The position numbers and the translations under genes are program-made. Of a stretch of 64,000 nt of DNA, positions 1 to 64,000 are shown piece by piece (the first letter of the stretch is position 1; every line of letters starts with the position of its first letter). Source of the DNA: Micavibrio sp. (lineage in GTDB: Bacteria > Pseudomonadota > Alphaproteobacteria > UBA9219); contig DYDA01000010.1 in assembly GCA_020718105.1 (NCBI GenBank), forward strand, positions 1 to 64,000, written 5' to 3'. The notes beneath the pieces were generated by a model, which saw only the letters and a program-made list of their open reading frames with translations, did not search any database and was not told where the DNA came from.

Positions 1-553
1 TGACCTGTGGGATAAGAATGAAGATCGGCACGGTCGTCAGGCCGCGCCCCGTGCGGATGGATGTCGCGCTGGCACCTGTGAAACCGCCGCGTTTGCCTTT
101 GCGGGCGCGCATGTTTTCCACCACAAGGAGCGCAAGACCCTTGCGGCGCGGGACAAAGATCAATTTCTGCCCATGAACCTGTTCCCATGTTTCGGGGGTT
201 AGTTTCTTGCGGCCTGCAAGCTTTCCAGCGGCTGGCAAAGGAATGGCGAGATAGGCGCTTTTATGGGCGCGGATGACCGCGCCGTGGGCGTAGCTGCCAA
301 TAACCTCCGGCGCTTTACTAAATACGAACCCCGCCGCGTTCATGCTCTCGCCTTTGGGAAACACTTTTCCGCGCCACGTTTTGGCAAGACGCTGGCCGAG
401 GCCTGCGCCTGTTACTTGATCGCGCAATTCTTGCTTGAGACCATCGGTTGCCGCATGAACTCCCAGCGTGACCGCATGTTCCGCCGCCTTTACCTCCTGC
501 GCGACAATCTTGGTGAGGCTGCCTTGCAAAGCGGCGACAAGGCGCAGACTCAT
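1..553 (-). CDS. Phage virion-associated protein (DUF6441-like), partial, runs off the left edge
   Basis: Minus-strand reading frame MSLRLVAALQGSLTKIVAQEVKAAEHAVTLG... open to the window edge; ATG overlaps the stop of the upstream gene (ATGA). Confidence 0.6.
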   Translation of the reverse strand, partial: MSLRLVAALQGSLTKIVAQEVKAAEHAVTLGVHAATDGLKQELRDQVTGAGLGQRLAKTWRGKVFPKGESMNAAGFVFSKAPEVIGSYAHGAVIRAHKSAYLAIPLPAAGKLAGRKKLTPETWEQVHGQKLIFVPRRKGLALLVVENMRARKGKRGGFTGASATSIRTGRGLTTVPIFILIPQV

Positions 554-861
554 AAGGGCACCATGTCCAGCGTCCAGACCAGCCGTTCGCTATCGGCCAT
601 CGGCTCGGACTGAATGACATAGGTCACGCCATTTACCGTAAGCTGGTCGCCCACTTGCGGGCTTGCTACCTCGGCAGCCTGAATATCAAAGAGCGTGGTG
701 GAGCTATGAATCCGCGCCTCGCCAAAGCTCGTCAGCGTATCCGGCTGTTTGGTGATCACGCGCACGGCCTTGCCGCCGAGCCCTCCTTTCGGGAGATACT
801 CGGCGGGTTTGGCCAGTGATGGATCGGCAAACAAGGCCGCGATCATGGTGGCAAAGACCAT
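550..861 (-). CDS. Phage head-tail joining/completion protein (gpFII-like position)
   Basis: MVFATMIAALFADPSLAKPAEYLPKGG...; TAATG overlap with major capsid gene; conserved position after gpE. Confidence 0.6.
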   Translation of the reverse strand: MVFATMIAALFADPSLAKPAEYLPKGGLGGKAVRVITKQPDTLTSFGEARIHSSTTLFDIQAAEVASPQVGDQLTVNGVTYVIQSEPMADSERLVWTLDMVPL

Positions 862-1874
862 TAGGCAGCGCCTTTGATCAACACTTGCGGGCGCGTGCAG
901 ATCGGGAGCGGGTTGGCCTGCGTGTGCAGTTTCACCCAACGCCCGAACTCGTCGTCAATCGCCTGCTTGGCGTAACGCGGCAGGCCGATGGTATTGACGG
1001 TTTCGACAAAATCCGCAGGCGCATTGTACTGACGGAACAATCCGGGCGTTCCCACAGGGAAGAAATGCGCTTTGCCATCGGGGATAAAATCTACGTCCCC
1101 AATGCTGCCGCGATATTCCTCGAACACGATACCACCATAATCGAACTGGCCGCGCGCCTGACCCGTCCGCAGGAAGATACTTTCCTGATAACGGTCATAG
1201 GCTGCCGTCACTTCGGGGTGCGTGACCAGCGCGTCAAAGAATCCTTCCGAGCAGAAAGCGTGGATCGAGGTGTACGGGGCTGCGCCCAGTGCATCCTCCA
1301 TCTTACGCTTAACACCGTGACAGATTTTTTTGATCGCGCCGTTGACTGGCGAGGCCGCGTCGAGATCGAAGTCAATCTCAGCATAAGGGGCAACACCGAA
1401 CTCGGAAAAGAGATCGTAAAGCACCGTGACCCCGTCCGCGTCCAAAACCTTGCCTTTAATCGCGCCGATCCGCAAATGCTCCAACGTCGCATCATGCTTG
1501 GTGGTCATTTCCGAAAGGCGGTTGTTGACCACGGATTGAACGCTTTGAAGCGAGGATTCACTACCGAAGGAGCGAACGTCCTGCACTTCATCGGCCATGA
1601 TCGTGTCTTCAAGAGCGATATGCGGCACGATCAAAGACCGCGCTTTACGTTTTTCGTTCTTATTCTGCGCCGCAGGGCCGCCGCGATGGCTGGTCGGGAT
1701 AAGAGCCAACGAGCCTTCGCGTTCCTCGATCATGATCGAGGTGGTCGAGACGCCGCTTTCCTGAAAGATGCCCAGTTGCCCGACCTTGCCGGGAACAAAG
1801 GGCAATTTGTTGATCGCATCGGTCAGCGATGTGACCGAAAACGCATTGTTTTGAAAAATATCGAGCATAGGCAT
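861..1874 (-). CDS. Phage major capsid protein E family
   Basis: MPMLDIFQNNAFSVTSLTDAINKLPFVPGKVGQLGIF... typical of gpE-type capsid proteins; RBS AAAGGA upstream. Confidence 0.9.
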   Translation of the reverse strand: MPMLDIFQNNAFSVTSLTDAINKLPFVPGKVGQLGIFQESGVSTTSIMIEEREGSLALIPTSHRGGPAAQNKNEKRKARSLIVPHIALEDTIMADEVQDVRSFGSESSLQSVQSVVNNRLSEMTTKHDATLEHLRIGAIKGKVLDADGVTVLYDLFSEFGVAPYAEIDFDLDAASPVNGAIKKICHGVKRKMEDALGAAPYTSIHAFCSEGFFDALVTHPEVTAAYDRYQESIFLRTGQARGQFDYGGIVFEEYRGSIGDVDFIPDGKAHFFPVGTPGLFRQYNAPADFVETVNTIGLPRYAKQAIDDEFGRWVKLHTQANPLPICTRPQVLIKGAA

Positions 1875-1896
1875 TTGGGTTTTCCTTTGTGAGAAT

Positions 1897-1938
1897 GACA
1901 AAAGCCCCGCATCCGTTGCTGGGTGCAGGGCTTTTGTC
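1897..1938 (-). terminator. Hairpin/terminator or attenuator between decoration and major capsid genes
   Basis: GACAAAAGCCCCGCATCC-gttgct-GGGTGCAGGGCTTTTGTC near-perfect inverted repeat with a T-rich arm. Confidence 0.7.
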
Positions 1939-1959
1939 GGGTGGGAGAGTGCGAACGGC

Positions 1960-2610
1960 TTAGATAGCCACGCGCGCGAGGATGACTTTTTCTTTCAGTT
2001 GAGCGATGCCAACGGCTTTTTGCTCTTCCGTTGCGCCTGTGAACCAGACGATCTCGGCAGCGTTCACTTCGGCATGACGGGCAATGATCACGGCTTCCTT
2101 ATCCCCCGTTGTCGCATCGACATTATCGAGCAACAGGGCGACAGCCGTTTCAGAGCCGTCATTGTTGGCGGGATTGTATTCCTTGTGCTTTCCCGATCCC
2201 GCCGTGACCGTGATTAAAAAGCGGTCGCCGGAGACAAAGTCCGTCGCGCCATCGGCCAACGTGAAGTTGACGGGGCCGACGAACGGTGTCCCGACATGAG
2301 CCGTGCCCACCGTGACACCATCGGGATCTTCGACAAGGAAGGTTCCGGCGTTCGCGGCGGGTTCAACGCAAGTGACGGTATAGATGCCTGCCTTTGCGCC
2401 TTGCCCCACGGTTACGGCAGAAATCGTGCCGTTGCCTGTGTTGCCACTTGCCGCCGCGCCCGATCCTGTGCCGACCGACACTTTACCGAGAACATGCCCC
2501 GCCTTGAGGTTTTGTCCCGTAAGGACGGTCACGTTTTCACGCGAGATCGTGCCTTCGGTTTCCGACACAATAAACTCGGCCTTGTGTTGGCCTTCTGTAA
2601 CTTCTGGCAT
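1960..2610 (-). CDS. Phage head decoration protein (gpD-like)
   Basis: MPEVTEGQHKAEFIVSETEGTISRENVTVLTGQNLKAGHVLGKV...; sits between S49 protease and gpE. Confidence 0.85.
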   Translation of the reverse strand: MPEVTEGQHKAEFIVSETEGTISRENVTVLTGQNLKAGHVLGKVSVGTGSGAAASGNTGNGTISAVTVGQGAKAGIYTVTCVEPAANAGTFLVEDPDGVTVGTAHVGTPFVGPVNFTLADGATDFVSGDRFLITVTAGSGKHKEYNPANNDGSETAVALLLDNVDATTGDKEAVIIARHAEVNAAEIVWFTGATEEQKAVGIAQLKEKVILARVAI

Positions 2611-2613
2611 AGG

Positions 2614-2973
2614 TTAGTTTCCTTTCTGGTTGTTGCGGTTTTGATAAATCGCCGCCGTATCGATCTTGGTATCAGCGGTAGCGATGGAGTTGTCCGAGGG
2701 CAGGCCGACGATGGCCGTGGCCTCATCTTCCTTGGCCTTGGCTTCCAAGAGGACTTGGCGTACCTCGGCGGAAGGAACGGACTTGGCCACAAAATCCTTG
2801 GCCTTATCGGGAACGCCAGCGATGGCGCAGAGATCGAACACTTCCGCGACATAGGCCATTGCTTCGACGCGGGCGTCGGCTCTGGCCTTTTCGATAAACT
2901 CCGCCTTTAGAGCGTCGAGATCGGGAAGCTCCTTCGCCGCTTCAATTTGCGGTTGGTTTTCTTGGGTCGTCAT
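2614..2973 (-). CDS. Nested in-frame capsid scaffold (Nu3-like), internal start
   Basis: Internal ATG (MTTQENQPQIEAAKELPDLDALKAEF...) preceded by AGAAAGG about 8 nt upstream; charged, Ala-rich scaffold-like sequence. Confidence 0.6.
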   Translation of the reverse strand: MTTQENQPQIEAAKELPDLDALKAEFIEKARADARVEAMAYVAEVFDLCAIAGVPDKAKDFVAKSVPSAEVRQVLLEAKAKEDEATAIVGLPSDNSIATADTKIDTAAIYQNRNNQKGN

Positions 2974-3840
2974 TTTTATTGCCTTTCTGCTTGGGTTGAG
3001 GATGAAGGTTGAGGATTGTGAGGAAAGAGAAGTTGAAAGATCGGCTAGCGCGTCCTCAAACGTGCCTATTTTGTCGGCAAGGCCAGCGGCCACGCCGTTC
3101 TCGCCAAAGAACAGGGCCGCTTCGGTTGCGCGGACGGCTTCGGCGGACATATTGCGTCCCCGCGCCACGCCTTCGACAAACAGGCCGTAAACGCGATCCA
3201 CTTCGGCTTGCAAAGACGCGCGCGCGGGATCGGCCAACGGCTCATGGGGCGAATAATCGTTTTTGTGCGCCCCCGCGAAGATAGGGGAGTATTTGAGGCC
3301 TTCGTCGGTATCGGCTTGGCTTTGATCAAGGTGCATGGCAATCACGCCAATCGATCCGACCCCGCCTGTGCGCGTGACATAAAGACGCTCGGCGGACGCG
3401 GCCAGCGCATAGGCCGCCGAGAAAGCATCCTCATTTGCCACCGCCCAGACGGGCTTGGCCTGCCGCGCCGCATAAATCTGGTCGGCCAGATCAAACACGC
3501 CGCCTGCTTCACCACCGGGACTATCAAGATCGAGAAGGATGGCACAAACGGATGGATCGGCAACGGCCTGTTGCACTTGCTCTGCGATTTCAGCGTAACT
3601 GGTCAGACCGCTTTGTGCCTCAAGTCCCACAGTTCGCCGCACAAGCGTTCCTGTAATCGGGATAATGGCGATACCGCCAGCTCCAATATCGAGGCCACGG
3701 GTGGCGGCAGGGGCCGCAGGAGGCAAAGCCTCACCTTGCAGGCGCGGCGCGATAATCCCGACAATCACATCCAGCTTGGCGCGCGAGATCATAAGCGGTG
3801 TCGCAAAGACCCGCCCTGCGATGTGAGGCAAAAGGTTCAT
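2614..3840 (-). CDS. S49/SppA-type prohead protease (gpC-like) with C-terminal scaffold domain
   Basis: Signature GGIAIIPITGTLVRR...DSPGGEAGGVFDLADQIYAAR...GGVGSIGVIAMH. Confidence 0.9.
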   Translation of the reverse strand: MNLLPHIAGRVFATPLMISRAKLDVIVGIIAPRLQGEALPPAAPAATRGLDIGAGGIAIIPITGTLVRRTVGLEAQSGLTSYAEIAEQVQQAVADPSVCAILLDLDSPGGEAGGVFDLADQIYAARQAKPVWAVANEDAFSAAYALAASAERLYVTRTGGVGSIGVIAMHLDQSQADTDEGLKYSPIFAGAHKNDYSPHEPLADPARASLQAEVDRVYGLFVEGVARGRNMSAEAVRATEAALFFGENGVAAGLADKIGTFEDALADLSTSLSSQSSTFILNPSRKAIKMTTQENQPQIEAAKELPDLDALKAEFIEKARADARVEAMAYVAEVFDLCAIAGVPDKAKDFVAKSVPSAEVRQVLLEAKAKEDEATAIVGLPSDNSIATADTKIDTAAIYQNRNNQKGN

Positions 3841-5363
3841 AAGGTTTGGTCTTTCTGTGCGGGATCAATGGAAGGATCAGTTGCAGCGTTTTCATCAGCA
3901 GGCGTTTGCTGCGATTGCGCCGCTGTCCCCGCGCTTGGAGCTTCCACCTGAATGCCAAGCTCTTTCATCCGCGCTTGATCCGTTGCGATGCGTTGCATCG
4001 TCTCGTCCACATCGTTGCCTTCGGCCTCGATGATGTCGCTTGGCGCTTTCCATTTCATTTGCTGAGCGATTTGCTCGGCCTGACGATCTTTAAGCGGATC
4101 GACCCATTCCCATTTCGGCTTGATCCATTTGACGCGATTGTAAGGACGCTGATCGCGGGCGAAGTCCGGCAAGCGCAGCGCGCCAGAGAGAACAGCCGCC
4201 TCCAGCCACCGCGCCCAGATGGGGCGGCAAAGCTGGAAGATCATCGTCATTTCTTGGAACTGATTGAGGCGGCGGCGAAACTCCACCGTTCCCGCCCGTA
4301 TGCTGGAATAATTGGCGGCCTTCAAATCGCCTGTGACATTGGTGTAAGGCATTCCCATCGCGGCGCAGGCCGCAAGAAGGTTGCGGTATTGAAAAGGCTC
4401 GTAAGAACCCCCGACATCGGCTGGGGTCGAAAAGGTTATATTTTCGCCAGGCAAAAGAACTTGCATCGTGCCAGGGGAAAGCCCCGCCAGCGAAGCCCCC
4501 GCATCATTCGGCGCGCCTTCGCCCATAAGTTTGTCTTCGAGCGAATCCTTGGTGATAAAACCCGCAAACAGTGCCGCAACCTTTTTGCGATCAAGCTCCG
4601 CGTCGTCATACTGATCGAGTAAAAAGAGCTTCACCAACGCCGCAGAAATCCACGGCACGCCACGGATTTGTCCGGGTCGCTGCGGGCGATAAATATGCAG
4701 AACTTCCGATGACGGCACGCGGACAATCTCGCCTTTGTTGCCCATTTCCGTATTGTCGCCTGGGTGTTTGCGATAGAAGTGATAGGCCATACGTTGGCCG
4801 ATCCCGTTGAACTCGATCCCGCACCTCACAGCATTACCGGTGGCGGCTGTTTCTGTCTTTGAAAGCGGGAGCATCTCGCTTTCCAAAAGCTGAAGTTGCA
4901 GCGGTACAGTCAACCCATCGGAAAGCCGCCGAGGCCGAAAGCGTACAAAACACTCGCCCGCTTCAAACAACGCGTTTGCCACGAGCCCTTGCATACCATA
5001 AAAATCCGTCAGTCCATCGGCATCGGCTTCAAGCGCCCAATCCTTCCAAAGTTGAAGCACGTTCTGTTTCAAGTCCACGTCTTCAATCAGGCTGGACGGA
5101 CGGATGCCATCCCCAATAGCGTTCGCCACAAAACTATTAGCGGCATTAGCGGCGTAAGGATTCGAGCGCACAATCTGCCGTGACCGCGCGCGCAAAAGAT
5201 CGCCGCCCTCGGCCACGAGAGAATTGATGTTCTCTTCCGTCGCCTTCCACGCAATAAGCCGCCGTTTTGACATTGCGCCTTCAAAACCGCCCATCGAAGA
5301 GGCCATAGCAAGCCGTCCGGTCGCGGCGGAAAACGCCGCGCCAATCCGTGAAAACAGGTTCAT
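3837..5363 (-). CDS. Phage portal protein, lambda gpB family
   Basis: GGDLLRARSRQIVRSNPYAANAANSFVANAIGDGIRPSS... typical lambda-family portal; ATGA-type overlap with protease. Confidence 0.9.
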   Translation of the reverse strand: MNLFSRIGAAFSAATGRLAMASSMGGFEGAMSKRRLIAWKATEENINSLVAEGGDLLRARSRQIVRSNPYAANAANSFVANAIGDGIRPSSLIEDVDLKQNVLQLWKDWALEADADGLTDFYGMQGLVANALFEAGECFVRFRPRRLSDGLTVPLQLQLLESEMLPLSKTETAATGNAVRCGIEFNGIGQRMAYHFYRKHPGDNTEMGNKGEIVRVPSSEVLHIYRPQRPGQIRGVPWISAALVKLFLLDQYDDAELDRKKVAALFAGFITKDSLEDKLMGEGAPNDAGASLAGLSPGTMQVLLPGENITFSTPADVGGSYEPFQYRNLLAACAAMGMPYTNVTGDLKAANYSSIRAGTVEFRRRLNQFQEMTMIFQLCRPIWARWLEAAVLSGALRLPDFARDQRPYNRVKWIKPKWEWVDPLKDRQAEQIAQQMKWKAPSDIIEAEGNDVDETMQRIATDQARMKELGIQVEAPSAGTAAQSQQTPADENAATDPSIDPAQKDQTL

Positions 5364-5374
5364 GGGAAATCCTT

Positions 5375-5581
5375 CTAAAGGTCTTTGTCAGCGTAAATTT
5401 TGATTTGCCGCGTTCGCGGCTGGCCATTGTCCTTGGCGAGGCATTGCTCGACCTCAGCCAGCGCAGATTTGAGTTCGGCCATCGAGCGGTATTCCACTGA
5501 CTTACCATCATAAGAAATCCGCAAAACGCCACTCGCAATCGCCTGTTTCAGCGCATCGCGTTGAGAAATTGTGTAGGTCAT
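5375..5581 (-). CDS. gpW-like head-tail joining protein
   Basis: Small protein MTYTISQRDALKQAIASGVLRISYDGKSVEYRSMAELKSALAEVEQ, between terminase and portal. Confidence 0.8.
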   Translation of the reverse strand: MTYTISQRDALKQAIASGVLRISYDGKSVEYRSMAELKSALAEVEQCLAKDNGQPRTRQIKIYADKDL

Positions 5582-7467
5582 AGATAGCTGCTCCTGATCA
5601 CGCGCCGCGCGGGCGGCAGTGAAGATGTCTTGTTTAGCTCTTGTGTGGGCACTTGCTTTTTCTGCCCCAACGCTTCCTCAAGCCGATCCCAAATCGCATC
5701 CGAAAACCTGTCGATCCCGTAAGCTGCAGCAGCGGCGCGGGCATAGACGCGGCAGTCGAGCACTTCGTTGCGTTCGTACATTTTGTGCCACTCGCGCCTC
5801 GGAAAACCGCGCGGGTCTTTCTTCGTGACCAGCCGTTCTGCCGTTAGTTGCTTAAAATACTCCTCGGGATATTTCGGGAAATGGCAGAAACCTAGAGGAA
5901 AACGTTCACCTTGCTCAATCATCTCGTCGGTCGGCCTGTCTTTGCGCAGCCATCCGTAAAGCTCGGATTTGCAGAAGGATGAACCGACAGGCCAGATCAA
6001 AAGTCCGCGCCGCTTGCGCTTGCCTTGCGTTGTTACATCAGCAGGACTCGGCAGGCCGATTGCTGCTCCCAACCCGTGAACGCCTTTGATGGCTAGAACG
6101 CGGTCGCCCTGTTTGCCGCGCACCCAGTCATAAACCTGCGATGTGTAGTGCCCACCCGTGTCGATAGCGATTTTGACGATGCTGAGGCGCGCGCCGCTGT
6201 CGTGCGTAAAACTCTCTTCCAAAACGGCGTCCAAAGCGTTCCACACATCCTTGTCGGACGGCCTGCCTTGCAAGACGCGATAATCGACTGACCAGCTTTC
6301 GCGCTCACGGCCCCATGCCACGATCTCAAGTTCGAGCCGGTTGTCCTGCACGTCCACGCCCGCCGTGAGGAATAGGCCTTCGGCTGGAACCGTGCATGGC
6401 CTGTAATCCTCGCGTCGATCATAAAGCCGCTGCCACTCCGGCGCCTCGCCGGACTCTGTCCATGTCCGCGCCTCGATGGTATTGACGTAGACCTTCATGG
6501 CTGCATCGTCGCGGGCGGCGATCTTGCGTTCTGCTATCTGTTGCCATGTGAGCCACGGGCTATAAAGACCGGACAGATGGAAGCCTGCCGCTTTGCCCGC
6601 GCCTGGTTCCTCGGCGCGCCATTCACCTTGTCCGTTCATCCATCGTTTTTTGTGGCTCTGAATCCCGCCGCCGCAATGGGCGCAATAGTACAGAGCGGTT
6701 TCCGGTTTGCCTTTCTCCCATTGCAGACGTGCCTCGATCAGAACCTGATACTCACCGCATTCGGGGCAAGGCACCCAGAAGCGTCGCTTGTCAGACTTTT
6801 CATATTCGATTTCGATCCGGCTGAACCCTTGGATCGTCGGGGTCGAGACCAGAAAGATTTTCCGGTTGGCGAACGTAATCGTGCGCTGTGTTGCAAGACC
6901 GACCGGGTCGCCTTCGCCGTCCACGTCAAAATCGTAAGCGTCGACCTCGTCCAAAAACAGATACCGCACAGGCATGGAGCGCAGCCCTACCGCGCTGTTC
7001 GCACCAGTCATGACCAGAATGCCGCCTGGGAACTCTTTGCTCTGAACTGTATTGCCACTATCTCGTGACCGTGCCTCTTTAATGCGTTCGCGTAAAACTG
7101 GCGTGCTGTCGATCAAGGACGCAATGCGCTGTTTTGACCAGCGCTTAGCCATCTCGACCGTCGGCTGCACTGCGAGCATCGGCCCCGGCACATGATGGAT
7201 AACGTAACCGATCCAGTTGTTGCCTGCCTCTGTGCCCCCAATCTGTGCGCCTTTCATAAAGACCACCCGCTCGACAGGCGAGGACGGCGACAGGCAGTCC
7301 ATAATCTCTTTCAGATAAGGCGTACGCTCCGTCCGCCACGGCCCGGGCTCGCCGGATGCCGTTTGCGAAAGGAATCTATGCGCGTCCGACCATTCAGAGA
7401 CCGTCAGGCGCGTATCTGGCCGCAACGCCAACGCCGCGTGCGCGAGGCATTCTTCCAAGATGTTCAT
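5578..7467 (-). CDS. Phage terminase large subunit (gpA family)
   Basis: SEWSDAHRFLSQTASGEPGPWRTERTPYLKEIMDCLSPSSPVERVVFMKGAQIGGTEAGNNWIGY... Confidence 0.95.
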   Translation of the reverse strand: MNILEECLAHAALALRPDTRLTVSEWSDAHRFLSQTASGEPGPWRTERTPYLKEIMDCLSPSSPVERVVFMKGAQIGGTEAGNNWIGYVIHHVPGPMLAVQPTVEMAKRWSKQRIASLIDSTPVLRERIKEARSRDSGNTVQSKEFPGGILVMTGANSAVGLRSMPVRYLFLDEVDAYDFDVDGEGDPVGLATQRTITFANRKIFLVSTPTIQGFSRIEIEYEKSDKRRFWVPCPECGEYQVLIEARLQWEKGKPETALYYCAHCGGGIQSHKKRWMNGQGEWRAEEPGAGKAAGFHLSGLYSPWLTWQQIAERKIAARDDAAMKVYVNTIEARTWTESGEAPEWQRLYDRREDYRPCTVPAEGLFLTAGVDVQDNRLELEIVAWGRERESWSVDYRVLQGRPSDKDVWNALDAVLEESFTHDSGARLSIVKIAIDTGGHYTSQVYDWVRGKQGDRVLAIKGVHGLGAAIGLPSPADVTTQGKRKRRGLLIWPVGSSFCKSELYGWLRKDRPTDEMIEQGERFPLGFCHFPKYPEEYFKQLTAERLVTKKDPRGFPRREWHKMYERNEVLDCRVYARAAAAAYGIDRFSDAIWDRLEEALGQKKQVPTQELNKTSSLPPARRVIRSSYL

Positions 7468-7472
7468 TAAAA

Positions 7473-7910
7473 TCAGCGATGATCGCGATAGCCCACAGGC
7501 TCAATCTTTGCGGCAGCAATGATCGGGATAAGGTGTCTGCGAATATACAGCGAACTGCACGTCTGCATATAAGCTCCCAATTCGCGCTCAAGGCATCCTG
7601 AAGCGAAGGCCTCCCCCGCCCAAAAGCCCGCATTGCATGCCCGCACACGATCTTCCCCATCCTTGGGTGGATTAAGAGCGGCATGTATGGACAATTCGCC
7701 CCAACCGATGTCCCCGACATAACCCGAGCAAGGCATTCCTAAAAACTTGAAACGGAAGACATAGCCTTGACGTTCTTCAGCCCCAGCCCCGGGCCAGCGA
7801 TTATCGTTCACGCGAAAAGAGAACAAGCCTTGCTCAAGAGCCGCGTTCGTCGCCGCAACGATCAAATTGCGCCACGCTTTTGCGCGTTGCGATTTAAAAT
7901 GGTTTTTCAT
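7473..7910 (-). CDS. Hypothetical phage protein between the two terminase subunits
   Basis: 145-aa ORF collinear with packaging genes; no family recognised. Confidence 0.6.
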   Translation of the reverse strand: MKNHFKSQRAKAWRNLIVAATNAALEQGLFSFRVNDNRWPGAGAEERQGYVFRFKFLGMPCSGYVGDIGWGELSIHAALNPPKDGEDRVRACNAGFWAGEAFASGCLERELGAYMQTCSSLYIRRHLIPIIAAAKIEPVGYRDHR

Positions 7911-7927
7911 TCCTATTCCTTTTTTTC

Positions 7928-8449
7928 TTAAGAACCCTTATCCAAAGCCGCGACTGTATCCGCAGCATCCGTAAGGATCAGGCGCAGTTCAGCATCCAGC
8001 ATTTCACGCACAAGTTTTGGATCGTCCTCTGCGGCAAGGATGGGGGCCAATCGATCCGGCAAATTAGTTAGGCGATCACGCAGGACGCGTAGCGTATTGA
8101 ACCATGCCACCTTGACGGCATCGGCGCGGACAACGACGCCAGACTTTTCCTCGTATTCCAGCTTGGCCAGCCGCGCGAGATAGGCCTCTTTGATTGCGCG
8201 GCTTTGCGCGTAATTGGGGCCGCTGCCCACGAGCGGCGGATCAATAGGCCGTTCAGGTGCTTGCTCGGCCTTCTTCGCAGGCTTGCGCTGCTGCGCGGGA
8301 TCCGTGTTCTTTTCCCATGCGGCATCGGCTTTGTCGGGGTCGATGGTTCCGTCGGTTTCTTTGGCGATGCGGCCTGTCTTGATGGCCTTGAGCACGGCAA
8401 CATGGCTGACGCCTCGGTGCCTTGCGTAAGCGGATGCTGATAATCCCAT
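7928..8449 (-). CDS. Terminase small subunit-like (Nu1-type)
   Basis: N-terminal HTH (SASAYARHRGVSHVAVLKAIKTGRI) and C-terminal LEYEEKSGVVVRADAV motif. Confidence 0.8.
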   Translation of the reverse strand: MGLSASAYARHRGVSHVAVLKAIKTGRIAKETDGTIDPDKADAAWEKNTDPAQQRKPAKKAEQAPERPIDPPLVGSGPNYAQSRAIKEAYLARLAKLEYEEKSGVVVRADAVKVAWFNTLRVLRDRLTNLPDRLAPILAAEDDPKLVREMLDAELRLILTDAADTVAALDKGS

Positions 8450-8566
8450 GGTTTTGTGTCATTTAATGATCCAATCGGGCCGAAGAAAGCCATCGGATTG
8501 CTCAGAATTGAGTGGATAGTAGCCGCGAATGAAGCGTTCATGGCTTATGAAAGGAGGACACAAATC

Positions 8567-8971
8567 ATGTCCAAAAAACTTAGCAAATCGGCCAAACCTA
8601 AGCCGAAAATCATCGTTAAGGCGGCAGTCAAAACCAAAGCCAACGGCTCCGCTAAATTCAACAAACCCCTCGACGTAAGCAAACTCTCCAAGCCTATGCA
8701 GGCGGGTCTTGATGCTGTCGCGGCAATGAAGCCGGAGACAAAAGCGCCGGAGCCCGAAGGCAAACTCACCAAACTTGTTCGCATTAGCGAACTTTTGAAA
8801 CGGCCAGAAGGCGCAACACTCGATGAAATCATCGAGCTGACTGGCTGGCAAAAACACACGGCTCGCGCCGCCATCTCGCACGCGCTTCGCAAGAAACATG
8901 GTTACCACATCGTTACCGACAAGCCGAAGGATGGCAACCGTATCTACAAGATTACGAAACCAGAGCAATAA
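8567..8971 (+). CDS. DUF3489 domain protein
   Basis: RISELLKRPEGATLDEIIELTGWQKHTARAAISHALRKKHGYHIVTDK...; RBS AAGGAGG. Confidence 0.8.
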   Translation: MSKKLSKSAKPKPKIIVKAAVKTKANGSAKFNKPLDVSKLSKPMQAGLDAVAAMKPETKAPEPEGKLTKLVRISELLKRPEGATLDEIIELTGWQKHTARAAISHALRKKHGYHIVTDKPKDGNRIYKITKPEQ

Positions 8972-9114
8972 AATGATCCCAGAGCGCGGGTTGATTATCA
9001 AACAATCAACTCGCGCTTATCTTCGCAATTATATGATCCCTAATTGAGTGGATAACCTTGCGAAGAAGAGCGATCATCACCATGTAATGAGAAACGCATT
9101 TAACGGAGGTTCTT

Positions 9115-9432
9115 ATGCAAACTAACAATCCACTTTCTACTGCCAACCCCGAATGGGGATTTTGGGGCACCAGCGTCCGCAGCGACTACAATGCGCAAAT
9201 GGTCTGGGATGCGATGAGCAAGCTGCTTGCGGAGCGCTTCAATCTTACTCCCGAACATGCGCGTGATCTTCTCGACGCGCGTTTCGGTCGCCATCTTGCC
9301 GACGAATTGAGTTTTATCAAAGGTGGTCCCGTAAGCCCCGAAGCAATTGCCGAGCATATCGACAACATACTGAAAGATAGAAGTTGGAAAGAGTATTTCC
9401 GAAAAGCGATCAACGATACCAAAGCTGCATAG
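9115..9432 (+). CDS. Hypothetical protein
   Basis: 105-aa ORF with RBS CGGAGG, followed by another RBS-preceded ORF. Confidence 0.65.
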   Translation: MQTNNPLSTANPEWGFWGTSVRSDYNAQMVWDAMSKLLAERFNLTPEHARDLLDARFGRHLADELSFIKGGPVSPEAIAEHIDNILKDRSWKEYFRKAINDTKAA

Positions 9433-9441
9433 GAGATTATT

Positions 9442-9948
9442 ATGAACAATATTTTCGTCCGTTTCGCCAGCAAGCCGCTCCACATAGGCGATGTCAAAGC
9501 GGCGCAGGAAAACGAAACGCTCCGCGCCGAAGACATCAAGATCACCGAGACAACTGAGTTAAGCACAGCAGAGTACGATGCCTTCATTCAATCGTTTCTC
9601 TCAGACCGCAACTGGTGCGTGGGCAAGGGTGGCTGCGCAAACGGGCGTGTCCAAGTGATTGAGGTTACTGCGCCAGATCGCCAATCGCTTTACGTCAACC
9701 CCGAAGGCTATAATTACGCGCGTTACGTCGGTCTTAAAGCCCCGGACAATGCGTTGCGTTTCCCCGATGTACGCGTTCAGCTTTCAGGCCGAGACGGCAA
9801 CGCATTTGCTGTGTTGGGACAATGCCAACGCGCCGCGCGCAAGGAAGGCGTGTCGGGCGATCAGATCAAAGAGTTTATGGCCGAGGCATCCGCCGGAAAC
9901 TATGATCACCTGCTGGCCACATGCATGCGCTGGTTTGATTGCACCTAA
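9442..9948 (+). CDS. Hypothetical accessory protein with two apparent domains (DUF6329-like N-terminus plus a second domain)
   Basis: LSDRNWCVGKGGCANG... N-terminal half and QLSGRDGNAFAVLGQCQRAARKEG...YDHLLATCMRWFD C-terminal half. Confidence 0.65.
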   Translation: MNNIFVRFASKPLHIGDVKAAQENETLRAEDIKITETTELSTAEYDAFIQSFLSDRNWCVGKGGCANGRVQVIEVTAPDRQSLYVNPEGYNYARYVGLKAPDNALRFPDVRVQLSGRDGNAFAVLGQCQRAARKEGVSGDQIKEFMAEASAGNYDHLLATCMRWFDCT

Positions 9949-11168
9949 GCGGCCTGAACTAACTCAGCCTTCTTTCCCGTAAACTCTTCCCACCGCTTGA
10001 CGATCACATCGCAGTATTTGGGATCCAGTTCAATAAGCCGCGCCTGACGGCCAGCTTTTTCGCAAGCGATGAGAGTACTGCCGGAGCCGCCAAAGCAATC
10101 CAAGACGATATCGCGGCTCTTGCTGCTGTTACGGACGGCGCGTTCAACCAGCTCCACTGGTTTCATGGTCGGGTGCAGATCGTTCTTCGCGGCCTTGTTT
10201 ACGAACCACACGTCGCCTTGGTCGCGCGCGCCGCACCAAAAATGATCCGTGCCTTGTTTCCAGCCATAAAGAATCGGCTCGTACTGGCGTTGATAATCCG
10301 ACCGCCCCAGCGTGAACGTGTTCTTTGCCCAAATGACAAAGGTCGACCATTTGCCGCCCGCCGCGACGAAAGCCTTCTGCAGCGTGTGCAGCTCGCTTGA
10401 TGACATGCAAATGTAAATCGCGCCTTTGCAAACGGCGATCATGTTGACGCATGCATCGTAGAGAAACGCCTCGAACCCTTCACCGAGATTGTCGTTCATG
10501 ATCTTGCGATCATTGCCGCGCATTTTGTCCTTAGCAGTGTTGCCATAATCCACATTGTAGGGCGGATCCGTAAACACCATGTCGGCCAGTGCGCCGTCAA
10601 GGACGCGCTCGACGTTTTCAAGGATCGTGCTGTCGCCGCAGAGCAAGCGATGATTGCCGAGGACGTAAAGATCGCCTGATTTTGTTTTTGGCTCAACCGG
10701 AACTTCCGGAACCGCATCGTCGTCCGTATTACCAGACGCGCCGTCATCCTCCAAAAGATCGGCAAGCTCATCATCCGAAAAGCCTGTGAGCGAGACGTCG
10801 AATCCATCACCCTCCAAGGCCGCCAATTCATCGCGCAAAAGATCGTCGTCCCAACCTGCATTAAGCGCCAACTTATTGTCGGCAATAACGTAAGCGCGTT
10901 TCTGCGCCTCGCTCAGATGGTCGAGCACGACAACGGGGACTTGCGTCAGGCCTAGTTGTTTTGCCGCCTGAAGGCGGCCATGCCCTGCAATGATCCCCGC
11001 TGCCGTATCGACCAGAATGGGGTTGAGAAACCCAAACTCGACGATGCTTGCCGCGACCTGACTAATCTGCTCGGGCGCGTGTGTGCGCGGATTGCGGTCG
11101 TAAGGCACAAGCCTTCCAACATCCCAAAGCTCGATGCGCTCAGCCATCCTATGGTTCGAAGAGGTCAT
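9945..11168 (-). CDS. ParB-like nuclease domain plus DNA N6/N4 methyltransferase
   Basis: LVPYDRNPRTHAPEQISQVAASIVEFGFLNPILVD..IIAGHGRLQAAKQLG (ParB-like), DPPYNVDYG and DCFGGSGSTLIACEKAGR (MTase). Confidence 0.92.
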   Translation of the reverse strand: MTSSNHRMAERIELWDVGRLVPYDRNPRTHAPEQISQVAASIVEFGFLNPILVDTAAGIIAGHGRLQAAKQLGLTQVPVVVLDHLSEAQKRAYVIADNKLALNAGWDDDLLRDELAALEGDGFDVSLTGFSDDELADLLEDDGASGNTDDDAVPEVPVEPKTKSGDLYVLGNHRLLCGDSTILENVERVLDGALADMVFTDPPYNVDYGNTAKDKMRGNDRKIMNDNLGEGFEAFLYDACVNMIAVCKGAIYICMSSSELHTLQKAFVAAGGKWSTFVIWAKNTFTLGRSDYQRQYEPILYGWKQGTDHFWCGARDQGDVWFVNKAAKNDLHPTMKPVELVERAVRNSSKSRDIVLDCFGGSGSTLIACEKAGRQARLIELDPKYCDVIVKRWEEFTGKKAELVQAA

Positions 11169-12519
11169 TCTGTTCCGGTTTCTGTGATGGCTTCAGTTGC
11201 CAAAGTGCAAAACGCATACGCTGCGACCAACGGCACCACGCCGTTCCCGCAAAGGCGGAGTCTGTCCACCCGATAGGCCAACCCATCAGCCATTCGACAA
11301 ATCGCGGGTTTAAGACTGGCTGGGATTCCGTCCCATCCATTGTGGTCAGCTGGGGCTGGTGGCCAGATTGGTAAGCCATCGGATGCGCCATCATGGAAAG
11401 ATTGACCTGCTTTCCCTTGGCCATCCGCCTCTGGATGCAGGGGTTCGATAGATTCCCCCGATCCCTGTAATCCGTCGATTGCGGCGTCGGCCACGTCTTG
11501 CTGGCCTCGGTCAAACTGAGCCCGTGATCCGAGCTTGTGCTGCCTGGCTCCTGCGCGCGCGGCGTCGGCCATTGAGCTTTCGCTATCCGGTAGCGACCGC
11601 CGCTCTTGGCCTTCTCCAGATCCTGTTTCGTGTAGGGAAACCCTTCCGGCTGCAGCACCGTCTCCGCAAGGCTCGGCGTGCGAAGAACATTGCGCCCGTC
11701 CTTGCGGATCATTTTCTCCGGTGGCCGCGCACGCTGAACAAGCGAGTCCGTTGCTGTTGCTGTCGGCCATAAGGTCGTCTGCGCCGTCAGCGATACGAAG
11801 CACCGATCCGTCCGGTCGCCGTTGCGCTTGAGGAAGCTGTCCTGTTTTTCTGTGGTCTCCTGCGCGCGCGGGGTCAACCATAGGGCCGCACTCACTTCCA
11901 GCCGCCCCTTCGGGTTCCCAGCCGAGATCTCTTTGCGTGATGCCCCGTTCGCCGAAGACACCCTCACGGTAGGCCAAGATGAAGAGGCGTTCACGCTTGT
12001 GCGGCGCGCCGACTTCCTGCGCCGTAAACAGGCCTGCCTTAACGCGGTAACCCATGCGCCAAAGGTCATCGTGGACTTGCTCAAACCCCAATCGTAAATG
12101 CCCGCCGACATTTTCAAAGAAGCAGAGCGGCGGTTTGATCTCGCGGACGATCCGCGCAATGTCCGGCCAAAGATGGCGCGGGTCTTTGTCGCCGAGCTGG
12201 CGGCCTGCAATCGAGAACGGCTGGCATGGATAGCCTCCATGGACGATATCCACCACGCCGCGCCACGCTTTGCCACGGAAGGTTTTAACATCGTCCCAGA
12301 CAGGCGCAGGATCCAAGGCCGTGTCTTCCATCCGCGCCACGAGAGTGGATGCGGCGTAGCTTTCCCGCTCAACGTAACAAACAGTTCGATAGTCTGGCAA
12401 AGCGAGGTGGAGGCCGAGGTCGAGTCCGCCTGCGCCCGCGCAAAGCGAGAGGCCGAACAACGCGCGCCCTTCGTTTGGGCATGCGTGATCGCCTCTGGCG
12501 GCAGATAGAGCCAGACCAA
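11149..12519 (-). CDS. Overlapping +1-frame ORF (frame B) with WPTP...NPRFVEWLMGWPIGWT motifs; true start unknown
   Basis: 456 codons open in +1 frame; repeated LWPTA/WPTPRAQ/WPTPQSTDYRDRGNLSNPCIQRRMAKGKQVNLSM and LNPRFVEWLMGWPIGWTD motifs resembling phage methyltransferase-associated proteins. Confidence 0.5.
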   Translation of the reverse strand: MVWLYLPPEAITHAQTKGARCSASRFARAQADSTSASTSLCQTIELFVTLSGKATPHPLSWRGWKTRPWILRLSGTMLKPSVAKRGAAWWISSMEAIHASRSRLQAASSATKTRAIFGRTLRGSSARSNRRSASLKMSAGIYDWGLSKSTMTFGAWVTALRQACLRRRKSARRTSVNASSSWPTVRVSSANGASRKEISAGNPKGRLEVSAALWLTPRAQETTEKQDSFLKRNGDRTDRCFVSLTAQTTLWPTATATDSLVQRARPPEKMIRKDGRNVLRTPSLAETVLQPEGFPYTKQDLEKAKSGGRYRIAKAQWPTPRAQEPGSTSSDHGLSLTEASKTWPTPQSTDYRDRGNLSNPCIQRRMAKGKQVNLSMMAHPMAYQSGHQPQLTTMDGTESQPVLNPRFVEWLMGWPIGWTDSAFAGTAWCRWSQRMRFALWQLKPSQKPEQNDLFEP

Positions 12520-12535
12520 GTGAGTTGTTCTCCAT
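11165..12535 (-). CDS. C5 cytosine DNA methyltransferase (frame A)
   Basis: LSLCAGAGGLDLGL (motif I), GGYPCQPFS (IV), ENVGGHL (VI), QEVGAPHKRERLFILA (VIII), RVDRLRLCGNGVVPLVAAYAF (IX/X). Confidence 0.9.
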   Translation of the reverse strand: MENNSLGLALSAARGDHACPNEGRALFGLSLCAGAGGLDLGLHLALPDYRTVCYVERESYAASTLVARMEDTALDPAPVWDDVKTFRGKAWRGVVDIVHGGYPCQPFSIAGRQLGDKDPRHLWPDIARIVREIKPPLCFFENVGGHLRLGFEQVHDDLWRMGYRVKAGLFTAQEVGAPHKRERLFILAYREGVFGERGITQRDLGWEPEGAAGSECGPMVDPARAGDHRKTGQLPQAQRRPDGSVLRIADGADDLMADSNSNGLACSACAATGENDPQGRAQCSSHAEPCGDGAAAGRVSLHETGSGEGQERRSLPDSESSMADAARAGARQHKLGSRAQFDRGQQDVADAAIDGLQGSGESIEPLHPEADGQGKAGQSFHDGASDGLPIWPPAPADHNGWDGIPASLKPAICRMADGLAYRVDRLRLCGNGVVPLVAAYAFCTLATEAITETGTE

Positions 12536-12543
12536 GTTTTTTC

Positions 12544-13029
12544 TTAATCGTTGCTCAGAATGAAACAGGCGATGTGCCGTCCCGTGCCTTTTCCTTGCGA
12601 TCCGTCTTCAATCGCGCACCAGCGGACGTCTCCAAGGTTTCTGACTTTAGCGCCAGAAGCAAGCAGCATAAGAACCCACTTGTCGATGGGATAGACCATC
12701 ACAACGCGCTTACCCTTTTTGAATTCCGCAACGGCTTTTTTTGCCCAAGCCGTCGCACCTTTCTTTTTTCCATTATGAAGGATGGAGCCGAACGGTGGGT
12801 TTACGTAATTGGACTCGCCCCATTCGATATCAAGACCATCGAAGTCGGCAGGTTTTGGAAAGGGACACGGATCGAACGTGAAACAAAACTCTTCGTTGAG
12901 CCGCGCCATCAAGTCGGGCGGGGTCAACCAGTAATGTTTCCCGTCGCCGCCGTTTCCGTTTTCAAAGCCCATGCCCCGTAACCTGTTGTGCGTGATGTAA
13001 CCTGTAACCGCCCTGTAACCCGTTTTCAT
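12544..13029 (-). CDS. Phage N6-adenine methyltransferase (Dam family)
   Basis: HYWLTPPDLMARLNEEFCFTFDPCPFPKP...NYVNPPFG...VMVYPIDKWV. Confidence 0.85.
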   Translation of the reverse strand: MKTGYRAVTGYITHNRLRGMGFENGNGGDGKHYWLTPPDLMARLNEEFCFTFDPCPFPKPADFDGLDIEWGESNYVNPPFGSILHNGKKKGATAWAKKAVAEFKKGKRVVMVYPIDKWVLMLLASGAKVRNLGDVRWCAIEDGSQGKGTGRHIACFILSND

Positions 13030-13101
13030 TCCTTCACGCTAGCGAAGGCCCGCGCTTCGCCCGCCCGCATAGGTTATGCGGCGGGAAGTACCTTTTAGAT
13101 T

Positions 13102-13305
13102 TCAAAGGGATGCTTGGTTAGCGAGCTGATAACCGTTGTCTTCGAGCGCGTCCGCCGCGACGAGGTGCTTGGTCGTCGGGTCGTCGATGCGGTTCAAGCG
13201 AACGTGCATTCCCGAAGGCCAGATGAGAATCTCTTCAACCTGCCAGAGCTTGCCGCGCGTGTTGCCGCGATGAAATGTTTGCCCGACTTCAATTGCACGT
13301 TTCAT
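13102..13305 (-). CDS. Hypothetical small phage protein
   Basis: 67-aa ORF in phage operon. Confidence 0.5.
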   Translation of the reverse strand: MKRAIEVGQTFHRGNTRGKLWQVEEILIWPSGMHVRLNRIDDPTTKHLVAADALEDNGYQLANQASL

Positions 13306-13311
13306 GGAGAG

Positions 13312-14031
13312 TTACCACGGCCAAACAGCGCCGTCATAACCGAGAAAGCTTCCGCTTTGCTCGAGCGTAAGACCCGCGATGATCTTGCGCATGCCCGTCA
13401 CACTTTCGTCGGTCGATATGTCTGCTTGCGAGCCCCCCATATCCGTCCTGACCCATCCGGGATGGAAGCTGATGACGGTGATGTGATGTTCCCGCAAGGC
13501 TTGTGCAACGTTACGCATCGCCATATTCAAAGCGGCCTTGCTGGTGCGGTAGGCGATGGAGTCGGTCGTTTCGCGGCTGATGGAGCCCATCATGCTGGAT
13601 AACATAACGATCTTCTTCTCTTCGCCCAAGAGAACGTGCGGCGTGAAAGCTTGTGTCACCATGATCGGCGCAATGGTGTTTGTGCGAAGGACTTTGTCCC
13701 AAGCCTCGGGATCAATCTTGCCGAACGTCTGCGTGTCGTCACCGTGTTCAACACCTGTGCTTGACCCACCCGAATAGATGCCAGCACAGTTAATCAGCAC
13801 GTCAATCGCTTGGCCGTTCAGTTTGCCTGCCAAAGCGTCAATGCTGGCCTGATCCGTCACGTCCAGCGTTTCGATCTGGATGGATGGGTTGAGCTTTGCC
13901 AGATCCTGCAACGTGTCAGCGCTGTCCGATTGGCGACAAGCGGCAATGACGTGACATTTGTCATCGGCGTACTGATTGACAAACTCAAGGCCAATGCCGC
14001 GATTGGCGCCGGTGATGAGAACAGTGGGCAT
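13312..14031 (-). CDS. SDR family oxidoreductase
   Basis: VLITGANRGIGLEFV, NCAGIY, SSMMGSIS...YRTSKAALNMA. Confidence 0.9.
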   Translation of the reverse strand: MPTVLITGANRGIGLEFVNQYADDKCHVIAACRQSDSADTLQDLAKLNPSIQIETLDVTDQASIDALAGKLNGQAIDVLINCAGIYSGGSSTGVEHGDDTQTFGKIDPEAWDKVLRTNTIAPIMVTQAFTPHVLLGEEKKIVMLSSMMGSISRETTDSIAYRTSKAALNMAMRNVAQALREHHITVISFHPGWVRTDMGGSQADISTDESVTGMRKIIAGLTLEQSGSFLGYDGAVWPW

Positions 14032-14131
14032 AAAACCTCGCCTTGGAAACACAGTGATGCAAATCACGCATCATGATTCAAACTATGGCAGAAAATGTTG
14101 CGTTTGTTGAGCACTAAAATGTTGCACGGTT

Positions 14132-14527
14132 TTATGCGCCTGAACCTCGGTCATTGAGGAAGATCGAAATCTTCGTCAACGCAAGCACCCAACGTCGCCA
14201 AGCGGTCGTCCGGTCGCATCCTAATTCGTAGCAAATCGCTTTCCATCGCACATTGGCGGCGCGTTTCCAGACCAGTCTCCGCTCCTCGATGTCAAGGCAG
14301 GCCATCCAGCAAAACGTCTCTTCAAGGCGCGTGATCTCTTCCGTGCGTGCTTGCAGCTTAAGCGGCAGCTTCTCCTGCTGCAGGATTTCCATCTCGGTGT
14401 ATTTGATCGTCGGCCACACGTTAAAATATCCCTGCACAACTACCGGAGGGAGCTTTCTGAGCGTCTTTAAGGCTTCCTCGAGTTGATCGGCGACCATGCT
14501 TTGTGTCCAACGTTTAATCTTTTTCAT
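14132..14527 (-). CDS. DUF6362-like phage protein
   Basis: MKKIKRWTQSMVADQLEEALKTLRKLPPV...RWKAICYELGCDRTTAWRRWVLAL. Confidence 0.6.
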   Translation of the reverse strand: MKKIKRWTQSMVADQLEEALKTLRKLPPVVVQGYFNVWPTIKYTEMEILQQEKLPLKLQARTEEITRLEETFCWMACLDIEERRLVWKRAANVRWKAICYELGCDRTTAWRRWVLALTKISIFLNDRGSGA

Positions 14528-14723
14528 GGCTACCTCGTGCAACTTGGGTTTCAATTTTGCCGTAGAGCTTTTCGCCAATCCGACAAAGAAGCTCTTTTTC
14601 CGGCCACGTCAGGCGGCTGTCTTTGACCGAAACGACGAGGATGCCTTGTTCACGCCATCCATCGTGTTTGATCTTCTCAGCGGAGCGGCGTTCACCACCG
14701 AAGGACTGCGGAAGCCATCTCAT
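14514..14723 (-). CDS. Hypothetical small phage protein
   Basis: Internal ATG gives MRWLPQSFGGERRSAEKIKHDGWREQG...; ATGA overlap with next upstream gene. Confidence 0.5.
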   Translation of the reverse strand: MRWLPQSFGGERRSAEKIKHDGWREQGILVVSVKDSRLTWPEKELLCRIGEKLYGKIETQVARGSHEKD

Positions 14724-15247
14724 GCGTTGTCTTCCGCCTTGTAATGCAGCGCCCAATCGAGCATGGCCAACGCACTCACTGTTTCTTTCGACGCCGCGAT
14801 GAATCCTTTGCGCCGTATGGCATCGATCAGGCTTTGCTGGTCGGTCAGGTCGCTTCCGATGACGTGCTTGCGCACGTCGGACATGGATGCCCCGATGTAG
14901 GGAATTTGTCGCCAGTCGCACGATGCGGAGAGCAGACCGAGAAAGCCGCCATAGACCACCGCGCTTTGTGTGTTTGCGTGGATTTGGACATCGGCATAGA
15001 TCACGGCATCGAAGCCGCCGAATTTCTTCGACATATCATCAAGCCAATAACGGAAGCGCAAAAACTTCATGCCTTCGCCTTCGTAAGGATTGGTGCGAAA
15101 GGCGTTGACACCGAGTTTAATCTCGCCGTTGCGTTCGTGGACGGCCCATCCTGTTTGCAGGCCAAGCGTGAGAGCCAACAACGAACATTTGCGCAGCGGC
15201 GACGAGCAGACGGGAAGTGTTCTGGATAGAGCGGGTAAAGCGGACAT
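14720..15247 (-). CDS. RuvC-like (RNase H fold) phage protein, probably degenerate
   Basis: LLALTLGLQTGWAVHERNGEIKLG...DAVIYADVQIHANTQSAVVYGGFLG pattern. Confidence 0.6.
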   Translation of the reverse strand: MSALPALSRTLPVCSSPLRKCSLLALTLGLQTGWAVHERNGEIKLGVNAFRTNPYEGEGMKFLRFRYWLDDMSKKFGGFDAVIYADVQIHANTQSAVVYGGFLGLLSASCDWRQIPYIGASMSDVRKHVIGSDLTDQQSLIDAIRRKGFIAASKETVSALAMLDWALHYKAEDNA

Positions 15248-15355
15248 GATAAACCTCTGTTTTTGAATTTGTGGGAAGGACGAAAAACAAAAAACGATGG
15301 TGGTCCCCTCGCACGGGGCGCACTGCGCGACGTTCTTGCGCGGGCAAAACGGTTT

Positions 15356-16369
15356 TCACGCTTGGCCATCGGCATCCTCCCTCGGCTTGACGACGATCTT
15401 GAACACCCGTCCCAACGCGCGGAAAAGCGCATCGCTATAGTGATTTTCGAGATAGCTCGCCTGAAAACCGGTGGGAGCAAAGATGATCCCCTGATCGAGA
15501 TCGAACGTGCAGGGAGCCAACCACCGCTGAATAACGCTCGCGTTGAAGGCGTAGTGGTTCTTGAGTTTTGAAAGCAGTTCTTCCGGCAAAGGCGGATAGT
15601 CCGCTGGCTTTGCCGATGTTGCCTCTTGCCCAGTAATTGCCGCGTCGGGATGAAACTTGAGTTCGCGATCAAGCCAGTTCAACCACGACTGCCGCCAGCC
15701 TTTGTCGCTGCGACGGATGTTGCTGCCTTTCCCAAAACAGAAAAACTGCTTGAAACGCACAGCCTGCTGATCGATGGCCGCATCAGACCAGCCGCGTGTC
15801 GTCGCGATCTCCCGCCAAACCTCAGGCGGCGACCAGTCAGGCGCAAGGGGTGCGACCTCGGCTTTCGGCTTTGGGCTGGCCACTGGGGGGACTACGGGGG
15901 GTATAGATTCTGGCTTATGGACTCTGGACTCTGGCTTCTGGGGCTCGGAACCTTGCTCGGATGCTTGCTCGGCATTTTGCTCAGGAAGCGCAAAAATACC
16001 TTTGTTGTTCAAGAAGCTGGCCTGTCCTCCTTTCGCGCCGTTCTGGCACAGTTTTTGACGTGTACGATTGTCGCGCACCATGCGGCGGCAATAAATGCGG
16101 CTCTGGGCATCACGGGAAAAAACACCGTTCCGAGAAAGCTCGCCGAGTAGCGATTCAACCTCCTGTTCGGAAACACCGCTTAAGCGTGCGATGTCCGTCG
16201 AGGAACAAGGTCGTCCTGCCACGGCTACGAAGCCGGTCGGGTTGGATTTTGCCGCGAGGCAGAGAAGCCGCATCCAGAGGCCTTGTGCCGCAAAAGAGCA
16301 CAGACGGAGTTCTGGATCGTTTTCCCAATCGTTCCAAAAAAACTTGCTCCATGGGTTGGCATGGGTCAT
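15356..16369 (-). CDS. Phage replication-initiator-like protein
   Basis: MTHANPWSKFFWNDWENDPELRLCSFAAQGLWMRLLCLAA...; basic/Pro-rich linker and C-terminal region typical of phage replication organizers. Confidence 0.65.
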   Translation of the reverse strand: MTHANPWSKFFWNDWENDPELRLCSFAAQGLWMRLLCLAAKSNPTGFVAVAGRPCSSTDIARLSGVSEQEVESLLGELSRNGVFSRDAQSRIYCRRMVRDNRTRQKLCQNGAKGGQASFLNNKGIFALPEQNAEQASEQGSEPQKPESRVHKPESIPPVVPPVASPKPKAEVAPLAPDWSPPEVWREIATTRGWSDAAIDQQAVRFKQFFCFGKGSNIRRSDKGWRQSWLNWLDRELKFHPDAAITGQEATSAKPADYPPLPEELLSKLKNHYAFNASVIQRWLAPCTFDLDQGIIFAPTGFQASYLENHYSDALFRALGRVFKIVVKPREDADGQA

Positions 16370-16497
16370 GCGGAACACCCATGAGGCAAGAAAGACGTGT
16401 CGCGTCCGATAACGGGAACAGGCGGCACGATGAAGCGTAGTGCCTGCTCGGGTTCGGTCACCAATCGTATGTCTAGCGCAATGGACACGATGACAGA

Positions 16498-16728
16498 TCA
16501 CGCGGCTTCGGTGATCGGGGCATCTAAGAGAATGCCGCGATCCTTGACCGTGGTTTGGCGGACTTGTTGTTCCTCGTAAGCCCTGATGTCGCACAGGCGG
16601 TAGAGTACGTGACCACCGATCTTGAGAAAGCGAGGGCCTTTGCCGTACCGCCGCCAATGATCCAAGGTGCCGGTGGAGAGTCCCCACCGCTTTGAAAGGT
16701 GATAAACGTTGAGATGAGCTTCTTCCAT
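16498..16728 (-). CDS. AlpA/MerR-type helix-turn-helix protein
   Basis: NVYHLSKRWGLSTGTLDHWRRYGKGPRFLKIGGHVLYRLCDIRAYEEQ. Confidence 0.75.
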   Translation of the reverse strand: MEEAHLNVYHLSKRWGLSTGTLDHWRRYGKGPRFLKIGGHVLYRLCDIRAYEEQQVRQTTVKDRGILLDAPITEAA

Positions 16729-16803
16729 TTTTGGTCTCCACGAGATGTTGCGTGAGACCCTTTAATGTTCACAGATCAAAGACTCGAAAAAGTGCCTGAA
16801 AGT

Positions 16804-16890
16804 CGCCCGAAACTATTTTTTAACAGGCTGATTTGCTTATTAAAAACGAACGCCCGAAACTCGCCGGACTTTCGGGCGTCGTTTCGGGCG
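16804..16890. promoter_or_regulatory. Four copies of a 10-bp element (GTTTCGGGCG/CGCCCGAAAC), two per orientation
   Basis: Copies at 16804-16813, 16851-16860, 16870-16878 (9/10) and 16881-16890. Confidence 0.6.
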
Positions 16891-16980
16891 TGAAGGCTTA
16901 TGATGATTTCTGCGCAAAATCGCGCATTTTTGATTCGTTTTTCAATTGATTTGTTCAGAGCAGCTCAGTTTTAAGCGCGA

Positions 16981-17637
16981 TCAGGAAGCCCTGTATTGCG
17001 TGAACAGTGGGCGGATGTTGTTAGCGATGGTCTTTGCAATCGGGGCATGCGACAATCCAAGCTTCGTTTGCGCCCACCCCTCCAGATACTTGGACTCGGC
17101 GGTGATCGTTTTTTTCAATCGGCCCTGCGTCGCGCGATCTTTAAAGTGCTGAATGATGAGTTTCATAACGCTCGGTCTTCCGGTCAAGGCGGAAGCAACA
17201 TTCGTTTTACTTTTACGCACGATGCGCGCGATGGTGTTCAGATCGGCTTCAAAGCGACCCTGTTCGGCGCGACTTACCTCGAGCGACGTGAGGCATATCT
17301 TGTAGGGCTCCTGATCGTAATGGATCGTGTAGATTTCTCTTCGATCAAGCGAATAGAATCTTCTGATTTCGGGAATCTCTGGCGCACGGTAGATTTTGCG
17401 CAGTTCGTCGCCCGCGACGATAAAATAACCCTTGAGGCTGATGATGTCCTGCTGAACAGGAAATTCATCTCCATCAGCCATTTTCATCAAGACAGAACGA
17501 ATGGCCAGAACATCGCCCAGCCATGTCTGTACTTCCAGTCGATCTCGTTCCGTCTGGTACTCGATATCCTTGAAAGGGAGCTTCCAGTGCTCGGCTAATT
17601 CAATCAACGAGTAATGGTCTTTTTCTGTCTGCAACAT
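16981..17637 (-). CDS. Hypothetical phage protein
   Basis: 218-aa ORF, with palindromic operator-like sequence upstream. Confidence 0.7.
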   Translation of the reverse strand: MLQTEKDHYSLIELAEHWKLPFKDIEYQTERDRLEVQTWLGDVLAIRSVLMKMADGDEFPVQQDIISLKGYFIVAGDELRKIYRAPEIPEIRRFYSLDRREIYTIHYDQEPYKICLTSLEVSRAEQGRFEADLNTIARIVRKSKTNVASALTGRPSVMKLIIQHFKDRATQGRLKKTITAESKYLEGWAQTKLGLSHAPIAKTIANNIRPLFTQYRAS

Positions 17638-17667
17638 AATTTATATCGTCCGGCTACAACCAAAAAA

Positions 17668-17691
17668 CGGTAATGCTCTCGGCTATTACCG
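17668..17691. promoter_or_regulatory. Operator-like palindrome
   Basis: CGGTAAT-gctctcggct-ATTACCG upstream of the 16981-17637 gene. Confidence 0.4.
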
Positions 17692-17885
17692 TGTTATTAT
17701 GATGGCGGAATAATATGCCTAGAGGCTATAATAATCAATATAAATGTAGGGGTTAGGCGATATTTGCATGCTGCGCTGCGGTATAAAAACGTGGCTTTCG
17801 AAGAAAAGATTTTCGCCCGCGCTCGTCATGAATCCATCCTACGCTCGTTAACCTTAACGAGGCATCATCGTGGCTTTGCTAGCGT

Positions 17886-18272
17886 TTATTTGAAGCCAAG
17901 CTGCTTTTTTTGTTCGTCCCACAACAAGGGAAACGGCTGAAGAATGTCGATGACGCGCAGCTCCTTCGGCTGCCTGCCATCGAGAATGGCTTGCCTAATG
18001 TCCGGTGCTAGCTGGTTCAGCCGCAAGATGCGGCAAACGTAGCCGGGCGAGACGCCCACTTTTTTGGCAAGTTCTTCGGAGCTTCCTATTTTGCTGTCGC
18101 CGATAAGTTTTTGCCATTTGTGAGCGCACAGCAGCGCGTGGATCAAATGCTCGTTTTGCTCAGGCGAAAGCTGCGGCAGAAGTTCTCTATCCGGCAGCAG
18201 GATCCGCTTGCGCCCGTGTTTGCGAACGAGCTTGGCTGGAATATGGACGGAAAGAGAGGCTTGCTTTCTCAT
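17886..18272 (-). CDS. ParB-like/HTH recombinase-associated protein
   Basis: SSEELAKKVGVSPGYVCRILRLNQLAPDIRQAILDGRQPKELRV; overlaps the recombinase stop. Confidence 0.6.
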   Translation of the reverse strand: MRKQASLSVHIPAKLVRKHGRKRILLPDRELLPQLSPEQNEHLIHALLCAHKWQKLIGDSKIGSSEELAKKVGVSPGYVCRILRLNQLAPDIRQAILDGRQPKELRVIDILQPFPLLWDEQKKQLGFK

Positions 18273-19612
18273 GCCACCATCCGTTGTTTGCATCCACTCA
18301 GCTCCCGCGCCAGAGATTCAAGTCCTGTGCTGCGGAATGTGATGTCGATGCCTTCTTCTTTGATCGTGATGCGCTCGATCAGCAAGTTAACGATGCGCGC
18401 CTGCTCGGCGGGGAAAAGCTCGTTCCAGATCGGATCGAGATCACGCAACGCTTTTTTGACGTCGCTCTCGGACAAAGTTTCGTCTTGGGCTTTTGCTTTC
18501 TCCCACGTCTTGACGATAATCTCCGGCCTTAAGAAAATCTCCCGCAGTTGGGCCAAGACCACGTTTTCCAATTCGCCTGCACTGACGCTGCCGATGGGGC
18601 ATTCTTCGTTGATGCCGCGCAACTGGTGGCTGGGTTTGTAATAGCGATACTTCTTGCCGTTCTTGCGCGTGTGAACGGGCGTGTACGGCGATCCGCAAAG
18701 GCCGCAGAAGACGAGACCTTTAAGCAGCGCTGGCTCCTTGGCCGCCGAGGTGCGGCCACGAAGGTGGGGGCTCTTGACCATAACGGCACGCACATCGTCC
18801 CACGTTTCCTGATTGATAATGGCCTCGTGCTGACCGGGATAGGCGTTTTCCTTATGACAAATCATCCCCAGATAGATTTTATTGTTGAGGATGCGGTAAA
18901 GCTGGTTTTTACAGAGCGGCGATCCGTAACGCTGGTTGCCTTTCTGTGTGATGTAGGTTTTGGTTTTGATGCCCTGCAATCGCAGCTCCCGCGCCAGCAA
19001 CGTTGTCGAGCGCAGTGTGATGAAACGCTGGAATATCTTTTTGACGATCTCGGCCTCTGCGGGATTTATGATCAGCTTGCGCTCGACGACATCATAGCCG
19101 AGCGGCGGGCAGCCACCCATCCACATGCCTTTCTTTTTGCTGGCCGCTACCTTGTCACGGATGCGCTCGCCCGTTTGTTCACGCTCGAACTGGGCAAAGG
19201 ACAGAAGGACGTTCAGCATTAAGCGTCCCATCGGGGTCGTTGTGTTGAACTGCTGCGTGACGGATACGAAGCTGACATTGTGTTTTTCGAAGATTTCGAT
19301 TAGCTGCGCAAAATCCATCAGGGTGCGCGTGAGGCGGTCGATCTTATAAACGACCACGATGTCGATCCTGTGCGCCTCAATGTCAGCGAGAAGTCGCTTA
19401 AGGCCGGGGCGGTTTGTGTTTCCGCCCGAGAACCCGCCATCGTCATAAAGATCGGGAACTAGAACCCAGCCTTCATGCCGTTGCGATGCGATATAGGCTT
19501 CACCTGCATCCCGTTGAGCGTCGAGGCTGTTGTAATCTTGCTCCAGTCCATCTTCGGACGATTTGCGGGTGTAAATGGCGCACCGGATGCGGGGTCTGAC
19601 GGGGGCATTCAT
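18269..19612 (-). CDS. Large serine recombinase (prophage integrase)
   Basis: CAIYTRKSSEDGLEQDYNSLDAQRDAGEAYI...VVYKIDRLTRTLMDF...ERIRDKVAASKKKGMWMGG. Confidence 0.95.
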   Translation of the reverse strand: MNAPVRPRIRCAIYTRKSSEDGLEQDYNSLDAQRDAGEAYIASQRHEGWVLVPDLYDDGGFSGGNTNRPGLKRLLADIEAHRIDIVVVYKIDRLTRTLMDFAQLIEIFEKHNVSFVSVTQQFNTTTPMGRLMLNVLLSFAQFEREQTGERIRDKVAASKKKGMWMGGCPPLGYDVVERKLIINPAEAEIVKKIFQRFITLRSTTLLARELRLQGIKTKTYITQKGNQRYGSPLCKNQLYRILNNKIYLGMICHKENAYPGQHEAIINQETWDDVRAVMVKSPHLRGRTSAAKEPALLKGLVFCGLCGSPYTPVHTRKNGKKYRYYKPSHQLRGINEECPIGSVSAGELENVVLAQLREIFLRPEIIVKTWEKAKAQDETLSESDVKKALRDLDPIWNELFPAEQARIVNLLIERITIKEEGIDITFRSTGLESLARELSGCKQRMVA

Positions 19613-20061
19613 CATTTGCCCTCCTTTCCAACCAATCCGAAGAAGGCGGGGCCGGACCACGTCTTTCCAGTGATGATCTGGGCAATGCGGGAAAGGCTCT
19701 TATATTTGCGGCCATCGAAGGCAAAACCATCAGCCAAAACCGTGACCTGATATTCGACACTGCGATACTCACGGACAAGGCGCGTGCCTACCAGCGGACG
19801 GTGGATGGCGCGTTTGCGTTCACTTTTCAGATTATTGCCGAGGCGGGTTTTGGCAAGGGCATCCAGCCGCCGCTCCAGCGAGCCAGTTTCTTTCTCCAGC
19901 GCCAATTCCTGAATCCTGTACGCCAGACGGCTGACGATCCATTTGCGATTAAGGCCTGTGAACTCGTTGTCGAAGACTTCGTGCCACCGCTTCTTGAGTT
20001 GGCTAAAAGGCATCGTCTGCAAGGCGGCAATTTGGGCTACAATCTCGTTATTCATTATCAT
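19612..20061 (-). CDS. DUF2924 domain protein
   Basis: LKKRWHEVFDNEFTGLNRKWIVSRLAYRIQELA...GTRLVREYRSVEYQVTVLADGFAFDGRKYKSLSRIAQIITG. Confidence 0.85.
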   Translation of the reverse strand: MIMNNEIVAQIAALQTMPFSQLKKRWHEVFDNEFTGLNRKWIVSRLAYRIQELALEKETGSLERRLDALAKTRLGNNLKSERKRAIHRPLVGTRLVREYRSVEYQVTVLADGFAFDGRKYKSLSRIAQIITGKTWSGPAFFGLVGKEGK

Positions 20062-20227
20062 ACTCCTGCATGGCAGGAACGCTCTTGTCCGCCCTGAAGT
20101 CCAGAGCTTTCCGGCGCATCAGCGCCTTATTTGCGGCACTTTCTCGCATTCTTGCCCGCAGTATCCCGAGTGCGAGAAGTGAGGCGATTTCGTCCAGAGT
20201 TTTGGAATCAATGAGGATGTTTTTCAT
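20048..20227 (-). CDS. Small protein of the recombinase module
   Basis: MKNILIDSKTLDEIASLLALGILRARMRESAANKALMRRK; overlaps DUF2924 gene. Confidence 0.55.
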   Translation of the reverse strand: MKNILIDSKTLDEIASLLALGILRARMRESAANKALMRRKALDFRADKSVPAMQEYDNE

Positions 20228-20548
20228 GCCTCGAAGATAATCTGCACGTTCCGGCTGCCTCAACTCGGATGATCTGAATTTTTATGTTTTTTCTGGACTC
20301 ATCCGCTAGGCAGTTGGACTCACAAACGCGAAAAATGGAAACCGTGGAAAATCATGCGCTTAAGGCTCTGCACATGACGCCCAAAAGTTCAGAGCCTTCT
20401 CAGGAGAAAGGCCGTTTCAGGAGAAAAACGGGGAATTGGGGGGAGAGGAAACCGCAAATATGTGCAGAGCTTTTTGCAAAAAACCCTGCGAAATAAGGCC
20501 GAAATGACGGCAGGCGCAAACGTCCTGAAAAAGTTTTTATTTAGATAG

Positions 20549-20640
20549 TGGCGGAGAGGATGAGATTCGAACTCACGATGCAGTTTGACCCGCATAACCG
20601 CTTTCCAGGCGATCGCCTTCAACCACTCGGCCACCTCTCC
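20549..20640 (-). tRNA. tRNA-Ser(GGA)
   Basis: GGAGAGGTGGCCGAGTGG...CTGGAAA loop...GTTCGAATCTCATCCTCTCCGCCA, CCA encoded. Confidence 0.95.
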
Positions 20641-20896
20641 GCATTATGTAACAACTTATTAAACGAGACTCGTGATTGAGTTGTTATCTTTTACTCGCCT
20701 ACGCTACTCAAACTTTTAAACCATCACGTCGAACTTTAACCATGTCCTGATGCGAGGCAGGCGCATTGTTTAACGGTTTTATTGGATAAAGGAAACCCTT
20801 TTTTCTGAGCCTTTTACCTAACAGTACCGCAAGATATGTTTAACAGCATCCCTTTTCTTCGTTTTTGCCCTAGTTTTGACATAGCTTTCTGGCATA

Positions 20897-21487
20897 ATGG
20901 CGCCCATGAAAACGCCTATCTTCATCTTCGCTGTAGCCGCTTGGCTGGCGGGATTTTCCTTCCCCGTTCGCGCCAGTGACACCAGCCTTTTGGGCACGGG
21001 TGTTGGAGCGGCCTTGGGCGGCTTTGCGGGCAGTCAGATTGGCAAAGGGGATGGACAGCTGGCCGCCACGGGGGCGGGCGTTTTTTTGGGAGGCATGATT
21101 GGCAACAATATGGCCCAATCCATGAGGCCGACGCCCAGAGCTTCCTCACGAGCCTACTATCCCTCTTACACCACGGCTTACGAAACCTATCCTTCTTATG
21201 CGCCCAATTATGTCGCGCCGTATGACTATCCTGTGGGGATGCGTTCTGACGTTCGGGATTATGTTTATGTCCGCCCCGGCGCGGTTGAGTATTATTCTCC
21301 ACGCCAAACGGTATTGGTTGAAGGCAACTATGTTGGCGCCTCGCCGCCCGTGCGTCGCCAACATAACCCCCAACGCCATCGCCATTGCCGTGAGTTTACG
21401 CAAACATTTCGCGTCGATGGCCAAGTTCGTGAAAGTTATGGAACCGCATGCTTGCGCCCTGACGGCTCTTGGCAAATCGAGCCCTAG
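20897..21487 (+). CDS. Glycine-zipper 2TM outer-membrane-type protein
   Basis: Signal peptide plus GTGVGAALGGFAGSQIGKGDGQLAATGAGVFLGGMIGNNM. Confidence 0.75.
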   Translation: MAPMKTPIFIFAVAAWLAGFSFPVRASDTSLLGTGVGAALGGFAGSQIGKGDGQLAATGAGVFLGGMIGNNMAQSMRPTPRASSRAYYPSYTTAYETYPSYAPNYVAPYDYPVGMRSDVRDYVYVRPGAVEYYSPRQTVLVEGNYVGASPPVRRQHNPQRHRHCREFTQTFRVDGQVRESYGTACLRPDGSWQIEP

Positions 21488-21496
21488 TTTTCTTAT

Positions 21497-22561
21497 ATGG
21501 AACACTCCTCTTTTCCCGATTGGCACTTGGCCGACTTTGACTTTCACCTGCCGGAAGAGAGCATTGCCGCGCAGCCCGTCACCCCGCGTGATGCCTCAAA
21601 ACTGCTGCATGTTTGTGGCGTAACATTATCCGATTATCATGTCTTTGACTTGCCTTCCTTGCTGCGCGAAGGCGATCTTCTTGTCCTCAATGATACGCGG
21701 GTGATCCCTGCACGTTTGTGGGGCCGGCGCAAAAGCGTCAAGGTTGAGGTTCTTTTGAATAAGGAAGAATGTGCTTTAAGTGGTGTTTGGTCAGCTCTTG
21801 CCCGCCCTGGAAAGCGACTGAAGATTGGCGATGAGATTGTGTTTGAGGACAACTTCACCGCAACGATTGCTGACAAGCGCGAAGGCGGTGAGATTTTGAT
21901 CCGCTTTAATGTGTCGCGCGAGTCTCTCTTTGTTCTTCTCCATCAGCATGGACATGTGCCATTGCCGCCTTATATCAAACGCCCACAGGGTGACACGCCT
22001 GAAGACCGCACGCGTTATCAAACCGTCTATGCGCAGCGCGAGGGGGCGGTGGCTGCGCCGACTGCTGGCCTTCACTTCACGCCAGAACTTTTCTCTGCGT
22101 TAGAAGCCAAAGGCATCACGCGCCAGCCTATCACGCTGCACGTTGGTGCGGGGACGTTCCTGCCCGTTAAGGCTGAGCGCGTGGCCGATCACGTTATGCA
22201 CGCCGAGTGGGGTGAAATCACGCCCGACGCGGCAGCCACAATCAATAAGGCCAAAAAAGAGGGACGGCGGATCGTGGCGGTGGGAACGACATCCTTGCGG
22301 CTTTTGGAAAGCGCGGCGGACGAAGAGGGCACGATCCAGCCTTTCTGCGGTGATACATCTATTTTTATCACGCCTGGTTATCGTTTTCGCGCCGTGGATG
22401 CGATGCTCACCAACTTTCATTTGCCGAAATCAACGCTGTTTATGCTTGTGGCCGCGCTGGCGGGATTGGATAACATGCGCGCCGCTTATGCTCATGCGAT
22501 TGACAACAACTATCGCTTCTATTCCTATGGCGATGCGTGTTTATTGGAAAAAAGCTCATGA
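21497..22561 (+). CDS. queA: S-adenosylmethionine:tRNA ribosyltransferase-isomerase
   Basis: [12 protein letters not shown]...[13 protein letters not shown]...PTAGLHFT...[11 protein letters not shown]. Confidence 0.97.
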
Positions 22562-23682
22562 CATCTTTCTCCTTCTCTTTGCAAAAAACCGATGGCGGGG
22601 CGCGGCGTGGACGCGTGACCACCGCACACGGCACATTCGAAACGCCTGCCTTTATGGCCACCGCTACCGCTGCGACTGTCAAGGCCATGACCGTCGATGC
22701 CGTCAAAGACACGGGCGCAGAGGTGGCCATTTGCAACACTTATCATCTCATGCTGCGTCCCTCGGCAGAGCGCGTCGCATCGCTTGGCGGGTTGCACAAG
22801 TTTATGAATTGGAGCGGGCCGATTGTTACCGACAGCGGCGGATTTCAGGTTATGTCGCTGGCCGGCCTTCGCAAACTAACCGAGGAAGGCGTGACCTTTC
22901 GCTCACACGTGGATGGCAGCAAACATGAGTTAACGCCCGAACGATCGATGGAAATTCAGTGTCTTTTGGACAGCAACATTACGATGGCGCTGGACGAATG
23001 CACGCCGCATCCTGCTACGCACGAAGTTGCCGCAGAGTCCATGCGGCGTTCCATGCGTTGGGCACAGCGTTGCCGCGATGCCTTTCAAAAACGTGAGGGC
23101 TATGGCCTGTTCGGCATCGTGCAAGGCAGCACCTATGAGGCTCTGCGCGCCGAATCCGTTCAGGCGCTGACTTCCATTGGCTTTGACGGTTTTGGCATTG
23201 GGGGCCTTGCTGTGGGGGAGGGGCAAGAGGAAATGTTCCGCGTCTTGGACTTTACGATGCCTCTGGTTCCCACGGATAAGCCGCGTTATTTGATGGGTGT
23301 CGGCACACCATCCGATATTGTGGGCAGTGTCATACGCGGCATCGATATGTTCGATTGCGTCATGCCGACCCGTGCGGGTCGCACAGGGCGAGGTTATACG
23401 CATCGCGGCACGATCAATATCAAAAACGCTCGTCATGCGGGGGATGCGCGTCCCATTGATGAGCGCTGCACCTGTCCTGCTTGTCAAAACTATTCGCGTG
23501 CCTATTTGCACCATCTGTTCAGGTGCGAGGAAATTCTGGGGCCGATGCTGCTCACTCAACATAATTTGCATTATTATCAGATGTTGATGAAGGCTTTGCG
23601 AGCCGCTATTGAGGCAGGCGCGATGGACGCTTTTGCCGCCGCGTTCGCCGCTGATCAGGCCAAAGGCGACATTTCACAATAA
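22558..23682 (+). CDS. tgt: Queuine tRNA-ribosyltransferase
   Basis: [17 protein letters not shown]...[12 protein letters not shown]...[13 protein letters not shown] overlap with queA. Confidence 0.97.
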
Positions 23683-23835
23683 AAAAACACAGCGCATCTT
23701 AAATCATTAACCAATTCCTTGCACAGCAGGGGGGGTATGAAAGCAAATAACGACTTTAAAATTCGTGCATTCTCTTATGTTTTGATGTAATTATACGCGC
23801 CTTATGGATGCACCCATGAAAGAGGAATTGTCCCT

Positions 23836-25143
23836 ATGAATATCATTATGCTTGGCGCCGGTTATGTTGGTTTGGTTTCAGGAGCGTGTTTTTCTGAATT
23901 TGGCGTGAACGTCACATGCGTCGATCCTGATGAAGGTAAGATACAGCGTCTTCACGATGGGATCATACCTATTTATGAGCCGGGTCTTGATGATCTTGTG
24001 AAAAAGAACGTGACGGCGGGGCGGCTTAATTTTTCAACGGCATTGGCCAAGTGTGCGCCTCAGGTTGACGCCCTTTTTATCGCTGTGGGAACGCCCACAC
24101 GGCGCGGTGATGGCCATGCGGATTTGACGTATGTGTACCAAGCGGCGCGTGATATCGCTGCCTATCTGACACCCGATCATTTCACTGTTGTTGTCACGAA
24201 ATCTACGGTTCCCATTGGTACGGGCCGCGAGGTCGAGAAAATTATTCGTGAGGCTAATCCCTCGGCCAATTTTGGCGTCGCGTCGAATCCTGAGTTCCTG
24301 CGCGAAGGATCGGCCATTGGCGATTTCATGCGCCCCGATCGCGTCGTGTTTGGCACGAACAGCGAGAAGGCCGCCGAGGTGATGAAGGCGCTTTATCGCC
24401 CGCTTTATCTGCTGGAAACGCCTATTGTTCAAACAACACTGGAGTCTTCCGAACTGACTAAATATGCGGGCAACGCGTTCTTGGCGACGAAGATTACCTT
24501 TATCAACGAAATGGCAGACCTTTGCGAAAAAGTAGGCGCAAATGTGCAAGACGTTGCGCGAGGCATTGGCCTTGATGGACGTATTGGCAAGAAGTTCTTA
24601 CACGCGGGACCGGGTTATGGCGGCTCATGCTTTCCCAAAGATACGTTGGCTTTGGTGAAAACGGCGGCGCAGGTAGGCTCGCCCGTGCGTATCGTTGAAA
24701 CGGTCGTGGACATCAACAACAAGCGTAAGGCCCATATGGCCGAGCGCGTCATTGCCGCTGCTGGCGGCGATGTGAAGGGCAAGAAGGTTGCCGTTCTTGG
24801 CGTCTCGTTCAAACCCAACACAGATGACATGCGCGACAGCGTGGCGCTTGATGTTATCCCTGCGCTGCAAGCGGCCGGAGCCATCGTTCAGGCGTTTGAT
24901 CCTGTAGCGATGGAGGAGGCGGGAAAACTTCTTTCAAACGTGCATTGGATGAAGGATACCTATGAGGCCCTGCAAGGAGCTTGCGTAGCTGTGATTTTGA
25001 CCGAGTGGAATGAGTTTCGTTCGCTTGACTTTGACCGCGCCAAACAAATTATGGCTGCACCGGTTCTGGTTGACCTTCGCAATGTCTATAAGCCAGAAGA
25101 AATGGCCAAGACCGACTTTGCCTATTCGTCCATTGGGCGATAG
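23836..25143 (+). CDS. ugd: UDP-glucose 6-dehydrogenase
   Basis: MNIIMLGAGYVGLVSGACFSEFG...GPGYGGSCFPKDT...VLGVSFKPNTDDMRDS. Confidence 0.95.
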   Translation: MNIIMLGAGYVGLVSGACFSEFGVNVTCVDPDEGKIQRLHDGIIPIYEPGLDDLVKKNVTAGRLNFSTALAKCAPQVDALFIAVGTPTRRGDGHADLTYVYQAARDIAAYLTPDHFTVVVTKSTVPIGTGREVEKIIREANPSANFGVASNPEFLREGSAIGDFMRPDRVVFGTNSEKAAEVMKALYRPLYLLETPIVQTTLESSELTKYAGNAFLATKITFINEMADLCEKVGANVQDVARGIGLDGRIGKKFLHAGPGYGGSCFPKDTLALVKTAAQVGSPVRIVETVVDINNKRKAHMAERVIAAAGGDVKGKKVAVLGVSFKPNTDDMRDSVALDVIPALQAAGAIVQAFDPVAMEEAGKLLSNVHWMKDTYEALQGACVAVILTEWNEFRSLDFDRAKQIMAAPVLVDLRNVYKPEEMAKTDFAYSSIGR

Positions 25144-25170
25144 AGCGCTTAACGGCTTTCTTTGATTGAA

Positions 25171-25247
25171 TGGTGGACCCGATGCGATTCGAACGCACGA
25201 CCTTTGCCTTCGGAGGGCAACGCTCTATCCAGCTGAGCTACGGATCC
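25171..25247 (-). tRNA. tRNA-Arg(CCG)
   Basis: GGATCCGTAGCTCAGCTGGATAGAGC..CTCCGAA loop..GTTCGAATCGCATCGGGTCCACCA. Confidence 0.95.
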
Positions 25248-25429
25248 GATTTAAAAATTCTTCCGCACCATAAGTGATTCCTAGGCGCCGCGCTACCGGC
25301 TTTTACGCAAAAGGGCAATTTCAATGAGGCGCGGGTGTTGAAGTCCCCCCCCTTTTTTTTCTGAAAAGGAGCCAGCAGGTTCGTTCCCGCTGGCGGCGGC
25401 GCGTGGGTGATCCGCCTTTTGTAACCAGT

Positions 25430-26386
25430 TTATTTTATCACTAATTCCGGATCGACAGGCTTGCCTTCTTGACGCGCTTCAAAGTGCAGTTGGGGCGAGG
25501 AAACGCCACCTGACGTGCCAACCGTGCCGATCATGTCGCCTTTGGCCACAACGGCATCGCGGGCAACGACGAGGCGCTCAAGATGGGCGTAGGCGGTGAC
25601 CCACCCGCCTTCATGTCGGATCAGAACAAGATTGCCGAACCCCTTCATTTCACTGCCAGCATAAGCGACAATGCCACCTTCAGCAGCTTTGACGGGGGAG
25701 CCTTTGGGCGTCGCTATATTGATGCCGTCATTGTCCAGTCCTTTGCCTTTGGGGCCAAAGGCCGAGATGATCGTGCCACGCACAGGCCAGCCGAAAGACG
25801 GCGTTTGGTTTGTAAGGGCGGCTGCCGCAGGGGGAGGGGGAGGCTGCTCTGCTGGCGCTTTTTGTGCCGTAGGCGCAGGCGGTAAATCAGGCGTTGGCGA
25901 AGGCGTTGGCGCGCTTTCCTGCGCAATGGGTTGAGGCGTTTTGTTATAGTTTGTGATGGGCGGCAGCGCCGTAGCGGCAGGCGGCGAGGATGGTTGCGCG
26001 ATTGATTCCAGCGGAACGGCGGTCACGCCAATGGCTCCCGCCAGTCCATTAGGGGCTGGCGCCATGGGGCCTTTATCGATGTAATCAAGAGGTGCCGCCT
26101 GAGGCGTTGGTGCGGCGTATTTATCCTTAGAGGGCAGCGTCAAGGTTTGTCCTGAACGTAGAGCGAAGGGTGGTTGCAGCCCATTAAGCGCGATGATGTC
26201 GCGCATTTTGACGCCTTGTTTTTGCGCGATGGCATAAATGTTTTCGTTGCGCCCAACGGTATAGGTTTCGCCCGCGACAAGGCTTGCCTGATCGGGTAAA
26301 TTATAACTCGGCGGGCGCGAGGCCGTGCAGCCTGCCAGCAAGACAGGCAGAAGAAGCGCTGCGAAAAAGAGGGAGGGATTCATCAT
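25430..26386 (-). CDS. LysM + M23 peptidase lipoprotein (NlpD-like)
   Basis: Lipobox LLAGC; Lys[26 protein letters not shown]23 region [14 protein letters not shown]...[14 protein letters not shown]. Confidence 0.92.
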
Positions 26387-27663
26387 AATTTTGCTGTGAC
26401 CTCGATCTTTTCCATACCGCCCATATAAGGCCGGAGTATGGCGGGGATGGCGATCGAGCCATCGGGGTTTTGAAAGTTTTCCATGATGGCGATGAGGCAG
26501 CGCCCGATGGCAAGGCCAGAGCCGTTGAGCGTATGGACGAATGCCGTGCCTTTTTCTCCAGCGGGGCGATAGCGGGCGTTCATGCGCCGTGCTTGAAAAT
26601 CGCCGCAGTTCGAGCAGCTGGATATTTCGCGATAGGTGTTTTGTCCGGGCAACCACGCTTCAAGGTCATAGGTTTTCTGCGCAGCAAAGCCCATGTCGCC
26701 CGTGCAAAGCACCATGGTGCGGAAAGGAATCTCCAACCGCTTGAGAACCGTTTCCGCGCATTCTGTCATGCGTTCATGCTCGGCTTTGGACTGGTCGGGC
26801 ATTGTGATGCTGACCAGCTCAACTTTGTAAAACTGGTGTTGGCGGAGCATGCCACGTGTGTCTTTTCCCGCTGATCCGGCCTCGGACCGAAAACAAGGTG
26901 TGCGTGCCGTCACGCGCATCGGTAGTTGCTCAGGCTCTAAAATATCGCCGTTGACAAGATTGGTGAGCGGCACTTCGGCGGTGGGGATTAGCCATAGCCC
27001 TGTCGTTGTGCGGAACAGATCGTCCGCGAATTTGGGAAGCTGCGCTGTGCCATAGGCAATTTCATCACGTACCATCAGCGGCGGCGAAACTTCGGTATAG
27101 CCAAACGTGTCCGTATGCAAGTCCAGCATAAAGTTGCCGATGGCGCGTTCCATCTTGGCCAAAGCGCCCGACAGGATCGTGAAGCGCGAACCCGACAGCT
27201 TGGCGGCGTTCGTAAAGTCCATCTGTCCCAAGGCTTCGCCTAATTCATAGTGCTGGCGCGGCGCGTTGTGGCCTGCGGGCGTGCCAAAGCGGCGAATCTC
27301 TTTGTTAGCGTGCTCGTCCTTGCCGTCGGGCGTTTCGGGGGCAGGGCGGTTGGGTAGGCTGGATAAAATTGTATCTAGCTGTGTTCCCAGTTCCTTTTCT
27401 TGCACTTCCAGTTCCGCCATGCGGTCTTTTAGGCTCGCGACTTCCTGCATCAGCGCACCTGCATCGCCGCCCGTGCGCTTAAGCTCACCCACTTGTTTGG
27501 ACAGGTCGTTGCGCTTGGCTTGAGCTTCCTGCATCGCTGTCTGCGCGGCGCGACGCTCACCATCCAATTTTAGGATTTGGGGTGAAGAGGCGGGTAGGCT
27601 CCGGCGGGCAAGGGCGGCGTCAAAAGCGGCTGCGTCTTCGCGTATCCATTTAATGTCGTGCAT
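26383..27663 (-). CDS. serS: Seryl-tRNA synthetase
   Basis: [21 protein letters not shown]...[27 protein letters not shown]. Confidence 0.97.
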
Positions 27664-27731
27664 AAGGTGATCCTAAAATAAACAAAGGGTGTTGGTTGGG
27701 TTATGGAATCTAACCTTACCCAAGGTTTCCG

Positions 27732-28508
27732 TTAGGTTCCACGGTTTTTTTCAACCCACTTCGCGCCAAGGATCGAAATCTCGTAAAGCAACAGCATCGG
27801 CAGTGCCAAGGCAATTTGCGAAAAGACATCGGGGGGCGTTAAAACCGCTGCCACCGCAAAGATAAGAACGATGGCGAATCGGCGGAAGCGGACCAGCTTG
27901 GCGGCGCTTGTTAGCCCTGCGCGAGCCAGTAGGATGAGCGCAACGGGCATTTCAAACGACAGGCCAAAGGCGAAGATGATGGTCATGGCCAGCGACAGGT
28001 ATTCGCTGACCCGTGCCTCCATCTGGATGGGGAGAGAGCCTGCTTCGCCCATAATTTCAAAGCTTAGGAAAAACTTCCAAGCTACTGGAAAGACAATGTA
28101 ATAGGCCATTGCTGCGCCAAGGAAGAAGAGCAGGGGCGTGGCGATTAGGAAGGGTAGAAAGGCTTTTTTCTCGGACGCATAAAGACCCGGCGCGACGTAA
28201 AGCCACACCTGCGCGGCGATTATGGGGATGGCCAGAATGAAGCCCCCCCACAGCGCAAGGCGGATATAGGTGATAAAGGCCTCCGTCAGTCCCGTATAGA
28301 TCATGCGGTGGCCATCGCCGCTTGTGGCCTCGGCCAGAGGTTTGACAAGAAAACCATAGAGTTCCTGCGCGAAGATAAAGCAGACGATAAAGCCCGCAAG
28401 GATCGCCAGCATGGAAGTCACCAGCCGCCTGCGAAGCTCCATCGCATGAACCAAAAGCGGCGAGGCTTCGGCATCGGTGGGGGGATCGATGAAAAAGTCT
28501 TTTGTCAT
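27732..28508 (-). CDS. tatC: Twin-arginine translocase TatC
   Basis: HAMELRRRLVTSMLAILAGFIVCF...; operon with tatB/tatA. Confidence 0.95.
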   Translation of the reverse strand: MTKDFFIDPPTDAEASPLLVHAMELRRRLVTSMLAILAGFIVCFIFAQELYGFLVKPLAEATSGDGHRMIYTGLTEAFITYIRLALWGGFILAIPIIAAQVWLYVAPGLYASEKKAFLPFLIATPLLFFLGAAMAYYIVFPVAWKFFLSFEIMGEAGSLPIQMEARVSEYLSLAMTIIFAFGLSFEMPVALILLARAGLTSAAKLVRFRRFAIVLIFAVAAVLTPPDVFSQIALALPMLLLYEISILGAKWVEKNRGT

Positions 28509-28735
28509 TCCGTATCCGGCGATTTTGTTTTGTTGTCGGCTGTTTTCTTGCGCTCCGCCTTTTCGGCCTCATAGCCAAGACGTTCGATATCATGTTGGAT
28601 GGCCAAAAAAGCGCGACGCGCTTTGGCTGTCCATGTGCCTAAGGTGTGCAGGACTTTGGGCAGGTCCTTGGGGCCTATAGCCACAAGGGCGACCGCGCCA
28701 ACGACAAGCAATTCCGGCCAAGCGACATCCAACAT
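28505..28735 (-). CDS. tatB: Twin-arginine translocase TatB
   Basis: MLDVAWPELLVVGAVALVAIGPKDLPKVLHTLG. Confidence 0.95.
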   Translation of the reverse strand: MLDVAWPELLVVGAVALVAIGPKDLPKVLHTLGTWTAKARRAFLAIQHDIERLGYEAEKAERKKTADNKTKSPDTE

Positions 28736-28739
28736 GGCC

Positions 28740-28934
28740 TTAGGCCGAAGGCGGTAGGCGCGGTTGATCGTCGCCCTTGTCGTCGGACTTGTCTTTGTCC
28801 TCGCCGTTCAGGCCAGCTTTAAAGCTACGGATACCTTTGCCCAAATCGCCCATGACGGTGGGCAGCTTGCCCGCGCCAAACACGACCAAAACGACGATGA
28901 GAACGACCAGAATATGCCAGATGCTTAGTCCCAT
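28740..28934 (-). CDS. tatA: Twin-arginine translocase TatA
   Basis: [39 protein letters not shown]. Confidence 0.95.
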
Positions 28935-29081
28935 GGGGAGCTCCTTTTCCTAAAACGGTGAGGGAACCTTATCAAACATTCAGGCGGGCGACAATGTTAA
29001 CAATCATAGGGTTCTTTCATTGCTTTTTTAAGCCATGGCTTTATTCTCGTTTGTGGATCAGACAAAAGGAGCCTGCAGGCG

Positions 29082-31727
29082 ATGAAAAAGCTTTGGAAAG
29101 AATGCGGCATGAAAGCGCGTCTGTTTCTATTGGGCGCGGTCTTATCAATCATAGACTGCGGTGATCTTTGGGCTGCCGTTCAAGATTCTTTTCCTTCTTT
29201 GACGGGGGGCGATGATTTGGCTGGCAGCTGGTTGAATTGGTTGTTCCACGGTAGCGATAAAACAACGGGAAGTGACCATGCGCTGCGTGTTTTGACAGAG
29301 GCTTTGCGAGAGGCTTTGGGGATTTACGGCCTTTCCATGTTGACCATCGGCGGATTCTTTTTGGGCTGGCAAGTTATCACCATGATCGCGGAAACGGCGC
29401 AGACGGGCGTTCCGTTTGGGCGCAGAACCAATCAGCTTTGGATGCCCGTGCGCTTTATCATCGGTATGGCTCTTCTTCTGCCACTCGGCGGTGGGTTGAA
29501 TGTTGGGCAAAACATCATCGTCGGCGTGGCGCTGCGTGGCTCGTCCTTGGCCAGCGAGGCATGGCGAGGCGCTTTGGATCATTTGGGCAGTCAGTTTTCT
29601 GCGCCGTTGACGCCTCATTTGCCTGATGTGGGGCGGGTTGTCGCGACATCGGTTGAGATGGAAATCTGTCGCGGGCTTTATCACCATGTGTACACCTCTC
29701 TTCAAGCGGATTCTGTTGTGGCGACGGCGGGGGATATGCTCGATCTTGATAAACTTCCGGCGCAAAGGTTGCGGGATGAACAATGGCACTATACGAACAC
29801 GTTCTTTCCAGAAGAGTCCTTATGTGGCGCGTATCGTTTTGCGGCGCCTTCTGGTCACGAGTCGTTGGGGCAGAGCCGTGACAACCAAAACGCTGACATT
29901 GTGGCGCAAGCGGCGCGTACCGTTGCTGAACGCTTAACATTGCAAAGCCGCGCCGTGGCGGACAAGGTCGCTGTGACGTTTTTGTTGACGGGCGCGCAGG
30001 CCACAACGCCGCCTGAAATGAAAAGTTATTTAGCGGTCTTTATGAAAGAACAAACGCAGTTGATCGAAGCTAAGCTAGCGCAAGTTCAAAAAGAAAGCCA
30101 AGACGCGCAGGCGGCAAGCAAGGCCGCGCCGCTTGGATGGATTATGGCGGGGGCTTTTCCTTTTGATCGGGTGCGGCAGCAAATGGCGCTTGGTGAAGTT
30201 GCTGCACGGTCCTTTCCCAAAGTGAAAGCGCCGCTTTTGGGTCATGCGGTTTTGACCCAAAGCGCGTGGATAAAGGCGGCAGAGGAAAAGACTTCGCTAC
30301 GCTTTCTTTCCGCTGGCCAACTGGATCGTTATGCGATGCTTTTTGATCGCGTGAGTGAGGCGATGAAGAAGGCGCGAAGCTGGCTTTACGAGGGGCAGCT
30401 TGAGGCGCCGCAAACCGTTTTGCCGGATCAGCAGGACTTACGGGATTTATTGAGCCCCTATGCCGATTCTGAGGTAGCCCAATCGGCCTTTGGCCGTTTG
30501 ATGACCACCGGCGCAATGTCGTTCGGCGTTTTGGAGTCTGTCGTGGCGGGCGATGCCTATCTTAAACAACCTTTGCAAACGATTGCGGAAACGGGTCGCC
30601 GCTACCTTGCCTATGGCGCGTGGGCGCTTGGGTTGCTCAGCCCCGCCTTGTCCGAGCCCGCGACGATTGGCACGGCGCTTAGTTTGGTGTTCGTGGCCTC
30701 CCTTTTCTGGTTGGCGGGGGCTTGTTTGCTTTTTCTGGTTCCGCTCTTGCCGTTCTTTCGTTTTACGATGGCTGTGGTTACATGGGGCTTGTCCGTTTTG
30801 GGCGCTGTTTTGTTTTTGCCGCTTGTTGCTCTTGGCCATTTATATCCGGCGGGCGATGGCGTGGTGGGGCCTTTGGCGCGGCGAGCCTATTGGCTGTGGC
30901 TTGGTTTATTTATTCGTCCCTGTTTGCTTTTGCTGGCGTTGGCAGGCGGGTTAGCGTTGTTTGTGATGGGCGTTGCGTTCCTGAACGTGATTTTCTTTGA
31001 TTGGTTCTCTGCGCTTGCGACGACGTCCAGCGATATCTTTTGGTTCTTACGCGCTGGGTTAGCGTTGGCTTATGCGGCGTTGGTGTTGGCTTTGGCTAAT
31101 GTGTCGTTTGGAGGAATCCTAACGCTTCCCGCCAAGCTGTTTGATTGGGTTGGGGCGCAAAGCGTTATGCCGGAATCGCTTGTCATGGCGGGCGGTGGGC
31201 GTGGGGCGAGTGAAAAGGCCTCGGCGCACGGCACCCCGCATCCCATGGGGCCCGCAGGCTTTATGCAAGGCGTTCATGGTGTGTGGTCTCATTTGACAGG
31301 GCACCCGATCTCGGCGGGCGCGTCTACAAAGGGGGCGTCTTCGCGTTCTGGGGCTGCGCCTAAGGATCAATCGGCGCATTTTCCAACGCTTCACCAAGAT
31401 AAGGTTGATCACCGCGCCACGGCCAAAGCGCAGGCGCAGGCCAAAGCGTTTGCGAGAGCTGAAAAAGATTCCGGTGGCGGGGTTGAGGCAGGCTCTTTTG
31501 CCAGCGCAGCCACGGATGCCAAGGAGAATAAGGCGGCGGCCATTGCGCGGCATTTGCCGGATCTTGAGGATAAAAAGAACCAAAAGCAGCCTAAAATAGA
31601 AACGCAAGTTAAGAAAAGCGAAGACAAGAATGATGCTGCCCCCAGCGAGTCGCCAGAGCAAATGGCACGCGCCTTGGATGAAACCGCCCCGCCTTCTTCG
31701 GGAAAAGGGCCAAACGAAGAGGGATAG
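29082..31727 (+). CDS. DotA/TraY-family membrane protein
   Basis: DHALRVLTEALREALGIYGLSMLTIGGFFLGWQVITMIAETAQTGVPFGRRTNQLWMPVRFIIGMALLLPLGGG; multiple TM segments. Confidence 0.8.
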   Translation: MKKLWKECGMKARLFLLGAVLSIIDCGDLWAAVQDSFPSLTGGDDLAGSWLNWLFHGSDKTTGSDHALRVLTEALREALGIYGLSMLTIGGFFLGWQVITMIAETAQTGVPFGRRTNQLWMPVRFIIGMALLLPLGGGLNVGQNIIVGVALRGSSLASEAWRGALDHLGSQFSAPLTPHLPDVGRVVATSVEMEICRGLYHHVYTSLQADSVVATAGDMLDLDKLPAQRLRDEQWHYTNTFFPEESLCGAYRFAAPSGHESLGQSRDNQNADIVAQAARTVAERLTLQSRAVADKVAVTFLLTGAQATTPPEMKSYLAVFMKEQTQLIEAKLAQVQKESQDAQAASKAAPLGWIMAGAFPFDRVRQQMALGEVAARSFPKVKAPLLGHAVLTQSAWIKAAEEKTSLRFLSAGQLDRYAMLFDRVSEAMKKARSWLYEGQLEAPQTVLPDQQDLRDLLSPYADSEVAQSAFGRLMTTGAMSFGVLESVVAGDAYLKQPLQTIAETGRRYLAYGAWALGLLSPALSEPATIGTALSLVFVASLFWLAGACLLFLVPLLPFFRFTMAVVTWGLSVLGAVLFLPLVALGHLYPAGDGVVGPLARRAYWLWLGLFIRPCLLLLALAGGLALFVMGVAFLNVIFFDWFSALATTSSDIFWFLRAGLALAYAALVLALANVSFGGILTLPAKLFDWVGAQSVMPESLVMAGGGRGASEKASAHGTPHPMGPAGFMQGVHGVWSHLTGHPISAGASTKGASSRSGAAPKDQSAHFPTLHQDKVDHRATAKAQAQAKAFARAEKDSGGGVEAGSFASAATDAKENKAAAIARHLPDLEDKKNQKQPKIETQVKKSEDKNDAAPSESPEQMARALDETAPPSSGKGPNEEG

Positions 31728-31821
31728 CCATTTTCTAGCGTTATTGTCATTTTAATAAATAAATGGCATAATGTATCAATAAGAACGGAAGTAAGGGCAC
31801 ATAAGATTGTTTAATCCCGTT

Positions 31822-31892
31822 GTCATTCCCGCCTTTCCCTTTCGCCCGCCGCAAGAGCGGCGGGACGAGGGCGCGGGGATGACGTTAAAGGA
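31822..31892. repeat. Dispersed intergenic palindromic repeat, family 1
   Basis: Same sequence family at 63369-63436: CTTTCGCCCGCCGCAA(G/A)AGCGGCGGGACGAGGGCGCGGGGATGACG(T/C)TAAAGGA. Confidence 0.8.
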
Positions 31893-31961
31893 TAGTGTTA
31901 TTCTTTATGAACATACTTTCGTTCTTATTAATATAAAAATGGACAGAACGGGGGGGCGAAC

Positions 31962-32207
31962 ATGCTTGAGTGCAGAACAAAGATTCACGATAACGGACGG
32001 CTGGTTGTGCCTTTGGCCTGTCGTCAGGCTTTAGGCCTTGGTGCAGGAGAAGACGTTATCTTGCGGATAGAGCAGGGGGAGTTAAGGCTTTATCCGGCAA
32101 AGCAGGCTTTAACACGCGCCAAGCAACTGGTGAAAAAATATATGCCACGGCGAAAACTGGTTGATGAATTGCTTTTGGAGCGTAGAAAAGAAGGCGTTGA
32201 TGAGTAA
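31962..32207 (+). CDS. AbrB/MazE/SpoVT-type antitoxin (VapB-like)
   Basis: MLECRTKIHDNGRLVVPLACRQALGLGAGEDVILRIEQGELRLYP. Confidence 0.85.
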   Translation: MLECRTKIHDNGRLVVPLACRQALGLGAGEDVILRIEQGELRLYPAKQALTRAKQLVKKYMPRRKLVDELLLERRKEGVDE

Positions 32208-32583
32208 GCATGTCCTTGACGCCTCGGCGGTGCTGGCGCTTATCAATGGAGAGGCAGGCGGCGATAAAGTCGAGCCTTTGTTGGATAAGGCCGTTATGTC
32301 CGCCGTCAATTTTTCAGAAGTCATCCATAAACTTGTGTTGGGCGGCGTTCCTGTTGATGAGGCTGTCGAGGTGATTTCAGACCTTATTCCTAAGGTTGTT
32401 CCTTTTGAAAAAGAAGTTGCTGTTCTTTCTGTCGCTTTAACGCCGGTGACAAAAGCTTTCGGGCTTTCTTTGGGGGACAGGGCTTGTTTGGCGACGGCAA
32501 AGTTTATGGGGCTTGAAGCGGTGACGGCTGATCGCGTTTGGGGTAAGGTGAAGGTAGGCATTAAAATCAGGCTTATCCGGTGA
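32200..32583 (+). CDS. PIN-domain toxin (VapC-like)
   Basis: HVLDASAVLALINGEAGGDKV...AVNFSEVIHKL...LSLGDRACLATAKFMGLEAVTADRVW. Confidence 0.9.
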   Translation: MSKHVLDASAVLALINGEAGGDKVEPLLDKAVMSAVNFSEVIHKLVLGGVPVDEAVEVISDLIPKVVPFEKEVAVLSVALTPVTKAFGLSLGDRACLATAKFMGLEAVTADRVWGKVKVGIKIRLIR

Positions 32584-33458
32584 CCAAGCCTGTCCTTTTC
32601 CTTATCGGTGGGCCTACGGCTTCGGGGAAAACCGCTGCCGCGCTTGAGCTTGCGCGGGTCAAGGACGGCGTGATCATCAATGCCGATGCGATGCAGGTTT
32701 ATCGCGGCTTGCCCTTGCTGACCGCGCAGCCCAGCGCGGCGGAAAAGAGCGAAATCCCGCACAAACTCTTTGAGGTGTTGGCTCCTGCCGAGCGTTCCTC
32801 CGCAGGGCGATGGCTGGCGATGGCGAGGGGGGCTATTGCTCAAGCGGCGCATGAGGGCCAAGCGCCCATCGTTGTCGGCGGAACGGGTTTGTATTTTGCC
32901 GCGCTTTTGGGTGGCCTTGCCGATATTCCCGCCATCCCCGATGAGGTGAGAGCAGAAGCCACGGCGCTTTATGAGGCTATTGGGCATGATGCGTTTCGCG
33001 CAAAGTTGGCTGAACGTGATGCGGTGAGCGCGGTAAAGATCGCGCAGCATGATCGCCAACGACTCCTTCGCGCTTATGAGGTTGCCGTTCATACGGGGCG
33101 CTCTCTTATCCAGTGGCAGGCGGAAGGCGCGGCGCACTCCATTGAAAAAGATTTCACGGTTCATCGCCGCGCTTTGATGCCTGATCGTGCCGCGCTTTAT
33201 GCTGCGTGCGATGCGCGGTTCCTTCGCATGGTTGAAGGCGGCGCGCTTGAAGAGGTCAGGGCGCTTGTGGCGCAAGGGCTGGAGGAGGGGCTTCCTGCCA
33301 TGAAAATTCTGGGCGTGCCGGAATTGGCGGCGCATCTGCGCGGTGAGATATCTTTGGATGAAGCCATCGCTAAGGCGCAGCAATCCACGCGCAACTATGC
33401 CAAGAGGCAGATGACATGGTTACGCAATCAGTGGAAGGCGGGGAGGGGCGCGGGATGA
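32580..33458 (+). CDS. miaA: tRNA dimethylallyltransferase
   Basis: LFLIGGPTASGKTAAALELA...INADAMQVYRGLPLLTAQPS; GTG start overlapping the vapC stop. Confidence 0.96.
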   Translation: MTKPVLFLIGGPTASGKTAAALELARVKDGVIINADAMQVYRGLPLLTAQPSAAEKSEIPHKLFEVLAPAERSSAGRWLAMARGAIAQAAHEGQAPIVVGGTGLYFAALLGGLADIPAIPDEVRAEATALYEAIGHDAFRAKLAERDAVSAVKIAQHDRQRLLRAYEVAVHTGRSLIQWQAEGAAHSIEKDFTVHRRALMPDRAALYAACDARFLRMVEGGALEEVRALVAQGLEEGLPAMKILGVPELAAHLRGEISLDEAIAKAQQSTRNYAKRQMTWLRNQWKAGRGAG

Positions 33459-33758
33459 TTGAAATGAAGGGGGTGGTGAGGCTGTTCGCCACCTTCTTGA
33501 TGTGTGGGAAAAGGGACTCTTTTGGGGTGGAATTTCACACCTATTCCGGACTGTGCATTTTAAATGCCCCGCATTTGCATTCTAGTGAGCGCTGAGTGGC
33601 CTAAAAAAGATTTTCCTTATAGGGGTGGCGCAGGAAAAGAGCGCATCTCCAGCGCGATTTAAACCAGCTTAGCGTTGATGCTCTTTCCACATAAAGTATG
33701 GTTACTTTTTGGTTCTTTCATGCCAACGGTTATAAAGGGGAGAGTGGATAGCGTAAAA

Positions 33759-35357
33759 TTACGTTATCCACTCTTTTGACTCGGTGCTTTGAAACACCAT
33801 CCAGTTTTGCCGTCCCGTTTGAAACAGAAGAGATCCGATCAAGCCCGTGGCCTCTAGCGTTTTGATGGTTGTCGCTCGAAGCTCGCACGTTAGCGAGTCT
33901 GGCAGGGGCGTTTCGCTTCGTATCACCAGATCCAGTTTTTTGTTTTGTGAAAGACCATCCAGCTGCATAGAGCCAAGGTTGGACATATTCATGGTGATGA
34001 CAAAGCGCGTGCGCTTATCTTGCGATGCCGCTCTGTTATTGTTTTGCTCTTGCTGCGCGTCATGATGGACATAAAGGCGGAGCATTTCAAACGCCGTCCC
34101 GTAATGCAAGGGGAGGGGATAGGCGCGCCATTCACCGACTTGCGCATCGCGCACGGCGATAAGGTTTGGCTCTTCTAAGGCTTTTATCAAATCGCCTGTC
34201 GCTTGTTTCTTGCCTGCTTTTTCCATTTTGACGATGAGCGGCTCGCCCAGCCATTCATCGATCTTTCCGCTTTGCAGCACCGAGAGAAAGAACAGCGCTG
34301 TGCCCGCCAAGTGATGCGTGGGACTAGGCAGGCGCGTTTGAACAAAGTGCGCTGCTGCGGGCAGGTCCGTTTGAATAAGCGCAGAGACAAACGCGCGCAT
34401 CGGCGCAAAATCTTGATCAAGGGAAAGAGGCAGGGGCATTGTGCCAAAGGCTCCGCCTGCTTGACGCGTCGCGATGATTTTTGTGCCTTCGGAAAGGCCT
34501 CCCGCATTATGAACGAAAAGGGTTTTGCCCTCGCTTTCCATAAGGGCGTGGCCGCTGTGGCTTTTGCTAAGGATCGTTGCTTTGATTTGATCGGGAAGAA
34601 TCTCTGGCGGCCATGGCTTGTCCGGCGGGATGACTTGATCAATCCGCAAGCGCACCGTGGCATGGGGGGGCAGCGCGCCCTGCGCCTCTTTTGTCGCTTG
34701 TTCTGTGCCATGAAGAGGGAAAATCTCTTTTTGAGAAACCTTGGCCGTTTTATCACCAAGGGCGCTAAGCGCATTTTCGATCACGCCTGTTTGATGGGGG
34801 CGTTCATCGCTTTTTTGGGGGGAGAGTGTTGGCTCCGCTGTTTTGGTTTTAACGGCAATCAGGGCGCGATCAACGTCATCTGGCAGGATGGTCACCGTAA
34901 GGGATTGCCCTTTTTGAAAGGACGCTTCTGTTTTTTCTATAACTGAAGGCTGAAGTGTGCCTTCCGGTTTAGGCGCTGTTTTCTGCGTCTCGCCTTGTGG
35001 CAAAAGCAGCATGGCTTTCTTGGGCGGGCTTCCGGCTTGAAGAACAAGGTCAACAGATTTTGTGGGTTGCGTGGAGTCTTGGCTTGTCGTGGCGATAAAA
35101 TCTTGAACGAGCCTTAGCGTTTCTGTTTGCGTTTTAAGCAAGGTCAGTTCGATGGGGCCTTGGTTGGTTTGAAGCGCTACAGTGCCGTTTTCGAAAAGAG
35201 AAAGGATCGTACCGTTGATGGTGAGCGGCTTGTCAAGAACCAGCAAGGACGGCGGTAATTGCGTGACCTGAGCGGCCAGCGCTAAGGCGGGAGAGGCAAG
35301 CGTAGGCAACGGCATCAAAAAGGAGGGCGGCAAAGAAAGAAGGGACGGCCCGCCCAT
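33759..35357 (-). CDS. Putative flagellar hook-length control (FliK-like) protein
   Basis: C-terminal MNMSNLGSMQLDGLSQNKKLDLVIRSETPLPDSLTCELRATTIKTLEATGL in a flagellar cluster. Confidence 0.6.
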   Translation of the reverse strand: MGGPSLLSLPPSFLMPLPTLASPALALAAQVTQLPPSLLVLDKPLTINGTILSLFENGTVALQTNQGPIELTLLKTQTETLRLVQDFIATTSQDSTQPTKSVDLVLQAGSPPKKAMLLLPQGETQKTAPKPEGTLQPSVIEKTEASFQKGQSLTVTILPDDVDRALIAVKTKTAEPTLSPQKSDERPHQTGVIENALSALGDKTAKVSQKEIFPLHGTEQATKEAQGALPPHATVRLRIDQVIPPDKPWPPEILPDQIKATILSKSHSGHALMESEGKTLFVHNAGGLSEGTKIIATRQAGGAFGTMPLPLSLDQDFAPMRAFVSALIQTDLPAAAHFVQTRLPSPTHHLAGTALFFLSVLQSGKIDEWLGEPLIVKMEKAGKKQATGDLIKALEEPNLIAVRDAQVGEWRAYPLPLHYGTAFEMLRLYVHHDAQQEQNNNRAASQDKRTRFVITMNMSNLGSMQLDGLSQNKKLDLVIRSETPLPDSLTCELRATTIKTLEATGLIGSLLFQTGRQNWMVFQSTESKEWIT

Positions 35358-35361
35358 GCTC

Positions 35362-36165
35362 TTAATCCGATAAAAGTTGCGTGGCGATGGCGTCCACGTC
35401 TTGCGCGGCCTCACAGTTCGGTGAGCGCGTCATAAGCGGCGTTTGTGCGCGGATCGCATCGCGCACTTTGCTGTCGCGGCGAATGACTCCCGCCATGGGC
35501 GGTGTGTAGCCAAGGAATGTTTCCGAGACTTTGCAGATTGTCTCATAGGTGTTCCGGCCCTCATTCGGCGTTGAGGCAAGATTGATCACGATCTTCATCT
35601 GCGCTTGCGGGTTTGCTGCGCGTGAAAGTTTGATAAACGCATAAGCGTCGGTCAAAGAGGTTGGCTCATCCGTGATGATGACATAGGTTTGCGCGGCTGG
35701 CCCCGCCATTTGCCGCACGGCGCGATCCACGCCCGCGCCCAAATCGACAAAAACATAGTCATAGTTTTGCGCCAAAGCGATAAGTTCACCGCGCATGGCG
35801 TTTATCTTTTCGGAGGAAAGCGTCGCCATCGCGCCAGAGCCAGAGCGCCCCGCCAGAATATCAAACCCGCCTTCGTCATAGCGCGTGATCGCTTGCGCCA
35901 TCGGCAGTTTGTTTTCGACAACGTGACCCAAATCTTTTTCGGGGGCGATGCCCAGTTGAATATCAACGTTCGCCAAACCCAAATCACCATCAAACAGCAA
36001 AACGCGCTTTCCTTTTTTGGCCAACGTATGGCACAGCGTGATGGAAAACCACGTTTTACCAACACCTCCCTTGCCACTGGCAATGGCGTACATCGTGGGG
36101 CAACGCAACGCGGTAAAGGGCGCTTGTGCGGCTGATTTTGGCATAAGGGGGATAGGATCGGTCAT
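35362..36165 (-). CDS. flhG: MinD/ParA-like flagellar number regulator FlhG
   Basis: MYAIASGKGGVGKTWFSITLCHTLAKKGKRVLLFDGDLGLANVDIQLG. Confidence 0.88.
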   Translation of the reverse strand: MTDPIPLMPKSAAQAPFTALRCPTMYAIASGKGGVGKTWFSITLCHTLAKKGKRVLLFDGDLGLANVDIQLGIAPEKDLGHVVENKLPMAQAITRYDEGGFDILAGRSGSGAMATLSSEKINAMRGELIALAQNYDYVFVDLGAGVDRAVRQMAGPAAQTYVIITDEPTSLTDAYAFIKLSRAANPQAQMKIVINLASTPNEGRNTYETICKVSETFLGYTPPMAGVIRRDSKVRDAIRAQTPLMTRSPNCEAAQDVDAIATQLLSD

Positions 36166-36177
36166 GGCTGTCTTCTC

Positions 36178-37158
36178 CTATGAAGAAAGTCTGGCTTGGG
36201 GGACGGCTTCTTGCGGGGGGGCTAAGATCAATCGCGCCAAGGATACGGGGTTAAGGGGTTGCGGCGCGTCTGTGACTTTTGACGACGCGCTAAAAGCGCA
36301 GAGAGGCAGGTGCGTTTCATGCGCGACGCAAAGCATGCCGCCCAGCCGCCGCGTCATGTCAAGGCGCGTGGGAAGCAGGCTTCTGGCCCCCATCGCATGA
36401 AAGGCTTTGGCCATTTCGGCGGCTTCGAAAACAGCCATATCGGCGGGAAGGACAAGAACGGGAGAGGCTCCCGTTGCCTTGATGATGGCGGAGAGGGTTT
36501 GTCTGTCCGCCTCGGAAAACGGATTGCAGCCTGCCGTATCCACAATCACGGTTGTTCCCGCTTTTTGCATGGCGATGGCATCATGCAGGGCGTGAGAGTC
36601 TTCGATTTCTATCAAATCGGTTTTCAAAAGGCGCGTAAAAGCGCTCAATTGAGCCATGGCGCCTGCGCGCTGCATATCGGTGCTGATGACGGCCAGATTT
36701 TTTTTTGCCAGCGTAAGAAGCGTGGCCATCTTGGCCGCGCACAATGTTTTTCCTGCCCCAGGCGGGCCGATCAGGACAAGCGGCGCGTTTTCTTTTTCAT
36801 CATAAAGGGACGTATAGTGGAAATGCGTATCAAAGGCTGCGCCAATCGATAACAGGGGATCATCGTTGGCATATTGCGTTGCCGCCGCCACAATTTTTTC
36901 GGCCAAAACAGCGGGCACATTGTGCGCGATCATGGCCTCAGCGATGGTTTCAATGGATTCAGAGTCGATGGTCTGCGATGAAAGCGTTTGTGCGTTGGCC
37001 GAGGTTGGCATGATCGGATCATCAATGGCCGCCGTCACGCGCACACCGCCGCCTTCATCATCGCGTGTCGCCACAATGATCGCGTTATCGCCCAGCGTCT
37101 CACGAACAAGGCGCATGGCCTCGGTCATGGTCGTGCCGTAAAAGGATTTAAGTCTCAT
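36178..37158 (-). CDS. flhF: SRP54-type GTPase FlhF
   Basis: MRLKSFYGTTMTEAMRLVRETLGDNAIIVATRD...VLIGPPGAGKTLCAAKMATLL. Confidence 0.9.
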   Translation of the reverse strand: MRLKSFYGTTMTEAMRLVRETLGDNAIIVATRDDEGGGVRVTAAIDDPIMPTSANAQTLSSQTIDSESIETIAEAMIAHNVPAVLAEKIVAAATQYANDDPLLSIGAAFDTHFHYTSLYDEKENAPLVLIGPPGAGKTLCAAKMATLLTLAKKNLAVISTDMQRAGAMAQLSAFTRLLKTDLIEIEDSHALHDAIAMQKAGTTVIVDTAGCNPFSEADRQTLSAIIKATGASPVLVLPADMAVFEAAEMAKAFHAMGARSLLPTRLDMTRRLGGMLCVAHETHLPLCAFSASSKVTDAPQPLNPVSLARLILAPPQEAVPQARLSS

Positions 37159-39273
37159 TTAAATTTGTCCCAACGTCTTGATCTTGGCCTTGGCATAGAT
37201 TTCATTTTGAGAAACGATAACCGTCGAGGGACGGAACCGCTCCATAATAGAACGAACATAGGGGCGAATGGTGGGGCTTGTCAAAAGGATCGGCGATTCC
37301 CCCATCATGGCATGCTTGTCATAGGCTTGCCGGACGGCCTGAATAAATTGGTGAAGCTTAGTCGGTGGCATAGCAAGGCGTTTATCATCGCCATCGCCCG
37401 TAAGCGATTCGATAAAAGTTTGTTCCCATTCCGGCGAGAGAGTCAGAAGCGGGATGTAGCCCATTTCATTTGTGTTGGCGCTGGATATCTGACGCGCAAG
37501 GCGAGAGCGGACATGCTCGGACATCAAGGCCAGATTGCGCGTGAGGCCCGATGCTTCCGCAATGCCTTCAAGGATCGATGGCAAATCGCGTATGGATATG
37601 CGCTCAGCCAAAAGATTTTGCAAAACACGTTGAAGGCCACTGATGGTCACTTGGCTTGGGATGACATCGGCGACGAGCTTTTGCTGATCCTTGCCAAGTT
37701 CGTCGAGAAGCTTTTGTGTTTCGGCATAGGAGAGAAGCTCAGACATATTGTCTTTGACCAATTCGGTCAGGTGCGTGGTGATCACCGTTGGCGGATCAAC
37801 AACGGTGTATCCCTTAAACAGCGCTTCCTCGCGGTATGTTGAATCAACCCACATGGCGGGAAGGCCAAAGGTTGGCTCCATCGTGTTTTCACCGGGCAAG
37901 GAAATGGGGGAGCCTTTGGGATCCATGATAAGAAGCATGCCGGGGCGCAACTCACCGCGTCCCGCCTCAATCTCTTTGATGCGCAGGACATAGGTGTTGG
38001 GGGGAAGTTGCAAATTATCCTGAATGCGAACAGAGGGCATAATAAAGCCCATATCGCCCGCCATTTGACGCCGCAGACCTTTGATTTGATCGGTCAGCTT
38101 TTGTCCGGCCTCGCTGTTGATAAGAGCCAGCAGGGCATAGCCTAGCTCAAGGCGGATCATGTCAATGGAAAGGGAGCGGCCAATGGGATCCTCGGCAACA
38201 GGCGCGGGCTTTGCGGCGGCAACAGCGGCTTCGGCTTGAAGCGCCGCTTTATTCAAATTGCGTTGCCCCGCCGAATAAGCGCCAAAACCGGCGATGCCTG
38301 ACAGGATGATAAAAGGAAGAAAAGGCATGCCCGGCACAACCGCCAGCGCCGCCATCAGGGCAGAGCTAAGCCCCAGCGCCGTGGGGTAATCGCTGAGTTG
38401 AGCAAACAGGGCTTGATCGGTAGAGCCTTGGGTCGTGGTTTTGGAAACCAGAAGACCCGCCGCAACGGAAACCAGAAGCGCGGGAATCTGTGTCACAAGA
38501 CCGTCGCCAATGGTCAGGCGGACATAGGTGTCGGCGGCTTCAAGGATGGGCATATCATGGCGGAACGCGCCGATGGTGATGCCGCCAATAGCGTTGATAA
38601 AGGTGATGACCAAACCCGCAATCGCATCGCCTCGCACAAATTTGGCCGCGCCGTCCATCGAACCGAAGAAGCCCGCTTCGTCCTCTAATTCCTTACGGCG
38701 TTTGCGGGCGGAGTCTTCATCGATCAAGCCAGAAGAGAGATCGGCGTCAATGGCCATTTGCTTGCCGGGCATAGCGTCTAAGGTAAACCGCGCCGCGACT
38801 TCGGCGATGCGGCCAGAGCCTTTGGTGATGACCACAAAGTTGACGATGGTCAAAATGGAAAACACGATCACGCCGATAATGAAATCACCGCCCATGACAA
38901 GATCGGCAAACGCGCCGACGACGTGACCCGCTGCATCTGTTCCTTCGTTGCCGTGGGTGAGGACAAGGCGCGTCGTTCCCAGATTAAGGGAGAGGCGCAA
39001 AAGGGTGGAGAGAAGGAGAACGGTTGGAAAAGAGCTGAAGTCTAAGGGCTTTCCGATGAACAAAACGGTCATCAAAATAATGACAGAAAAAGTGATGGAA
39101 ATAGAAAGACCAATATCGACGACAAAGGGCGGAATGGGCAAAACCAAAACCGTCAGGATCGTCATAAGGCCAGCGGCCAGCCACACTTCGCCGCGCCTGA
39201 AAAGCCCGTTCAGGAAATCAAGTGATCCGGCTTCTGCCGTCGCGTCCGTCGTTGTGCTGCTTTGTTCGCTCAT
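37159..39273 (-). CDS. flhA: Flagellar biosynthesis protein FlhA
   Basis: IPPFVVDIGLSISITFSVIILMTVLFIGKPLDFSSFPTVLLLSTLLRLSLNLGTTRLVL. Confidence 0.97.
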   Translation of the reverse strand: MSEQSSTTTDATAEAGSLDFLNGLFRRGEVWLAAGLMTILTVLVLPIPPFVVDIGLSISITFSVIILMTVLFIGKPLDFSSFPTVLLLSTLLRLSLNLGTTRLVLTHGNEGTDAAGHVVGAFADLVMGGDFIIGVIVFSILTIVNFVVITKGSGRIAEVAARFTLDAMPGKQMAIDADLSSGLIDEDSARKRRKELEDEAGFFGSMDGAAKFVRGDAIAGLVITFINAIGGITIGAFRHDMPILEAADTYVRLTIGDGLVTQIPALLVSVAAGLLVSKTTTQGSTDQALFAQLSDYPTALGLSSALMAALAVVPGMPFLPFIILSGIAGFGAYSAGQRNLNKAALQAEAAVAAAKPAPVAEDPIGRSLSIDMIRLELGYALLALINSEAGQKLTDQIKGLRRQMAGDMGFIMPSVRIQDNLQLPPNTYVLRIKEIEAGRGELRPGMLLIMDPKGSPISLPGENTMEPTFGLPAMWVDSTYREEALFKGYTVVDPPTVITTHLTELVKDNMSELLSYAETQKLLDELGKDQQKLVADVIPSQVTISGLQRVLQNLLAERISIRDLPSILEGIAEASGLTRNLALMSEHVRSRLARQISSANTNEMGYIPLLTLSPEWEQTFIESLTGDGDDKRLAMPPTKLHQFIQAVRQAYDKHAMMGESPILLTSPTIRPYVRSIMERFRPSTVIVSQNEIYAKAKIKTLGQI

Positions 39274-39338
39274 CGCGCCCTGTTAACAATTTTAAAAGAC
39301 GAGGGCTTTTTGTCCCCAACTTTGGTGATCTTCTTTAA

Positions 39339-39481
39339 AACCCCTCTCCCCTTGCGGGAGAGGAAGAGAAAACTTGGATTTACGAAGTAAGTCCTTAGTT
39401 TTCGCAGGTGAGGGGTTCGCTTACTTTGACCCCGCCCCGAAATGGCTGTGCCATTTCGACCCTCCCGCAAGGGGAGGGTGA
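39339..39481. repeat. Structured dispersed repeat, family 2, copy 1
   Basis: AACCCCTCTCCCCTTGCGGGAGAGG...GGTGAGGGGTT...GAAATGGCTGTGCCATTTCGACCCTCCCGCAAGGGGAGGGTGA; copy 2 at 58494-58668. Confidence 0.85.
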
Positions 39482-39517
39482 TTTGCGCGGTTCTTAATTC
39501 CAGACACCTCAATCTTA

Positions 39518-40909
39518 TCACGTCGCGGCCTGTTCGTTTTCGCCTACAGCGGGGGGAACGACGATGCCGGATTCATTGTACTGTTTTAACTTGTTGCGCA
39601 AGGTGCGGATTGAAATGCCAAGGATGGTGGCCGCATGCGTGCGGTTGCCAAGGCAATGGTGAAGCGTATCGATGATCAAGTCTCGCTCAACGTCTGCAAC
39701 CGTCCTGCCGACTAAAGTTGGGTTGCTTGCCGTGGCGGCAGCCATAGGTTTACCGATAACCGCTTGCGCCGCTAATGCCGCCGAAGAGGCAGGCGCATCG
39801 GGGACAAGGCCTTGTCCCGCGATCATGATTGCCTCTGGTTCTATGGGGGAGCTGCGAGCCATAAGAACGGCGCGATGCATCGTGTTTTCCAATTCGCGCA
39901 CATTGCCGCGCCATGAATGGGCTTGCAGGCGGCCTAAAGCGCCATCCGAGAGCGGGCGATCAGGAAGGCCATTGGCTGTGGCGTATTTCTTGGCGAAGTA
40001 GGTCGCCAGCGGCATAATATCCGCAGGACGATCACGCAAGGCGGGCATCGGCACATTCACGACGTTGAGGCGATAGTAAAGGTCTTCGCGAAAACGCTTG
40101 GCGCGGACTTCGTCTTCAAGATTGCGGTTAGACGTGGCGATAAGGCGAATATCGATCTTAACGGGAGAGGAGCCGCCGACGCGATCAATCTCACGTTCTT
40201 GAATAGCGCGAAGGAGTTTGGCTTGCAGGCGCAAATCCATCTCGCTGATTTCATCAAGGAGAAGCGTGCCGCCGTTGGCTTCTTCAAACTTGCCGATGCG
40301 CCGCGCTACCGCCCCTGTAAACGCGCCTTTTTCATGGCCGAACAGTTCCGATTCTAAAAGATTTTCAGGAATAGCCGCGCAATTAAGAGACACAAAACAA
40401 GCGCTCGCACGGCGGCTTTTGCGATGGACAAAACGCGCCATGACTTCTTTGCCTGTGCCGGATTCGCCCGTAATAAACACCGAGGCATCGCTGGCCGCGA
40501 TGCGCTCTGCCATTTGAAGGAGGGGCGTCATCACGGGATCTTGCGCAATAAACGTGGCGTCTTCCTCGGCAACCGCTTGCAAAACGGCGGCAATCAGCTC
40601 GGCATCGGGGGGGAGGGGGATGTATTCTTTTGCGCCTGCGCGAATGGCTCTCACGGCGGCGCCAGCATCGGTCCCAATGCCGCAAGCGACAACGGGAACA
40701 TTGATCCTTTCTGAACGTAAACTTTCGATCAGGCGGCCAATCTCCATCTCGACATCGCACATGACAAGGTCGGCACCTTGGCCATTGCGCAAGGCGTTCA
40801 AAGCGCCGTCCACGCTTTCGATATGCGAAACCTTCGCGCCACGCTGGCTGGCGAGGCGTCCGGCGGTTGAAATATGTCCTTGTAAATGGCCTACGATCAA
40901 AAGTCTCAT
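39518..40909 (-). CDS. flbD: Sigma-54-dependent flagellar regulator (FlbD-like)
   Basis: VFITGESGTGKEVMARFVHRKSRRASACFVSLNCAAIPENLLESELFGHEKGAFTGA; C-terminal Fis-type HTH. Confidence 0.88.
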   Translation of the reverse strand: MRLLIVGHLQGHISTAGRLASQRGAKVSHIESVDGALNALRNGQGADLVMCDVEMEIGRLIESLRSERINVPVVACGIGTDAGAAVRAIRAGAKEYIPLPPDAELIAAVLQAVAEEDATFIAQDPVMTPLLQMAERIAASDASVFITGESGTGKEVMARFVHRKSRRASACFVSLNCAAIPENLLESELFGHEKGAFTGAVARRIGKFEEANGGTLLLDEISEMDLRLQAKLLRAIQEREIDRVGGSSPVKIDIRLIATSNRNLEDEVRAKRFREDLYYRLNVVNVPMPALRDRPADIMPLATYFAKKYATANGLPDRPLSDGALGRLQAHSWRGNVRELENTMHRAVLMARSSPIEPEAIMIAGQGLVPDAPASSAALAAQAVIGKPMAAATASNPTLVGRTVADVERDLIIDTLHHCLGNRTHAATILGISIRTLRNKLKQYNESGIVVPPAVGENEQAAT

Positions 40910-40931
40910 GGCATCCTACCGTTGTTGAAAA

Positions 40932-41258
40932 TTATGACGTGCGTTCCGCTTTGATGATTTCCGTCATGGTGATTCCAAGGCGGTCTTCGACAACGACGAC
41001 CTCGCCGCGAGCGACAAGGCGATTGTTGACATAGATATCGATGGCTTCGCCGACTTTGCGATCCAGCTCAATCACCGCGCCGCGTCCCAGTTTTAAAAGG
41101 CTGCTGACGGGCATGGTGGCTTTGCCAAGAACGGCGGCGACTTCGACAGGGATTCCATAAACGGCTTCAAGATCGTTGATGGTGGCGTTCGCGCCATCCT
41201 TGGGGGCCTCACCGGCGGAAGGCTCTAGTTCCGAGAGGGTCAAGCTTTCATCGGTCAT
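40932..41258 (-). CDS. fliN: Flagellar motor switch protein FliN
   Basis: IPVEVAAVLGKATMPVSSLLKLGRGAVIELDRKVGEAIDIYVNNRLVARGEVVVVEDRLGI. Confidence 0.95.
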   Translation of the reverse strand: MTDESLTLSELEPSAGEAPKDGANATINDLEAVYGIPVEVAAVLGKATMPVSSLLKLGRGAVIELDRKVGEAIDIYVNNRLVARGEVVVVEDRLGITMTEIIKAERTS

Positions 41259-42034
41259 TTTTGTTCTCCAAGGTCAGGCTGTGATGGTTGTTGTAAAGGG
41301 GATTCCTGTGGGCTGGTTTCTTCAGCAAGAGGCGTTATCGGCAGCGGTTCTGCTTTGATGATAGGGGGCGCGCTTTCAGTTGGAAGCGGTTCAATCGTTT
41401 GAACCTCGCCCATCACGCGATCAATATCTTGCCATAGGGTTTTAAGGTCGCGCTCTATTCCGCCGTCGGCCCATTCGATGCGGCATTCGGAGAGGCCAAG
41501 TTCAGGGTCGCCAAGGATGACAAGCTTGCCAGCATAAGCCGCGCTTTCCGCAATGGCGTTGATGCGCGTTTTGGCGTCATCAAACTGAGCTTCGTTGACG
41601 CGAAAAACGAGACGCGGCTCATGGCTCATTTCCGTAACAATTTTGGCAACAATGGATTCAACTTCTTCAAGGCCATCGCGTGCGATAAAGGACGGCATGA
41701 TTTTGCGAGCGATGACAAGCGCGATTTCTTGCAATTGCGCCAACTGCCGTTGCCACTCACCAAGGCTTTCTGTAATCAAGTGCTGGGTGCTTTGATCGAT
41801 TTTGGAAAGCAGCGCGTTCATATGTTGCTGCTGTTCTTTCATCATCGCTTTTTGCCCGTCATCAAGGCCTTTTTCATAGGCCTCTTTTTGGGCGGCTTCT
41901 AACTGTTCTTGCGAAAAGGTGGGTTTAGGTTTTTCGCTTTCAGGCGTGCTGCGCCCCGCCTCGCTATCAAAAGTGAGATCAAAGAGGTATTTTCGCGCTT
42001 GGCTGCAGGCCGTTTCTGTTGCTTGTGCTTCCAT
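41255..42034 (-). CDS. fliH: Flagellar assembly protein FliH-like
   Basis: Position between fliN and fliG; EAYEKGLDDGQKAMMKEQQ..., C-terminal ECRIEWADGGIERDL. Confidence 0.8.
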   Translation of the reverse strand: MEAQATETACSQARKYLFDLTFDSEAGRSTPESEKPKPTFSQEQLEAAQKEAYEKGLDDGQKAMMKEQQQHMNALLSKIDQSTQHLITESLGEWQRQLAQLQEIALVIARKIMPSFIARDGLEEVESIVAKIVTEMSHEPRLVFRVNEAQFDDAKTRINAIAESAAYAGKLVILGDPELGLSECRIEWADGGIERDLKTLWQDIDRVMGEVQTIEPLPTESAPPIIKAEPLPITPLAEETSPQESPLQQPSQPDLGEQK

Positions 42035-42237
42035 CGATTTCTTTTATATCCCTCTTCCGCTTTAAGCGTTGGTTTTCTGGCAGCAGAAAAAATAAGGAAA
42101 TGGGATACCAGCCTTCGCTGGCATGACGGGATAAGTATTTAATTTTAATCCCATCTTCGTCATCCCCGCGAAGGCGGGGATCCCATTTGGGTTCTTTACT
42201 GCTTGCCAACCCTTCCTCTGTTTTGGGTGTAGTCCTT

Positions 42238-43263
42238 TTAGTAAACCAGTTCGTCCTCGCCATTGTCTTTGGCGATTGTGATTTCTCCGCGTGCGGCCAA
42301 ATCTTTGGCCGCCGTGACAATGCTTGTTTGCGCTTCTTCGACATCGCGCAGGCGCGTGGGCCCCAGCGCGGCAATATCTTCCTTGACCAACTTGCCTGCG
42401 CGTTCGGACATATTGGAAAAGAAAAGGTCTTTAAGCCCGTCCGACGCGCCCTTAAGGGCGATGGGCAGTTTGCTTTTATCGACAGTACGCAAAACGCTTT
42501 GAATGGCCTTGCTGTCTAGTTTAAGCAGATCCTCAAAGGTGAACATCAGGCTTTTGATTTTTTCAGCCGAGTCGCGATTGCGCTCTTCCAAAGAGGCAAT
42601 AAATTTAGCTTCACTGGTGCGGTCAAGGTTGTTGAAAATCTCTGCCATCGCTTCATGCGGATCGCGCCTGTTGGTGCGGGCAAGGTTGCTCATAAACTCA
42701 TTGCGCAGCGTGCGCTCAATATCGTCTAAAACGTCTTTTTGAACCGATTCCATGCGCAACATGCGCATCACAACTTCCATTGCAAAACTTTCCGGCAATT
42801 GAGAAAGGACGCGGGCTGCGTGATCGGGTTTGATTTTGGAGACAACGACGGCGACCGTTTGCGGGTATTCATTTTTCAGGAAGTTGGCGAGAACCAGCTC
42901 ATTCACGTTGGCCAGTTTATCCCACATGGTGCGACCGGCAGGGCCACGAATATCTTCCATGATGTTATCGACGCGGCCTTTATCCAACACTTTCATCAAA
43001 AGGCGTTCGGTGGATTCAAACGTGCCAACCAAAGAGCCTGTGGAGGACATTTGTTCAACGAACTCGACAAAAAGTTTTTCGACAAGGCTAGAGCTGACAT
43101 TGCCAAGGTTAGCCATGACTTGGGAAAGCTCTTTGATCTCTTCATCGTTCATATGAGAGAAAACGCGCGAGGCGTAGTCCTCCCCCAACGAAAGGATCAA
43201 AATAGCGGCCTTTTCCGCACCGGAAAGGCTCCTTACATCTTCACGAACGCGAACGCCTGCCAT
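42238..43263 (-). CDS. fliG: Flagellar motor switch protein FliG
   Basis: [41 protein letters not shown]. Confidence 0.97.
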
Positions 43264-43275
43264 CTTTTCGTTTCC

Positions 43276-44934
43276 TTAGCGGCTTTCTTGATAAATCCAG
43301 TTGCGCAAAATAGACACGGCCTCTTCAGGGTGTTTGTCCACAATCTCCCCTACTTTTCTAAGCGACGAGGCCTTAACGCGTCCCTCGACACGAGAGATAT
43401 CGATCATTTTCTCAATCTCGCTGTCCTCTTCCGGCTCACTTTGCAGATTTTGAGCATAGGCTCCTTGAGAGGGGGGCGCGAGTTGAGCCGTTGCCCCGTT
43501 ATCAGAAGCCAGATAGCGGTTATCCCCGCCTAAATTGCCCGCTGACTCGAAGAGGCGTTTGAGGATGGGGCGCACGACAAGCAAAACGACCATCAAACCA
43601 ATGAAGGCAAGGAGAAGCGTTTCCGCTATGCGTAACAAATCCAATTTGGGCATGCCCATAATAAGATCGGAAGACGCAGCGTCGGTTTCTCCGCTTTCAC
43701 CTTGCGTAAAGGGCATGTTGATGACTTCAACCGTATCGCCGCGTGTCGCGTCATAATTAACGGCTGAGCGCACCAAGGCTTTGATTTGGTCAAGCTCCGC
43801 CGTTGTGCGGGGTTGATAGGTTTTGGCTCCATCGGCGGCGGTTGTCGTCGTTCCATCCACGACGACAGCGACAGACAGGCGTTTGACTTGTCCCGATTCA
43901 CGCACTTGTGAGCGAACGGTTTTGTTGATTTCATAGTTGATGGTTTCTTCGGCGCGGTTTGTTTTGTTGGCGCCTTCTCCGCCCCCTGCGGCTTGCCCTC
44001 CGGGTAGATTATTCGTAAGCGAGACGCTGCCAGAGCCGCCATCCGAAGCGCTGGAATCTTCCGTCGTGCTTTGTTGCGAGCGAACAACCTGACTTTCAGG
44101 ATCAAAAATTTCCGAGCTTGTCGTGATGCGATCAAAATCCAGATCGGCAGAAACTTGAGCGCGGACTTTTCCAAAACCAAGAGTCCGCGCCAAAAGATCC
44201 TCAATTTTGCGGGCTTGGGTTTGTTCATAGTGGGCGCGAAGCTCGTCTTGATTGTCTGTTCCTACGCCGCCACCAGCGGCTCCATCAGAAGGCCGTGCCA
44301 ACAAATTGCCCTTATCATCGACGATAGAAATTTGCGTGGGTTGCAGTTGCGGCACAGCGGCGGCAATAAGATGTTGGATAGAGGCAATTTGTTCCCTCGC
44401 CAAAGCTGCGCCGCTGCGTGTTTTAAGAAAAACGCTGGCGGTGGCGGTTTGCGTGCCGTGACTGAAAAGTTCACGTTGGGGTAAAACCAAATGAACGCGA
44501 GCGCTTTGAATGGATCCCATGGTGCTTATGGTGCGCGCTAATTCGCCTTCCAAAGCGCGCAGATGGTTGATGTTCTGCACGAAGCTGGTTGTTCCAAAGC
44601 CTTCTTTTTGGTCAAAAATCTCATAACCGATAGAGCCACCCTTGGGCAGGCCTTCGGCCGCCATCAACATGCGAACCTTGCCCACTTGCTCACCGGGGAC
44701 GCGGATCATGCCGCCGTTGGGGGCCACCTCATAGGGGATTTTTAGGGCATCTAATTTCTGGGCAATCGTGCCCGCATCTTGCGCGTCCAACTCATTATAA
44801 AGGAGTGCCATGGGCGAGGAGGAAATGCGCGAGGTGATAAACCCAAAAAAGCCAAGAAGGCTAAAGGCCACAAGCGCGATGGCGCCCAATCGCATGGGAC
44901 CCAAATTGCGTAAGGTTTGTATAAAAGCGTTCAC
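43276..44934 (-). CDS. fliF: Flagellar MS-ring protein FliF
   Basis: ALLYNELDAQDAGTIAQKLDALKIPYEVAPNGGMIRVPGEQVGKVRMLMAAEGLPKGGSIGYEIFD. Confidence 0.97.
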   Translation of the reverse strand: MNAFIQTLRNLGPMRLGAIALVAFSLLGFFGFITSRISSSPMALLYNELDAQDAGTIAQKLDALKIPYEVAPNGGMIRVPGEQVGKVRMLMAAEGLPKGGSIGYEIFDQKEGFGTTSFVQNINHLRALEGELARTISTMGSIQSARVHLVLPQRELFSHGTQTATASVFLKTRSGAALAREQIASIQHLIAAAVPQLQPTQISIVDDKGNLLARPSDGAAGGGVGTDNQDELRAHYEQTQARKIEDLLARTLGFGKVRAQVSADLDFDRITTSSEIFDPESQVVRSQQSTTEDSSASDGGSGSVSLTNNLPGGQAAGGGEGANKTNRAEETINYEINKTVRSQVRESGQVKRLSVAVVVDGTTTTAADGAKTYQPRTTAELDQIKALVRSAVNYDATRGDTVEVINMPFTQGESGETDAASSDLIMGMPKLDLLRIAETLLLAFIGLMVVLLVVRPILKRLFESAGNLGGDNRYLASDNGATAQLAPPSQGAYAQNLQSEPEEDSEIEKMIDISRVEGRVKASSLRKVGEIVDKHPEEAVSILRNWIYQESR

Positions 44935-45198
44935 GTCGCGGCGACTCCTTGAACGAGAAAACGTAGAATCACGATAGAGTATCGTGCCTAGATGAGGTAC
45001 TTGCTTTTTTTAAGGTTAACAAGGCTTAACCGTAAGAAAGTAAAATTTTTATTAAGAAAGTGGGCAATTATTGCCTATTTGCCTCACTTTATATCGATGG
45101 CGAAATAGGGGCGTGTTAAGGCTAAATGAAACTATTAGTTTCGTGAGGAGAATGGTATGAGATTTTATCTTGAAGATGTCTATTGAAGGAGAAAAGCT

Positions 45199-45858
45199 AT
45201 GACATTGTCTTTGGATCCGGTGATTTTAACTGAATTATCGCGTGGTCTGACGCCGACTCAGTTTGAGATGGAAAAGGCTACCAACATGGTTTTACACGAT
45301 TGGCGCTCTGCGACAAAAACAACGGCCATGAATCCAGAGGCGGCGACACGTTATCTTATCGATCTTTATGATCAAAAGAATTTGATGGAAGATAGGGGCA
45401 AAAGGCCAAACGTGCTCAAGGCTTATGATTTTATCGTTGATCATCTTCTTGTGGTTTATAAACCGGTTAGTGCTGTAAAAAATGCGCGTTTATTGAACCT
45501 TCTTGCCTCCTTGCATGATCTTGCGGAAGTTGGCGTGTCAGAGATTGGTTTTTCTCCGGCCAAATTTCGCAAGCATGAAGCTCAGCTATGTCTTGCTGAT
45601 ATAGCCCTCAACGTCAACGCGGCGCAGAAAAAAATTGACCGTTCTTGTGAGGCCATCGTCAAAGATTTGAATCAAGAGAAGGCCTTTGTTTTGGACAAAA
45701 GGGATCCGCGTCTTTTTCTTTTAGCCACGGTTCATGCGCCGATTGTAAGCGCTCTTTATTTAAGGCAATTCACGAAAGCTTTTTCTTTAAAGCCGTCTTC
45801 GCCAAGAACGATCCTTAGAAAAAGAGTCGGCGCCGCAAAAACTTTGAACGCTGGTTGA
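45199..45858 (+). CDS. Hypothetical protein
   Basis: 219-aa ORF with RBS GAAGGAG; no family recognised. Confidence 0.65.
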   Translation: MTLSLDPVILTELSRGLTPTQFEMEKATNMVLHDWRSATKTTAMNPEAATRYLIDLYDQKNLMEDRGKRPNVLKAYDFIVDHLLVVYKPVSAVKNARLLNLLASLHDLAEVGVSEIGFSPAKFRKHEAQLCLADIALNVNAAQKKIDRSCEAIVKDLNQEKAFVLDKRDPRLFLLATVHAPIVSALYLRQFTKAFSLKPSSPRTILRKRVGAAKTLNAG

Positions 45859-45906
45859 TTTTTTCTTTGCCCCGAGAATCCAACTCTTGGAGTGAAAAGG
45901 GGCCTG

Positions 45907-47136
45907 TTAAAATCTGGCGGGCGCGGTTGTGCGGCTTGAGACAAGGGTGCGGTCAATATGCCGTCCTTGAAACATGACGATGCCTATTTCTTGGCCTGTT
46001 TTAATGGCGCGTTCGTCTTCACAGCGGCATAGAATCGTGTGGGCTTGCCCCGTGTCCATGATGATATTGCGAATTTCGGGGATCATGCTGGGAAGCATGT
46101 CGTCCAAAGCATTCGGCGTCCAGTAGAGCTTCATGAGATCGAACCCCATTTTAGCCCGATTATAAAAGGGGAGGGTATGGTGAGTCAGCCCGTCCAGACA
46201 AAGACGGAAGCCATGATCATGCAAATAATCGCGAGCGAAAAGAAACGCCCCCATATCTGAAAGCACGTCCAGTTTATTTAACTCAATCACAAGACGTCCT
46301 CGTAAATGGGGAACAATCACGGCTTCAAATCGGGCAAACTCTGGTGTCAGAATTGTCGCCACGTTGAGGTTGATGCTAAAGGGACGCGACGATGCCGCCC
46401 CATCGCGGATGAGCATCAGCATAAGGCGACGATCCAGCGTTTGTGTCAGGTATCTGAAGAGCCACGTGTCGGAAAGAATATCGATAGTGGGGGCGATGGC
46501 TTTTTGCAGATCGTCAATGGAAACAAAAACCTCTTCGAACAAGGGCTGCGGCGCGACGTTGTCCACGAGTGTATAAACCGTTTGGCGTCTTACAAGATTG
46601 GTGATGTCCACGTTATCGAGAGATTTATCGATTTTTTCTAAAAGCTCTGGACGCATAGGGGTGCGAATCAACGTGGGCGAATCGGTAAGAGCCTCTTGCT
46701 TCAAGCGTTGGCTTTCCGCTTCCTTGAGAGCCTGCCCGATGTGAGTCAAAAGGACGTCATAGTCCTTTTCGATGTTATACCATGTGCAAAAAGCATCATT
46801 GCCTGTAGAGGTAAGATTATCCATCAGGGGGTCTTGACTGAATAAAAGCCGCATACGTAAGACGCTGGCTTCAAGCGCTGTTAGAGTTGCGTCTTTGGCA
46901 ACAAAAAATAAATCCTTGTTGCTGAGATAAAAAATCTGTCCTTCAAAGCCGCTGGCTAAGGTGGTGAACGATTCACTGGCGATGCGGATGTAGCTTTCAC
47001 GATGATAAGCGCTTGAAAGCTTGGAAAAATGCATACAAAGAGCCACGCGCCCTGCGCGCAAACGATCCAGCCTTTGAATCAGATCCAAAAGCATAGCTTC
47101 TTGCAAGGGGGCGCGGTTTTTGAGAATTTCAGGCAT
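45907..47136 (-). CDS. Degenerate EAL-like domain protein
   Basis: RPFSINLNVATILTPEFARFE...GRLVIELNKLDVLSD...GFRLCLDGLTHHTLPFYNRAKMGFDLMKLYW...TGQEIGIVMFQGRHID. Confidence 0.65.
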   Translation of the reverse strand: MPEILKNRAPLQEAMLLDLIQRLDRLRAGRVALCMHFSKLSSAYHRESYIRIASESFTTLASGFEGQIFYLSNKDLFFVAKDATLTALEASVLRMRLLFSQDPLMDNLTSTGNDAFCTWYNIEKDYDVLLTHIGQALKEAESQRLKQEALTDSPTLIRTPMRPELLEKIDKSLDNVDITNLVRRQTVYTLVDNVAPQPLFEEVFVSIDDLQKAIAPTIDILSDTWLFRYLTQTLDRRLMLMLIRDGAASSRPFSINLNVATILTPEFARFEAVIVPHLRGRLVIELNKLDVLSDMGAFLFARDYLHDHGFRLCLDGLTHHTLPFYNRAKMGFDLMKLYWTPNALDDMLPSMIPEIRNIIMDTGQAHTILCRCEDERAIKTGQEIGIVMFQGRHIDRTLVSSRTTAPARF

Positions 47137-47284
47137 TGAGGGAGGCGCGAGGGGGGGGAGAAACAGGATAAGTCACTAAAAATGACTAAGCTTAGTTAAT
47201 TATTAGTAACTTTGTTTTTAATCTCTGGTTGAGGATTAAAGGATAAGATGTCTTGCTATCCTTAGGTTTACTGCACTTCATCAG

Positions 47285-48598
47285 ATGATGGGATCCTTTC
47301 TTGCCATGACCGATATGCCCCTTTCCCCCTCTGCCCAAAACGCGCCTCTTACAACGATACCGGAGAAGAAGAAGCGTTTTTATCTGAATGCGTTGGCCGT
47401 TTCACTGCTTATCTTTTCTATGGTTGGTTTATGGCGGCTTGTGTCGAATTATGATTTGATGGTTGATGCCTCAGGGATAAACTTTTACGGCAATGTAGGG
47501 ATTGTCGTTCTTCCCCTTTTATTTCTTACTTTTGTCTTGATGGAAGAATCAAAGCTCGCGGTTAAGATCAATGTCGGCGAAGGGTATAAAGCGCGTCTTG
47601 ATCAGTTGCAAAATCGTTTGGATTCCCGCGAGAATATGATCCGTCTTATCTCTAATCATCAAACGGGCGCTATCGCCATTTTTGATCGTCATAACCGTTA
47701 CTTTTTTGCCAATGACGTTGTTGCTCATGAAGTTGGTAAGGCGGTGATGGAGATTGTCGGGCAACCGCCGATCAAAGTTTTGCCTAATGAACAGGCGATG
47801 AAGTTAGAACTTCGCCTTGCCGAGGCGCGTGCGACAGAAGACCCCATTGAAATTGTTGAGCCTGTCGTTGATAAAAAAGGTTCCACACGTTTTCTTAAAC
47901 GTCACTATGAGATGATCAGCGATATTCCCGATATGATGGGCTGCGTTCTTTTACGCGAAGAAGATTTAACCGATTTGATTGTTGAACGCGAACGCCGTGA
48001 GCAAATGCTTCGGCAGGTGATTGAAACGCTTGTCGCTGTTGTGGATCGTCGTGATCCTTATGCGACGGGGCATTCTTCGCGGGTAGGGCAACTGTCGCGT
48101 GCTATTGCGCATGAATTGGGATTAGAGCCGCTTCAAAGTGAGGCTAGTGCGATTGCCGGTTCCTTGATGAACTTTGGCAAGGTTTTGGTTTCGCGGAAGA
48201 TACTGACAAAAACATCCGCGCTCACGTCTGATGAATTGCAGCGCGTGCGTGACAGCATTCTTATTTCAGCAGACATTTTGGCTATCATAGGCTTTGATGG
48301 GCCCGTTGTTCCTACCTTGCAGCAAGTCCTTGAGCGATACGACGGTATGGGCGTGCCCAATGGGCTTAAGGGCGACGAGATTCTTATGACGGCTCGCATT
48401 GTGGCGGTGGCCAATGCGTTTGTCGCCTTTGTGAGTCCTCGTGCCCATCGTGACAGCCTTTCCTTTCTTGATGCTTTAGCCGTTTTGGATAAAGACGCGG
48501 GCAAGGCGTATGATGAGCGCGTCCTTCTTGCTATGCGGCATTATATTGAAAACCGTCCCAATAAACTTGAATGGCTGATGGCGTCAAAACCTGTTTAG
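47285..48598 (+). CDS. TM + PAS-like + degenerate HD-GYP domain protein
   Basis: DPYATGHSSRVGQLSRAIAHELGL...GSLMNFGKVLVSRKIL...LERYDGMGVPNGLKGDEILMTARIVAVANAFVAF. Confidence 0.8.
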   Translation: MMGSFLAMTDMPLSPSAQNAPLTTIPEKKKRFYLNALAVSLLIFSMVGLWRLVSNYDLMVDASGINFYGNVGIVVLPLLFLTFVLMEESKLAVKINVGEGYKARLDQLQNRLDSRENMIRLISNHQTGAIAIFDRHNRYFFANDVVAHEVGKAVMEIVGQPPIKVLPNEQAMKLELRLAEARATEDPIEIVEPVVDKKGSTRFLKRHYEMISDIPDMMGCVLLREEDLTDLIVERERREQMLRQVIETLVAVVDRRDPYATGHSSRVGQLSRAIAHELGLEPLQSEASAIAGSLMNFGKVLVSRKILTKTSALTSDELQRVRDSILISADILAIIGFDGPVVPTLQQVLERYDGMGVPNGLKGDEILMTARIVAVANAFVAFVSPRAHRDSLSFLDALAVLDKDAGKAYDERVLLAMRHYIENRPNKLEWLMASKPV

Positions 48599-48616
48599 GT
48601 TTTTTCTATTGCCCCA

Positions 48617-48655
48617 TAAAAAAGAGCCACCAGCACATGCTGGTGGCGCTTTCCT
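48617..48655 (-). terminator. Rho-independent terminator for glnA
   Basis: GCCACCAGCACATGCTGGTGGC stem followed on the minus strand by TCTTTTTT. Confidence 0.85.
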
Positions 48656-48669
48656 TATCAAGGCTATTC

Positions 48670-50079
48670 TTAGGCCGAGTAGTACAGATCATATTCGATG
48701 GGGTGGGGCGCCATGCGATAAGTGTCCCACTCTGCGCGTTTCAGATCCAGATAGCCTTCAATCATGTCCATCGAGAAAACATCGCCTTTCAGCAGGAAGG
48801 CGTTGTCTTTTTCTAAGGCCTTGATGGCTTCCTCCAGCGAAGCACAGACGGTTGGAATCTTGGCCAGCTCCTTGGGGGGGAGGTCATAAAGATTCTTTTC
48901 CATCGCATCACCTGGATGAATCTTGTTCTTGATGCCATCAAGACCAGCCATCAACATGCCCGCAAAAGCAAGGTAGGGGTTGGCGCACGCATCGGGGAAG
49001 CGAACTTCCACGCGCTTGGCTTTAGCCCCTGCGCCGAACGGAATGCGGCAGCTGGCCGAGCGATTGCGCGAGGCATAGGCCAGCAAAACAGGCGCTTCGT
49101 ATCCGGGAACCAGCCGCTTATAGCTGTTGGTCGTTGGGTTGGTCAGGGCGTTGAGCGCCTTGGCGTGTTTGATGATGCCGCCGATGTAATGCAGCGCCAT
49201 ATCGGACAGGCCTTCATACGTTTTGCCTGCAAACAAGGGCTTGCCGCCTTTCCAGATGGACTGGTGCGTGTGCATACCCGATCCGTTATCACTGTGCAGC
49301 GGCTTGGGCATAAACGTCGCCGTTTTGCCATAGGCATGGGCGACGTTATGCACGACGTATTTGTAAATCTGCATGTTGTCGCCGCATTTCAAAAGCGTAT
49401 CGAATTGGATGCCCAGCTCATGCTGCGAGGCGGCGACTTCATGATGGTGCTTTTCAACCTTCAGCCCCATTTGCTCCATGATAAGAAGCATCTCGGTGCG
49501 TAAATCTTGCGCCGAGTCGACGGGGTTGACGGGGAAATAGCCGCCCTTGATGCGGGGGCGGTGGCCAAGGTTGCCTTCCGTATATTCGCGTGCGGTGTTG
49601 TGGGGCGCTTCACGGCTGTCCAGTTTAAAGAACGTGTTGTGCGAGTCGTTGCTGAACTTCACATCATCGAACACAAAGAATTCGGCCTCTGGCCCGAAAT
49701 AGGCCGTATCGCCAACGCCCGACGTCGCCATATACTTCTCGGCCTTTCTTGCGATGGTGCGCGGGCAGCGGTTGTAAGGCTTATTTGTGACGGGATCGAT
49801 GACATCGCAGATAAGCGACAGCGTCGCTTCCGTGTAAAAGGGATCCACAACGGCGGTTGAGGCATCGGGGATCAACGTCATGTCGGATTCGTTGATGTCT
49901 TTCCATCCGGCGATGGAGGAACCATCGAACATGATGCCTTCTTTAAACGTGCTTTCATTGATCGTGCTGACGTGGTGGGTCAAATGCTGCCATTTGCCAC
50001 GCAGATCGGTAAAGCGTAGATCGACGAATTTAACGTCGTTTTTCTTCATGAAGTCTAGGACGGTTTTTGCAGTTGCCAT
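48670..50079 (-). CDS. glnA: Type I glutamine synthetase
   Basis: [34 protein letters not shown]...[18 protein letters not shown]. Confidence 0.97.
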
Positions 50080-50300
50080 GGGGAACCTTCTGTTGTTGAA
50101 CGGTTGGAAAAAGAACAAAAACGAATCGAGATTTATATTGCGCTGAGCAAGAACTAAGCCGATATCTAAGCGCTTGACAACTTTGACGGGTTTCGATAAA
50201 CCCAGTGTTATGAAGTGCTGTCACAGCCTGCTCCCGCAAGGGGCGGGCGTTTTTGTTGGAAGTGGCGGCTTTAGCGGTTTCGCTCTTCAACTTATGTGTG

Positions 50301-50376
50301 GCGGCCGTAGCTCAGTTGGTAGAGCCCTCGGTTGTGGTCCGAGTTGTCGTGGGTTCGAGTCCCATCGGTCGCCCCA
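50301..50376 (+). tRNA. tRNA-His(GTG)
   Basis: GCGGCCGTAGCTCAGTTGGTAGAGC..TTGTGGT loop..GGTTCGAGTCCCATCGGTCGCCCCA. Confidence 0.95.
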
Positions 50377-50410
50377 TTCTTTTTCATATTAGCCCAAATG
50401 GTGATGGCAC

Positions 50411-50497
50411 GCTCGAAGCGTTGGTAGAGCACCCTTATGTCTTGGGTGTTGTGGTCCGCGTTGCCCGTGGCATCGAGTCCCATCGGTCGCCCCATTC
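50411..50497 (+). pseudogene. Degenerate tRNA-His-like duplicate
   Basis: Retains GTTGGTAGAGC, GTTGTGGTCCG and a 26-bp exact copy of the tRNA-His 3' end (TCGAGTCCCATCGGTCGCCCCATTCT), with an inserted ACCCTTATGTCTTGGG segment. Confidence 0.75.
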
Positions 50498-50558
50498 TCA
50501 AGAAGCATTCAGGATTTGAAATTCATGACGAGTAGGCGCGTTTTCAAGTTGACGCAGT

Positions 50559-50957
50559 CTATTTTGTCGTCCGCGCCCACTCTTCTACGGCAGAGGAAAA
50601 ATCAAGCTGATAGTCGGGAATGCCTAGCGAGAGGCCATGCCTTATCGCCTCATCATAATGCGATAGGTGGGAACGATCAATTTTGAAGAATTGATCCTTG
50701 AAGATAACGAAATGAGTGCGCTCGTTTTTAAAGTCGGCATACCACGCATGATCTTTATCCAAAGACTGGTTAAGCCTTGCCGCCGTTTCTTCGGCCTTAT
50801 TATTGGCTATCTCAACCGTGTGGAGAGTCCAGTTTTGAACCCATGGCGTTTTGTGCTGCGGCGTCACCGCCTCAACCTTCGTCGCAACGATGGTCATGCT
50901 GTCGATCACGGTTTTGTCACTTAGGGACTCTTCGATAATGATCCCGCGATAGGTCAT
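50559..50957 (-). CDS. Hypothetical protein
   Basis: MTYRGIIIEESLSDKTVIDSMTIVATKVEAV... Confidence 0.65.
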   Translation of the reverse strand: MTYRGIIIEESLSDKTVIDSMTIVATKVEAVTPQHKTPWVQNWTLHTVEIANNKAEETAARLNQSLDKDHAWYADFKNERTHFVIFKDQFFKIDRSHLSHYDEAIRHGLSLGIPDYQLDFSSAVEEWARTTK

Positions 50958-51030
50958 GAGGGTGTTCCTTGGGGGGGGCTCAGTTAAGTTATATATCAAT
51001 GGGACAGACTCGTAACCTGCATGACAAAGC

Positions 51031-51669
51031 CTATCGACTCAACGGATTGATCTTATCTAAACATTTGCAAAACACGTTCTTGCATGTGTCTTCAATTTTT
51101 AAATTGGCTCTTCCGTGAAATGCAAGCTCACCGCTGCACCCACCTACCATGTTTTTTGACTGATGTATTATTTCTAAGAGGTCTTCAGGCTTCTCCTCTG
51201 TTTCTGATGACAGGCAACTAGGGTGAATTATTCGCAATGCAGCAAGCAAAGGAAGTAATTTGTGGTGAGCATCTTCCATTCCAATAAGCAAAAACTTATA
51301 TTGAAGGGCATGGAGATAACTGAGCCCCTCTTCATATTTTGTTACGGCCTCTTTCACCTTTTCTGAGTTAGAGACTGTTTGTCCATTGCTAACAGCCCAT
51401 TCGTAGATAGCGAGCGACCTCTCAATTTGCTTTAACACATCAAGTGCTTCGGAAAATAAGTTAAACCGTTTTTCCCACCAACGTTGTGATACGAATTGTC
51501 TATATGCAAGCAGATAGGTGACTAGCCCGCCAATAGATCCCAGTAAGATTTTTTCAAAGATAGCTTCCATATCTATTTTCTCTTCCAACGGGTTTTTTCT
51601 GGAGGCACACGAAATATAACCACAACTTTTAAAGAGTTTTGGCTCATAGTCAAATCGGATAATTTCCAT
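51031..51669 (-). CDS. Hypothetical protein with N-terminal TM segment
   Basis: EAIFEKILLGSIGGLVTYLLAYRQFVSQRWWEKRFNLFSEALDVLKQIE; start uncertain. Confidence 0.6.
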   Translation of the reverse strand: MEIIRFDYEPKLFKSCGYISCASRKNPLEEKIDMEAIFEKILLGSIGGLVTYLLAYRQFVSQRWWEKRFNLFSEALDVLKQIERSLAIYEWAVSNGQTVSNSEKVKEAVTKYEEGLSYLHALQYKFLLIGMEDAHHKLLPLLAALRIIHPSCLSSETEEKPEDLLEIIHQSKNMVGGCSGELAFHGRANLKIEDTCKNVFCKCLDKINPLSR

Positions 51670-51676
51670 AATGCCC

Positions 51677-51818
51677 CGTCATTGCGAGCGACCAACTTGT
51701 CCCCCGAAGCTGCGAAGCAGCGTAGGGGGATCCATCACCTGCTCTTTCCACCGATGACCTTGTTTGCCAATTCAGGAGATGGACTGCCACGTCGCCTTTT
51801 AGGCTCCTCGCAGTGACG
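51677..51818. repeat. MITE-like palindromic repeat with terminal inverted repeats
   Basis: CGTCATTGCGAG...CTCGCAGTGACG ends; nested TCCATCACCTG...CAGGAGATGGA. Confidence 0.7.
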
Positions 51819-51984
51819 GCCGCGCTGGCAATCGTGCGAAGTTTATGGAGGGGATTGATCAAAATCACGCAAAGCGTGATTTTGCCCCTCAAGGGGCGGC
51901 TCGCCCTGTTGGGGCTGCGCCGTCCAAAACGCCTGTGGCGTTTTGTCGAACCCTGTGGTCTCTTCAGCGATCCACCTTTTCCGC

Positions 51985-52020
51985 CATAACAAAAGCCCCC
52001 AATCGGGGGCTTTTGTTATG
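51985..52020. terminator. Perfect 16-bp stem bidirectional terminator
   Basis: CATAACAAAAGCCCCC-AATC-GGGGGCTTTTGTTATG. Confidence 0.8.
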
Positions 52021-52223
52021 GGAGGGGGACTGCCTAACAAGCCGTCCATCCAATTGTTTGCCAACAAACTTATTTCACGCAAGCCGAATTATACTCATAA
52101 TTCTACTCACAATCGGTCTGGATTTAGGCTTACGTTATCGGATTGTGTTGGATAAAGTCAAAGCACGCAATCATAAAATGCTCAAGATATATTTTGAGCG
52201 GCCAGCTAAAAAAAGGAGGGGTT

Positions 52224-52808
52224 ATGAGCAAAACAATAACAACAATAAGCCTGTTATTATCCTTGTTCTGCGTCTCGGCCTGTACAAGCAAACCCGAAGC
52301 CTACAGCGCAACACTCGACAAAATAACCCTTGCCTCTCAACAAGCAGATAACTCTTGCTCTACCGATAAACAAACCGAGGCTGATAAAGTTTCATGCACA
52401 AAAGAGCTGGTACTAAAAACTGCAGCTGAAGACGGCTTTGACGATATTTTTGTTTTAGAGAAACATTTCTCTTTAAATGAAGGCCTCGCGAAGAAGCTAG
52501 ATGCGAGACAACTAAAGGCAGAGGAATACAACAAGCAAAAAGCGGAACTTGCCGATCAAACAGTTTCCTTTTTTTACGCGAAGCTTAACCGACTAAGGCT
52601 AGAGGAGATCGAACGCAAGCAAAACGCCACCATGGCTTGGATGGCTATGTCTCAAGGCATGAATTCCATGAGCAATTCTTACAATAATTCCGCTGCTGTT
52701 TATGGGGCGGCTGCGCAGCAACCTTGGACTCCCTCATATAGAACGCCACGAATGATTACAACAAACTGTAATACTTTTGGAAATAATTTAACCTGTTATT
52801 CCCAATAA
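52224..52808 (+). CDS. Putative lipoprotein (cargo)
   Basis: MSKTITTISLLLSLFCVSAC lipobox; RBS AAAGGAGGGG. Confidence 0.7.
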   Translation: MSKTITTISLLLSLFCVSACTSKPEAYSATLDKITLASQQADNSCSTDKQTEADKVSCTKELVLKTAAEDGFDDIFVLEKHFSLNEGLAKKLDARQLKAEEYNKQKAELADQTVSFFYAKLNRLRLEEIERKQNATMAWMAMSQGMNSMSNSYNNSAAVYGAAAQQPWTPSYRTPRMITTNCNTFGNNLTCYSQ

Positions 52809-52848
52809 TTATGGCGGTAAATAAACTTCTGTTTTCTTCCTGTTGTTT

Positions 52849-53151
52849 TCAGGAATCTTGGCGCGGTGTAGGCTCAACAAAATGAACGGTAATTTGGTGC
52901 AATTCATGCACGTCATCGACAATTTCTGTTCGGGCAAGCTTAGGAATATAGTATTCCATCACAGAGGAAAAAGCAGAAAAAGCCGCCTTCGGGTCTGTCT
53001 TTGCTATTTCATCCAGCCATTCATTTAATCGGCCAATGTTGCCCTCCACAAACAAAGAAATTGCTTCTCGTGCCTGTTGCGTAGTTTTGTTTGGCTTTCC
53101 TTTTGGACGACCAGCGAGATTGCCTGATTTCCCTTTTTTGAATTGAGTCAT
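52849..53151 (-). CDS. DUF5681 domain protein
   Basis: FKKGKSGNLAGRPKGKPNKTTQQAREAI signature. Confidence 0.85.
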   Translation of the reverse strand: MTQFKKGKSGNLAGRPKGKPNKTTQQAREAISLFVEGNIGRLNEWLDEIAKTDPKAAFSAFSSVMEYYIPKLARTEIVDDVHELHQITVHFVEPTPRQDS

Positions 53152-53163
53152 GATTTTTTCCTT

Positions 53164-53733
53164 TCATTTTTCTGCTGTTATTTGTTGCTCTGATCTCCAA
53201 AGAGCCGCCGTTTCAGAGCTTTGGTTTTTGCGGTAAAAGGTCAAATAAGCCCCGTCGCCGCAATCAAGACGTGCGGTGTCTTTTGTAACAGCAACAATGC
53301 GCCGCCCTTTAAGGCAGGGCACAAGCCCCATGCCGTCATAACGCCATTCAGGGGCATCGGGGCACACGCCAAACACATCCTCGGCCTTCCACCCCAATGC
53401 CGCTGCCTGCCGCCCCCATGCGTCCAAGAAATAGCCCCCATCGTCCACAAGCTGCCGCCAGCGTTCCGGCGTAAAAGCGGCAGGTCTTTCCATCGTGCAA
53501 AGAAGAGCAAAGCCTTCGGCCCATTCTTTCGGAACCCCGTTCGCCTGAATAATTCCGGCGCGTTCGTCAAAGGATTCTTGATCCCATTTTATAGGTCTTG
53601 CGACAGCGACAGTTGCGACAGTCGCGACACAAGCCGCCACATGTTCCCGAAGTGTCGCAAGTGTCGCGTGTGTCGCCGTCGCACACTCTTCCAAACCGCC
53701 TTTTCTTATCAGAGCCGCGAGCGTCATGCGCAC
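53164..53733 (-). CDS. Hypothetical mobile-element protein containing ATVATVAVA repeat
   Basis: MRMTLAALIRKGGLEECATATHATLATLREHVAACVATVATVAVARPIKWDQESFDERAGIIQANGVPKEWAEGFALLC. Confidence 0.7.
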   Translation of the reverse strand: MRMTLAALIRKGGLEECATATHATLATLREHVAACVATVATVAVARPIKWDQESFDERAGIIQANGVPKEWAEGFALLCTMERPAAFTPERWRQLVDDGGYFLDAWGRQAAALGWKAEDVFGVCPDAPEWRYDGMGLVPCLKGRRIVAVTKDTARLDCGDGAYLTFYRKNQSSETAALWRSEQQITAEK

Positions 53734-55268
53734 CCCCCTTCCAATAGAGCGGGATTAACGGCAATCATTTTTTGCCTGCCGCCGCTTATCTCCCTGATAC
53801 GATCCGCCTCGCACAATTCGCGCAAAGCCTGATTAAGCCTTTCGGTCTTGCGAAGGCGCACGGGGGTAATGTTTCTCTGAATCTCTCGGCGGGAAACGCT
53901 GGAAACACGAGACTTCCCACAATAGGATAGAAGCCAAGCGTCAAGCCTTACAGCGTCGGCCTGTTCTTCCGGCAACGCCAATTCCCCGAAGAACCGCCGC
54001 GCTTCGTTCAAATGCCAAGCCACGATCCGGCTTGCACCTTCCAGATTGTGCGCTTCAATCAAACCCGACGGCCCGCGCTCCAAAACATGAAATAAAGCCG
54101 CAAGCCGTGCCACATTATCAGCCGCCTTTGATCCTACGTCCCGCACGCCATAAAGCTCGCCATTGTCGCCAAGTTCTTTTTCAATAGTATCGTGGAAAGC
54201 AACCCAAAGCGTTTTGGCCTCCGGCGTTAAGCTCAAGAGCGTTGGCGCAAGCCCTCCGCCTTCCGCAAAAGACGCGGGCATAGAAAGCAGGTCCGCAATA
54301 CGCTTATTGAACAAGGCCAGATTAGGCCAAGTTGAAGGGGCTTCGGAAAAGAAGCGCGTCCCTTGTGTGGATTCCGGCCAAGCAACAAGAAAACGAGCAA
54401 AGAATCCCGTCCCCCGCGCCAAGCCGCCTGAACGCTCGAAGAAGCTGTTAAGCGTCACCTCTTGCACAAGTAGGCCCATCGTGAACCGCGCTCCCCGCAC
54501 GGTAAAAGATTCGGACGTGCGCCTGCTTATGGGCATATCGCCGCCATCCCACAAAATGTTAAGAAGCCCAAGATTGCGCATGATTGTATCTTTCCCCATG
54601 GCATGCGCCCCGAGGATCAATCCGGCCTCGCTCGACAACACCCCAGCCGACGGATATTCTTGCGCCATAGCCCAAGCCAAACTTTCGGGCGTATCGTCCC
54701 CGCGTATCAGTTTAGGAATGCGAGGGGGGACGGGCTTTTCCTTTTCCAGTTGTTCAAGACGCGAGCGCAAATTGCCGATGCTTTCCTTTTCGCCGTCTTT
54801 GGCTGCCGCGTTTTTAATGGCTCCCGTGACCCCTGCTTTTTCCGCTTCCCATGCAGAAAAATCAGCGCGATGTTTTGCCAGTTCAGGCTTTGCCAATTCC
54901 GCTTGATCGCGTTCAAAATCACGAATAGCCCCTGTGAAGAATCCGTCACAAGTTGATTTTCTTTCGCCGCTATCGGCGATAGACAAAAGAAACAGCCCGA
55001 CAGGGCCGGAAAGTTTTTCCGAACGCTTCACATCGACAAGGGCTTGTCCCGCCACCGACAGAGCCGCCAGCGCCGAGGATGCAACAAGAACGGCAGGGGC
55101 CTTTGTAAAGCCCTGCACCTCTGCAACGGCGTCGCGCACGAGAGGCGGCAAAGCATCCAATGGATAAGATTCCGGTGCGATAGACGAAAGAAGCGATTGC
55201 GGCGGCTCCCACAGATCAGAAACTGAAACGGCACTTTGCACCATGTTTTTAATCGCGGCTTGTGTCAT
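53724..55268 (-). CDS. DUF3987 (YfjI-type) replication protein
   Basis: YPLDALPPLVRDAVAEVQGFTKAPAVLVASSALAALSVAGQALVDVKR...FLLSIADSGERKSTCDGFF. Confidence 0.88.
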   Translation of the reverse strand: MTQAAIKNMVQSAVSVSDLWEPPQSLLSSIAPESYPLDALPPLVRDAVAEVQGFTKAPAVLVASSALAALSVAGQALVDVKRSEKLSGPVGLFLLSIADSGERKSTCDGFFTGAIRDFERDQAELAKPELAKHRADFSAWEAEKAGVTGAIKNAAAKDGEKESIGNLRSRLEQLEKEKPVPPRIPKLIRGDDTPESLAWAMAQEYPSAGVLSSEAGLILGAHAMGKDTIMRNLGLLNILWDGGDMPISRRTSESFTVRGARFTMGLLVQEVTLNSFFERSGGLARGTGFFARFLVAWPESTQGTRFFSEAPSTWPNLALFNKRIADLLSMPASFAEGGGLAPTLLSLTPEAKTLWVAFHDTIEKELGDNGELYGVRDVGSKAADNVARLAALFHVLERGPSGLIEAHNLEGASRIVAWHLNEARRFFGELALPEEQADAVRLDAWLLSYCGKSRVSSVSRREIQRNITPVRLRKTERLNQALRELCEADRIREISGGRQKMIAVNPALLEGGCA

Positions 55269-56077
55269 GCTGCCGCCTCCCTCAAAACGTCGTTAAAATC
55301 TTTTCCTTCCGGCGGCAACGCAACGCGCACCTTCCGACCTTGCTCACGCCATAGCAAAGCCGCATCTTGTGCGGATCGAAGTCCTACGGGGTCATTGTCG
55401 GCGCAGATCGTGACGCTGGAAGCCAGAGGCAGAGGCGGAAAAATAAGATTGCGAATACCACCCGCCGAAAGCGCGGCCCATGTCGGGATTCCGGTTGCCT
55501 GCATCACGCTCAAACCCGTTTCTAAACCCTCGCTCACGGCCAATTCTTCGCCCGCATCGGCAAGGTGACAGGACAAGCCGCCCACAGGGCCAAGAGTCAT
55601 TTTGGCAGGGGTCACAGGGGCCTTATCTTTGCCATCGGGCGAAAGGAAAGTCCTATGCAGCGCGTGAATTTTGCCCGTCCAATCCGTGGCCCCCGCGAGC
55701 AAGACAGGGAAATATGATCCGCTTGGTTTATGAAGGTGACGGGGCAGGAAGCGCAAAGACAGAGGAAGAATCTCGATCCCGCGAGCGCGTAAATAGACCT
55801 CGACTAGCGAGCCTTTGGCCGGAAGGCTCTCGCGCCATAGCTTTTCGACAAATACCCGAACGCTGGCCGTGTCTTTTTCTGGCACAGGCCGCTCGCACCG
55901 CATCGTTGGCGCATGGCCCCGCAAGGCCGCCAACAGATCGACTTGCGAGCATCCTGCGTGACAATGAAAAAGCTCGCATCCGTCCTTCACGGTCACAGCC
56001 AGAGCTGCCTTATAGCCGCAGCATGGGCAATCGCGCCATGTCGTGCGGCCAGCCGCCGCCTTGAAGTCCTCACGCAT
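55265..56077 (-). CDS. Toprim domain/DNA primase-like protein
   Basis: CPCCGYKAALAVTVKDGCELFHCHAGCSQVDLLAAL zinc-binding; VSEGLETGLSVMQATGIPTWAALSAGGIRNL Toprim. Confidence 0.88.
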   Translation of the reverse strand: MREDFKAAAGRTTWRDCPCCGYKAALAVTVKDGCELFHCHAGCSQVDLLAALRGHAPTMRCERPVPEKDTASVRVFVEKLWRESLPAKGSLVEVYLRARGIEILPLSLRFLPRHLHKPSGSYFPVLLAGATDWTGKIHALHRTFLSPDGKDKAPVTPAKMTLGPVGGLSCHLADAGEELAVSEGLETGLSVMQATGIPTWAALSAGGIRNLIFPPLPLASSVTICADNDPVGLRSAQDAALLWREQGRKVRVALPPEGKDFNDVLREAAA

Positions 56078-56285
56078 CGGATTCCCCTCGCGACTGTGCG
56101 ATACGTTGGGCGATAAAAGCGTCTACCTCGCTGGATAACCAGCCGACGCTCCTTGCGCCTAAAGAGATTGGGCGCGGAAAAAATCCTTTCGCAATCCAGT
56201 CATACAAGGTTGAGTTTTTGATCCCGATCCGTGAAAGAACGGCAGGCTTTCTTAATAAGACTTGTTCGGACATATTAGCCTCCAT
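56070..56285 (-). CDS. AlpA family transcriptional regulator
   Basis: LLRKPAVLSRIGIKNSTLYDWIAKGFFPRPISLGARSVGWLSSEVDAFIAQRIAQSR. Confidence 0.93.
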   Translation of the reverse strand: MEANMSEQVLLRKPAVLSRIGIKNSTLYDWIAKGFFPRPISLGARSVGWLSSEVDAFIAQRIAQSRGESDA

Positions 56286-56335
56286 TTGAAGTTATGAAGG
56301 CGTTTTTATCGAAAGGGGCTGATATGATCAGATAA

Positions 56336-56974
56336 TCAATAATCGGTTTTTAATTCATCACAAGGATCGGGAACGTTTTGAACCATAGAGGCTTTCACTT
56401 CGTCGGGAAGTGCATTATAAGCACCATCTAAAATATCTTGTGTTTTTGCCCTAATATACTCTGTTTTAAGCATTTCCTGTTCAACGTCTGCCCCGAGCCG
56501 ATTTATAATCTCGCCAGCTGCATCCTCAATAGAAAGAGCTACTCCCTTGTTTTGATTCTGTTTTCTCAAACACCATATGGCATAAAGAAGATGCTTTCTT
56601 TTCTGTTGCGCTTTTTGATGCTTTATCGGATGCCCAACGCGCTGTTTCTTTTTAAGGCAAAACGCTTCATCCAAACTTATCGTTTCTCGCTCTAAATAGT
56701 CAGCGAAACGCTCCGCCAAAATCAAGAGGACATTTGACGGCGGCGTGATTCCATTCTTGATCAACTGGGTGAAACTTTGAATGGCATCTAAACTGCTATC
56801 CACCAGCTTGGCCATTTCAACGTGCATAAAGCGAGAAATTTCTCTTGCATCCTTCGGGCGTTTATCAAGCCACGTCTCTTCTAGTTCAAGGGATCGCACG
56901 GCCTCCCGAGAAATGGAAAAAACAGGTTTCTTCTCATTTTTAGCCATTTTTTGCCTTCCCTTGCATCTGAACAA
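56336..56974 (-). CDS. Hypothetical mobile-element protein
   Basis: 212-aa ORF downstream of integrase. Confidence 0.6.
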   Translation of the reverse strand: MFRCKGRQKMAKNEKKPVFSISREAVRSLELEETWLDKRPKDAREISRFMHVEMAKLVDSSLDAIQSFTQLIKNGITPPSNVLLILAERFADYLERETISLDEAFCLKKKQRVGHPIKHQKAQQKRKHLLYAIWCLRKQNQNKGVALSIEDAAGEIINRLGADVEQEMLKTEYIRAKTQDILDGAYNALPDEVKASMVQNVPDPCDELKTDY

Positions 56975-58160
56975 CGTTTTTGCGCTGTTGAGCCGCTTGA
57001 TCCAGAAAATCCGCCCAATCCCCCATCATCTTTTTGCGTTCAAGAACGTATTCCGCCCGATTGTATGCGCTTCGGATTTTGTCGCCGTCCTCATGTGCCA
57101 ACTGCCGCTCTATAACGTCGGGGTTAAAGTTTTTTTCGTTTAGGATCGTGCTGGCAAGGCTTCGAAATCCGTGCCCTGTCATGCGTCCCTGATATTTCAT
57201 GCGCCGCAAGGCCATAAGAATGCAGCCGTTGGATAAATGCCGCGCCTTGCTGCGTGAGCTATAGAAGAGAAAAGGCTTGTCCCCCGTCAGTGTGTGAATC
57301 TCTTTCAAAAGGGCCAAGGCTTGCCGCGAAAGCGGGATCATGTGCGGGCGCTTCATTTTCATGCGCTCTTTGGGAATGTGCCATTCTTCCCGCTCCCAAT
57401 TTATTTCTTCCCACTTCGCGCCGATTAATTCGTTCGTGCGCGGAAAAGTCAGAGCCAGCATTTCCATCGCCAGAACAACAAGCCGATCCCCTGCATAGGA
57501 TCGAATGGCTTTAAGAAGGTCAGGCAGTTCGGCAGGCGGAATGCAGGGATGGTGTTTTTCTTCTGTGCTTGGCAAAATGTCACGCAAATCCGCCGCTGGG
57601 TTATGCTGGCAAAGACCGCGCTGCGAGGCATAACGGAAAGTCTGGCCAATAAGCTGTTTCATGCGCTTGGCCGTTTCGACCGTGCCGCGCTTGGCTATTT
57701 TCTCAATAACCCGTACTACATCGGGAATCGTGATTTCCGTGATAGGCAAGGCTCCTATTTGTGGAAAAACGTGTTGCTCCATACGAGCAAGGCATTGGAC
57801 ACGGTATTTTTCATTCATGCCGGATTGCTTCAATTCCAGCCAAGCCCGCGCCACCTTCTCAAAAGTGTTTTCCCCTGCATGAAAATTGCGGAGCTTTTGG
57901 GCCTTCTTCTCCCGTGTGGGGTGCTTTCCAGCGTCCAGCGTGTCTCGCGCCCCATCACGAAGCTTCCGCGCCTCTGCCAAGGAAACGGCGGGATGTTTGC
58001 CCAAAGCCAGCATTTGCCCCTTGCCGTTGAAATTGTACCGCCAGCGCCAAAGCTTGCCGCCAGCGGGTGACACCTCTAGGCACAGGCCGCCGCTATCAGC
58101 AACCCGATAAAGCTTTTTCTTGGGTTTGAGGGCTTTTATGGCCAATTCGGTCAGAGACAT
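56940..58160 (-). CDS. P4-like tyrosine integrase (DUF4102 N-terminus)
   Basis: MSLTELAIKALKPKKKLYRVADSGGLCLEVSPAGGKLWRWRYNFNGKGQMLALGKHPAVSLAEAR...TFPRTNELIGAKWEEINWE...MTGHGFRSLASTIL. Confidence 0.95.
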   Translation of the reverse strand: MSLTELAIKALKPKKKLYRVADSGGLCLEVSPAGGKLWRWRYNFNGKGQMLALGKHPAVSLAEARKLRDGARDTLDAGKHPTREKKAQKLRNFHAGENTFEKVARAWLELKQSGMNEKYRVQCLARMEQHVFPQIGALPITEITIPDVVRVIEKIAKRGTVETAKRMKQLIGQTFRYASQRGLCQHNPAADLRDILPSTEEKHHPCIPPAELPDLLKAIRSYAGDRLVVLAMEMLALTFPRTNELIGAKWEEINWEREEWHIPKERMKMKRPHMIPLSRQALALLKEIHTLTGDKPFLFYSSRSKARHLSNGCILMALRRMKYQGRMTGHGFRSLASTILNEKNFNPDVIERQLAHEDGDKIRSAYNRAEYVLERKKMMGDWADFLDQAAQQRKNVVQMQGKAKNG

Positions 58161-58321
58161 GGCAAAGCGCCTTGAGTAGTTTCTTAATATCTACTCATTA
58201 ATCTACTCGCAATCGGCTTGGCTTGCAATAGACCTTATCGGAAGTGGCCGGATCAAATCTCTTTGATTTTACTCTGTTTTCTTCATTACCTCGGACGCTA
58301 TCGGATGTCCTAAATCGAGGC

Positions 58322-58413
<92 letters not shown>

Positions 58414-58493
58414 ATCTTCATCATTCAACAGCGGGGTTGATCGCGGTTGAACCTTATCATTTTCACGCGCCTTCGCGCGTGGGGATCTATCTC

Positions 58494-58668
58494 AACCCCT
58501 CTCCCCTTGCGGGAGAGGAAAGTTTTTCTAGGGCTTGTTTGTCTCGCCGAAGCGTCGAAGACGCGAAGGTGGACAACAAGTCCTTAGAAAAACTAGGTGA
58601 GGGGTTACCTATCGGATCCCTCCCCGAAATGGCTTTGCCATTTTGACCCTCCCGCAAGGGGAGGGTGA
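58494..58668. repeat. Structured dispersed repeat, family 2, copy 2
   Basis: Same block order as 39339-39481. Confidence 0.85.
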
Positions 58669-58742
58669 CTAGGCAGCCAGTCTCTTACATCAAGCCATTA
58701 AGCTTGGCAATTAAAGAGTGAAGGGGGGCGGCGGCGATAGCG

Positions 58743-58928
58743 TTAACGCTCCGTTTCCTTCCCCTTTTTATCCAAGACATAGCGCAACTTGGTGAGCGCT
58801 GTGCGTTGTAGCAGCGATTGGGGCGTGGAGGCGGGGCCTTGGATCACGACCTCTGTGCCGCTTTGAGCATCAACAGCCGTTACCTTCATAATCGCGCCGA
58901 TTTGGATATATTCGAAAAGCACTTCCAT
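58743..58928 (-). CDS. Small conserved protein (DUF6898-like)
   Basis: MEVLFEYIQIGAIMKVTAVDAQSGTEVVIQGPASTPQSLLQRTALTKLRYVLDKK. Confidence 0.65.
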   Translation of the reverse strand: MEVLFEYIQIGAIMKVTAVDAQSGTEVVIQGPASTPQSLLQRTALTKLRYVLDKKGKETER

Positions 58929-59030
58929 GGGCGGGGAGGATAGGGGCAGTCGCCTTTTGTTGCAAGATGGCTTGAAATGACCCTCTAACCAAGGCAGACT
59001 ATGACTTACACACAGTTTAGGAGAGGTATT

Positions 59031-59819
59031 ATGGCACTGAACGAGGTTTTGACCGAGAGGCGCGGGCAGGCATTGATTATTACGTTCAATCGCCCCGATC
59101 ACGCCAACGCGCTGACGATGGACATGGCGCAGCAGCTTTTCACGATTTTAAAAAATGCGACGACGGATCACAGTGTTCGCGCTGTGATGCTGCGCGGCGC
59201 GGGCGGCAATTATATGGACGGCCTTGATATGAGCTTTTACAAGGATAACATGAATGATGCTTTGGATAAAGCAAACCAGCTCATCCTCCCCTATCACTCG
59301 GCAATCCGTGAGCTTCATGTGATGGACAAGCCCGTTCTTTCTGTGATCGATGGTTATGTGACGGGGACGGGATTTAGTTTTATGCTTGCCTCTGATCTGG
59401 TGATCGCGTCGAAAAGCGCGCGCTTTAACACGCGTTTTGCCGAATATGCCTTGACCCCCGATGGCGGCGTTTCCTTCTTTCTTGCGCGTAAGCTGGGTAT
59501 TAGCCGCGCGGTTGAGATTATGATGTTATGCGAGGAATTCAACGCCGAACGCGCAGAGCGGCTTCGCATCGTGAACAAAGTCGTTGAGAACGATGATTTG
59601 CAAGAGCAAGCGTTGGTATGGCTGGATCATCTTGTCGCAGGGCCGACCAAGGCCTATGGCGCGATCAAAAAGCTGGCGAGCCGCGCGTTTGAGCAAGATT
59701 TGAACACTCACTTGGGTCTTGAGCATTCCTATTTTGGGCAAAGCTCACGCAGCTTTGATTTCCGCGAGGCCGTCCGCGCCGATAACGAAGGCCGCGAGCC
59801 ACGGTTTACGGGGACGTGA
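59031..59819 (+). CDS. Enoyl-CoA hydratase/isomerase family protein
   Basis: ITFNRPDHANALTMDMAQQL...LRGAGGNYMDGLDM...DKPVLSVIDGYVTGTGFSFMLASDLVIAS. Confidence 0.93.
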   Translation: MALNEVLTERRGQALIITFNRPDHANALTMDMAQQLFTILKNATTDHSVRAVMLRGAGGNYMDGLDMSFYKDNMNDALDKANQLILPYHSAIRELHVMDKPVLSVIDGYVTGTGFSFMLASDLVIASKSARFNTRFAEYALTPDGGVSFFLARKLGISRAVEIMMLCEEFNAERAERLRIVNKVVENDDLQEQALVWLDHLVAGPTKAYGAIKKLASRAFEQDLNTHLGLEHSYFGQSSRSFDFREAVRADNEGREPRFTGT

Positions 59820-59821
59820 GG
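59773..59821. repeat. 49-bp direct repeat, copy 1 (3' end of enoyl-CoA hydratase gene)
   Basis: TCCGCGCCGATAACGAAGGCCGCGAGCCACGGTTTACGGGGACGTGAGG, identical to 60398-60446. Confidence 0.98.
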
Positions 59822-59827
59822 CAACTA

Positions 59828-60094
59828 TTACGCCAGAAGACCCATCGCGACGCGCAGCATTTCGTTCAGGCGTGTTTGCCAGCCTTTGCCGTTTTTACGA
59901 AGGGTTGCGACGATATCAGCGTCAAGACTAATATGGATGGTTTCCTTGCTGCGCCCAGCAGGACGACCGCGACTGCGCTTGATTGCTTTGACAAGAGAAG
60001 GATCGGCATCATGCAGACGACGCGCCGAGCGAAGCTCCTTATCCGTCAAGGGCGCATCATCGGCGCAGGCGGCGGTTTTATTTTGTTTGGGCAT
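59828..60094 (-). CDS. brnA: BrnA-family antitoxin
   Basis: PLTDKELRSARRLHDADPSLVKAIKRSRGRPAGRSKETIHISLDADIVATLRKNGKGWQTRLNEMLRVAM. Confidence 0.92.
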   Translation of the reverse strand: MPKQNKTAACADDAPLTDKELRSARRLHDADPSLVKAIKRSRGRPAGRSKETIHISLDADIVATLRKNGKGWQTRLNEMLRVAMGLLA

Positions 60095-60332
60095 AGATTT
60101 TCTCCTCTTTGGCGTTGGCGCGGCGCAGACTGATGATCCGTAGGTCTTCGCCCCTCCATGTGAAAATGACCGTATGAAGTTTTCCGTGAAGGCTTCCGAT
60201 TGCCGCATGTCGCGCCTCCCCGTCTTCACGGCGGGTGCGATCAACAATCACAGGATCATCCCAGTCGAACGCCTCAATAGCGTCAAAGAAAATTCCGTGT
60301 TTGGCCTTGTTTTTGGACTCGATCCCAAACAA
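60078..60332 (-). CDS. brnT: BrnT-family toxin
   Basis: NKAKHGIFFDAIEAFDWDDPVIVDRTRREDGEARHAAIGSLHGKLHTVIFTWRGEDLRIISLRRANAKEEKIY. Confidence 0.93.
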   Translation of the reverse strand: MFGIESKNKAKHGIFFDAIEAFDWDDPVIVDRTRREDGEARHAAIGSLHGKLHTVIFTWRGEDLRIISLRRANAKEEKIYAQTK

Positions 60333-60397
60333 ACATGATTAAATATAGACATAAATAATATAAAAGTCAAGCTTTGTTATGCGGACACGCCAAGTCA

Positions 60398-60446
60398 TCC
60401 GCGCCGATAACGAAGGCCGCGAGCCACGGTTTACGGGGACGTGAGG
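60398..60446. repeat. 49-bp direct repeat, copy 2
   Basis: Identical to 59773-59821. Confidence 0.98.
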
Positions 60447-60456
60447 GCTTTTCGCC

Positions 60457-62982
60457 TTATTGCCCTGTCAGACGTTTCCACCAGCCACCCTTGGGCTGCC
60501 CATCGTTAGACGGGTTGACATTTTCATAAGAGGAAGAACCTTGCCCAGCAGGCCGTGGCGTTGTGTCCAGCTCATGAATGCTGGTGGGGATATAGGGGCG
60601 AGGTGCAACGCGTTGAGGCTCGGTTGAAGCGCGGGGTCTATTTCCGTTTTCAACAGGCGCACTGCCTTCGTTGATTTCGCGAGGTTCATTGCTGCCATTG
60701 CGGCGACGGCCACCACGACGCCCTCTGCGGCGACGGCTTTTGCCATCGGGATCATTATTGTCTGGTTCTTGAGCCGATGGCCGACCAGATGACTGCAAAT
60801 CTTCGCCAAGATCCAAGGATGAGGTGTTGATGTCGGGGGAGGCAAACGGATCCTCGATAGAGGCGCGTGGGGTGTCATTCGCCTTGCCACCACCACGGCG
60901 GCTTGTGCTGGGGCGGCCTGCGCGGTCATGCTTGCGGAAACGGCTGCGTCCTGAACGGCGAGCCTGCCCCTCGGCTTGCCCTTCTTCGGATGATGAAGCG
61001 GTGGACTCGGTCGCATCGGGTTCGTCGCGGAAGTCGTTATGGGGGAACGTGGGCATATCGCGTTCGGTATCCGCAATGACTTGATCCGCGTTGACGGCTG
61101 GTTCGTTGCGGCGAGCCGCAGGGCGACCCTTGGCGCGTTCCATCTTATAGCCCGGAGGGGGGAGACTATCGTCGTTTTGAATGACGATTTTAAGGCCATA
61201 GCGCGATTCCAAAGAGTCAATCGCGTCACGCTTATTATTCAGAATATAAACGGCCACGACGGTTGGCAGCTGAACCGTGATTTCGTTCGTGCGTTGTTTA
61301 AGGGCTTCTTCTTCGATGGCACGAAGAATGGATAGGGCCGCTGAATCGGGCGAACGGATATAGCCAGAGCCAGAGCAATGCGGGCATTTTTCAAAGTTGA
61401 TTTCGATCAAACTGGGGCGCAGACGTTGGCGTGAGAGCTCCAGCAAACCAAAGGGTGAGATGCGCCCAATTTGCAGGCGCGCCCGATCGTTCTTCATCGA
61501 TTCTTTGATGCGGCGTTCAACGGCGGCGTTGTTGCGGCCATCTTCCATATCGATGAAATCGATGACGACAAGGCCCGCCAGATCGCGAAGGCGCAGTTGC
61601 CTTGCGATTTCTTCGGCAGCTTCAAGATTGGTTTTAACCGCCGTTTCCTCGATGTGGCGTTCACGCGTTGCGCGGCCAGAGTTTACGTCGATGGACACCA
61701 GCGCTTCGGTCGGGTTGATGACCAGATAGCCGCCAGAGCGCAACTGGACAATCGGGCTGTTGAGCGTATCAATCTGGTTTTCCACTTGATAGCGGATAAA
61801 CAGCGGCGTTGGATCGGTGTACGCTTTAACTTTGTCGGCCTGATCGGGCATGACGGCGCGGATAAACTCATGCGCTTTTTCAAAGCCCTCTTGCCCCGCA
61901 ATCAAAATCTCGGCGATGTCTTGCGTATAAAGATCGCGCACCGAGCGCTTGATTAAATTCGCTTCCTCGTAAATCAGAGTCGGCGCGCTGGAGGCCAAGG
62001 TTTGTTCGCGGATGCTGTCCCACATGGAGAGCAGATATTCCAAATCACGCTGAATATCGGGAGGGTCTTGTTCCATGCCCGCTGTGCGCAAAATGACGGC
62101 CATGCCTTCGGGGATTTCCAGTTGATCCAGAATCTCCTTCATGCGGCGACGGTCTTGATGATTGGTGATCTTGCGCGATACGCCGCCGCCATGATCCGTG
62201 TTGGGCATCAGGACGCAATAGCGACCCGCCAACGATAAAAAGGTGGTGAGTGCCGCGCCTTTGTTGCCGCGCTCTTCTTTTACAACCTGAATGAGCATGA
62301 CTTGCCCGCGTTTCAGGACTTCTTGAATCTTATAACGAGGGCGATGTTGACGCACGATGCGCTCGGTCACTTCGCCACCAACGCTTTCGGGTGGCGCTTC
62401 AGGCATCGCGACTTCGATGAGAGACCCACCCTCGCCAACAGCGGCGTTGCCAAAGTCGGTGATCAGGCCAACGCTTGTATCTTCTTCACCAAAAGCGTGA
62501 GCTAAACTGCTGATAGGGGCGGGCGCTTGAGCCGCGGGTTGCGATGAATCGTCCTCTGGGACGGGCGCTTCTTCAACAGGAGGCGTGGGGACTTTGTCTT
62601 GTGTATAATCTTTATCATCGTCGGAATCGTCAGGGGCGGAATTGAGATCAAGCTCGTCACGATCCTCTTCTTCCATCGATTCATCATCTTCTATTTCCTC
62701 TTCATCATGGGGGCGATCCGCCATGGGAATCCGGAAATAATCGGGATGAATTTCGCTGAAGGGAAGAAAGCCGTGGCGATTGCCACCATACTCAACAAAA
62801 GCGGCCTGCAAGGATGGCTCAATGCGCATCACCTTGGCCAGATAAATATTGCCTCGCAAGATGGGCTTGCTGGCCAAACTGAAATCAAGGTCTTCTAATC
62901 GATTGTTATCTCTGTAACTTTCTACAATCGCTACACGAGTCTCTTCGGGATGCGTGGCATCCACCAACATTCTTTTCGTCAT
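60457..62982 (-). CDS. rne: Ribonuclease E/G
   Basis: MTKRMLVDATHPEETRVAIVESYRDNNRLEDLDFSLASKPILRGNIYLAKVMRIEPSLQAAFVEYGGNRHGFLPFSEIHPDYF. Confidence 0.97.
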   Translation of the reverse strand: MTKRMLVDATHPEETRVAIVESYRDNNRLEDLDFSLASKPILRGNIYLAKVMRIEPSLQAAFVEYGGNRHGFLPFSEIHPDYFRIPMADRPHDEEEIEDDESMEEEDRDELDLNSAPDDSDDDKDYTQDKVPTPPVEEAPVPEDDSSQPAAQAPAPISSLAHAFGEEDTSVGLITDFGNAAVGEGGSLIEVAMPEAPPESVGGEVTERIVRQHRPRYKIQEVLKRGQVMLIQVVKEERGNKGAALTTFLSLAGRYCVLMPNTDHGGGVSRKITNHQDRRRMKEILDQLEIPEGMAVILRTAGMEQDPPDIQRDLEYLLSMWDSIREQTLASSAPTLIYEEANLIKRSVRDLYTQDIAEILIAGQEGFEKAHEFIRAVMPDQADKVKAYTDPTPLFIRYQVENQIDTLNSPIVQLRSGGYLVINPTEALVSIDVNSGRATRERHIEETAVKTNLEAAEEIARQLRLRDLAGLVVIDFIDMEDGRNNAAVERRIKESMKNDRARLQIGRISPFGLLELSRQRLRPSLIEINFEKCPHCSGSGYIRSPDSAALSILRAIEEEALKQRTNEITVQLPTVVAVYILNNKRDAIDSLESRYGLKIVIQNDDSLPPPGYKMERAKGRPAARRNEPAVNADQVIADTERDMPTFPHNDFRDEPDATESTASSSEEGQAEGQARRSGRSRFRKHDRAGRPSTSRRGGGKANDTPRASIEDPFASPDINTSSLDLGEDLQSSGRPSAQEPDNNDPDGKSRRRRGRRGGRRRNGSNEPREINEGSAPVENGNRPRASTEPQRVAPRPYIPTSIHELDTTPRPAGQGSSSYENVNPSNDGQPKGGWWKRLTGQ

Positions 62983-63368
62983 TTTTTTCTCCTACCGGCT
63001 TGTCGCGATAGAGCTTATTAAAAGCTTCTTACGCGCCAGCGTCCGGCAAATTCGTTACCCAAAAATCACAGGCCGCCTTCTGACATCGGGGATTGGGGGA
63101 GACCCAAATCAGGGTTTCGGTGGCGCCTATGAGCGCTTTGGTCGCCGCTTCCTTTTTCATGCGTAACGTGTTGAGTGTTATGGCGCTATAACGTGCCAAC
63201 GCAGGAAAAGACTTCGGTTTTCTTAAGCACAGTCAGGATCATAACCTTAAAAGAAGAGCAGCGCAATCGGTTATTAAAGATTAATTTTTAGTCGAAAGCG
63301 AAAAAGGTTCAAAACAGTTTAATACCAACGAGTCAATGAAGTGACTCATTGAAAAAGAAACCAAATGG

Positions 63369-63436
63369 GATCCCCGCCTTGCCCTTTCGCCCGCCGCAAA
63401 AGCGGCGGGACGAGGGCGCGGGGATGACGCTAAAGG
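63369..63436. repeat. Dispersed intergenic palindromic repeat, family 1, copy 2
   Basis: Matches 31822-31892. Confidence 0.8.
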
Positions 63437-63674
63437 AAAGCTATTGCCTTAAAACCCCCGTCATGCCCGCGAAGGCGGGCATCCCATTTTCTTTTTTCTT
63501 TATGGGTTAGTTCATAGGCGGATTAGTTTAAGGGTCGGAAAATTGGTAACCCCCACGCTGGTGGTGAGTGGGCATAATAAAAAGGCTTTTCTGAACGGCG
63601 TCATTGTAAACTGTCGATTCCGGTCTTTTTATTGTGTCCCCATTGCCGCCTAAATTGCCCCCTTTTTCGCTCAT

Positions 63675-63716
63675 AAAAAACCCAATAGAATCAACGAATC
63701 TTGGGTTTTTTATCGA
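63675..63716. terminator. Hairpin terminator
   Basis: AAAAAACCCAA...TTGGGTTTTTT. Confidence 0.65.
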
Positions 63717-63905
63717 TTCTCAGCCCGAAGAGCGTAGGATTGTGCCTCTCGATCGCCTTCCGCTCAAAGTTAATGCCGTAACCCATTGAAATATAAGAAA
63801 ACTGACTCGATTTTGGGCAGTACCTAACCCATTGATTCATAAAGCTTTTGCAAGCGTCGCCCGATTTTGGATCGCCAAAAGCAAAAATGCGGGACGATGG
63901 AGGCA

Positions 63906-63960
63906 GGGACTTGGGACTTGGGGCTAGGGAGTGGGGACTTGGGGCTAGGGAGTGGGGGAC
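63906..63960. repeat. Short tandem repeat, about 21-bp unit
   Basis: GGGACTTGGGGCTAGGGAGTG repeated. Confidence 0.85.
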
Positions 63961-64000
63961 TCTCCCTCCCGCCGTCCGCACGCAGGCCTTGGCGAAGGCC

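Follow-up and report, generated by a model that had tools for sequence, protein, structure and literature searches.

A prophage C5-cytosine methyltransferase probably encoded as two subunits in overlapping, almost co-extensive reading frames

We analyzed a methyltransferase locus in a Micavibrio sp. prophage at which two overlapping same-strand reading frames, A and B, are both conserved, begin at twin starts in relatives and come under selection in the order A-B-A. The locus most probably encodes one C5-cytosine methyltransferase as two subunits, alpha (frame A) and beta (frame B), working like M.EcoHK31I, a reading to which we assign a probability of about 0.8 on the basis of sequence comparison. 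Translation of both frames, assembly of a heterodimer and DNA methylation are what we infer from this pattern.

Results

Locus and genomic setting

The window, the whole stretch of 64,000 nucleotides that was analyzed, contains prophage genes for terminase, portal and head protease at 7467-2617. Frame A (11165-12535, minus strand), the proposed alpha subunit, is a 456-aa C5-cytosine methyltransferase frame with an ATG start and motifs I-VIII and X. Frame B (11149-12519, minus strand), the proposed beta subunit, is also 456 aa long and starts at TTG, where relatives have ATG. Each frame consists of 456 open codons, and the first position of a frame B codon is the second position of a frame A codon (B = +1). 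An earlier note on this DNA had placed both ORFs correctly while leaving the minus strand unstated, and its quoted peptides and codon-shift pairs (MADA/WPTP and RMADGLAYRVDRL/EWLMGWPIGWTD) were correct on re-reading.

The dual-frame gene lies in the middle of a three-methyltransferase cluster in the prophage. Its minus-strand neighbors are a ParB-N6/N4 methyltransferase fusion (9945-11168), whose ATG shares 4 nt with the frame A stop, and a weak Dam-like gene (12544-13029). A second copy in the same genome (L085) has the same arrangement, with a frame A 80% identical to that of the window. Over codons 20-57, L085 is identical to the window at the DNA level, and it differs elsewhere, a pattern resembling the outcome of gene conversion within the pair.

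The frame A start lies exactly 4 nt ahead of the frame B start in 141 unique relatives (NTG-N-ATG), with ATG (117), TTG (18) or GTG (6) opening frame A and ATG opening frame B in all of them. The window is an outlier in that frame B starts at TTG; its start region (12517-12535, minus strand) comprises the frame A ATG at 12535, a GGAG at 12533-12530 and, behind this GGAG, the frame B TTG at 12519.

Frame A carries the catalytic domain and motif X

Frame A was identified as a C5-cytosine methyltransferase, as had been claimed, by both a Pfam match and an M.HhaI-like model. The Pfam DNA_methylase family (PF00145) matched residues 29-192 only (E 1e-32), and phrog_363 was matched in the PHROG library. 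Foldseek with the frame A model returned M.HhaI and M.HaeIII as the top structural matches over residues 22-200 (M.HhaI E 3e-12). The catalytic domain, which was confidently predicted by AlphaFold, occupies codons 22-191 (11963-12472, minus strand), contains motifs I, IV (GGYPCQPFS), VI (FFENV) and VIII, and is selected in frame A. It is followed by a VADA/MADA 'passenger' linker at codons 192-385 (11381-11962, minus strand), which is open, unselected in sequence and predicted to be disordered (residues 212-391 in the AlphaFold model). Selection in frame A resumes at the motif X helix region LRLCGNGVVPLVAAYAF (residues 426-446; 11198-11260, minus strand), and AlphaFold predicted a confident helix at residues 433-453. 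Measured against the features that define PF00145, frame A thus has motif X and a Rossmann-like catalytic domain with motifs I-VIII; motif IX and the target-recognition domain, which a typical member has in the same chain, between motif VIII and motif X, lie in frame B instead.

Frame B carries the WPTP repeats and motif IX

The WPTP-repeat region of frame B (11314-11964, minus strand) sits at the position of the target-recognition domain and is selected in frame B over most of its length. It is followed by motif IX, LNPRFVEWLMGWPIGWTD, at residues 403-420 (11260-11313, minus strand). We searched frame B against Pfam and NCBIfam, and no model of either library matched, while the PHROG search matched phrog_1008 (E 2e-30) and phrog_27243. 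A frame B profile gave only a chance-level hit among PDB sequences, so that no solved structure was matched, and AlphaFold modeled frame B alone at low confidence (mean pLDDT 36). PHROG lists phrog_363 and phrog_1008 as separate families, each labeled DNA methyltransferase, and does not record that they can represent two frames of a single gene.

A single-frame relative, gp71 of mycobacteriophage IrishSherpFalk (L091), holds motifs I-VIII, three LPTP repeats, LNPAFPEWMMGWPTGW and then GNGVVPQQ in one chain. Motifs, repeats and motif IX are alike in gp71 and the present locus, and the difference is that gp71 has all of them in one frame. Since this domain and motif IX are in frame in gp71, frame B carries part of the methyltransferase itself: its WPTP region and EWLMGWP make up the stretch from motif VIII to motif X, motif IX included. 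From its position after motif VIII and before motif IX, we take the WPTP region to be the target-recognition domain. In gp71, a +1 stretch is still open over motifs IV-VIII and enters the gene's own LLPTPETG. This stretch resembles a beta-frame remnant and may show how single-frame and dual-frame layouts interconvert.

Frame B had been described in the earlier note as a recognizable WPTP/EWLMGWP protein, and it is indeed a genuine coding frame that is conserved and overlaps the methyltransferase. The further suggestion that the WPTP family arose as a new protein from the methyltransferase C-terminus was not borne out, as gp71 carries the domain and motif IX in a single frame. Alternatively, beta could be a separate protein with a job of its own, such as a regulator or a counter-defence factor, that overprints the methyltransferase; the constrained segments in the N-half of frame B described below, which match no methyltransferase motif, would suit such a protein. 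We consider this unlikely, given that frame B contains the motif IX absent from frame A, that the LPTP/WPTP domain is integral to gp71 and that nearly all frame B loci found encode the frame A catalytic domain too.

Stop codons are depleted in both frames

Stops were counted in 35 representative loci, with expectations obtained by synonymous shuffling and the third frame used as a control. Frame A contained 12 stops across the B-coded region, all in one locus, compared to 147 expected, and was open through this region in 34 of the 35 representatives (1.1 expected). Frame B contained 4 stops across the A-coded catalytic region compared to 44 expected, and was open through it in 33 of the 35 (11.5 expected). 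The third frame showed no comparable depletion (141 stops vs 172 expected and 292 vs 262 expected). As stops are depleted beyond the expectation from synonymous shuffling, the dual openness reflects selection and not chance. An uninterrupted frame A spanning motifs IV to X was present in 156 of the 165 non-redundant loci accessible to automatic reading, and an uninterrupted frame B spanning motifs IV to IX in 162. Gene decay through recent frameshift mutations would fit the few relatives in which frame A is broken, but the arrangement is kept in these 165 loci and both frames are under strong purifying selection, making this the least probable explanation that we considered.

Selection alternates between the frames

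We compared changes by codon position between the window and relatives. Against L004, the changes at positions 1/2/3 were 0.05/0.03/0.20 over frame A codons 25-195 and 0.24/0.06/0.03 over codons 195-385, where first positions of frame A are third positions of frame B, and over codons 385-450 they fell at third positions again. The same A-B-A alternation was seen between the window and L005 and between the window and its paralogue L085. In 36 disjoint pairs of relatives, the change rate at 4-fold sites of frame A was 0.26 at codons 16-30 and 0.00-0.03 at codons 196-330; it was 0.00 (n = 406) at codons 346-360, which encode motif IX in frame B, and 0.14 at codons 361-375, which encode motif X in frame A. 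Within motif X of frame A, 20 pairs of relatives showed 0, 0 and 36 changes at codon positions 1, 2 and 3, respectively. The A-to-B switch after motif VIII has a sharp border, within a few codons: the frame A 4-fold rate was 0.29 (40/136 sites) at codons 181-186 and 0.00 at codons 187-192. In the middle third of the relatives' genes, changes fell at third positions of frame B rather than of frame A (e.g., 113 vs 2), and 4-fold sites of frame B changed at a rate of 0.16-0.35, equal to that of frame A sites where frame A alone matters. A rate this high implies that frame A is essentially free there, except that it must stay open. These results indicate that constraint mostly alternates in the order A-B-A, with motifs I-VIII and X held in frame A and the WPTP repeats and motif IX held in frame B, and that the VADA/MADA repeats of frame A are an out-of-frame shadow of the selected WPTP segments of frame B.

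The codon-position counts also bear on whether frame B is a by-product, open through base composition and similar among relatives only through the conservation of frame A. The 61% GC of the DNA would favor this, and some +1 similarity in the catalytic half is indeed induced by frame A. However, the middle-third changes avoid the third positions of frame A and not those of frame B, the depletion of stops goes well past the expectation from synonymous shuffles, and related +1 frames are open in lower-GC Gram-positive loci as well (L271, GC 0.44). Similarity induced by frame A was rejected as the origin of frame B on the codon-position counts and the synonymous shuffles, and we regard a by-product as very improbable.

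Within the catalytic half, synonymous sites of frame A were frozen at codons 46-75 and 136-165 of the relatives (73/1362 vs 455/2276; lower in 35 of the 36 pairs), and changes at codons 1-15 fell at third positions of frame B. Both patterns suggest that selection also acts on parts of the N-half of frame B. In the window, the frozen stretches (codons 43-75 and 136-165 of the relatives) correspond to the frame B segments at about residues 46-72, including SWRGWKTRPW (12304-12384, minus strand), and at about residues 149-165, STMTFGAWVTALRQ (12025-12075, minus strand). A few short stretches seem to be held in both frames at once. That both frames are constrained simultaneously had been the central claim of the earlier note; this stands for those few stretches, but constraint mostly alternates, and the VADA/MADA repeats of frame A are under no detectable amino-acid selection. 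The per-frame evolutionary comparison which that note had proposed found frame B under selection and depleted of stops, and not evolving neutrally. For loci of the alphaproteobacterial type, a beta frame that is only nested, from near motif VIII, was ruled out by the upstream selected segments of frame B, the stop depletion and the conserved start.

Relatives in other hosts and their annotation

Scans for frame B relatives returned 494 and 559 viral contigs and 367 genome places. Among the matches listed, the genome places are nearly all in Alphaproteobacteria, including isolates of Paracoccus, Shimia, Devosia and Sphingobium. The confinement of frame B relatives to methyltransferase loci had been named in advance as a point against the dual-frame reading; the relatives do occur almost only there, which is expected of a subunit.

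A related +1 frame is also open, and unannotated, inside annotated methyltransferases on Salmonella, Citrobacter and Enterobacter plasmids and one Bacillus plasmid, in one Erwinia phage and one Klebsiella phage, and in phages of Paenibacillus and Lacticaseibacillus. The genes from Salmonella and Citrobacter have a TTG 5 nt after AAGGAGG, and their synonymous sites are near-frozen at about codons 61-160 and variable ahead of beta and past the beta stop. The beta frame of these gamma-proteobacterial and Gram-positive loci thus looks nested, starting inside alpha. At the DNA level, the Salmonella gene was matched in 55 of 5426 complete E. coli genomes, and 54 of the 55 matches cover <80% of it.

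The spread of the dual-frame form over phage C5-methyltransferases refers to the sampled loci. The records that we examined annotate one frame only, which is the catalytic frame in Salmonella, Citrobacter, Enterobacter and Bacillus and in Paenibacillus phages; in Acidovorax and Synechococcus phages, frame B is annotated and the catalytic frame is unannotated. At L087:1206-2372, L088:1414-2529, L092:1144-2073 and L274:1651-2400, public records give frame B, whole or in part, as the gene and omit the overlapping catalytic frame.

A clade with a broken frame A

In a small clade of seven relatives (L006, L015-17, L185, L187 and L188), frame A is interrupted by several stops after motif VIII and before motif X, where B is the coding frame, which implies that alpha cannot be one chain there. 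Motif X is nevertheless conserved in frame A, at a place where frame B is variable. In all of them except L006, a conserved ATG after a Shine-Dalgarno-like GAGG or GAAGG opens an ORF of 87-99 codons with motif X. This ORF may encode a third peptide. WPTP-repeat modules differ in number and order between the close relatives L015, L185, L187 and L188, a variation that suggests that recognition modules recombine within frame B.

Programmed frameshifting, with a +1 shift from A to B after motif VIII and a -1 shift back into A ahead of motif X and past motif IX, would instead yield one chain. The selected segments (A, B, A) follow one another as the motifs do in an ordinary single-chain enzyme, and L015-17 keep motif X although frame A is broken upstream of it. 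Against frameshifting, it leaves unexplained the conserved twin starts and the openness of each frame through the part coded by the other (34/35 for frame A), the codons directly ahead of the switch still vary synonymously, no fixed slippery heptamer is apparent from the substitution rates, and nested relatives have internal beta starts with strong Shine-Dalgarno sites. Because neither twin starts nor open linkers are needed for frameshifting, we judge it improbable; the programmed +1 frameshift proposed for this DNA in the earlier note is not supported, the two frames having conserved starts of their own 4 nt apart, staying open outside their functional parts and changing synonymously before the switch.

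Discussion

In the two-subunit model that we favor, motifs I-VIII of alpha would form the catalytic large domain and the chain would end in the motif X helix, with a disordered linker between motifs VIII and X that needs only to be stop-free. Beta would supply the WPTP-repeat region and motif IX, bind DNA and complement alpha in trans. Both frames would be translated at full length from starts 4 nt apart in the alphaproteobacterial relatives, and a nested beta would start inside alpha in the gamma-proteobacterial and Gram-positive loci. Joining the A-B-A segments by hand into a chimeric chain did not raise the Pfam score and improved the PHROG score only a little.

The beta subunit of M.EcoHK31I is reportedly nested in alpha in another frame, as Lee et al. 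are said to have described in 1995, and the present locus is like that arrangement in encoding beta in an alternate frame that overlaps alpha. The beta frame here differs in being as long as alpha and starting at nearly the same codon (alphaproteobacterial type). According to a passage of PMC3404938, M.EcoHK31I (YGGCCR) has motifs I-VIII and X in its larger subunit and motif IX in its smaller subunit, and the present locus is alike at the sequence level, with motif IX in the selected frame B and motifs I-VIII and X in frame A. The same passage places the EcoHK31I target-recognition domain in alpha, whereas the selected target-recognition region here is in beta (PMC3404938). M.AquI likewise occurs naturally as two subunits, the larger of which has motifs I-VIII, but motifs IX and X are both in its small chain, whereas motif X here is in alpha; a frame overlap like that of the present locus is not described for M.AquI in the passage (PMC3404938).

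Our literature search, which was largely confined to papers outside subscription journals, found no account of the co-extensive form or its spread, nor a survey of the arrangement. What appears to be new is the almost co-extensive twin-start layout and its spread, the related nested beta frames elsewhere, and the clade with a possible motif X third peptide. We give even odds to a broader proposal, that many single-annotated C5-methyltransferases with VADA-rich linkers in phages and prophages are dual-frame heterodimers, that the alphaproteobacterial subunits are co-extensive with a beta N-half that has a selected function of its own, and that one clade is split into three overlapping peptides.

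Few readings of one DNA strand in two frames can be argued as strongly outside small viruses: two conserved frames overlap over ~450 codons, and selection changes repeatedly from one to the other, with sharp borders. Questions about overlapping genes become directly testable here, such as how both frames are initiated and how a recognition domain can change where only one frame matters locally. Errors of annotation are also indicated, as the examined records give the catalytic or the recognition frame and not both, and expression of the single annotated ORF would probably give enzymes that look inactive. Many phages and prophages carry related genes, and in most of their records only one of the two proteins is annotated.
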